Assembly (NCBI RefSeq): GCF_023343835.1
Contig: NC_064437.1
Location: 8,831,001 to 8,895,000 of the forward strand
DNA: 64,000 bases
Direction of reading: 5' to 3'
Source: Lagopus muta
Taxonomy: Eukaryota > Chordata > Aves > Galliformes > Phasianidae
Part shown: positions 1 through 64,000 of the stretch, piece by piece
Layout of the letters: every line of letters begins with the position of its first letter
Position numbering within the stretch: position 1 is the first letter of the stretch
Translations under genes and position numbers: made by a program
Notes under the pieces: generated by a model
Databases searched by the model: none
Seen by the model: only the letters and a program-made list of their open reading frames with translations
What the model was told of the DNA's origin: nothing

Positions 1-3000
1 GCAAACACTGTGCAGGCTGAGAAGTTTAGGTCACGTAAAGGCTGCTAATGTGGTGGTAAGGCGGGGGGAAAGCCTATCAGCTACATTAATCATATATATT
101 AGCAATTGGACTACATGACTACAAATTGGGATTTCTTAATTAAAGCGTGCTTAACATTGTTCAGTTCCTGCCTTCTCTAGCTGGGCTCCAAAAGTGTTTG
201 GCAAAGAGAAGAACTTCAATGCCTTATACTTCTCAGGCTTTTCTGTAATTAAGCAGCAAAAAGACTTTGTAGGATGTCAGTGTGTGCAGTTCCCTAAAAT
301 GACTAATGTGAAATGGTTGCACTCCAAGGTCTGGCTTAGGACAAACCCTTTGAAGCGGTGCATCCAGATGTAACTGAGGCTGTGTACAAGAAGTGATGAT
401 CAGGCCCAAATAGTTTGTGGGATATGACCCAGAGCCTCTGGGACTGCTGGGCTCACCAGGAGCTGCTGAAGTCCTAGCAATAGGGCCATTCTAGCAGCAC
501 TACCAGCAGCTTTCTATGTATTTTTAATTCCATCCTTGAATCTTGTGCTCCATTTCTGTTTGGGGCTTTCATTGCCTTATCCTCCACCTTGAAAGGAACA
601 TCACAGCTGTGTGGTGCGGTGTTGGTGCCTCCTGATAAGCAGAGGTGTGTGCGCCCAGGGTCTAGCTTCATGTCCTTGTTTTTTTGGAATCTACTTTTTC
701 TAATACAAGAAGTGGCCAAATATTTTAATGGATTTCCCATGGAGCACTTTTATTTTCAGCATGTGCAGCAGGTTTAGGTAGATAGTGTCAGAGGACAGTA
801 ATGGTGTGGCTGGGTGGGTGATGCTGGGGACAGAGGCTCAGTGTGGCAGGGGCTGCTTTCCTGGGTATCTCTGTGACCCACATAGCACACAGCATGTGAC
901 AGTGACCATAGTGCTCTGGTGCTTTGTCATCCTTAGTTCCTAATGAGCAGCTCTCTTGTAAACAAAGGGCTGAGTCTGCTGTGGGGCATCTGCTGTTCTT
1001 TTGGATGCAGATTATCGATACCCAGAAAGTTGTGGGTGAATTTATAGTCAAGTTATCAGCAGACTTCTGGCAGTAAACACTCCAGAAAGAGCGTTCTGCC
1101 ATTGTGTTCCAGTGCGCCATCCATCACCCGGAGATTAATCAGTATTCACATGAGGTGGTCTGAAAAGTTTTTCAGTGCTAATCTTTAAAAGCTTGGTGGG
1201 GGAATTCTTGTACCCTGCAAATGTTAAATATATTATGCTTTTGACTTTTGGTTCTGGAAAACTGTCTTTTCTATATATTGAACTCCATTTAAGTAGAAGA
1301 ATTGGGTTAAGGATGCCTTAAATGACTTCAGATTGGCTGGGCCTTATGGAATGTATCCCACAGTACTTCGGGAGCTGAGAGTCTGTGGGGATGGGAGAAG
1401 TTCCAGCTGAGGAGTGGTGGGGAGCAAATCCACTCCCAGCATTTGGAAAAAGACAGGACAGGAGCCTGTCTGTTCAACTCATCTTGTCACAGGGAGACAA
1501 GTGATGAGTGCTCGTATCAGGAACCTCTGCTGGGTCATGTACTGCTTGGTGTTTTGTTTTTCTGTTTTGAAATGATTTTGTTGCTGAACGCAGATGGTAT
1601 GATCTTGGGAAATTCAAGAAATAGTGTGAAGTCAATCCTGTTTAGCATAGGTGAGGTTCAAATTGTAAAGTTTAGGAATATTACCTCATGCAGACACATA
1701 GCAGCTGGCGAGGCAGCAGTTCTGTGAGAGAGTATTTGGGGTTTGTAGTGGTTCCTAAATTACCATGAATCAGCAGCATTGCTGTCATGAAAATTCACTT
1801 GTCGTACTGGAATACATCGAAGCATCATAAATGAGGTCATGAGGCAGTTTTTCCGTTCCTCTGAGGAGCTGTAGGTCTCCAGCAAAAATGTTTTGTTCGG
1901 TTTGTCAAACTTTAAGAAAGGTTATAGCTGGGTGAGAAGAACTGTAACGAAGGCCTGAAAAGAGAACCTCTGAGTGAGGATTGAAAAGCTGTTGAGCTCT
2001 GGCATGGTTTTGTACCACTGGTGGCTCATCAGACATCAGCAGGTTAAAGTTACGCGCAGGTGGAAGTGGGAGCCAGCTGTCTGCAAGCTGTCAGGTGTGC
2101 TAGGTGGGTCACATTCGTTGTTATCACCATCAGTACTTTGAACCTAAATAGCTTCAGCAGTAAAATTGGAGTGGTCGTGACATGTATTCATTTATTAAGA
2201 AAGAAATGTGACTGTGTTCAATCCTATAATGCACTGTTACATCCTTTTTCTGCTGGGATAAATACCGACATGGAGAGATGTCTTCAGAGGTGGCTGTAAA
2301 GAGAGGTGAGCTTGCCGTGTCCCTGGTGAGCAGAGCAGGTAGTCAGGGGCTGAGGAGGCAGCTGGAGGTGTTCAGTTGGGCACTGGCTGCAGGGACAGGC
2401 TTCCAAGCTGTAGGAACAGCCAAAACGAATTGTAGAGATGCTCTGGAGAGTGCTGATGTGGTAATCTGTGATGTATGGCTCCTAAAAAAATACTCCAGTG
2501 TGGGTGTGAAAACCTGCATAATGAATTCTAGTCCACTGATAGTAAACTTGTTTTTCTGGTGATTTTTTTGAGACATTTTAAGATTAATTTTAGGATTATT
2601 TTTTGGACCTCTGCAGTCTGAAGGTGACTGTACAGATTCTTTAGGGAGACACTGTTTAATTTATTTTCAAAGACATCCAGTGTGAGAGAGTAGAAGGTCT
2701 TTTAAGCCCCGGGAGAAGAAGATGATCTATGAAACCTCTCAGGGTCCTTCCTAGGCACTTTCCTGGTATTCCCTAGCTTACTGTAGGGCACAGGGGTAGA
2801 AGAATGACATTGCTTAACTTTTGACTCACACAGTGTACATGCAGAATAGCAAGGCAGTAATTGTCTGCAATAGAAGCAGCCTTAAAGACCAACTCCAACC
2901 AGCTGAACAATATGTTGTCAGTATCTCCTTGGTTTATTTTGTGGAAGTCTGTCAGAGCTTCGCTGCCCAGCTCACAGAGCTCTCACCCAGAGAGGAGCTC

Positions 3001-6000
3001 CCTGCCCGATGCAGCAGGTCAGCACAGCTCGTTCCTCTTCTAAATTTTCAAGGCCAAAACCAAACAAGTGGAATATTATTGCAGTTTATTTTATATGTGT
3101 AGGACTCATTTTAAACAGGGCTGTCTTTGGTGGTATTTCTGCACCTTTTGATAGTATTTTATTAGAGAGTGCACTGAAAATTTTAAGCTTCCTTACTGGA
3201 AGGAAAAACGTAGCAGAGAGCATAAACTTCGATAATGCGGGTGCTGTGTGTGTGCTGAGAAGTGCTGAGTGAGCGTGTTTTTGTCATATCATAGCCACAG
3301 ATGAATAGATACTATGTTTCTTTGAATGGTCCTGGACTTGAGGTAGAAAGGTTTGGGAATAATCCTATAATAAGGGAGGGGTAGAGATTGTGTTAGTGGG
3401 GCAGGAAGTAACAACAACTGGAATGCGCTGCCCTGCCAGTCTGCAGTGCTGGGGAAATGGTTTGAGGGGAAGAATTACTGTAATACCCTTTGGGAGAACA
3501 GTCTTTGACTTCTGGATGTCCTTCTCTGTTCTCTTCATTGGCTGCTTTTTCTCTTTGCAAGTGACGTGCCTTCTGTTCTTTTCTTATCCTTCATCTGGAA
3601 TGCAGCTCTGTACTCCCCTGTACGAGATCTATGGTCTGGCTTGCCTTGACACAAATATTTGATATACTCTGCCCGTATTTAATGTTCTTTTCCAAAGGAA
3701 ATATGGTTTTTCTCTGCTCTGAACTGAATATATTTAAATGTAAATGTGCTACGATAGTTTAAATAACACTGGTAAAATACTGAGTTACAAAATACCTGTG
3801 GTGAGCAACACTCATCCCGTTCTTTCAAGGTATTGGAGAACTTTTTGTTTCATTTGTTTGCCATCAACGTCTCTAGAAGGCAGGTAGGCAGGAGTTATGT
3901 AGCATGCAGCAGGGATAAGGCAGTAATTACATATTTGCAATTCCTTCTTTATGATGAAGAGCATTACCCCAGTGTACATTACTGAGAGTCAGAAGGGGCT
4001 GTCCGTCAGGCTCTGGGCAGGCTGTGCAGATACACCATTCAATGCCACAAGGTTTTCTGCTTTGTAATGTTCTGCTCTGTGCTGACCTCAGGTGTTTTCC
4101 AATGGTCTGTAGATGAAAGTGTGCTGTAAGATGGTTTTTTGGTGTTTTTTTGCTCTTCAAAAGCTAAAGAGACCTTTGGATCTGATGAAAACTAGCAGAA
4201 TGGCTTCTTTGGTTTTTAAAATATCTTACAGTGCAAAATGCTAAAACTGTTTGAAAGTTCAGAACATTCAATTCAATTTTAAAGCATAACACTATTTAAA
4301 TTAGCATAGCACTGGGTGTGGGGTGTTATTTTGTTATCAGTAATGTCAGTGGCCACGCTTGTTTAACAGCAGATATGTATAGAACACCCAGGGCTCCCCT
4401 CCATGCAGTAGGGGACAGCAGTGAGCAGGCTTCAGTGTGCCGGGTAACTTGCTGTTCTCCAGTATCAGCAGCACTGAGGGCTGTAAAGGGCCACTGAACA
4501 GGAATGGAGTCATAAGTGGCACAGGAGAGGTGCATAAGGGGTGACACTGTCACCACTAACTGTAGGTTGTGCAGGCTGAGGGAATAATTGTAGGCGCAGT
4601 ACCCACGTCCCAGTGTGTGCCTGGTAGGTGCTGAGTCGTCTTGTTTCTCTGTTAAAATAGTGCCATCTTTGGACTCGGTGTAAACTCTTCAGATCCCACT
4701 GGTATGATTCAGTTGTAAAGTTCACGCTTGCTGAGGTTCTGAGCCTCATCACCTCACGCAGGCTGTTGTAAAGGCTGCCCAGAAGCAGTCTTTTCCAAAG
4801 TGTGCTTTGGGCTTTTGTACAAAACGCAGCTTGCTTTTGTAGGCAGACGTGCTGCCTCTGGGGGCTGTGTTCTGCTTGGTGCATCCAGGAGCATTGCTAA
4901 AGCTGAGTTGTTTGTCAGTGGTGTTTCCTTGCTTGATGGAGAATCTTTCTGTTGTTGTAAACCTAGAAGTCACTTTTGTATGATTTGGTTCTGTTACTCT
5001 CGTGCATCCTTGTGTCTTTGCTGGTAAGAACGAAATGACCTTTCCTCAGACCTTGCTGTCAGTAATTACTCACAAGCCCAGGCGGTGCAAGGTGTGTGGT
5101 TGGGTGGATGCATGTATTTGTTTGAGGAGTTCAGAAGCAGGTAGGATTTGGTCAGCGTGACCTTAGAAATGGGAAGAAAGCCGTGAGTGGAGAGCTGTTT
5201 GTGAGGCAGCTCTGTACCAGGCGCCTGCCTCGGGAGGCGTGCGGGTACTGCAAAGGACTTTAAGGTATAGATGTGACCTCGTAGACCTTTCTCAACCTGT
5301 TTTCACATCATTGAAATTAGTCATCTGCTTTGCAAGAGAGGTCAGATGGATAACAGGTGGGGATCTTCCCCCAGCCCTACCTGTTACTCTGCAAAGCCAT
5401 CTGTATTGTTAAGCTGGTGATTTTGTCTTGGAGCACACACAGGTGCAGCGCCGCTTCTGGAGCACAGCACAGCTCTGGTGGTGCTGCAGGACAGGTTAAT
5501 TTGCTTTGAATTTGAAAAGTAAGCTGTTAATCTTTCAGCAACAGATGGTTTTCACACACAAAAAAAGAATTTTAATATCTGCATTTCTGTGCATTTTTGG
5601 ATGCATTATGAGCATTTTAGCACGTTATGTATGGTTTTAACAGGCTCGTAGTTCCTTGATTCTGTAAATCCAAGTTGGGTGATGCTGTGCGTTTTTAGAT
5701 GGTACTTTTTTTCAGCCAATAGGTACAATTCAAACAACGCTTCTGAGTGGTATTTTTATTTGTCTAATTGTCAGTTGTGTTCAGATAACCCTTTGGGGCT
5801 GTGGTTGTGTGGTGCCACAGACAAAGAAGGGTGGCAGCTCCGTGTTCTGCGGCGCACCACGGCACGGGGAGCACTGCTGGTTGTTCATGTCGTTCTGCAA
5901 CACCTCCGCTGGTCCTCTCCAAGTGCAGCCATGTTTCAGCAGCAGGATGGACTGCAGGTGTGTCTGCATGGTTGTCTTAATGGGAGCTGAAGGCAGAATG

Positions 6001-9000
6001 AAAGTAAGTTTGTTTTGCAGACACTTTGTGTAGGTACAAATAACCCATCTCAACTGGAGACGATTCAGCTCAGCAGTTGTTGTGACAGCTCTTGAACTCG
6101 TAATGCTGCAGTTGTCTTTTATAGTAAGGCTCAATAATATATGCAAGGTTGGAGCAAGATTTGTAATTATGTTATTTTAAAATAACTACGTGCACAAATA
6201 TGATTATCTTATTGAAAAGAAAAAGTTTCTATTAATACCAAGCTGTGTTCTCTCTGAGTTTTTTTGTTTGCCAGCTAACTTACACCTGGAAATGACACTA
6301 TGCTCTAAAGAGTAGCTAAGTAGGAAGTTCTTTTATGTATGTTTAGGCGTGTCTGCTTGATTGAATAACTTTAAAAGAGCTGCACAGAAAGAAAACTGAT
6401 GAGGGAAGTAAATTCTGTTCTGCCTTATGCATCCATTAAATTGCTCACTAATTTTTCTGAATGCATTTGCAACCCAGCTGACATCTGATCGTTAGGAATA
6501 CTGTTGAAATCCCAGTTGAGTTTATAAAGATGACCAGTTAGGAAAACAGATCTTTTTAAGCAAATGCGTTCTAGTTGGAGGAATACATAGGAAGGCAGTG
6601 AGGTGGACTGAAATTGTGGCAGGGATAGACAGATACTGTCTCTGACCTATTACAGCTGCTGTGTGCTGTATTGATAAATGTATAATGAAGGGTAAAAGTT
6701 TGTCCAGTTGTTTTCAGTAGAGGCTCCAAGACTTGCATTTGCTGCCGTGGGAGAGGAGAGATTGAATTAGGTGCTATGTTTGATAGGATTCTACCTAAAT
6801 AGATTTGAAGGGACCTGAGGAGGCTCGCAGAGAAACCTGAAGCAGGAAAAGCATCCAGTAAAACTTGGAAATGTGCTGGAATATGTAATGTGAGCAAAGG
6901 CCAGAAGGGCACGGCACAGCTGGCGGCCTCGGATCTGGTCGGTCGCTCAGGGCAGCTCTTCTGCCTGGGAGGAGGAGGTGGGAGGTGGGAGAGGAAGCAC
7001 AGGAACAATGCACGGCTGGTCGTGCCAATCTCTGCGTTTCCTTACGGCTTTAGGAACATCTTCATCCTTTTCTCGTTGTCTTCAGCTTGTTTCTCTCGTC
7101 TGGTGTTCTTGGCTTACTGAATGCTTCCCTGGTTCCTACTGTTAGGTTTATATGGAAGGCTCAGCTTGGGAATCAAAGTTTCAGAGACTAACGAAGAGGG
7201 AAGGGTTGCAGTGCCTGGACAGCTGTTGGGAACTGTAGCACAGAAGGGAACTTCATGGGTGGCGTATTGGGGGTATTTTGACCTGAACTGTGTGTACTTA
7301 CCTTAATCTGTGTCACTTTTAAATGCCTGTGAGTTCCTTCCATTTTCACGTTAAGCCTTTAATATTTACTTAGACAAATACACAATGACATTTAATTATA
7401 TAAAATAGCATTTGGTTTCTTTTTCATTCACTTCTTTCTGACTCCAGTGTTAGAAGTATTTCTGTAGCAACAAAACCTTGGGAAAAGATGTAGCTTTTAG
7501 TTGAAAGATTTCTTGTGTAACGTGTGAATAATGATCATTTAAATCATTTTTCAAGAGATTAGAACTGTTAGCAAGTTGAACCCAAGTGCTCATACAGAGT
7601 AACTATTTTATGTCCTTCTCTTGTCAAAAAAGTCTGCCTTTTGATCAGTGAAAGAGTATTTTGAGGTGCATGACAGCCTTTTTTATTTTTTCCACCAGAG
7701 CTCCCTACAGTGAATATAATTGTTCTGAGAGGAGGTGAGACTTCAGAGTGCCTCATTTGATGGTACTCTGCTTCGCATTTCCAGAAATAAGTCAACCACG
7801 AGCACGTGGAAGAGCGAATGGGTTAAACTTGCATTGACAAGCACTGTTGGTCGACTTTTATTTATTTTTTTTTGCCTGGAATTGGGAGTGGCCATCAGGG
7901 CTGATCTTTGTCCTTGCTGCTTTCCATACAGTGAAGCAGTTAAAGAGCAGATTGGCTGAGCTGTGAGTGCAGGATGGCAGAACTCCTTGGGCTGTGCGTG
8001 TTTGCACCGCACACAGACCCACCGCTGCGTGGAGGCTCTCTGCTGGCTGGCAGAGGTCACCTCAGTTCTGCGTGGTAATCAAACAAACAGGACGTGGTGT
8101 ATTGGGAAGAAAGATTTGAGAAATGCAGAATTGTGACTATAGATGTTCAGACTGTGAGCACTTGGTGCGTTTTTTTGCTGAGGTTGAGAGTGTGGTGTAG
8201 AAGAGAGCAGGGTGTGGTTGGGCGCTGGGAACACCAGGGAACGGCTGCTTGAAGCCAGGCTGACGGTTGTATTGCCCCAAATGGACTTCCACACAAAGCA
8301 CAAGTGAGCTCTGCCCCCTCTCGTCTGACACACAAATAGATGAAATAGATGAATAGATGAAAAGGAAACAGTTTTACACAGAAGCACTGATAATAAACTG
8401 TAGTACCGTCTGGCTTAAATTCTACACAGCTGAGAAGGTATGCTGGGATTTCAGCTGCTATTCGTGCTTGTTCTTGCAGTTTTTTATTAATGATTTACTG
8501 TAAGTTGCTGTCAGAGAAGGTTATTGATAGACTCTTGGCCTTGCTTGTTGTGATTTAGTGGTACTGGTGCTGCCAGTGGTACAGTAGGTTATAGGAGTGC
8601 TCTGTGGATGTGTGGAAGGAGTAATGTTGGTCAGGATTCAGTGTGTGTGAGAGAAACCTATGGATTAATACCAGAGATTGAAGTGCTTCAGCAGTATTAT
8701 CTACAGCAATTCATCTAATGGCAAGCTTTTGCTTTAACTGAAAGCAGGCATTGTGTTTTCATGTGTCACATACCTTACTTTTTGTGATGCTGCATGCAGA
8801 GGAAGGTGATAACCGAAGAGCAGTTTGTTTGTCTGATGGAATTAGGAGCCATCTGCAGGCTGCATTGGCACACAGCCTTCCCTGCTCTGCTCAGGCCAGG
8901 AAATAAACTCAGGCACAACTCTGAATTTCCAATTTGAAACCTATCGTCTGTATGCTACTTGAAAAGGGTGGAGATGAGCTTAAGCATCTTGCTTTAATTT

Positions 9001-9144
9001 GCAGCTCCTTTCATGCAGATCTTTGTAAACCCTCCTGTAATGGTGACACCCACGAGTGAGATTGTTTCCCAGTAGAAGTTACATAAGTACCAAAATACTT
9101 GCTTAGAAAGTTGGAGAGGATGCGGAGGTCCTTCCTGTAACAAG

Positions 9145-9179
9145 AGTGAAGTATTTTGGTTCAGTGAAGTATTTTGGTT
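9145..9179 (+). repeat. Short tandem duplication
   Basis: AGTGAAGTATTTTGGTT occurs twice with a period of 18 nt (9145-9161 and 9163-9179). Confidence 0.85.
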
Positions 9180-11417
9180 TGGTGGTTCATGGGAATAGCA
9201 AAAGCACGACGCTTGTAGGACTTAAACAGCAGTTCAAAGTATCACGTCTGTGAGTTGTGCTGGCCTGTCTGCGTGCATGTGAGAGATTGCTCCTTAGTGA
9301 ACTGCTCTGATCACTGGTAATCCCAGGGCTACCAAAATAGCACGTTAAGAGGTCTGCATGCGTGTTGGTGGTCGGAGTTTTGCATGGAGTTTCACCATGC
9401 TTCTGGCTGCGCTGAGATACAAAGCCGCCTGTTTTGCTGACTGCTGATAGGCTCTTTCATTTCTGGAAAGTCCTGGAAGCCTTTCTCTGAAGTGAAACCT
9501 GGTCGGTGTAATTCAGTTGTGGTTTTACTTCTGAACTCAGACCTCCTTCCTGCTACGGCATGGATACAGAATTCTGTAGCCTTGGTTTATCTGGCTCCCT
9601 TTAAAGACAAGGAACAGTTTTGTATGGGTTTTGCTGCTTGGTCCATTCTTCACTTCAGTGTGAATCATTCTTGAGGTACATTAAATCAACATCTTTAAAT
9701 GATATTACTTGCCTCTGTCAATAATTTGACAAGGCTTAATTGCTATGCAGGTTGTTTGTAAAGCATATTTATTCAGAGGGTGAAGTAATTAATCTTACAT
9801 AAATATATTCAACTGTGCACTGTCTGTCCCTGTTTTATCCTCCACTTACGCTGAATTGTGTGGTAGCAGCCTCGGAAGGTCACATCTGAAGGAGTCGGAC
9901 CCGTGCTGAGTTCAGCACAGAAGGCAAATTGTTTTGTCTGCAGCAGACGTTCCATGCTGCACTGTGCACACTGAAAAATTACCTGTTAATATAAAAACAG
10001 CTCTTGATAGGGTGGCACTTGTGTTGTTTGCAGTGTTGTGACGCTTAGGAGATTGTGGCAGTGGATGTGGTGCTCACGGAGCTTCCAGGTCTGTATTGCG
10101 TGTGCCAGAACTCTGTTCTTCCATCAACAACAACATCTTGTTTCAGATAGATCCCCTCATTCTCATATCATTGTTTTCTGTTCTATTAAAAGGAATTACC
10201 TAGAGGATAAAAATGTGATGATTCTTACAGTATCCCTTTTCTTTGTTTATGTTCAGCTTCTATCAAAACAGCCTTACACTCGCACGCACAAAAAAGGCAT
10301 ACTCTGCATGCTCAGCAGAGTAAAGAATGGCATAGCAAATGCAACGAAAACCAGAATTGTTCAAAGAATGGAACCATACCCAGGCAAGGAAAACAAACAC
10401 TGATAAGTCAATTATAAAGGCAGAATGAGGCCTGCCTGAAGGGATCCTGAGAAATGGAATGGCTTGAAAACAGTGAGAAATCATTTCAAATGTTTTGGGA
10501 GTGGTAGACCTGTCAGTTTTCTGCTGGTTAGGTAGGATGGTTGAAGGGAAAAAAGCCATGACAAGAAAAATAGTTTTGTTGTGCTGCTCCCCAGTGTGGA
10601 GGCTCACCTTACCATGAAGTTGAGTTCCATCAAACTGATGTTTAGACATGCAGAAGAATTGATAAAATCAATAGCAAAAAATTACTGGTGTCATGTGGCA
10701 TTTGTCAGGCTGGAAACCAAAGGGAAAAGCTTCAGGGGAGCTGTGTTACTGGGGGCAGAGACACTGGGGTGCCTGTGGGACCCTTCTGTACAAGCATCTC
10801 GTTATTTGTTCTGTTCTCATTAAACCATGTTAAAAATGAATAAGAAAAGAGCAAAGCGTGGTGTTTTATGTTAGAAACCCATGGTATACCCCCTCTTGAA
10901 CCTTCCATAAAGGCCTGATGTCTTGGAAGGATTGAGTTCATAGGTGTGGGGAAAAATGGCAAGGATTGCCATTGAATATCCTTTCATTCTGCTCTGAGTG
11001 GAGGCTGGATGGATCTCCAGTCTTAGCAGTACATCCATCCTTCACATTCCTTACAAATGCTGGTTTTGTTTCTCTCAGCTTTTGCTGAGACATAAATATC
11101 GGGGATGATTTTATTTAATAACCTGATGGTTTGTGAGGCGACTTTGAGTTTGTAGACGAAGCTTTCCTATCCTGTCTTAGTACTTCGGTGCCTCTTGAGG
11201 CATTGAAGATGGAGAGCGTGGGTAAAGGGGTTTAACTTTTTTATGGTTTGGTTTTAGATGATTAAATTATTTCTGCCTTGGTTGTGATCAGAGATCAAAT
11301 AGCTTTTGGCACTTACGCAGTAGTTGCTCTGTTTCTCTTTTTGTTCTTCTCTCTAGTCATTATTTATCGTGTTTCTGCCACTTGTATTGATGGTTGTGTT
11401 TTTGTATTTTTTTTCAG

Positions 11418-11487
11418 TGACTACAGTTCCTGTCTCACCTCTTTGATGGAAGAGGACTATGACCCAGAAGTGAACTCTCTACTGTAG
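11418..11487 (+). other. Candidate alternative or 5' untranslated exon with short open frame
   Basis: A T-rich tract ending in CAG at 11411-11417 looks like a splice acceptor. The sequence after it is less T-rich than its surroundings and carries an open frame reading DYSSCLTSLMEEDYDPEVNS and then LL before a stop at 11485-11487. An internal ATG at about 11442 would give a 13-residue micro-ORF. A possible donor (GAA followed by GTGAAC) lies near 11469. It could be a 5' exon of GPBP1L1, the end of an alternative transcript, or chance. I do not recognise the peptide. Confidence 0.25.
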
Positions 11488-11740
11488 AACAAGAAGCTCT
11501 TGTGGAATAATTTGTCTCCCTTTAAAAGCAGTACCCAGTCTAGAAAAAATAGAGTAGAAGAGATTATTTTTTGACCTAGCATTTTTCTGTTCATATGACC
11601 TATATTTCAGCATGTAAATGGTGAAAAACAGGAATATAAACATTTGTGCCTGCTTTTGAGCTTTTACATCAAGTAGTGCTTAGCTTTGTGGAGCATTAAC
11701 CAAGCTACGTGAAGTCTAGAGTATATCCTAACATTCATTT

Positions 11741-11777
11741 AAAAAAAAAAAAAACAACTATACTTTTTTTTTTTTTT
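11741..11777. repeat. A14 / T14 inverted repeat
   Basis: Fourteen A (11741-11754), nine bases, then fourteen T (11764-11777). A perfect hairpin-capable pair. Confidence 0.9.
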
Positions 11778-13195
11778 AGCAAATGTATCTGGTAAAAATG
11801 AAGTCTATCTTTTAAGAGCACTTTGGCGGATGCTTCTTATTTAGATCTCAGCAGTTGGGGCAAGCTTTTTCATACGTTGTGATCCTTTCTTCAGAGTGTT
11901 TGGGCTGATCTGCTGCAGACCATGAGCTGCCCAGCAGACTTGGGTGTACGTGTTCAGTGTTAACCATGGCGCTGTTCTGAATGCTGTCATTCAGGCTTGG
12001 CAAACCTTTTTGTAATGTAACTGACTTCTGTAGTAGCACAACTAGAGGATATTTAATGAGGTGAACGTGGTCGTGGCTTTTTTTAAAATATAAATTACCT
12101 TCTTAGGTTGGTTTTTTTTTTTGTAGTGAGAGTGCAAAAAGAGGTTAAAATGAGCAGCTGAGGGGGTGGAGGGTACAGTTGGCACGAAGTGCGGCCTCTC
12201 GTGCTCTGCTTTGAGACGCACTATTGCCTCAAGGCTGGCCTTAGAGTATACTGGAGAAGAAAGGAACCAGAAGGTTGTTGAAGCAAAGGAAAAGTGAGGA
12301 CATTGGACTGGAGAGGCCAAACTCTGGGTGAGTTATCATATTTATTTTTTTTCCTTTGCTTATGTAGTATTGACTTGTTTGTGGCTGAACTGAAGGTTGT
12401 AAAAATCAACTAACGCTGTAAACCGGGGAGCCTTCTATTAAAGGACGAAATTCAGTTATGTAGAGTAGTAGTGGAGTTATGTTTGCTTTAAGCAGAGAAA
12501 GTTGCTGTGACAAGCTGGAAAGAAAATTTGGTTTTGGGTTCCTCAGTGGGAGACACATCTGCTGCTCTTTGGTGGAACTTCCGTTAAGATATAGAGCTTT
12601 CAGCCAGCTTGTGTTCTGCTCCTGGGCACTTGGTTTCTTTGCTATGAAAGCAGTTCAGACATAAGACGTTCTGTGGACTGTGGAAATTGGTGTGCTGGGC
12701 TACAGTCTTAAGCTGGGGTGCAGGAGCTGGGCTGCGGTGGATCCTTCAGGACTGATCTTCTCTCAGTGTCTCTGTCAGCATTGTGGGCTTGATCGTGTTC
12801 AATGCACAACCTTTGCAATAAAATAGGAAGTGATCACTCTTGTGTGGGCTGTGAGACAAAAAGCAGTGAAGGAATGTACCAAATTCTGGCCCATTTCAGT
12901 TTTACAGATCACTGACGTTTGCTGTTTGTTCTGTCTTCCTCCATCTCCAGACCTATCCTATCATGGATTTCATGGGTGTGGCTTTAGAATGGAATTATAA
13001 ACAGGAAGTAGGTGGGAATGTTTTAAGTTCTTACCTGTTTTGTTCAGAGGAACAAAGTCAGCAGGAAAAAAGTCATTTTCAAGCGCAGTACAAAAAATTA
13101 GGGTGCTTTTTCCCCTCTTAGTAGTGTAGAGCAGGTTTGAGGTTCTGGAAGAGATGTGAGTCAGGGAATGTTCTCTTCATTTACAGATCCTGGCC

Positions 13196-13222
13196 ATGAG
13201 GTTTGATGCCTCATTTTATTGA
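13196..13222 (+). CDS. Upstream ORF (8 aa) in GPBP1L1 5' UTR
   Basis: An ATG with G at -3 and A at +4 begins a 9-codon frame, MRFDASFY followed by stop. It lies in the same exon as the main start and ends 19 nt before it. Scanning ribosomes would meet it first, so it may lower or condition GPBP1L1 translation. The arrangement is visible directly; the regulatory effect is inference. Confidence 0.5.
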   Translation: MRFDASFY

Positions 13223-13241
13223 AGGGAGACACTGGACCTAA

Positions 13242-13301
13242 ATGGCGCAGCATGACTTTGTTCCTGCCTGGCTTAACTTCTCAACACCACAGTCAACCAA
13301 G
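13242..13301 (+). CDS. GPBP1L1: GPBP1L1 coding exon 1
   Basis: Encodes residues 1-20. The exon itself begins at 13187 with 55 nt of 5' UTR. Donor AAG/GTAACT; ends in phase 0. Confidence 0.93.
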
Positions 13302-16300
13302 GTAACTCAGTTACAGATTGCTTGCTCTCAGAGCTATGGTAATGTTTGTACACTTGTCCCAGTGTTAGATTGAACTTAAAATGTTTGTTGTTGTTTTTTT
13401 AACTACTTTTTTGATTTTTAGGGAAGTCTTTTGGAAACATTAAGGTGGAAGTCTTTTTTTGTTTGTTTCCACAAATGTATCCCTTCTGTTTCAGAGGAGG
13501 AAATATCCTTTGCGTTCAGACATGGAAGAAGTTCAGTGTTACTGTGCTGAGAATTGAGTGGAATCCCAAATAGAAAATGATTAAGAACCCTCCCTTCCCC
13601 CAATAATGTGGAGTGGTCAAGACTTGAGCTGGCACTCATGATACAATTCTTTGGATTTCATTTATGAAAGTGGCCATTGCTGTGCAGTACACTGATGTGC
13701 CTTGGACTCCAAGTCCAAATTCAGAAATACTCACTGGTTTATTCAGGGCTTTTTTTTTGTTTGGTTTATTGTTTTTGTTTTTTACATTTTTAATGTGGGG
13801 GTATCTTCTGATTCCAGAAAAAGCTTCGGTTGACCCAGGAGTTCTCTTTTCAGGTCTCTTTTCTTCAGTGACTTTTACATTACTTGCAAATGACAATGGT
13901 GAAAAATATTTTAATGGTTAATCAGGTCATGATGGACCAGGTGGTTGTTAATGGTGTTGGCTAAGCTGTACAGATATGCATGCTATATTGAGAAGTAGAA
14001 CAGGAATGTGGGCTTGGGAGTGTTTTATTACATCATCTTTTTCTTTATACAGTCCCCTGCAGCCACCTTTGAGAAACATGGAGAGCATCTTCCACGGGGA
14101 GAAGGACGCTTTGGGGTGAGCCGAAGGAGACACAACTCTTCTGATGGATTTTTCAATAATGGGCCCCTCCGAACTGCAGGAGGTAAATATTGGATTGGAG
14201 TGCAGTCTGAGAGCAGCTATTTTGGAGTATTTTATGGAATTTAGAGTTCTGTGGGATAGAAATGTTTCTCAAAACTATCTTTCAAAACATCCCATGAGAA
14301 ATTTGCACTGTTCTGTTCTCCCATGACACATGCCTTCCTTTAGGGGTTTCTGTGGAAGCTGTATGTGCATTGTATGGCTTGGTTGATTTTTTGGGGGATG
14401 GTCACAGTCGTTGAATAAGCTGGGCCTAGGAGTTACTTAGTGAACGCTAACTTAACAAGAAAAACATTCTGCATGTGGTGTTGACGTTTTATTATTTGAA
14501 TACTTATCTCCTTTTGTTTAGACTGCTGGCATCAGCCATCCCTTCTCCGCCACGATTCTGTAGATTCTGGTGTTTCTAAAGGAGCTCATGTTGGGCTTTC
14601 TGGCAGTCAGCCTGGCTGGCATGGTCCCTCGCGGGGCCATGATGGCGTGAACCAGCGTGGTGGAGGAGGAACTGGAGTTCATCGCCACTGGAATGGCAAC
14701 TTCCATTCGCGGAAAAGTTCTGCCTTTCAAGAAAAGCTGCCTGTTGAAGCCAGGGAAGAGAAGAAGGAAGACAAAGAGCATTTGCAATTTGAGGAAGAAG
14801 ATTTTGTAAGTGTGTAGCTTCTCACTACAAGTGGCAGCTGTGAGAAGTTGGCTTTTCGGATTTCATTTTTTATCATCATCGATAGATGGCTAGGATCTAG
14901 AGTTGCATTCCATTCCATGCCTGAGATCCCTACAGATTTAACAGTGGTTCCAGTGCTTGCAGGACACTAATTGATACCCAGAGACCTGGGGACTCGATGA
15001 CCTTGTTGCATTGGTTTTGGCACAGTATTGGATTTTGTGGTAGTTTTGAACTTGAAGACAGCTTTGTAACTCAAGCATTAAGTCAGATCTTCGTTAGAAC
15101 TCAGAAGATGACGCTTTGATCTGCCTACAGGAATGGTAGCTATGTTTTTGCCCTTGTGGCTTTGCTTACAAAGCCCTTTTTGCTCCTAAGAACATCTGTA
15201 TAGCTTATCTTCAGTCTTCTTGCTGTTCCTGTCTCCTGTTCTGGTACATGCTGGTGTGTGTGATAACCTCCCCCAGCTTGATCATGATGCGTGCCCAGAC
15301 CTTTGCAACCATCTTTTTTAGAACCTCTGGAATAGCATTTTTTTGTCTGAGATATTTTCTAATCTCTGTGAATCATTGTTTCTTCAGCCATCTCTTCCAT
15401 CAGTGTCTACAGTTCCTCCACCTTTTTCCAGCGTTCTGATCCCCGTGGTATTGTTAGTTGTAACAGTCTCTTTTATCCTGGCTCTGTTTTTAACTGGAAT
15501 ACCTTTAGTTTTCGAAACTGCTCCAAGTATGAAGATGTAAGCACCATTTCTGCTCTTGCTTTCCAATTCAGTTTCTTCTTGTCCTTTTGTCACCCCTTAA
15601 AAAGATCTTATTTTTATCAGACCTTGATTTTTGCTTTTTGCATCTTGTTTTTCACTTTTCTCCAGGCTCTCGTTGATCAGTGTAATGAGGCCAGTGTTAT
15701 CTGTACCTTTCTGGTAACTCAGTCTCTCCTCCTCCTGTGATTCCTCTAACTGCATCTTCAGTGCTCAAGCCATTGCTGCTTCCAGTCAAGAGAGTTTCTA
15801 GTGATAGTGTGCACACTTACGTAGATCATCTTGAGCTTTTTGCTTCCTTCTTCAGTTTTTATTTTTGGAAGGTTGTTTATATCTGAAATTCTCATGGCAG
15901 TTTGATGTTACTGCTGCTGTTTGGAAGGTTAGAAGTTGGAGTGAAATATATGAATGCCATGCAGATGCTTCAGGACAGAATCTAGTGTCTCAGCTTAAAT
16001 TGCTCCAAGACCCAAGTTAGATTTAAACTGCTGGGTTTTTCACTGGAGTGCCCAGGGAGTGATTGCATGCTCTTGTTCAGCTGCTTCTGCTGTAGGAGTG
16101 GTAGCCTGCATGAGAGCTTAGTTAACACCTGGAGATCAATGATAAAGCTTACCTGTAGATTTCTGTTAATCTGATTTCTCAAGCATGCTATAAGCTGGTT
16201 CTTTAGGCAGACAAAAGCCTCTTGAAATGTAGAAAGTTACTGTAATGATTGCAGCCACACTGTTGTAGTCAATCTAAATCTTTCTTCATTCTCTTCAGTA

Positions 16301-19300
16301 CCTTGAGAAGTGTCTTTTTCCAACCACGTGGCTGTTTCTTCTGTAAATATGTTTTCCTTCTTTTTTTCTCTGAAGAAGATAATACCTTGCATCTGCTGTC
16401 TAGAAGCAAACTTTGCTAGGCAGCTCTCCTGTTGCCTTTGCTATGGTGTGACACTAAGGTACACCGTGGTTAAGTGTGCAGCTTTTAGGCCTGTGTGGCT
16501 GACAGACCCTGACCCCATAAAACAGGCTGCTGTTCTGAGTTCTGTGGTGTGAGCAGCACTGCTATAAAACTGCCCTGTAACGAAAAAGTGAAGAGCTGGA
16601 ACAGGAATTCTAGGGTCTGAGGAAGGCATTCATGCTATGGTGTAACATTTGTTCCTAATTCTTATAGAACAGGAATGGCTACTGCTTCAGAATCTCGTCA
16701 TTGGAGACTTAGTCTGTAGCTGTAGTAACTAAGGTGAAGGATACATAACAAAGAGGAAACAGTGGCTTTTTTCTTTTTACTGAACTTATTTGGTACAGGG
16801 GAAGAGGAATAGCTGATTGGGAGCACTTGTCATTGAATGCTTGGATTTTCTGTGCTCTTCTTTGAGCTTGAACATGTCCTTAGTTGTTCCATTGAGTTCT
16901 GATACTGAACCAAAGGTAAGTCTGCAGAGAATAGTGGGTCTGAATGCAGTTGCCCTGAAAAGTGGATTCTAAAGCTCAAAGTGAATAGTTTAGCTTTTTT
17001 GTCTATAAATATATAGATTTTTTTCATTTTTCTTTTTCTTAGGAATCTAATATTGCCAGGCTGATGATTAAATGCCTGAACCTTTTATGGGTATATCAGT
17101 TTATTGTGTAGTAGAATGCTGAAGGGCCTCTCCTCAATTTTCTAATGGTTCTGTTGGAAATACTGCAAAAGCAAATGAGAATATGAGCTTTTTAGGTGTC
17201 TTCTGACAGAGCGCTCCTCTAACTCGGGTGCTGCTCAAGAGAAATAGACTGTGGTTTCCTAGAAGCGTGTTATGTTAATACAAAAGCTTTATTTGTTATG
17301 TGCAATATAATGAATATACTCACTTGCATGTTCTGTGTGTTTACAGCCATCTTTGAATCCAGAGGCAGGAAGACACAACAACCAGAACAAACCTTTAGGG
17401 ACACCTTCCGGAGTTTGGGGTAGGTAAAGTTGTCTGCATTGCTGTCTGCAATGCTGATATCAAAGCAGAAAGTGATAAATATTATTGACTGTATAAATAA
17501 TTCTGCTCTAGAAAATGTGTTTGACCTGAGAAGTACTAATTGCTTGTTTGTGTAAGTGCTGCACCTTGTAAGGTGCAAGTTACACAAAATATTTTTTGGT
17601 GAGTTAACAGCTGATCCATGGTTGCTCAAAAAAGTATTAATCTGTTCTGATCTCTGCTTTATAGTGGGAGGTTGTTAGCTGGCATCACTGTTGGCTTTTC
17701 ACTTAGGAGTCAAGGGAGCTGTTGTGGTTAAGTGAAAAAAGATTGGACTTTAATGTCCTTATCTCTTTTCTTAAAACTGAAACAAAGGAGTATCAGCTGT
17801 AATGTCTGAGGTTTGGAAGGGAGGAACTGGAGCGTTATACTGAAGCTGTTATGAAACAGAACATTTGTATTTCAAATCCTTTGTTTTGTTTTGACAGAAA
17901 ACCCCCCTAGTGCCAAGCAACCTACCAAGATGCTGGTCATCAAAAAGGTTTCAAAAGAGGATCCTGCTGCTGCCTTCTCAGCTGCATTTACATCACCTGT
18001 TTCTCACCTGGCAAATGGCAACAAAGCCACCACCATTGTCCCAAGTGTCTACAAAAATCTGGTTCCTAAACCTGCAGCTCCTCCTTCCAAGGTACAAGAG
18101 TTTCCAGCCAAGTTAACTGTGGATCAAGGGAAAATTCTCTCACTGGACATGGGAACTACAGATGCTCTAGAAATTTTGTAGGATTGATATTACAAGTATT
18201 TAAGAAGTTAAGGAAAATTATTAGTTTGTTTTTTAAAAACAGTGTGCAGATGCTGGAGTTCTAAAATATGTTAATTGCTAATGCTGGCTGCTGCATTGCT
18301 GCAGAACCTCTGTGATGAGTGTAGAAGGTGTTACACTCTTCAAAGATGAAAGTGTAACAACTCTTTCTATGTGAAGCAAATCCAGAATTTCCTACCCTTT
18401 CCTAAGTTCTTTTTGATTCAGACCAAATTCTGCCAACTTGAGGAAGAATTCTAATAGTTAAAATGATTATCAAGTGAGGTAATCTAAACCTTTATTCCTT
18501 TACATGGGATAAATTGGGCTAACATGAAGTTATCAGTAGAAGAGTTTTCTGTTCACTGAATCAACCCATTATGTATCTCAGTCCATATCCATACTTGTTC
18601 AGAATAGCTGAACAAGATGCAGTCGTAGTGCAGTGAGTAATGCAGCTGTCACTTGTCCTTGTGCAGCTTGGATGATAAAAGTATCCAGACAGCCTTAGTA
18701 GTTTTTCATCTGGATGTTTTAAATGGTGTTTGAAACAAAAAGCCAAAGGTGTTGTTTGTCCAAACCATTGCATTGTCTCTTGGATTGCTTCAAAGAGTGA
18801 AAAGGAGTGCAAACAGCTTTTCAAACTTTGCTGATGTTTTTGTGTGTAAAGATAATTGTGAGGTTTGAAAACTAGTGCTGTACTGGCACTAGAGCTCAAG
18901 AGATTGGAAAGTGCTTCTGAAAGCTGTATAAAGGTCTGCTGTGCTGCTACATGTGTACCCATTGCCTTGGAATTGTGGAAGTCAAACATAAATATTTTCA
19001 TAGCTGTTAGTCCTTGCCGTGTTGTTGCCATTGCACTTGTTTTCATTACTTCTAAAACCCTTTGCAGAAGTTTTTCTGTTAATTCAATCTAGAAGAGCTG
19101 CTCTTAAGGCTTTTCCAAACTGTTCTCTGAAATTACCCTTTAAATTTTCATTTTTTATTGAAACAAACAAAAAAAGCATGAATCTGTGCTCACACTTGGA
19201 ATAAACCCTTTAATTTTCATAGATTATTTAGAAAGTATGATCAGGCTTTTGGAGGCAGTCTTGCGACTGTGGTTTGGAAGTTCAACTAATGTTAAAAGTG

Positions 19301-22300
19301 CAGGGTTTGTTTTTGGGGGGATTTTGAGTTTTGACATCTTTCTCACTTGTGTTCCAGCTTATACATCTATATTTAATTCAGAATTGTGGCCATATGTTAT
19401 GGTAGCTGCCTCACCTTCCTTTTGGTGAAGGATATTCTGTTCAGAACAGTTACTAGGTGTGGGTTACACCTGGATTCATGCTGTAGATGTGACAATACTG
19501 ATAACACATTAAGGCTATTGTGCTGCTGGAGCAGGTATTGACTCGTGATGCGTGGCAGCTCCCAGCAGATCACCATCGTGTTAATTGTGATATAAACATG
19601 TTTTCTAGTCATTAAGTGTGTATGCATTGAAACGGTGCTGGGATTGTAGAGGGAGTGTGGTGCTGCTCACTGGTGGGGATTGCAACAGCTAGGAGTTGTG
19701 TGCTGTCTCATCTTGTGTGTTAGTGAATGATGGCCACTGATAGGAGAGATGGAGATCTGCATGTCCTTAGGTAGAAAACCTGTATGCATGATGCCTTGTT
19801 CTAAAGGTAGAGACAGAAGGAAGCTGTGGTAGGATACGTCATTCTGAAGACTCCAGAAAGTTGTAGTGCATAAAGCATTAGAGTCAGAACGCTCCTTTTG
19901 GTGAAGTCAGCAGTACTGGAAAGCTGTCAGAGGCAAACGGGATGAAGTATGCTTGTTAGCTGTACCGAAGGAGGAGAACACAGTGGCAGTGATAGAGGCA
20001 CATTCTTCCTTTAGATGTGGCTGAGTTGTTCACAGTTGAGCGGTGAGTGAAGGGCATAATATGCGAGCGATTCCTTTTGGTGCTCAGCTGTGGCTGTTGT
20101 CCTTGAATCCAGCAGTCTAAGAAAGTAACAGTGATCAGTGTTTGAATTTGCGTAAGCTGCCACTTTGTGGAAGGTGGGAGAATAACAATTAGCAGCCAAG
20201 AGCCAGGTGCCTGAACAAGTGCATCCATGTGAGTATGCAGAGGGAAGCTTCCTCTCAAACTAGTTCTCCACTCCTAAGAAACTTACTACAGGCAATATTG
20301 TGGAGACCAGGGTCTTTTTGGGGTTTGAAAGGGATGTTTAGAATCTAGTATGAGTGCTGAATTATTTATTCAGCACTGTGGACTACTTCTAAGGTTGGTG
20401 TGGAAGGCTGCTAATGAGACCAGAATGATGGCGATGCATTTATTTTAAAAGGAATAAAACAGCCCAATGGAGAGAGAGATCATAGGGGAATTATGGCTTC
20501 TGCTTTCATTGCTCCCGGAATACAAGGTCTATTTTATGTCAGATACAACTTAATCACACTGTGCATGAATTATTTTGCTATCAAGTTGGCTTCAGAAGTG
20601 TAATGGTTCAAAGGAACCGTTATGCCTTAACGCTTTGACAAATGTATTTTTTACGCTGCTTGATACAAGTCATTTGTTAGAATCATTGCAGTAAGAGCTG
20701 CCACTTCGGTGTTTGTCCTTGGTTGACAAGACAGGCCCAAGAAAAATCTTCCAAGTAACAAAAAGTTATCTTGAAGTCTGCTTTTCAGCCAGATTGCCAT
20801 TGTATCTAAGGAACACTGCAGAGTATCCAGAGCAGAACAGTAGGTGCTCATCCACATTGGCTAAATCAGTGCAGTGATGGACACTTCCAGAGCCCTAGGA
20901 AATTTACATTCTTGGCTTGGACAGAAAGATTCCTTGAGGTGCTTCTTTCTTGCACAGGGGAAACTCCTGTCAAGCGAGGCAAACCTTTTCTTTGAGGCAT
21001 ACAGTGTTCCTATATGAAATGTGGATTTAATTGGGATCTTTGCTTCCTATCTGTGCCTAGCTGCAGGATGCACTGATTCCCTCAGTGGTTATTCCAGTTA
21101 ATGAAGAGCCGCACTGGATTTTCTCCTTAGGCTCCAACTGCATTTTTTTGTTACAGGGTTGTGCCTGTGAAGCAGAACTTGCTGTGACTTGGAGGAAAAA
21201 GGAGATGATAATGGGGGAAAAAAAATGTATTTAGATGTGAACTTGCTGGGAATGTTCTTGGAGAGGGAGGAGAAAACTCCACACAAGAGACAATTTCTAT
21301 CAATGCAGTTTTTGCTTTACTGCTTGCAAGCAACCCATTGGAGTGTCTTACCACTTACTGTCTTGTGTGTTCTTTTCAATGTAGCCAAGTCCATGGAAAG
21401 CCAACAGAAACGAACACAAGCCAGGCTCGCTTTCCTCCAGCCGTGACTCTGCCTTTACCAGTCCAGTGTCTGTAACCAAACCAGCGGTACTGGCAAGTGG
21501 CTCAGTCCTCACCTCTCCCAAAGAGGTAAGAAATTGGGTTTGGGTGTAGGAAAGGAACTTTATCACTGTCACCTACTGTAGCTGCAACAAAATAAGATCT
21601 CTCCTGTGTGTGATACCTGGCTTTGTACCCTGGATAACTCACTTGTGCGTTCTTAGCACAGCTTTAGTGCATCTTTGATATGCTAAATTAAGAGATCTGG
21701 TTGTAAAGCTATCACCATTTGGGGTTTGCCCAAACATACTAAAATTTCTTTGCAATTTAAAAATAAACAGACAACCTCACACTTAATAGCCTTGTGTTGT
21801 TGGACACACATGGACTTAGAAATTGCAGATAGCAAGAAAAGATGTGCACTGAGAGATAAACTGATTCCATGCTGTTCTTCAATACTTTCTTTTCCTATAA
21901 AGTGAAAGTGATCTGCCTCGCTGCTTTTCTCTAGAAAAGCAACAGCACAGGCAGTGAGCTTTGAGGGGTTCAGCCTGTAAGCTTTCAGCTTAGTGTCTGC
22001 TTTTAACATTGGTAGGAGGTGATCTGCTGAGCCTGAGGCTGGCTTACCTCTGGTTTTGGTCAGATGTGTGGAGAGAATCTCCAAATGTAAATTACTTAAT
22101 ACTTCAGTGGCAACTGTAACTTCATGTGTTTGGCCAGCATCCTATGGTTCACTTCATAGCTTGTATGCAAAATGCTCTTCTGAATCTTGAAATTCAATGA
22201 AGCTTAATAGAAAAGTGACATTGAATAACTTTTCGCCATCATGAACCAAAAGTTGGTGGTCATAATTAAAAAGTATTAAAATCAATAATTGACTAATTCA

Positions 22301-25300
22301 GGAAATGTGTAATTTGTGTGGTTTGCATTTCAAGTGTAATAGCTTATGGGGGGAGGGTTGAAGTGTTTGCTTTTGGTTTTTTTTTTAGTTGTGCATCTGA
22401 CTTTGTCCTTTACAAAAACCTTCTTTGTCGTGTTTATGGTTCTCTGCTTTGTGGGCTGTACTCTAAAACAACCTGTGCTTTTCTGCTATAGCTGTTCCTG
22501 AGTATAAAAGCAGTGGTTAAAAAGCCTGCATCTGTCACTTGGAGAAATAGATCTGGTGCTGTATCCCTTCTCCTTACCTTTTGTCTGTCCTTAGGCTCTG
22601 TGCTACTGACAGCCTTCCTTTTTGTGTAATATGCAGTAGAGTACAGACACCTTTACAGTATAAACACATAAGCCATGTAGGCTTTTACCTCAAGTAGATA
22701 CCAATGAAACATGCACTTTGTACCATACACTGGTGGCACAAGTGGTCTGGCTGTGTTTTTCATTCTTTCTAAGAAAGTTGTGGCTGAAACTTTAGTCAGC
22801 AAAGCTGTTGGATACTGTACTGCTCTGACAGGAGGAGTGCAGCTGGGCTTTTTCTCAGAGCAGTACTTCCTTTAATACTTCTGTTACCAGCATTAGTCAG
22901 CTGAACAAAAAGGGCTACAATTCATCACAGATGAAATTGAACACTTGCAATGTGTTTTTCTATGAATCTATTGGAGACTGGCAGTGTGGAAACACAGGGC
23001 TGTGGCCAGCAAATAATCCAGTAATCCCAGCTCTGCAGGACTACCAATCTGTCCTTTTATTTCTGAGATAGGGATAAAGTCTGTCCTGCAGAAGTGTTGA
23101 AGATAGACCTCTGGTTGTAAGAGACCACAGCGTCTTGTAAGCTAGAAGGTACTGGGCAGCACTGGCGCTGTGTCTTAGCCAGTGCTCGACAACAGATTCA
23201 AGACCATCTGAAACTTTAAGATGGCGTAGGATGACTTTTGTGTGTGAGTGATTGTTCATAGACTGGTGTCTGAACAGACTGGATGTTGTGCATTGTTCTC
23301 ATTTAGAATATCTGAGAGATGCCCTGATATTTCTTTCAAATGGCTAAACCTACCTTTAGAAAAGATGCCAAAAACCAACTACTTGTGCAAATTTACGTAA
23401 CAGTCTCTTCTAGTGTTAAAAGCCTTGTAGAGAATCTGTATAAAATGAGAAGAGAAATGAAAGTCAGTTCACTTTCAGTAACGTTGTAGGAAAAAGCTCA
23501 AATGCTTCAGCAGAGCATTCAGAACTACCCACAGATCCTAGTTTTCATTTTCCTTTGCTCACTGCTACCTTCCATCACTTGCAGTCAAACTAAGTACTGT
23601 GTTGAGAGCTTTAAGGACTATAGTAGCTTCTCATCCTAACATTTGGTCATTTGTGTCCTTTACCATTGTTGATTTGTTCAATACAGTGTTAAACAGGGCA
23701 AAATAAAGAAGGCTACCTGAGAAGAGTGAGGCGTTACGTTCAGCACGCTTCTCTCAATGGCATTATTGCACACCAGTGTTTTACGTGCAGCAGGCATGAG
23801 AAATGTAAGCAGCTGTTGCTGCTTGGTTATGTTTGCTAAATATTTTAGTTTCCTTGATCTTTGCTCAGAGCACCGTGTGGTATGATAACAACTTCTTTAT
23901 AAAGGAGATTTATTTTTGAGAGCCTGAATTTACAACCCTCCCACCTCAGCTTAAATAAAAAAAAAAAGGGAGGGGAGAAGCCACATGCTTTAGGAAATTG
24001 TGCTTTTTTCTTTTCAATTGAGAAAAAGATAAAAATCAAAGCCAGTAAATAAAGGAAAAGAATGTCTTTGCATATGAAGTTCTAGTGTCAGGTATCCACA
24101 CAAGAAGCTAGATTCCTTACCAGTAGGCAGCCATGAAGTCCATGTATGAACAGAAGGTTAGGATACAGGAAGGTTTTTCATGATGTTTTAAATTCTCTTT
24201 GCACGGCCAGTCAAAATGATGAAACATGAAATTGAAAGCTCATCTTGCTTATCGCTGTTTTAATTGCACTGTCATGGCTGGGCCACTGCCAACATGCAAG
24301 CTGTTGTGCCTTACGCCTGGCCCAGAGATTGAAGGTAATTACGAAAGCAAAGCACTGGGGAAGAGTGTGTGAGGTTACCTTGGATTCAGGAATTCAGCTG
24401 AGCAGATTTCCTACAGCTCAAGGGCTGTCTGTGCCTGGCCGTGCACAGGACCTGGGTTTCCTTGGGTGTCCATAGGCAGGAATCAGCAGTGTGCTCTCTA
24501 GGGGAGGAGGCAGAGGCTGTGGCTGTTCAGTGTCCAGTTGGTTGAAGATGTGCTGCTCCCTGAAAAGAGATTCCCAGCCCAAAGCTTAATTTCAGGGTAG
24601 AGGCAGCCAGGATGTCTTAAGACACAAATTAGAACAGAGTCTGAGCTCCCTGATTTTATAATCTTTGTGGACTGAGTCCCACATGAAGCTCTCTGCCCAC
24701 GTTTTCTGTTGTAGTATTCAGCATTACATGTGTGAGAGTTACATTGCCAAGGAATGAAACAAATGTATTCCTGGCCACGGTGATGCCTAGGGAAATTTGG
24801 AAGAAAAAAAAAACAAAACAAAATTGGTAGTGATAGGTGGGAGCATAATGTATAGCCAGTTCTTCCCTTACCAGCACAACACCAGTCACTGTTTTGGTGG
24901 ACATCTGCAACTAGATTCCTTAAGGAGTTCAGAACCAGTCCAGGAGCTGATGAGCATTTAATAGTGCAGATCCTAAAAGGGCCTGATCTTCACAAGAGGG
25001 TACACCTTCAAGTGTCCATATTCTGCTTGCTTTGTCTAGAGTCCTTCCAGCACCACCCCTCCTATCGAGATCTGCTCTTCACGCTTGACAAAGCTGATGC
25101 GTCGCACCACTGATAAGAAGAGCGAATTCCTGAAGGCACTGAAGGATGATCGGAATGGGGAGATAACAGAGAGCAGAGAATGTGACAAGCTGGATGATGT
25201 AAGATCACTGTCCTTACTGATGGCTGTTTTTAAGGAGTTGGGTACTGAAAAAAGCAGTGTATGTGACTGGGGCTGTGGACGTGGAAATGAATGACTTCCC

Positions 25301-27391
25301 TTGGTCTGACATGCATGCCAGCAGAGGTAGTGAGCAGCAGTGTGATGAAAGGAGATGCGTGACACGATGAAATGCAAAAGGATAAGTGATAAATGAGGTG
25401 GAAGTGAAGGTGTAACAGATGATGAAGATAATCTGGGTCTTTGTAGGAATTCTCTCAGGGATGGAACAATACTGTCTTTGATTTCAAACTCCATGTTAAA
25501 CTACATTCACAGGGAAGTTGAATTCAGTGCTTGTAAAATGTGTAGAATAGAGGCTTAAGGCTCAGGCTTGGACCAGAATCCTAAATGCATAAGTCTGTGG
25601 CTTAATGTGTGTGTAAACTGCAACCTTAAGAGTGGGGTTTTCATGGTTTTCTTACACCGTGGAGGCACTGATGATGGCTTAGCAATGCCAGCACTTACTC
25701 CCCTGACATCAAAGTGCAGCGCATCAAAATGTCATCCATATCACATTGTCCTGTCACAACTAGGTAGAAGCTGCTTTCCAAGTTATTGTCAGTCCAGGCT
25801 CTGTTGAAAGCCTGACTCAGAAGGCTTTGGTTTACTCCCAAGAGCAGAAAGTTAAACTTGGAAGTGTGATATCATGGTGTTCTTTGTGCACTTTGCTTTT
25901 ATTTTTCTTCAGATGGAGAGCAACAGCACACCAGAACCAAAGGAAAACTGGGAAGAGAATTGCCATCAAAATGGCCTTTCTCTCCCCTTGCCAGAGGAGG
26001 GGGAAAACCTCTCTCATTCATTGGAAGCAGAACACAGGTAAGAAAATAACCAAGTAAGGTGTCTGGAGTAAAAGACGGCATGTCCTCGGACTGTGCAAGC
26101 TGGAAACTATTCCAAAGAACTTTCTGGGAAGTACACAAAGCTGAACTGGAGGTGTGGGTTCCATTTCTATGTGCTGGACTGGGTGGTGGAGTTTCAAGTA
26201 AAACAAACACTGATGACAGCTGAGCCAAGACTTTGCCAAGGTCTGTAATTAAATTCCTGCACTTCCCTCGTGCCACATCCTTGTGCGTTAATGCTGCCTA
26301 GGATTTACCTGCCCACGTGGTGAGGCAACATAAACCTAGGGCAATTCAATTAATTTATTACTGGGTGTCCTAAAGGTAATGATCTGGGTTATGAATCAGG
26401 TACTTGCATACTCATACTCACTGGTTCCTCTCTATCTGCCCTTGGAATACTCTTAAATTCTGTGAAAAAATTCTGCAGAAAGTTAAGAAAATTCTTACTT
26501 TATGTCTCAGTTTGTATCTTATTTTAGTGAGTGACCTGTGAGCATCTGCTGTCAGCGGGCAGTAACTTCTAGAAGATCTTGAGCTGAGTTGCTAGTTTAT
26601 CTCACATCCTTCTTCAGTGTCCTTGGGTAGAACTTCAGATCTGTTTGGTTTTTGTCCTTCTGCCAGACTAGTTATTTACCCAGTGTACAGAAATGCTGAT
26701 GATTAAATGTTTGTAGAAGACATTGAGTAAGAAAAATATTGGGTAAATGCTAAACATTAAGTGGTGTGTAGTGCAGAAGATTCCCTGGTGAACTCAAAGT
26801 AATTTAATACAAAACCTTGTGTTTCATGGACAGGCTGTTCTCACCTTTGCCTTTGTTCCATTGCTTTAATTCCTGTGCCCTTTTTTTCTTTTCTTTTTTC
26901 TTTTTTTCATGAATCAGGTTATTGAAAGAAATGGGATGGCAGGAATATCCTGAAAATGATGAGAATTACCTTCCCCTCACAGAGGATGAGCTCAAAGAGT
27001 TCCAAATTAAATCAGAGCAGGTATGTTCATGACTCTTGCCACTGCTGCCTAAGTCCTCTGTAGTGCAGTGCCTAGGATGTTTAGAAGACTAAGAGCAGAA
27101 ATGAAACTGGATGGTGGTTGGTGACCCTGCATTATCCACAGAGAGCACGTGAATATACAAGTGGCCGTAGAACAGCATCCCCAGGTGGCTGGTGACAGTT
27201 GCTCTCCATAGTTGTGCTTATTTTAAAGCTTACTTTCATTCCCACAGCGAAGAAGAAACGGATTTGGGAAGAATGGATTTCTTCAGGGCCGCAGCTCCAG
27301 CCTGTTCCACTGGAGAAGCACTTTTAAGACAAAGATTGAGGACTCGGAAACAGAAACCAGTAGCAGCGAGACTTCAGATGACGATGCCTGA
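13242..27391 (+). CDS. GPBP1L1: GC-rich promoter-binding protein 1-like 1 (vasculin-like protein 1), 10 coding exons
   Basis: Coding exons: 13242-13301, 14053-14182, 14522-14805, 17347-17419, 17898-18091, 21385-21525, 25040-25198, 25913-26037, 26918-27020, 27248-27391. They total 1413 nt and encode 470 aa; the human protein is about 474. The product opens MAQHDFVPAWLNFSTPQST, the vasculin-family start. A Ser/Arg/Gly-rich part follows, with RRRHNSSDGFFNNGPLRTAG near residues 46-64, then GVWENPPSAKQPTKMLVIKK near 180-200, KLMRRTTDKKSEFLKALKDD near 310-330, and the conserved tail MGWQEYPENDENYLPLTEDE. It ends in an acidic Ser-rich stretch, SETSDDDA, without the last two residues of the human form. 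The vasculin family is nuclear and is named for binding GC-rich promoters; no enzymatic motif is present. The start is the first ATG of the conserved frame, preceded by an 8-codon uORF. Confidence 0.95.
14053..14182 (+). CDS. GPBP1L1: GPBP1L1 coding exon 2
   Basis: Residues 21-64 (SPAATFEKHGEHLPRGEGRF and onward). The acceptor follows TTCTTTATACAG and the donor is GAG/GTAAAT. One base of the next codon is carried over. Confidence 0.95.
14522..14805 (+). CDS. GPBP1L1: GPBP1L1 coding exon 3
   Basis: Residues 64-158, a Gly/Ser/His-rich low-complexity part (RGGGGTGVHRHWNGNFHSRK) ending in an acidic LQFEEEDF. At 284 nt it is the largest GPBP1L1 coding exon. Confidence 0.95.
14806..17346 (+). other. 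GPBP1L1: GPBP1L1 intron 3
   Basis: A 2.5-kb intron. It holds an antisense coding-like stretch at 15384-15755, listed separately. Nothing else is recognised. Confidence 0.85.
15384..15755 (-). pseudogene. Antisense coding-like remnant in GPBP1L1 intron 3
   Basis: On the minus strand one frame runs from an ATG at 15755 to a stop at 15384 with a single internal TAA at 15597-15599. The first part is highly charged (MQLEESQEEERLSYQKGTDN at the start, LEKSEKQDAKSKNQGLIKIR near its end) and the second part is also Lys/Glu/Thr-rich. Neighbouring frames contain further coding-like pieces down to about 15200. This could be a decayed retrocopy of a coiled-coil protein mRNA, or a purine-rich intron that happens to be open. 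No poly(A) tract marks it and I cannot name a parent gene. Confidence 0.25.
17347..17419 (+). CDS. GPBP1L1: GPBP1L1 coding exon 4
   Basis: Residues 159-183 (PSLNPEAGRHNNQNKPLGTP, then SGVW). Ends with one base of a Glu codon. Donor GTAGGT. Confidence 0.94.
17898..18091 (+). CDS. GPBP1L1: GPBP1L1 coding exon 5
   Basis: Residues 183-247, with the strongly conserved NPPSAKQPTKMLVIKKVSKE and a Ser/Ala/Pro-rich run ending in PAAPPSK. Donor AAG/GTACAA. Confidence 0.95.
18092..21384 (+). other. GPBP1L1: GPBP1L1 intron 5
   Basis: A 3.3-kb AT-rich intron. The only notable item is a 161-codon antisense open frame at 18561-19046, discussed as a finding. No repeat family or RNA gene is recognised. Confidence 0.85.
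21385..21525 (+). CDS. GPBP1L1: GPBP1L1 coding exon 6
   Basis: Residues 248-294 (PSPWKANRNEHKPGSLSSSR, then a Ser/Thr/Val-rich run to SPKE). 141 nt with phase 0 at both ends, so skipping it would keep the frame. Confidence 0.95.
21526..25039 (+). other. GPBP1L1: GPBP1L1 intron 6
   Basis: A 3.5-kb intron in which I see no recognised element beyond short A/T tracts (for example A11 near 23.96 kb). Confidence 0.85.
25040..25198 (+). CDS. GPBP1L1: GPBP1L1 coding exon 7
   Basis: Residues 295-347, a basic conserved block (SRLTKLMRRTTDKKSEFLKA) followed by an acidic turn. 159 nt, phase 0 at both ends. Donor GAT/GTAAGA. Confidence 0.95.
25913..26037 (+). CDS. GPBP1L1: GPBP1L1 coding exon 8
   Basis: Residues 348-389 (MESNSTPEPKENWEENCHQN and onward). 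The donor splits an Arg codon (AG/GTAAGA). Confidence 0.95.
26918..27020 (+). CDS. GPBP1L1: GPBP1L1 coding exon 9
   Basis: Residues 389-423, the vasculin-family C-terminal signature (MGWQEYPENDENYLPLTEDE). The acceptor sits after a long pyrimidine tract ending CATGAATCAG. Confidence 0.95.
27248..27391 (+). CDS. GPBP1L1: GPBP1L1 coding exon 10 with stop
   Basis: Residues 424-470, from RRRNGFGKNGFLQGRSSSLF to the acidic tail and TGA at 27389-27391. Confidence 0.95.
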   Translation, partial: RRRNGFGKNGFLQGRSSSLFHWRSTFKTKIEDSETETSSSETSDDDA

Positions 27392-27412
27392 GAGTGGGCA
27401 CAAGAAAATTAA

Positions 27413-27436
27413 AATAAATAAAACCAACCCAATAAA
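27413..27436 (+). terminator. GPBP1L1: Cluster of proximal poly(A) signals, GPBP1L1
   Basis: Three AATAAA hexamers at 27413-27418, 27417-27422 and 27431-27436 begin 22 nt after the stop codon. Use of these would give a very short 3' UTR. The hexamers are seen; their use is inferred. Confidence 0.4.
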
Positions 27437-28143
27437 CTCAGTTCGTAGTTCAACATGTGTTTGGGGGTTGTATAAACTAAACAGAGTTTATTCTGTCTCC
27501 AGTCTGTTCAGTTTTTTCTTCTGTTGATACTTCATGCACAAGGGAAATAATTGTATCCCAAAGAAGAGAGAAATTGGCTTCTTTAGCTTTTTCTTTTGGT
27601 TTTGCCCTAATGCTTAATAGAAGTTTGTGCAGCTAGCAAATTTTGACAGAAATCCCTTGTGGGGCAGTGCACAAGTTCAGTCTGGTAAGCAGGATACGAG
27701 TGGCTGACTGATCTTTGCAACAACAAGCTTCTAACAGTGCCGCCCGCATTACACAATGTTGTGCGGTAACATGTGCTAAAACAATCATTGTCAATGACAA
27801 AATGGCTATTGAAGTTCTAATTATGTTAAATTAATGCTAATAACATGAATTTTTTATTTTATTTTATTTTTTTTTTTGGCGGCTCGGGGAGCTTCATCAC
27901 TTAACCAGGCGTTTGTGGTTTTCTTTTTTTGGGTACAGCTGTAAAATATTTGGATATAGGAATTGTTTGTGTTCTTCTTCTTGCAGCCTTGATATTCAGG
28001 GTGGATTGTAAAATATAAATTTTTTGTGAGATTTCAAAGATTAAGATTATTTTGATAACATTATTTACAGATTTAAAAAAGTGACTATCACATTGAGTCT
28101 GTATGAGGGGGAAAAACTACTGCATCAAAAATAACTAACTTGG

Positions 28144-28149
28144 AATAAA
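28144..28149 (+). terminator. GPBP1L1: Distal poly(A) signal, GPBP1L1
   Basis: AATAAA within TTGGAATAAATATTTTG, followed by a T/GT-rich stretch. It is the last good signal before the CpG island of the next gene, so it is the likely main end of GPBP1L1. Confidence 0.6.
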
Positions 28150-28179
28150 TATTTTGCATCAGTTTGCCAATTCTAATTG

Positions 28180-28680
28180 TCTTTCTTATGTAAGAAAACC
28201 TTTCCTCTAAAGGGATGTGCAACTTTGGGGTTCAAATAGCACTGGGGATAAAGAGCTGCTTCTCCCACTGTGTTTTTTCCACTTGGCAAACATTGCTGTA
28301 GTGCTGGGACTGCAGGAGCTGAACTCTTCCTTTACAAAGGGAGAGGGAGAGAACAATGGAGAGATGGCAGCCCGTGTTCGTTGGTTTTGGTTGGTGTTTT
28401 TTTTTTAAAGAAATTAAAGACAATAATTTGAATTATCTTCCACTCAAGCAGTTTGCTTTGTTTTCCGCTTCATACAAAATAGTGGAGCTCGACCGGTCGG
28501 TGTCACTGCCTGTTCCTGGTGCAATGCTGCTGTCTGTGTTCACAACGTGGCAAGGGAATGTCTGAATCCAAAGCTGTTTTCATTGAAATCTTTTTTAAAA
28601 AATCATGAAAACATTTCTATTAGATTAAAAAGGATTTTACAAACAACTCAGGTGTGGCCTAAGCTATTTCAGTGTCCGTT
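28180..28680. other. Intergenic gap GPBP1L1-CCDC17
   Basis: About 500 nt of AT-rich sequence between the presumed GPBP1L1 end and the CCDC17 CpG island. No gene or repeat is recognised. Confidence 0.6.
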
Positions 28681-28959
28681 CAGCTGGGAACACAACCCGC
28701 GGGGCCGAAGGCAGGTGCGCGGTTGCGGCCGGTGGGCGGGCCGGGGTCGCGCCTCAGCGGGGGAGCTGGGCGTCGGGGGGCAGCACGGCTGGGTTGTGTG
28801 GAGCTGCTGCTGCTCCACGGAGAGAGGAGAGTGCGGCTGTGTGCGTGTGTAATGGGAGCCGGGCCCGCGGAGCTGGGCTGCCGTGAGGAGAGCTCCCCAG
28901 CGCCGATCCGCGCCGTTAGATCGCTTCTGTCTGTGGCAGCTGTCTGCCTTCACCCATCG

Positions 28960-29005
28960 ATGGGGAAAGTCGTGAGGAAAAGCGCTACAAAAGCCAAGAA
29001 ACTGG
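28960..29005 (+). CDS. Candidate small first coding exon in CpG island
   Basis: An ATG opens MGKVVRKSATKAKKL plus one base of the next codon, then a strong donor (CTGG/GTAAGT). The peptide is very basic. The ATG context is weak at -3 (T) but has G at +4. Splicing to the AG before the CCDC17 ATG (exon from 29540) would make only a short out-of-frame ORF. Splicing to the CCDC17 exon at 30311 would be in frame and give an alternative N-terminus. It may also belong to an unrelated transcript. I do not recognise the peptide. Confidence 0.3.
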
Positions 29006-29421
29006 GTAAGTTTAGAAGTCCGTGAGCGTGTATCCGCGCTGACAGCCGCTCGTGAGCAGCGCTGTGTGGAAACGGGCCGTGCCTGAGGCGGGAGCCCTCA
29101 CTGCTCAGCGGGGAGCGCTGTGAGCGCAGGTGAAGCCAATGAGGCGTTATGCCCTGCGCTGAGGGGAAGGAGAAAGAAGGAGAGAAGGAGAAGAAGAGGA
29201 GAGCCTCAGCCCGAAATGGCGGGCGGGCAGCGCGAGGCGGAACGCGGCCTCCGCCAGCTGCCCCGGCCCGGGCGCACCGGGTAGAGACGGGGACCGGAGG
29301 AGCGCCGCGGGGGGAGCTGAGAGAGGAGCCCCGAGGAACCGCGCGGTGGAGGTGAGCGCCGGGAGGGCGGCCCGCAGAACAGAGCCGGGACGGGCCGTGC
29401 GCCTGGGGCGGAGCGGGGCTC

Positions 29422-29436
29422 GGCGCCCGTAGCAAC
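29422..29436 (+). promoter_or_regulatory. CCDC17: X-box-like (RFX) element upstream of CCDC17
   Basis: GGCGCC, spacer CGT, AGCAAC. The right half fits the RGYAAC half-site fully; the left half fits GYNRCC at all but one position. It lies 111 nt before the CCDC17 start codon. Confidence 0.4.
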
Positions 29437-29546
29437 GGCGGCCTCAAACACTGCAGGCGCGTCCCCGAGCGGGTCGGCGCGGACGGCCCGGAGGAGGGAG
29501 GGCCGCCGAGCCGGGCCGAGGGGCGCGGGTGTTTTGCAGGAGTCCG

Positions 29547-30026
29547 ATGGCGGCCGCCGGAGCCTTCGTCTGCCCGCGCTGCCGCATGGCCTTCGGCTCC
29601 CGTGCGCTGCTAAGGGCGCACCGCGAGCGGCTGTGCCTCGGCGGGCCGGGGGAAGAGCCGGGAAGGACGGAGGGACTGCGGGACCCCTCGGTAGAGCGGG
29701 GCCGGGCTTGGGCGCGGGGCAGGGACGCGTCCGCGGGCGAGAACGCGGGCTGCGGCCGCGGCTCCTCCGAGAGCAGCCGTGCCGCCCGTCCGTCTGTTGT
29801 TGAGCAGTTCCCGCCCTCCCGTCCCGTTTGCCTCTTCAAGGTCGCGGTGTCCCGGCACGAGGATCGCCCCAAGCACCGCCGTCTGCTCCCGCTCTCCGGG
29901 CTCCCTCGGTTCTCTGTGGGACGTGAGGGCCCGGGGCGAGCCCGCGGCGCACCGCTGGGTGACGTTCTCACGCCCCGCGAGCGGGCGCTGCTCCGTGCCC
30001 CCGCTGCCAGCCGGCCAGCAGAGCGG
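29547..30026 (+). CDS. CCDC17: CCDC17 coding exon 1
   Basis: Residues 1-160, carrying the zinc-finger-like CPRC motif. It is CpG-island sequence with many Arg/Gly/Ala codons. The donor CGG/GTGAGA was chosen because it leaves phase 0, matching the next exon. An AG directly before GAGTCCGATG (29538-29539) may be the acceptor of a spliced 5' UTR. Confidence 0.75.
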
Positions 30027-31455
30027 GTGAGACCGCCCCACCGGCCCCACTCGTCTGCAGCGTAGTGCGGGGTCGCCCCCGTCTCGTGGGCTCGGCCCCT
30101 ACAGCCGTGGCTGCCTCTGTGCCCCAGGGAGAGCCCGGCCCGCCGCGAGGGGACCCACGGGCACCGGAGCTGCTGGAGGCTCATCAGCGCCACGTGGCTG
30201 AAATCCGGGCCAGGACACAGCAGCTAGAGCGGCACAGAGAGCGTAGGCACCAGCACGGGGTGCGGGGCGATGGTTGTGGTTCTGGAGTGACCAAGCTGTG
30301 CGTCCCACAGAGCTGTGCCAGCAGCTGGCATTGCTGTGCAACAAGCAACTGTCACCAGAAATGAGTTGGGCTGCAGAGCTGCTGCCAGACAAAGCTGGAC
30401 ACCAGCACCAAGGGTGAGCCCTGCTGCATGCTGCCCAGAAAGGGCCCTTTGCCTGCTGGGCCCCAGTTTGCTCATATCCTCCTCAGGGATGCCCTTCACC
30501 TCGACGCCCTCCTGCCACCCTCTGGGCCGCTGGCAGCTGAGGCCAGGTGAGAGCTGAGGGTGGGGCAGGAGCCCAGCAGAACCCAGCAGACGCTCATGCC
30601 AGCGTCATGGCAGGGCTCTGCGGCTCTCCTACCTGCGTGCTGGTGGCCGTGACGAGGCCACCTTGGCACAGATGTTAGACCTCCAGCTGGAGGCCATGGC
30701 ACTAGAGAAAAAGGCTGCACAGAAGATGAGCAAGTACCAGCCCCAGCACAGAGCCCAGGGACGGGATACCATCACTGTTGAGGCGGCACGGGGCCTCGAT
30801 GCGGCGCTGATGGCTGTGGAGCTGGAGAACCAGCGGCTCGAGGATGAGCTCCTGGCATTGAAGGTCCGGAGGGAGATGCGAGCTGATGTTGGTGGGTGAC
30901 TGGGGAATGGAGCAATGCCCATTTGTCTGTGAGGCGGCAGCTGAGCGTGTCTGAGCTGCTGTTCCCCAGGATCGCTGGCAGCCCGGCAGAATGCAGAGCT
31001 GGCTCAGCTGAAGGCAAATGTAGAGATGTTGCTGCGACACCAGGCAGAGGGGATGGGGCCGCGCCTGCCCCCAGCCGTCCTCCCACCGCCCGTGGCCCCT
31101 CCACTCCCTCCAGCCTTAGCTCTGGCGGTGAGTCTGGTCCTCGTGTTGCAGGGTAACTCTCACCTTGTGAGGGCCTTTCCAGGGTGCTGACTTGGTACTT
31201 GCTCCCTGGCTGCACTGGGGGGCATTCCCTGTGTAAGCGCCAAACTGCAAGTGTGATTTGCTCCCGGTGCCCAGGGGGCCCGCCCCCATTAAAGCTACCT
31301 TTTTCCTTCCCCAGGAGCCGCTAAGGACAAGCAGCCCCACAGCCTCCAGCCGCCCACTTGCACCCTCCAACCTCCCCGGCATCTTCTTTGGAGCCCTGGA
31401 TGACCCCCCTCCTACTCAGGAGGCACCAGCTCAGCACAAAAGTCCTGAGAGGTGA
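29547..31455 (+). CDS. CCDC17: Coiled-coil domain-containing protein 17, short form, 7 coding exons
   Basis: Exons: 29547-30026, 30128-30242, 30311-30413, 30487-30546, 30614-30891, 30970-31127, 31315-31455. They total 1335 nt and encode 444 aa, and all phases close. Residues 9-30 hold a C-X2-C-X12-H-X4-C zinc-finger-like motif (CPRC, H25, C30), as in human CCDC17. Helical coiled-coil segments include ELLEAHQRHVAEIRARTQQL near 174-193, YLRAGGRDEATLAQMLDLQL near 258-277 and VELENQRLEDELLALKVRRE near 320-340. A proline run, PPAVLPPPVAPPLPPALALA, lies near 379-398. The last exon reads to a TGA that overlaps a usable donor (AG/GTGAGG). The human protein is about 620 aa, and its C-terminal region after the proline run is not found before the poly(A) signal at 31712. 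Introns are tiny (66-187 nt). Confidence 0.82.
30128..30242 (+). CDS. CCDC17: CCDC17 coding exon 2
   Basis: Residues 161-199, a Pro/Arg-rich lead then helix ELLEAHQRHVAEIRARTQQL. Acceptor after GTGCCCCAG, donor GAGC/GTAGGC. Confidence 0.8.
30311..30413 (+). CDS. CCDC17: CCDC17 coding exon 3
   Basis: Residues 199-233 (LCQQLALLCNKQLSPEMSWA and onward). Ends with two bases of a Gly codon. Donor GG/GTGAGC. Confidence 0.8.
30487..30546 (+). CDS. CCDC17: CCDC17 coding exon 4
   Basis: Residues 233-253 (DALHLDALLPPSGPLAAEA). The end resembles human GTLAAEIR. 60 nt; the donor splits an Arg codon. Confidence 0.78.
30614..30891 (+). CDS. CCDC17: CCDC17 coding exon 5
   Basis: Residues 253-346, the best-conserved coiled-coil part (ALRLSYLRAGGRDEATLAQM; LENQRLEDELLALKVRREM). 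The AG after GTCATGGC is the acceptor that keeps phase. Confidence 0.85.
30970..31127 (+). CDS. CCDC17: CCDC17 coding exon 6
   Basis: Residues 346-398, helix ARQNAELAQLKANVEMLLRH then the proline run, which parallels human LLPPPVAPPLPP. Donor GCG/GTGAGT. Confidence 0.83.
31315..31455 (+). CDS. CCDC17: CCDC17 coding exon 7 with stop
   Basis: Residues 399-444 (EPLRTSSPTASSRPLAPSNL to QHKSPER). TGA at 31453-31455 lies inside AG/GTGAGG, so splicing onward cannot be excluded. No matching downstream exon is seen. Confidence 0.6.
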   Translation, partial: EPLRTSSPTASSRPLAPSNLPGIFFGALDDPPPTQEAPAQHKSPER

Positions 31456-31711
31456 GGTCAGGATGAGCTGTGCCCTGTCCCATTGCTCAGGCCACAGAGC
31501 TGCTCACCCTGACTTTTGATAAGGGACTTTTTTTGTGACGATGCTCACTCCCATTCTTTTTCCCCCTCCCCTAACTGCTCATTCCATTAAGACATGTCTC
31601 AAGGTACATTTAGGAAAAGCTTAACAGGAGGCGTTCAAGGCTCAAACCAAGGAGCAGCAAAACCCATGCAAGATTTCCTCTATCAGCCTGGGGCTCGTGG
31701 TGGGTGTGTGA

Positions 31712-31717
31712 AATAAA
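31712..31717 (+). terminator. CCDC17: Poly(A) signal, CCDC17
   Basis: AATAAA in GTGTGTGAAATAAATGG, 257 nt after the stop. This is the only such signal on + between the CCDC17 stop and the NASP 3' end, and it fixes the short 3' end of CCDC17. Confidence 0.6.
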
Positions 31718-31739
31718 TGGCTTCTACCTACAGCTCTTC

Positions 31740-32140
31740 ACCTCCTGGCCTTTTCCAGCGTACAGACTGTGAAGTTCACTGTTTGCATCATATCCTGAAG
31801 AACAGAGCTGTACTACAGCTGCCAAGTCAGATGACACAGAACCAGCACCAACTTTGCAAAATGCAGTTCAGTCATAGCAAGCCAGGAGTACAGGGAGGGA
31901 GCACACAGCGACTGCAGCCTTCTGCCGCTGCAGCACACAGGAGCAGGGAAGGTACCACACCACAGTAACTGGCCAGAGAGATGCTGACAGCCTTGCCTCC
32001 CCTGCACCTTCCGCCAGGCCCAGGGCTTACATTGCCTCCTCTTGCCCCAGCTCAACCCTTTTGCAGCTCTATGTAGAAAAGCAAGGCTGCAGCACAAAAG
32101 CAGGGAGGAAGGAGCTTGAGAGAGAAACAGGGTCAGAACA
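31740..32140. other. Intergenic gap between convergent CCDC17 and NASP
   Basis: About 400 nt between the two facing transcript ends. I looked here for the missing CCDC17 C-terminus and saw no homologous frame and no repeat. Confidence 0.6.
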
Positions 32141-32160
32141 AGGAACATTTGCTTACAATC

Positions 32161-32166
32161 TTTATT
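32161..32166 (-). terminator. NASP: Poly(A) signal, NASP
   Basis: TTTATT on +, i.e. AATAAA on the minus strand (GACTTCAATAAAGATTG), 95 nt after the NASP stop codon. Confidence 0.7.
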
Positions 32167-32260
32167 GAAGTCATACAAAAGTTGCCAAAAAGTGAAAAAA
32201 TACACTATATACAAAACCATTTTCCTTTGAAGGAGAGGAGTGTCCAAAGCTAAAGAATTA

Positions 32261-32314
32261 TCATACTGTGCTTTCAACTGCAGCCCCTGGTTCTGCTTGT
32301 GGCCTTTTCTCTGT
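32261..32314 (-). CDS. NASP: NASP coding exon 14 with stop
   Basis: Encodes the last 17 residues, [17 protein letters not shown], then TGA. The VEST ending matches the mammalian C-terminus in style. Confidence 0.93.
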   Translation of the reverse strand, partial: TEKRPQAEPGAAVESTV

Positions 32315-35300
32315 CTAAAAGGAAAGAGAAGTATTTGATTTTTAAAAATCAAACACTGCATTACAGCACCAACTCATGCAGCAGTCAGCTTCTTTAATTT
32401 CAAGACGTAACCATGCATGCTTTGCTCATCGCCAGAGCCCAGAACTACTCTGAAACAGGAAAAATTGTAGGCCAAGTTAAGGATTTCAAAACCTTTAAAC
32501 ATTCTACTACAGAAATGCTCTGGAGAAGGGCTTCGTGCTGTTGTTTAACCTGAATCACACATGCAGGGCCCCAGCACGTTTCTGTCCCACCCTTTGGCTG
32601 CAGGTTGCCAAAGCTGGCATCTTCCCAGCTCACTCAGTGTCAGACACCTCAGTACAACATGCAGCTTGGGAATATTCCCCATCTTGTGGGAAGCCTCTGA
32701 AGACCAACAGGCAATAAAGTATATCAGCAACAGATGAAACCATGCACAAAACCATGCCTGAACAGAGGGGGAAGAAAAAAATATGTATATATATGCACAG
32801 AGTCCTGACTCAACTGCCCACCTCCTCTTCCATTTTTTCTGCAACCTCATTTCCACTGGGGGCAGCGTCACCACCGCCACCATTGACAGCCGGTTCTGCT
32901 TTAGATTTCTTAGCTTCGTTGTCTCCCTGGTGGGTCTCCTCCTCTGGTTTCCTCTGAAGACAAAATTGTTTAGTCTTCACTATGTACAGATTGAAGTATT
33001 TTTAGAAAGTTAGCATCTAGATGTCATTGTACATTACTTACTTAAGCTCTACTTGCCAGGTTCAAGAACTTAATTGTTAGGATTTAACCAAAGCTCTGAA
33101 GCACAAACATCTCAACATATAACCAGAAGGATTATGCAAGTGCCAGTAGCTACAGTGCTGAATTATCCTTATACTTTGACAGGGAAATGAGTTACTGTTG
33201 TACTGTTGAGCTAGGTAACAGCTAAGTGAATAGAGGCTATTTACAATCACCTGTGTAAAGCAGATCAAAGCTGCTGCTGACAGACTTGAGCTCAAAGCAG
33301 GCAGTGTAACACAAGGCAGGCTGTGTCATAACGGTTTGTAATATGAAAACTAAGAGCCCATACAGGATAATTAGCACTATGAACAACTCTGGAAAATCCC
33401 TATACTCTAAAAGGAACCTTGTATTCAGCATATCCTGTTCTCTGAGTAAGAGACAGCATGGCTACACACTAGGGCTGGCTTTGCTATTTTTCAAGTTCAA
33501 TTCTCCATTTCCACTTGGAAAGAAGGGAACCCAACTCAGCCTGGTTGTGTCTTCATCTTAATTGTTCAGTATCTACAGGCTGCCCCGCTCCTCCTGCAGT
33601 TCCTCCAGAGCAGGGCATTTGCTCAGGGGGCATCTCCAGAGGGCAAACAATTCAGCCTGCAATTACATCACTGTGGTCAGGCACGGTGCTGAACCATCAC
33701 CAACACATCTGGAGCTGGGTGGTTCCCACACTGATCACCTCCCAGTGGAAAGGAGTTTTACACAGTTTTTGTTACTACTTTTAAGTGTTCTTCCAGGCTC
33801 CATAGTAAAAGCTCTAAGCCAAGAAATCCAACTATAGAGGGCAAAACGCCGATGCTCTGACAAGCTGTTTATTCTCCTGGTCATTGCTGGACTCACCTTT
33901 TTCCTGACCAGGTGAGAGATGTCTGTAACACACTGAGATGCTCCATCAGCAGCTTTTCTTACTGGAATCTATTAAGGAACAGACACTGACATGTCAATAA
34001 CAGCAAGCCATAATCCTTAAAGCAGACATGAATTCTCAGCAACTTTCTCTGCCCAACTTACTGTAGAAACAGAGCCGCTGCCTTCACTTTGTGCAAAACC
34101 AGATGTAGTTCCAACCTAGAACAGCAGAGAAATAGTTAACAAGCACCTATTGCCACCTATTTACAAAAGGCCAGTACACAGTTTAGGAAGTGGCAGGAAA
34201 TCCAACTGTGTCTTACTGCATTCTACTTCTGCACTTACATACAGCAGAGACAGAACAAAAGCTCGTGTAGCGGTGTAACACTCAAGTCTCACATTTGACT
34301 CAGACTTATTGCTTAGAACCCCAACAAATTCAAGTTTAGGTTGGAACAATTAATTTCAATATATTTGCTATTAATCCTATCGTTAGATTTTAACTGCATT
34401 AGTTAACTTCTTGCTCTATGTGAAGTCTCAGCTTCTCCCATTACTGGTTTACTTCAAGCCTCGCTAGAAGAACGTTTGGTTCAAAGGAGAACACAGGATG
34501 CACACTAACCAGAGTTGCTTTCAATGCCAGCTCAGCTACCCTTGCACTCTTTTGAGACTCCTTTGAATCCTCTATCTTTTCTTTGATTTCAGGGAGGAGT
34601 CCCTTCAGTTCTTCAATCTCCTTCTCATCTTCAGGGGAACCACTTTCTGCCTTCTTTATTCGTTCAGTAAGCATTGCTGAAACGACAAAGTTACCATGGC
34701 AAAAAAAGCCTGAAGGCAAAGCAGCTGTCTCATTACAAACACCACAGAGGCAAGTGCCCACCAACAGATGCTGATGTTGGTATGGCCTGTTAGTGAACAT
34801 TTGCATCGCAGACTGGTTTTAGGGCAATTTAAAGGCAGTGCTGACCCACAAAAGCCCTTTAGTTAGCGAGGCCATTTTGGAGAACTCACCCATTCTCTTG
34901 TCAATGACTTCTACGGATTTACCAAACTGCTGGACTGCCTCATCAAACTGGCTGTTGTAGTGGTAGGCCAGGGCCAGCTGGTAGTGGCTTTCAGCCAGCA
35001 AGCGGTCATGAGCTTCCAGGTATTTCTGCTGCAGGGCCAGACAGGCCTGAAACTCCTCTATAGCTTGCACATAGTTCTCTATAGAAGCAAGACACAAAGT
35101 CTTTACAAAGAACATATTTTACATATTTCATTCCACCTGATGTGGTCTGAAAAGAGAACTACTGTGGAATACGGGCTGAGCTCAGTAACAGGATGCTTTC
35201 CTGTCGTCAAACGACAGCGCTCACAATCCAACACTGCTTAGGGTCCACTTCCCCTGCTCCTCTCAAGGGGGCTCTGTGTATTTACAACACAGTAACCTAA

Positions 35301-38300
35301 GGAGGCTTTCCCAGTTTCTGAAGCTAACCAAATCTCCATGAAACAATGCTGTGTTCTGCTTTAGCCTGACAGTACACCACTTCTAACACAAAGCTTTCTT
35401 TTGCTGCTCCAGGGAAGCACGGTACAGCCTCTTTAAGAAACTTCCTTGGGTCCCCCATTAAGAAGTTTATCCTATGGCTGTACTGTTGTAATTAGACAAA
35501 GTTGAGCTGTTTTCATTTTTAACCACTCCCCAACCTTCTCAGCCTTAAGTCACCTCCACTCATTTTTGAGTATGAAATTAAACATGGCAAGATTTAACTT
35601 AGCACTTCACAACAATTAGCACTACTTACCAGATTCAATGCTGACTTCTCCTAGCTTTAGATGAGCTTGAGCTGCATGAAGCTGAGCTTCTTTTGTTTCT
35701 TGCCTAAATCAAGGGGAAAAAGCTGTTTTCAAGTCTTCAGAATATGCAGCATCATGCTACACCACCTCCCAGCTGAGGGAGTTTCTCTAGCAAACGTTCA
35801 AATTACAGCCTTAGATTTTACCTCTTATAGATGACTTTGGCCAACTCCAGCATGTCCCAGGCTAGCTCAAGATTTCCAATTTCTTCCTCCTCACTTTCCT
35901 GTAAAGATCAGAAATGCACGAAATATTAAGCTACTTGGATACATACCACATTAAACAACTTTATGCTTTTAAGCAGAATGCATTTAACCAAGAGATGAAC
36001 GCTTTGCTGATAAAAGGAAAAATGTGTAAGAGTTCATTATATCAGCTCACACTTTGCATGTTGGTATGAAGGTGTTTAAGTGGAACTTAAATTTACATTG
36101 TCAGTTGATATGGGCTCCTCTCTCTCCTCCTGCCCCCAGAAATAACAGGATACTAAGCAGCAATATTCTCCTATCAGCGAGTTTTCCAGTGTGAACTGCT
36201 ACGCCAAGATAATTCACCAGATTTAAGCAATGTTACATTTGCCACTGGATTCCCAGTCTCTGTCACCACTTACTGGACTGAGTGCACTCAAACTAAGTAA
36301 CCAGACAGCAAGAACTGACAAAGAACTGTTATAATTAACTTCAGTGAGAAACCAAGGCCGGCCTCCCCTCCACCAGGCTGCCTCAATGACCTACAGAGCA
36401 CAAGCATTTGTTTCAGTGCAGCTGAATAAGCACCAGTTTACAGACAAAAATCCAACGACCCTGACGGCCCTGGTAGCTAACATTGGTTTCACCACACAGA
36501 ACTTATTTCCTGTACAGGACTTAACAAAATACACGTGAGCTTTTATAAACTTAATGATATTCACATGACATTTAGACACACATTGCATTCAGGAGCACCA
36601 ACAGCAGAGCTCAGCAACCTCACCTTGTCTTCTGCTGCCAATTCGTTCTCCTTGTCATCTTCAGCTTTCTCATTTTCTTTATCTTCGTCTTCAGATTCTT
36701 CTGTTTCTGGGAGGAAAGCAGATGAATGAGAACACTTGTTGTCACTGTGCTGCTTCACACGGAGCCAGGCAGAGTATTTTATCCGGCCCTTATCCTTCCA
36801 GTGAGAGGTTAGAAGTGTGATTAAGAACAGCACAGGTAAAATTATTCTCAGCAACAGCCATCTTGCTGAAAACGTTGGGCTCTGTGAACTCAGGTAGCTC
36901 CAGGCAACCTCAGCTTACATTTTAAAATTCAACTTCATAATGCCAGCATGGAAACTTACCTAAAATTGCTCTCACTAACACGTGGTGAATTCCCACTGAA
37001 GCCATGGAATCCTGAGCAGCCCTAGAGGTGCTGGTCAGTTGCTGGGACTTCATGCTACAGATAACAAGCATTTTCAGCAAGATAACTGCCAAGCTGTGTA
37101 CAGATAAGTCTTTCTGAATTCAGGTTCCTCACTTCAGATGTTTACAATGGTATTGATGAACCTGCTGTCATACAGTGGTAATTGGCTTTGATATCGTGGG
37201 ACTTTTGCATCATCTGCTCTACCAGGAATCTTTGAGGTGTGCCCCTAAGGAATCTAATTACTTGAAGAACACCTAATTTGTGTGACTTTAGCTTCAAGTC
37301 AACCAATTCACTGTGACCACTGACCAATTCTAGAATAACAGGAGCTTGTTATGGTGATTAGAGAACCTGTGAGCTGCTCAGTCCAACTGCCAAGGAGTAC
37401 ACATCAGCCAGAGAGGGCCAAAATAATTAAGTACATGGACAGCCTGACCAAATGTAAAACAGAACAGATGCTGGCCATACACCAGACTAGGATGTTCAAG
37501 GGGGTCCTCATACCAACAAGAGTTTGAGCAAAAGGAAGCAGTGTGTACATAAACAGTCCTACATAGGATGAGGAAGGGTGGGTAACTGTTCTGAGTTCAC
37601 ATTCAGTCACACTCTGGTCAGACACCTTCCTAGGCAGCTGCTTCAATGCTGTGCTCACTGCACTGGGCAGTACAAGTCCTTCCAGTATCCAGAGCTACTT
37701 GATCTGCAGACCTGCCTCTCTCCAACAAGGCTCTTCCTGTGCAGCTGAGCTAATGATAAGCCAAGTTTCAATTAGCAGCCTATTGATTAACTTGTCCAAC
37801 AGAAATCCATGGCCTACTAAGGCCATGCAGATACTACTGCAGCAAAGATACAGGTTTTACCAGGCAACTTTAACCCTGTCAACAGCCATAATGATGCGGG
37901 GAAGCAGAATGGCAGAAAAAGCCAGGTACCTGCAGAACTGCACTAGATGGAAGCAGTGAATCTGCAGGTTCCAAGGCAAATTAGATTTAGGTTCATCAGC
38001 CAAATTCTCACTTTCAATTACTGCTAGGAAGACTCGCATAGAAAGTTACTCCCTGCCCTCTGGAAAGCAAATTTATCACTTCATTATATATTCAGCACTT
38101 CTTATTTTTCTGCTCCACTGTTTTAAAGTATGGTTACAACCAGAAGCAACTCGTGAGTTATTTGAAGGTTAGTGCATTAAACCCAGACATGCAAGGAACA
38201 TCCATTCAGTATTCTCCACCAGCCTAGCCTTTACTTACACATTTCACAGCGCTGTAAGTTTGCTTTACAGATTTGCTTTGCAGTTAGTTAAGCGTTAGTC

Positions 38301-41300
38301 TAAAGAAACTGAGATGATTCTCTATTTCTTGAAACTTTACTGAAACCAGTTACTCAGATATAAAATCCTTCTAAATCCCCTTTTTCCTCGTTTTAAGGCA
38401 AACAGAAAATTCTGAATGGAACATTTTACCCACGGTTAGCCAAATCCAGCAAGTCATCCACCCACAAGTACTTTTCTTCTCACTGTTACCTTCTCCCTCT
38501 TCCATCTGGTCATCTTTCTCTTCTTTTTCTACCTTAGCACCTTCATTCTCTTCCATCAGGTCATCTTTCTTTTCCTCTTTCTCTACCTTAGCAGCCACTT
38601 CAGCTTTTTCTCCTGTAACATTAGCTGGATCTTCACCCACTTCAGACACAGGCTCTTTTGAGGAATCCATCTCTTTAGATTCACCTGGTTTCTGTTCCGG
38701 AGCCGCCTCCACTGACCCCTTCTCCTCCACCTTCTTTTCAGCTGCTTCTGCTTGTTCTTCTGCAGCTTCTTTCTGCTCCTCCATGACTGCTGCCTGCCCT
38801 TCTGCTGCCCCTTCTTGTGACATTGCCTTCTCCTCCACAGCCACTTCTGTCTGCCCTTCTATAGACTCTCCCTTTTCCACAGCTGTCTCAGTTTCTGTTG
38901 TTTCTGCCGGCTGCTCTCCTGCCCCTCCCTTCTTTTCTGCAGATGCTTCTGCAGCTTCATCCTCTTCCACAGCTGCCTTCACCTCCTCATCCAACACTTC
39001 CTTCATGCTGTTCTTCCCCTCAGTTGCCTCTGCTTCTTCACGTGTGTTCTGCTCTTTTTCCACTGCCTTCTCTTCCACAGCTGCTGCTTCTGTATTCTTT
39101 TCCACAGCTGTCTGCTTGTCACGCTCTTCTGAATTTCCTTTCTCCACAGAAGTCCCTGTCTTCTCTTCAGACCCTTCAAGCTTTACCTCCGTATCTGTAA
39201 CTGCGTCTTCTTTTAGCTTTTCTTCTGTAACATCTTCCATTTCAACGTCCTCTCCTTTGATTTCCTTCTCAGTTAGCACTGAAGACTTCACCTCTTCTTT
39301 CTCCCCCATGGCATTATATACCTGTTCTCTTAACTCCTCCCTTGCTTCTTCTACATGATTGAGGAAGCATAAACATTTCTTCGAGTTTAGTGATAAAGAC
39401 ATTAACGGGCACTGATAATACCACCCTCCGACCCTCCAGTGTGTTGGTTTGTCATCAGGTTAGATGGCATTCCATTCCTAAAAGCTCTTTTTTCAGAACA
39501 CAAGGAATTAGGATGGGATGCAACCAACGTAACTCAAACTAAGCAAACCCCTTCCCCAGACTGCATTATTGCAAGCAGCTGCTCAAGCAGTGTGCAGTTT
39601 GCGCTAGCGATTTTAGTCGCAGCTAAGCAAGAGATGCCAGTGTTTTAATAGTCTGGATTACAGGAATTCCTGCATTATCTCCAGCTGCCCAGCACAAAGC
39701 AAGTATCGTTCTTGGATATTTTCAATACTGACCTGTCCTGCTACACACACTGTACTGCTACAAGGTTACAAAGCAGTTCAAGTTGACCCTGAAGCTTAAG
39801 AAAGCAAGCTTGAATGCAGCGTTTCAGAACACAGACATCTGGTGACCCCTGACACATGCTTAAGCAATAAGTTCATTGCAGGAGTTTTGTTCATCTTTAA
39901 GCAAGATAAGAAGACCAAAAAAATCCATTTTGGCTGCAGAAGTTTCAACAGAATGATTCTGACTACCCAGGACACCATGTACTGACTTAGACCAGTCAGA
40001 CAAAAGCACAGCTTGTACCTCTGTGACACAGCTGACAACTTTACATACCATCAACAGCCGGCAACGCGGAATCATCTTCAGCTTTTTCTCCTTCCTCTTC
40101 AACCTGCACCCCTTCTAAGGCATTTCCCAATACACCATTTTCCATTCTAAAAGAAGGAAGAGATCATTATCACTTGGCTCTCGTAACTACATCACTTTAA
40201 CTGTGGAAGCTGCACCACCACAGCACATTCCACCCAGCATAACCCTGCCCACCAAGGGACAAAGCCCCACTGCCCCAGCCAGGCTCTGGGCGCCTGAGTG
40301 TTACGTGCTTCCCTGACACACCAGGTGCTTATTAGATGAAGCTATTTATTAATGTTGCAGATGTTCATACTGCTCTGGAGAAAAACCATCACTGTCTTCT
40401 GTGTCATGGAAGAGCACTGCTACCAAGAAACGCTGCTTAAATAGCAGAGAACAAACCACAGTATGTTATCAGATTTCAAAGCAGCATAGCTGTTTTCCAC
40501 CAGAAGCATTATTCCTAGCAGCATTTTTCATTCTCAGTTACCAAGCTTTAAACCAGTCCCTACAGGAAGAAGCATACAGTCACTGCTCAGCTACAAACCA
40601 ACCCCCTGAAGGAAGCACACCATGCATTCAAGGACAGCCACTGTAAACAAACAACCATTAGCATACCTTGCCAACTCCAGGAGCGATTTTCCATAATAAA
40701 AAAAAGCTTCTGCACACTCATCCGCTGTCTCACCATACTTTTTACCCCTACAAAAGTAACAAAGCATTGTTTGCCTGTGCTTCATTGGGAGGATTTGATA
40801 CCTGAGCTGTACAGACAAAAGCTTCTGGACAGCAGTAGTTTCATGGTTCACTCAGCACCGCGAAGGAAGGATGAAAGCCCCACTTGCTTACACAGAGTTG
40901 GCTCTCAGAAGCGTCCAGCAGAGCAAGTTAATTAAGAATCCAAGAAGCATCACCCTCAGAGACTGACTGACTGAGCAAGTGACACAACTGCATTGCTCCC
41001 ACATGAACAGATCACATCAGAGCCTCGCCAGGAGAAAGACGACATCAGATCCCTTTTCCTCCCTCGGGGACTGCAGCACAAGACGGCACACCCACCATCA
41101 CGCTGTCCCACACCTGAATTAACTTCACAAGCCTGTGCTCCCCTCGGCGCCGTAACCACAGCAGCACCGCAACCAGCTCAGCCTTCCCCACGCCCGGCAG
41201 CGCAGGTACAAACACCAGGCGCTCCGCTACTCACAGCAAACTGGCAGCTTCCTGGAAGGCGTTCACGGCAGCCGGGATGTTCCCCATCACCAGATGCTTC

Positions 41301-41519
41301 TGTCCCAGCCCAAGCAGCTTCTTGGATTCCGCGTCCACGTCCACGCTGCAAAAAGGAGCCCAACGGGGGGCCCTGTGAGCTTCTACGGGTACGAGAGGCG
41401 CCGGGCGGGCTGACGCAGCTCGGCCGGATCCGCGGGAGCCGCACGGCGCAGCCCGGAGCGGAGCCTCACCTGTCCGTTCCGTCCGCGGACGTGGAGGGGG
41501 CGGCCAGGTCCTCTTCCAT
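32261..41519 (-). CDS. NASP: Nuclear autoantigenic sperm protein (histone H3-H4/H1 chaperone), 14 coding exons
   Basis: Exons in transcript order: 41519-41470, 41345-41235, 40747-40667, 40146-40049, 39350-38490, 36706-36624, 35898-35822, 35703-35630, 35078-34890, 34676-34510, 34115-34062, 33968-33897, 32953-32822, 32314-32261. They total 2103 nt and encode 700 aa; human long tNASP is 788. NASP is a TPR histone chaperone that keeps soluble H3-H4 and binds linker H1. Residues about 18-95 hold the first TPR part ([40 protein letters not shown]). Residues 114-428 are the Glu-rich insert. TPR helices follow at about 430-540 ([40 protein letters not shown]), then a helix at about 542-597 and a basic nuclear-localisation motif VRKKRKPEEE near 636-645. 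The start is the ATG of [16 protein letters not shown]. Confidence 0.96.
32822..32953 (-). CDS. NASP: NASP coding exon 13
   Basis: Residues 640-683 ([20 protein letters not shown] and onward), completing the basic nuclear-localisation motif and ending EKMEEE. Donor GAG/GTGGGC. Confidence 0.94.
33897..33968 (-). CDS. NASP: NASP coding exon 12
   Basis: Residues 616-639 with conserved [12 protein letters not shown], the start of the nuclear-localisation signal. Donor AAG/GTGAGT. Confidence 0.95.
34062..34115 (-). CDS. NASP: NASP coding exon 11
   Basis: Residues 598-615, [18 protein letters not shown], a Gly/Ser linker. 54 nt, phase 0 at both ends. Confidence 0.9.
34510..34676 (-). CDS. NASP: NASP coding exon 10
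   Basis: Residues 542-597, a long charged helix ([20 protein letters not shown]) ending [10 protein letters not shown]. The donor is CTG/GTTAGT, a weaker site than the others. Confidence 0.95.
34890..35078 (-). CDS. NASP: NASP coding exon 9
   Basis: Residues 479-541, core SHNi-TPR sequence with [20 protein letters not shown]. Donor ATGG/GTGAGT. Confidence 0.96.
35630..35703 (-). CDS. NASP: NASP coding exon 8
   Basis: Residues 454-478 ([20 protein letters not shown], then SIES). One base is carried over. Confidence 0.96.
35822..35898 (-). CDS. NASP: NASP coding exon 7
   Basis: Residues 429-454 ([20 protein letters not shown]), the TPR helix that resumes after the acidic insert. Confidence 0.96.
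36624..36706 (-). CDS. NASP: NASP coding exon 6
   Basis: Residues 401-428, entirely acidic/polar ([20 protein letters not shown], then LAAEDK). Donor AAG/GTGAGG. Confidence 0.95.
36707..38489 (-). other. NASP: NASP intron 5
   Basis: At 1.8 kb this is the longest NASP intron. No element is recognised. The + strand open frame around 37.65-37.96 kb shows no coding character. Confidence 0.85.
38490..39350 (-). CDS. NASP: NASP coding exon 5, large acidic exon
   Basis: Residues 114-400, 861 nt. It opens with the conserved helix [20 protein letters not shown] and is then dominated by Glu, Ala, Lys and Val in loose repeats such as [10 protein letters not shown] and [10 protein letters not shown]. 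The last two units, [18 protein letters not shown] and [17 protein letters not shown], are near-duplicates. Length is a multiple of three and both flanks carry one base, so skipping the exon would keep the frame. In mammals acidic histone-binding sequence of this type separates testicular (long) from somatic (short) NASP. The complementary strand is open for 191 codons, but that is a shadow of the Glu/Ala-rich codons. Confidence 0.95.
40049..40146 (-). CDS. NASP: NASP coding exon 4
   Basis: Residues 81-114 ([20 protein letters not shown] and onward), the boundary where the acidic insert begins inside a TPR. One base is carried over. Confidence 0.95.
40667..40747 (-). CDS. NASP: NASP coding exon 3
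   Basis: Residues 54-81 ([20 protein letters not shown], then SLLELA), the end of the first TPR unit. Confidence 0.96.
41235..41345 (-). CDS. NASP: NASP coding exon 2
   Basis: Residues 17-54, first TPR helices ([20 protein letters not shown], then [10 protein letters not shown]). Donor CT/GTGAGT. Confidence 0.96.
41470..41519 (-). CDS. NASP: NASP coding exon 1
   Basis: Encodes [16 protein letters not shown] plus two bases of Ser 17. Donor CAG/GTGAGG. A shorter N-terminus than in human, where the start is Ala-rich. Confidence 0.93.
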
Positions 41520-41664
41520 CCTGCGCGGGCGGAGCGAGCTGTGAGCGGGACGGGACGCGCGAGGGCCGGCCTCGGAACGGCGCCGACGGCCGCAACAGGG
41601 CCGGAAGAGGGCCGGGTGCTGACGGGCCGCCCCGGCCCGGCCGCCCCTCTCAGACAATGGGCGC

Positions 41665-41706
41665 TTCCCGCCTTCCCGTCGCCCCGCCCCCACCGTTGGC
41701 GCCAAA
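41665..41706 (-). promoter_or_regulatory. NASP: E2F-type sites upstream of NASP
   Basis: On the minus strand TTTGGCGCCAA (41696-41706) and GGCGGGAA (41665-41672) fit E2F consensus forms. They lie 146-187 nt upstream of the NASP ATG. Confidence 0.5.
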
Positions 41707-42282
41707 CCCCACGGCGGCTCCTGACGGGCTGAGGGCCCCGCGCCACGTGACCGCGCCCTCCCACCGCCCTCCCCTCCGGTCCACCCCGCCCGGGCGGGTC
41801 GGGCGGCGTCGGCTGCCCCCAAAAAAGATGGCAGCGGCCGCGCAGGGATCACGTGGTGGCTCCGCGCGAGCCGAGCGGGCCCGGCTGGCCCCGGCGAAGC
41901 GGGGCGGCGCGAACCCCCGCGCGGGGGAGGGCGACGGGAAGAGGGCGGCCGGCCCGCCCGGCACCCCCGGCCCCGCTCCCCTCCCCGCCGCGGGGGAGCC
42001 CGCCGGCCGCCCGCCGCCGCCTCCGCGGTCGCCCGCACGGAGTCGAAGCGGCCCCTTTCCCCTCGCCGCCCGCCTGGACGCGCCCGGGCCTCCCCGCGCG
42101 GCCCTACCTATCCGAGGCGACCGACGCGGGTTCAACGCAGCGTGCGGCGGCCGAAGATTGCATGGAAGCAACGGGAGAGAGGGGCGGCGGCGGCAGAGTG
42201 CAGCCCCCTACCCCTCCGGCTGCCTATATACCCCCCAGGACACGCCCCGGCCCGCCTGGCGGCGCGCGCACGCCGTAGGGGG

Positions 42283-42496
42283 ACTACCGCTCCCAGCATG
42301 CCGCGCACCCGCACTCTGCGGGGCTCTCAGGGCGCCGCCGCGCGAGGGCCGCTGGGAACTGTAGTCCCACGGGGGAGTCGCCGTCGCGAGGCCGCGCGGC
42401 GCGCTGGGAAGTGTAGTGCGGGTGAGGCGGAGCGCAGGGAAATGCCGTTCCGGCGGGAAATGTCGCTCCGCCGCACTGCCTGCTGGGAACTGCAGT
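42283..42496. promoter_or_regulatory. Four ZNF143 (SBS)-like motifs
   Basis: ACTACCGCTCCCAGCATGCC at 42283-42302 on +, then the reverse form GCTGGGAAnTGTAGT or a close variant at 42351-42365, 42403-42417 and 42482-42496. All fit the ACTACAnnTCCCAGC core, with one changed base in the first and the last. Confidence 0.55.
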
Positions 42497-42657
42497 CCCG
42501 GAGCGCGGCCGTGAGGCGAGGCAGTGCGCGGCTATGGCCGTCTGCGAACGGCGTCGGGGCTGAGTTCCTTACGAAAGGCCCTAAGAAACCCCGCGGCCGT
42601 GCCCGTGCCAAAGCAAGCCGGCACCGATCGTCTAACAAGCGGAGAAAACCAAAATAA
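42298..42657 (+). CDS. Doubtful ORF (119 aa) in CpG island
   Basis: An ATG at 42298 opens a 119-codon frame that ends with a very basic tail (KKPRGRARAKASRHRSSNKR, then RKPK). The TAA overlaps an AATAAA hexamer. It runs through the ZNF143-like motifs, which argues that the sequence is constrained as promoter DNA. GC-rich islands often leave long chance frames. I do not recognise the product. Confidence 0.15.
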   Translation: MPRTRTLRGSQGAAARGPLGTVVPRGSRRREAARRAGKCSAGEAERREMPFRREMSLRRTACWELQSRSAAVRRGSARLWPSANGVGAEFLTKGPKKPRGRARAKASRHRSSNKRRKPK

Positions 42658-42933
42658 AGTATCGGTTCCTCTGCTAAGGCCGCAGGTGGGATCACCGTGC
42701 AGCTGCGTGTATTCTCAGAGCTCAGCTTGTTCGTACTCCGATGGCAGGGCTGGTCGTGAAGGGCTGAAACGGAACAAAACACCTTCGATGCAGCCTTCCA
42801 GCCCTGCTCGGCCCTGAGCAGCACTCAGAAAATCAGCAACACAGCAGGCAGGAAAGCAGGGGAGCAGGTAAGGGCCCTGTTGTGGCACCCAGGCAGACGT
42901 CAGGTACACTGACACGAAGGGCTGCTCCGACAG

Positions 42934-42939
42934 TTTATT
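42934..42939 (-). terminator. AKR1A1: Poly(A) signal, AKR1A1
   Basis: TTTATT on + (AATAAA on minus) about 830 nt after the stop. A second candidate, at 43162-43167, would give a shorter 3' UTR. Confidence 0.5.
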
Positions 42940-43771
42940 TCTTCATTTATAACCGTACATGCAGGAAAGAGCCGCGCCACCTCCCAGAACTCAGACTGCA
43001 TATCTTTGGTAAAGAGACACAGGACAGCTTCATGGGAAAGGTAGGATGGATTTCTGTAAGGCTTAATAGTATTGAGGCTGTTGGGAGAGGAAGGTCTGAG
43101 AGCTATCCATGCTGCAAGCAATGGAGATGCTTGCCCTGAAGGCCTGCTCCAAGGGCACGCATTTATTCTCCTCAAATCAACAGACAAATTAAAAGAGAAA
43201 GAAAAGAGGAGAGAGTTTTAAGTCCCACAGGTATTCCAAAGAGGATAAAAAGCACACAGCATGGCTGGCAACTTGGGTTTTAACCAATGTTTTATGGACA
43301 AAGTGCAACTGCAGCACATTTCACCGTATTCCTTTTATAAAGTATTAATGAAGATACTGAAGCTGATAGCAGTTGTTTAGTCTGAAAATGCTTTTCCTTT
43401 TTTTTTCCCCACTTATGGTAATAAAGATTTCAAAACCGTTCAGCAGGCAGACCCAAAGCACTGCCCTTGCCTGATAACGATGTTTGGAACTCAATTTAGA
43501 CTCTCCCACTCTTTATCTAATGCCAAAAGATTTGATGCTCCCCAGGACAAGCTTGTAGTCATTGTAATAAATCCACAAACTCTGACATGGAAGCTACAGG
43601 ATCTCCAGAAAGAAGGTTAATCAAAAGCAGTACATTGTAAGAAAGCCTACTCGGGAAGAAAGGTTTTGTATAGATGGGGCTGAGTGTTTCTTGGACAAAT
43701 TATGGCACTAATTACTGTGTAGGAAAAGTATATAGAGGAGCATGTTATTCTAGCACCTTATTTTCAAGTAG

Positions 43772-58560
<14,789 letters not shown>

Positions 58561-59486
58561 TTTTGCTTCAAGAAGAAAAAGAGCAAATTGAGTTTTTGCA
58601 GCAATTCAGTAGATTACATAAAATGTCCTTTTCTATACAAGAGTAAATAAATAAAATCACACAGGTCTTGATAATGCTTTAGTTATTACACTGGAACAAA
58701 GCTGAAGCAAGGTCTTCACAACTTCTAGTGGTACAAACCAGACCTATAACCTTATAGCTATAAAAGAGACCAGAAAGAAAGGCTCTTTATTCCTATTTTT
58801 TTATCTCTTTCTCAGTGCACAGCTGTGAGTTTTCTCCCACTTGAGAAGTACATACAATCTCTCCCTTCCAAATCAGCTGTAAGCATTGATGATACAGAAA
58901 GAAGCAAGGCCATGGGACTTCTGCACAAAGTCTTTCTCTTTTACCAACTCCCTACTGACTGACTGAGGAAAAAGCTCTGATTACTGCTGCAGTTGGTGAT
59001 AAACACATTTTTAAGTAATTCTGACACATCAATATAAACAGCCATGTGCAAAAAAGCAGTAGGTCTTTATGTGTTTACACATTTTGAACCCCAAAATGGC
59101 TTTGTCATCCTGCTCTTTTCCATCTCCTTGCTCAAGTGGTAAGGGATGCTATCTTTTAAAGAGCTGAAAAGTCTCCTGTTCCCATACTGTGGAAATCTGC
59201 CTGTGGACTCTGCTGGCAATTTGACAACAAGAACTCAACTTACCTAAGATGCAGTTCAAGTACAGACAATATAACAACTAGTATTGCTATCACAGAAGGT
59301 AATAGTAATACTGATTTATCACAAATTCACAGGGGAGTAGCATTCTTCTATTACTAAAGGGAGAATATGAAAATACTGCACAAGGTAAACATCACTTTGG
59401 GCTTGGGCTTCTGTCATGCTTAACACCAGGACATGCATGCATTTTCCATGTGAAATGCAATACACCCCAGCAGGACCTTCCATTAC

Positions 59487-59597
59487 CTGTTGCTGGCGTT
59501 ATAGCTGCTGCAGACAGTAATCTGCTCATAGATTTTATCAAGGAGGAAGCTTTTATACTGTGTCCCAACATCCTCCCAATCTATCTTTCTGGCCGAA
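59487..59597 (-). other. AKR1A1: Predicted alternative 5' exon of AKR1A1 with in-frame upstream ATGs
   Basis: The 111-nt block has a good acceptor (GGTTTGTTTTTAACAG before it) and donor (CAACAG/GTAATG). Joined to the exon at 58565, it reads in frame into AKR1A1 from an ATG at 59571 (A at -3) or a second ATG at 59529. The in-frame TAG nine nt before the first ATG (AGATAG ATT GGG AGG ATG) ends the upstream frame. The added leader has 30 residues, begins MLGHSIKASSLIKSMSRLLS, and contains no Asp or Glu. TATAAAAG also occurs inside the exon on the minus strand. The exon is inferred from splice sites and phase only. Confidence 0.45.
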
Positions 59598-61329
59598 CTG
59601 TTAAAAACAAACCACATTCAGGATGAGCTCCAAAGTCAGCCAGCTGACTTCAGCAGAAGATGAGGAAGTTACTTCTCAAGTGTAGCTGTGTCCAAACTCC
59701 TGAATGCTATTTACTTAAAAACACACAGACAAGAACAAGAGTGGAAGAACACAATGCTGGCTAAATGGCTGACTATGCAGGAGGAATGTATATCTTCAAA
59801 GAGAAGCCTTCACACAGAATACTGCTCCAAAACAGCCTTCTCCATAATGCTGTTACCACCTTTCTCCTACAAATAAGCACCTACTGATGGATGCCCTCAC
59901 ACAGAAAGTTTATATTTTCAATTTCTCACTCAGCTTCTCAAGCTACGTGTTTTGAGATGGAGGTCCCCAGCACTGTTAGCCTATGTAGGTCCAGGCTCAA
60001 GCAGCATTGTGCCTCGCACACAGCATGGCCTTCATGCTGCACACACCTCACAGATGCAGGACATGCTCAGCAGAACAGAGCAGCACGCAGGCAGCTCCCA
60101 CTTGGTACCTGTCATTAGGCCACCTGCATGGCCTTGCCTTTATCTCACAGAGCAGGAAGTTCTCACGTGAGCATCTTCTCTGTTTGGCAGTACAAGTGAG
60201 TTGTTTTCTTGTAAGAGAATCCTGTAACAGCTCCAGTAACCAAAACAACGGGCCTACACAGCACACTGCATGTGCCATGGACAGCTGCTTGATGCTGTGC
60301 ACACAGGGTGCCCACCAGGTGAAGGAATGTCTCATTACCCACACAATTTGCCTTCTTTATAGGGCTATAAATGCGATAAACAGCACTTGAGATACTACTT
60401 TGCTGAGTCTGAGTGCCTTTCCTATTGGGATTGCAATGGCCCAACACTTTCTGGTACAGAATAGTGGGACAAATCAGCCTGGATTTGCACTGGGATACAT
60501 TCAGTCCGAATGGTGGTATAGAGGCAGTCATCAGACTGCTGGTGTGTGTCCATTCTGGGGAGGGGCTATAGAAAAGTCAGAATAGGACACTAACATTCTC
60601 TTCTGTGCTGAAGATTTGCACAGCCATTTTGTTGCCAGCTGTGCACAGCTGGGTCCACCTTACCTGGATTAAGCTGCCTGCATGATTCTGACATCACGCA
60701 ATGCAACCAAGGCCTGGGGGCTTTCACATGCATGCTGCCCTGCAGCACCATACACCAGGCATGTGCTCCACACTGCCGTGTTGTGCAATCATCTTAAACG
60801 CAACACTTCACCCAGAAGACAAGGTGCACGTGTTTAATTGCTAACTAACATCAGCGTGTTCTGTGGAACCATTCGCTTCATGTAATATCGTTGTACATTA
60901 AACTGCAGTGAGAGCAGAGCTGCGGACTCGGGAAGAATGCAAACGCTACAAGAAAACACTCATTAATAGTTTCCACTCAGATTCTTCCCCTAATGAGGAG
61001 ACACAAAGTGTCCATGACCCGTTGTCAGTCTGCTCATTATAAGGCAGCGAGGGGCTTTTAAGAAGGGAGAAAATACAAGCAAATACAAAAAAAAGAAGGT
61101 ACAGCTGGTACAAGTGAGATACAGCTTCATCACTCATCTCTCCTATTCCCACACACTGACACGAAAGAGAATAACACAAAGCAATGCGTGCAGGAGGCTG
61201 CATTCGTAACACGGGAAGCGCAAACTACGCCCGTCCATCCACCCACACTCACAGCTCGCCGTTAACCGAAGCCACGAGCCTTCTGCCTGCAAAACAGCGC
61301 GTACTACGGCAGCAGCGCACACGGACGTG

Positions 61330-61640
61330 TATCGCTAAAACCGCAACAACGTCCCCTGCCCGGCCCCGCCCCGCCCCCCAGCCCGGGGGCAGCCCCGCGC
61401 TCGGCTCCCCCGCAGCCATGCCCGGTGGGCGCAGCGTGTGGAGCGGCGGGAGGCGCCTCGGGGCAGCGCGCCGCACTCACCGCACCGCCGCACGATCGGC
61501 CGCCGACGCCGCTCTGCGCTTCCGCTTCCGGCCGCCAGCGGGCAGCGCGGGCCGGCGCTGTGCGGGGCGCTGCTCTCAGACAGCGTTTGTGGGGCCCGTG
61601 CGCGGCCGGGAGCGGGGCTTGGTGATCCCTTCCCGCTCTG
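61330..61640. promoter_or_regulatory. AKR1A1: CpG island, AKR1A1 promoter and first exon
   Basis: G+C-rich, CpG-dense block of about 300 bp. On the minus strand a non-coding first exon ends at 61481 with donor GGTGCG/GTGAGT. The start site probably lies between 61500 and 61620; no TATA box is seen. Confidence 0.65.
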
Positions 61641-63540
61641 ATAGTCTGTGCTGGTGTTTGTTTTATGGGCAGTCCTAATTATCAAGGATTCAGGGAACGC
61701 ACGGTGGCATGGGGGTTGGACTCGATGATCTCTTCCAACCCTTCCAACCCCTACAATTCTGTGATTCTGTGATTTACAAGCATTTGATTTTAGCTTTCGT
61801 ACTCAAAGGTGCATAAAGAAGTGCCATTTCCTGAGGAGACTTCAGGCTCCTGCTGCAGGTGCACAAGAATGCACTTCCTTATTTGCACAAGAAGGCTGCA
61901 AGCAAAATTGAAGCAGAATGACTACATCTGCGTATGTGCAGCCCTGCTGGTGCAGTCACAACTTGCAGTGATTTCAACAGGAACAGAATTGGGTCTGTGG
62001 CTGATGGCTGCTCTAGGCTTGCAGCATCCTAAACACCTCTAAGGAATACTAGAACCAGCTTTGGCGTTTACTCCAGGCTTCCATTTTTGCAGTTTATAAA
62101 CTATATATGTGAATAGTTCAAAAAGAATAGTGAGATTGTATCAGAGTAAGGCAAAGTATACATCTAACAAGGCTCTGAGGAGCCTGCTGCTTTTCTAGAA
62201 AGATTGTCCTGCTGCAGATTGTTTCTGACTTCAACTGCTCGGGAGACTTAAAAGCACGAAGGTTAATTAATCTCTTGGGCACTCACATGACCAGACTTCC
62301 CTGGCGCAGCCTGTCCTGACATAATGCAGGAGGTGGAAGGAGGACACAGAAAAGACAAGACAAGAGAGGAAGTGGAACATTGGGGAAGAATAAAATGGGA
62401 AGGGAAAACTGATGGATTTCATTTATTTTTTGAGACTTTGCCAATCAGGAATCCATTGGAAAATCTTAATAAAATCAAAAATTCCTGAATTCTATTAACA
62501 TCACATATGAAATTTTACCAAACCTCAGCTTCCAGTAACTGGAAATAGAATAGAAAAGGTAATGGAGGGTAAAATGGCTTGCCATCAAAAAGCAGACACC
62601 ATCAAGACATGTGGTAATAAAGTATGTTAATAACCAAATTTTAAGAGAGCTGTGTAGGAAGGAAGAGGCTGAGCAGGACATTTTGACCTAGAAACACAGT
62701 CTTTGCTTGGGCAAAACAAGGAAAATGAAATACGTGCCTTGTATGTTGAATGATAGGTAATTGTTTTCATTACAAGTAGCGCGCAGCAGCTGCTTGTGCA
62801 TGAATGCCCAGAGGCCTGGGAACACCTATCTGTTGCCTTACGAATTTTTGCATGTATTATGTTAAAATGTCCCCACACATACAGGAGTTTAGTCATACTG
62901 GGCTCCAGGAATATTGTGTGTACAGTGAGGTCAGTGTGCTCAGAATTCATCAGGCTTTATGTATAGGTGGAGACGAGCCCTGCAGAGCATTTACAGGCAT
63001 GCAGGGATCAGCTCTGCTGTACAAGAGCTGTGCGTCTGCTTCAGGGCATGCTAAAGGCACAAACCCAAAGCAAAGTGTATCGTGGTAGCCCTACAAAATG
63101 GGTGTTATGCATGGAAGTGTGACAAATGAGCACAATGAGCACAAGAAAGCCAATATTGCTTTGTGTGCTGGCAATATGCTGGAGTTGTGGGAGACTGCCT
63201 TGTTGTAGAGCTGTTAATTAGGACCGCCCGGCCTTCCAGGGTAACCCCTTCCCGTGTGCCTGAGCTGCAGCAGTATCTCAGTTTATAGACCTCAGTTCTC
63301 CTTACCACACGAAGTTAAGAAAGTAACAGCAGGCAGATTTGACCCCACACCTGTATGGCACTGAACGCGCACTGAATGCACAGTGCTTTGTTAATAGATC
63401 TGACTTTACTGAAGTCAGTGACAAACTCCCATTCACCTAAATGGCAAACGCCAGCTGGATCTCATTCTTCCTCTCCGTCTCCGATGACTCCTAATTATTG
63501 CGGCTTGGTTCTATTGAGGTATTAAAGCCATTTCTCGTAA
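61640..63540. other. Intergenic region between divergent AKR1A1 and PRDX1
   Basis: Apart from the CR1 remnant, I see no gene here. Open frames are short and the sequence is AT-rich until the PRDX1 island begins near 63.58 kb. Confidence 0.65.
61712..61773 (+). mobile_element. CR1 LINE 3'-end fragment
   Basis: GGTTGGACTCGATGATCTCTTCCAACCCTTCCAACC followed by ATTCTGTGATTCTGTGATT matches the 3' end of chicken repeat 1, which has this hairpin-like tail and short tandem octamers instead of poly(A). The copy is truncated to the last ~60 nt. It supports an avian origin. Confidence 0.85.
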
Positions 63541-63549
63541 CGAGCCACC

Positions 63550-63556
63550 TGACTCA
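63550..63556 (+). promoter_or_regulatory. PRDX1: AP-1 / TRE-like site upstream of PRDX1
   Basis: TGACTCA, about 250 nt upstream of the PRDX1 TATA box. A related TGACTCC lies near 63485. Confidence 0.35.
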
Positions 63557-63705
63557 TCTCGCCGTGAACCGCTTCCAACCATTCCGCCGGCTGTTTCCCC
63601 GACGCCACCCAGCCGCCATCCAAGCGACGAGCGCTGCCGCTCTGCAGCCGCCGTGCAGCGCGGGGCAGATAAGGCGCGGGGCGGCTATCGGGCGCGGCCG
63701 CGTTG

Positions 63706-63716
63706 TGCCGAGTCAT
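63706..63716 (-). promoter_or_regulatory. PRDX1: Antioxidant response element-like site, PRDX1
   Basis: On the minus strand ATGACTCGGCA fits the ARE core RTGAYnnnGCR exactly. It lies about 90 nt upstream of the TATA box. Confidence 0.5.
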
Positions 63717-63802
63717 GCTGCCCCAGCGGGCGGCCCGGGAAGGCGGGACGGGAGGAACGGACCGGGAGCGCCGCGCCCGTCTCCTCGCGAGATCGGGGCC
63801 GC

Positions 63803-63809
63803 TATAAAG
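63803..63809 (+). promoter_or_regulatory. PRDX1: TATA box of PRDX1
   Basis: TATAAAG in GGCCGCTATAAAGGGGCGG within a CpG island beginning near 63.58 kb. A start site about 30 nt downstream (near 63833) is expected. Confidence 0.65.
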
Positions 63810-63832
63810 GGGCGGCGCGGCGGGGGCTGCGG

Positions 63833-63891
63833 CAGTTGGCGGCTTCCTGCTGGAGCGCGGGGCGCAGCTTGTGCGGTGCGCGGCTCTTTGT
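63833..63891 (+). other. PRDX1: PRDX1 non-coding exon 1 (predicted)
   Basis: It runs from the predicted start to a strong donor (CTTTGT/GTGAGT at 63892). No start codon is in the exon, which fits the non-coding first exon of vertebrate PRDX1. The identity rests on position: PRDX1 is the divergent neighbour of AKR1A1 in other vertebrates. The coding exons lie beyond the window. Confidence 0.55.
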
Positions 63892-64000
63892 GTGAGTGGG
63901 GGCGGGGTGCGGGATGGGATCGGATCGTGCGTGCAGCGCGCAGTGCTCGGGGTGGGGGTCGCTTGGGGGTCGGGGTTGCACGTTGCTTTCGCTTATGGCT

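What the first reader, a model, noticed from the sequence alone, without database searches (positions are those of the whole stretch)
59487..59597. Possible mitochondrial-type N-terminal extension of AKR1A1
Seen: a 111-nt minus-strand block with good splice sites carries two ATGs (59571 and 59529) in one frame. When joined to the next exon at 58565, that frame runs without a stop into AKR1A1 through its usual start. The extension is 30 residues, begins MLGHSIKASSLIKSMSRLLS and continues AAAITPATAK. It has four Lys/Arg, one His, many Ser/Ala/Leu and no acidic residue. The first ATG has A at -3, and an in-frame stop lies just upstream, so this would be the true 5' end of the ORF. Known: mitochondrial presequences have this composition, and AKR1A1 is usually described as cytosolic. 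Inference: alternative 5' exon use could make cytosolic and mitochondrial forms.
Basis: partly seen in the sequence, partly recalled or inferred. Interest (0 to 1): 0.75.

Follow-up and report, generated by a model that had tools for sequence, protein, structure and literature searches.

The report
Unproven mitochondrial-type exon in AKR1A1
A short stretch inside the first intron of a vertebrate enzyme gene could, if it were spliced into the message, add a mitochondria-addressing tag to a normally cytosolic enzyme, but nothing available here shows that the stretch is ever used.

Summary
A 111-nt minus-strand block (59597-59487), bounded by AG and GT, joins in frame to the AKR1A1 start exon; spliced to the eight coding exons it gives 357 aa instead of 327. 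It lies in intron 1, between a probable CpG-island exon 1 (donor 61481) and the ATG exon (58565); a genome search found no second copy.

The peptide is presequence-like: net +4, no acidic residue, an amphipathic stretch, a Tom20-type MSRLL and a plausible MPP site. Its donor 9-mer is identical to a PRDX1 donor.

Against it: the acceptor scores below all 13 AKR1A1 and PRDX1 acceptors scored. Five other AG/GT pairings in the same intron score at least as well on both sites, two of them with in-frame ATG extensions. Only the presequence character is uncommon: 3 of 417 pairings, at 2 places.

No RNA, second bird genome or peptide data could be searched; ten paper searches turned up no mitochondrial AKR1A1 isoform. 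My odds: chance pseudo-exon or splicing noise 0.5, mitochondrial isoform 0.3, non-coding leader or promoter 0.2. The novelty grade is conditional on reality.

The parts
59487..59597 (-). Candidate cassette exon, 111 nt, in AKR1A1 intron 1
   Evidence: Sequence; acceptor score 1.45, donor score 3.57; only one match, itself, for a 501-base query in the genome
59488..59571 (-). 28 whole codons of the 30-residue presequence-like extension (Ala29 is split by the junction, Lys30 lies in the next exon)
   Evidence: Translation of the joined exons
59581..59583 (-). In-frame TAG, four codons upstream of the first ATG
59550..59557 (-). TATAAAAG inside the block: possible core-promoter element (rival reading)
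   Evidence: the word occurs 6 times on the two strands of 109 kb
61481..61550 (-). Probable non-coding AKR1A1 exon 1; the 5' edge is approximate, the donor GCG|GTGAGT at 61481
   Evidence: CpG-rich 61251-61750, donor score 5.91, no ATG in 61700-61481; start site inferred, not shown
58471..58565 (-). AKR1A1 exon with the usual ATG (58560)
43772..53342 (-). Remaining seven AKR1A1 coding exons (53342-53223, 51702-51551, 49440-49245, 48647-48448, 47629-47557, 46480-46394, 43837-43772), intact 327-aa frame
60664..60739 (-). Competing pseudo-exon with a stronger donor (7.81) and an in-frame ATG extension that is less presequence-like (one acidic residue)

Best explanation
The block is most likely a pseudo-exon: intronic sequence that happens to carry an acceptor, a donor and an in-frame ATG, is spliced rarely or never, and by coincidence encodes a presequence-like peptide. 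The working gene starts at the CpG-island exon 1 (donor 61481), splices to 58565, and makes the 327-aa cytosolic enzyme.
For: The acceptor is weaker than 13 of 13 scored acceptors of AKR1A1 and PRDX1. Intron 1 holds five other pairings with both sites at least as strong. In-frame extensions are common: 62 of 417 pairings, and in intron 1 two of the five other pairings. The intact 327-aa ORF needs no extra exon. Ten paper searches turned up no mitochondrial AKR1A1 isoform; one paper calls AKR1A1 cytosolic (PMC4523020, passages).
Against: The donor is good: rank 14 of 1044 GT sites, above 4 of 8 AKR1A1 donors and identical as a 9-mer to a PRDX1 donor at 67653. A CTGAC branch-point-like word lies at -39. 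The peptide combines several presequence traits at once; only 1 of 400 shuffled introns held such a pairing.
Confidence: 0.5

Rival explanations
1. A real alternative cassette exon that makes a mitochondrial AKR1A1. When included between exon 1 and 58565, its ATG at 59571 becomes the first AUG of the mRNA. The 357-aa precursor is bound by Tom20 through the MSRLL helix, imported, and cut by MPP near R17-L18-L19/S20. Skipping, or leaky scanning to the in-frame ATG at 58560, gives the 327-aa cytosolic enzyme. Shown: the frame, the ATGs and the motifs. Inferred: inclusion, import and cleavage.
For: Net charge +4, no acidic residue and 8 Ser/Thr in 30. 11-residue hydrophobic moment 0.69, against 0.48-0.95 in nine recalled human presequences and 0.25 and 0.39 in two cytosolic N-termini; permutation p 0.014. 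MSRLL fits the LSRLL-type Tom20 motif described in PMC9041937 (passages). RLLSAAA resembles the RQLSAAA of a probable ALDH2 exon 1 in this same genome (L031). AG/GT with a CTGAC branch-point-like word. First AUG has A at -3. Precedent: AKR7A2 makes mitochondrial and cytosolic/nuclear forms from in-frame starts (PMC13219423, passages). Weak and confounded: AKR1A1 is among differential proteins of a Percoll-purified duck-liver MAM fraction, alongside ENO1, TPI1 and PGK1 (PMC12681742), and in a table of excluded candidates of a mouse renal mitochondrial-proteome study (PMC11934170).
Against: No transcript or conservation evidence. Weak acceptor. The 18-residue moment is unremarkable (0.41, permutation p 0.13). 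One Arg only, against 2-6 in the nine recalled presequences. MAM and mitochondrial preparations carry cytosolic proteins, and neither paper reports an extended N-terminus in the passages seen.
Confidence: 0.3
2. The block is a transcribed leader but not a targeting device: an alternative 5' UTR exon with little translation from its ATG, or a TATA-driven alternative promoter (TATAAAAG at 59557-59550) whose start near 59525 lies downstream of the first ATG, so that only the usual protein is made.
For: TATAAAAG is present. The 3' part of the block plus its good donor could form a short first exon spliced to 58565, with the usual ATG then the first AUG.
Against: TATAAAAG occurs 6 times on the two strands of 109 kb, so its presence is weak evidence. 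A CpG-island promoter lies 1.9 kb upstream. If the whole block is included, the first AUG has a fair context and some translation is expected.
Confidence: 0.2

Closest known systems
AKR7A2 alternative N-terminal isoforms (PMC13219423, passages seen)
   Same: An aldo-keto reductase whose upstream in-frame AUG gives a mitochondrial form and whose downstream AUG gives a cytosolic/nuclear form.
   Different: There both starts lie on one mRNA with a very short 5' UTR, or are separated by promoter choice, and localisation was shown. Here a separate, unproven exon would carry the upstream AUG.
ALDH2-type matrix presequence and its Tom20-binding LSRLL segment (PMC9041937, passages seen; probable own-genome exon 1 in L031)
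   Same: MSRLL followed by SAAA; charge, hydroxylated residues, amphipathic short helix.
   Different: One Arg instead of several; no DNA match to the block elsewhere in the genome, so the likeness is not common descent as far as tested.
AKR1A1 (aldehyde reductase)
   Same: The downstream eight exons are an intact AKR1A1, best PDB matches to AKR1A1 chains for the first coding exon.
   Different: The usual protein starts at MSAGCDF without the extension.

Membership tests
Cleavable matrix presequence | 15-60 residues, net charge +3 to +6, rich in hydroxylated residues (list in PMC9041937) | tested here: met
   30 residues, net +4, no acidic residue, 8 Ser/Thr
Cleavable matrix presequence | Amphipathic helix | tested here: inconclusive
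   11-residue moment 0.69, permutation p 0.014; 18-residue moment 0.41, p 0.13; no structure predicted
Cleavable matrix presequence | Tom20-type motif and MPP-type site | tested here: met
   MSRLL at 15-19, R17-L-L-S; short motifs, frequent by chance; the R-3 form of the site is recalled
Cleavable matrix presequence | Drives import into mitochondria | not testable with these tools
   Needs a fusion or fractionation experiment; TargetP and MitoFates not available
Spliced cassette exon | AG/GT ends, pyrimidine tract, branch point | tested here: inconclusive
   Present; donor good, acceptor below 13 of 13 scored acceptors
Spliced cassette exon | Transcript support or cross-species conservation | not testable with these tools
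   No RNA data; the genome tool states that this genome has no relatives held
Dual-localised protein through alternative N-terminus | In-frame upstream AUG continuous with the usual ORF | tested here: met
   357-aa frame with one terminal stop
Dual-localised protein through alternative N-terminus | Both forms made and found in two compartments | not testable with these tools
   No peptide or localisation data
AKR1A1 | Full-length AKR1A1 reading frame in the expected exon order | tested here: met
   Eight exons matching recalled human AKR1A1, 327 aa

The most novel reading that the evidence does not exclude
This vertebrate AKR1A1 has an alternative first coding exon that supplies an ALDH2-like presequence, so a classic cytosolic aldehyde and S-nitroso-CoA reductase is also placed in the mitochondrial matrix, where aldehydes and acyl-CoA thiols arise.
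Probability: 0.3. Interest if true: 0.65.

Novelty: new member of a known kind. Interest (0 to 1): 0.35.

Why it matters
If the exon is used, AKR1A1 would join the proteins that gain a second compartment through an alternative N-terminus, and work on AKR1A1 in birds would need to separate two pools. It would give a direct test of whether aldehyde or S-nitroso-CoA reduction happens inside mitochondria. If it is not used, it shows how often in-frame extensions with targeting-like composition turn up in introns. The novelty grade applies only if the exon is real; my leading explanation is that it is not a working exon.

Tried and rejected
Transposon exonisation: a 501-base query around the block found only itself in the genome (that search skips simple repeats and very common words).

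A retrocopy as a record of the transcript: the extended N-terminus gave 17 matches at E 0.01 or better, and only the block itself covers the extension (counts there are lower bounds).

Origin from ALDH2 exon 1 by duplication: peptide likeness only, no DNA match.

First genome pattern search was badly chosen, gave 137 unrelated places and was not used, except for its note on the genome.

Duck AKR1A1 qPCR primers from PMC12681742 compared with the region: best 17 of 20 bases for the reverse primer at 48461 (coding) and 15 of 22 for the forward primer; no information on the leader.

Literature: ten searches. I saw passages of ten papers (PMC12681742, PMC5759888, PMC4523020, PMC4834580, PMC13219423, PMC11934170, PMC11623340, PMC9041937, PMC13137910, PMC12622967) and whole texts of none. 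Peptide strings from the extension occur in no held paper. No supplements could be read.

Not done: structure prediction, TargetP or MitoFates, conservation in other birds.

Full report
What is there. The window lies in a 1.03-Gb genome at C8:8831001-8895000. The minus strand carries a complete AKR1A1: eight coding exons (58565-58471 through 43837-43772) join to a 327-aa frame ending HYPFHDPY. PRDX1 lies divergently beyond 64 kb. Two CpG-rich stretches mark promoters: 61251-61750 for AKR1A1 and 63501-64750 for PRDX1. The first ends in a donor, GCG|GTGAGT at 61481, which I take as the end of a non-coding exon 1; its start site is not shown. The finding's block sits in the 2,915-base intron between 61481 and 58565.

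Check of the observation. The acceptor, donor, both ATGs, the upstream in-frame TAG (59583-59581) and the in-frame junction are as described. The joined frame gives 357 aa. Ala29 is split across the junction and Lys30 is encoded by the leader bases of the next exon.

Splice signals. I scored sites with textbook-like matrices written from recall, so the scores are only relative. The block's donor CAGGTAATG ranks 14 of 1044 GT sites on the minus strand at 61480-45000, beats 4 of 8 AKR1A1 donors and is identical to the PRDX1 donor at 67653. Its acceptor ranks 127 of 1238 and is below all eight AKR1A1 and all five PRDX1 acceptors scored. A CTGAC branch-point-like word lies at -39 and CTCAT at -27.

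Chance. In intron 1, six AG/GT pairings of 50-250 bases reach both of the block's scores, the block included. Two of the other five, which share one donor (60664), also give in-frame ATG extensions. In 400 dinucleotide shuffles of the intron there were 3.8 pairings on average. 52 of 400 held an extension of at least 20 aa with an upstream stop, 23 of 400 one of at least 30 aa, and 1 of 400 a presequence-like one. In real sequence, 417 pairings over both strands of 109 kb gave 62 extensions of at least 20 aa, 29 of them with an upstream stop, 4 of those without acidic residues, and 3 presequence-like at 2 places, the block being one. The thresholds differ slightly between the two calls and were set after seeing the block.

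Peptide. Net charge is +4, with no Asp or Glu and eight Ser/Thr. The best 11-residue segment is SLIKSMSRLLS, moment 0.69, permutation p 0.014; over 18 residues the moment is 0.41 with p 0.13. Against the reading, it has one Arg where the nine have two to six. MSRLL matches the LSRLL-type Tom20 motif named in PMC9041937 (passages). A probable ALDH2 exon 1 of the same genome reads MLRVAGFVSRLCRGPARQLSAAAASPIPAPN (L031; its own match was weak, E 0.26, but it lies beside strong ALDH2 matches), and shares LSAAA with the block.

Copies. The block and its flanks match only themselves in the genome, and no retrocopy carries the extension.

Literature. Ten searches found no mitochondrial AKR1A1 isoform. 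One paper calls AKR1A1 cytosolic (PMC4523020, passages). Two give weak, confounded hints: AKR1A1 is among differential proteins of a duck-liver MAM fraction that also lists ENO1, TPI1 and PGK1 (PMC12681742, passages), and it is in a table of excluded candidates in a mouse renal mitochondrial-proteome study (PMC11934170, passages). AKR7A2 is the nearest precedent: in-frame starts give mitochondrial and cytosolic/nuclear forms (PMC13219423, passages).

Mechanism if real (inferred). Inclusion makes the ATG at 59571 the first AUG, since no ATG lies in 61700-61481. Its context is GGGAGGATGTT, with A at -3. The precursor would be taken up by the presequence pathway and cut near R17. Skipping, or leaky scanning to 58560, would give the cytosolic form.

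Verdict. Observation confirmed; interpretation partly supported. I put 0.5 on a pseudo-exon or splicing noise, 0.3 on a mitochondrial isoform, and 0.2 on a non-coding leader or TATA promoter (TATAAAAG at 59557-59550). RNA junctions and conservation, neither available here, would decide.

Noticed in passing
window 60739-60664 and 60902-60664 (minus): Another pseudo-exon in the same intron with a stronger donor and an in-frame ATG extension (MHVKAPRPWLHCVMSESCRQLNPAK or longer); a candidate alternative leader exon.
   Followed up: partly
window 61771 downwards to about 61660 (minus): A stretch beginning CACAGAATCACAGAATTGTAGGGGTTGG, which I recall as the 3' end of a CR1 element, just upstream of the AKR1A1 CpG island.
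   Followed up: no
L009 5610-5689 (window coordinates 64610-64689 if continued): Exact tandem duplication of a 40-base unit in the PRDX1 upstream region.
   Followed up: no
window 59353-59244 and 59375-59244 (minus): Pairings with both splice sites stronger than the block and no in-frame extension.
   Followed up: no
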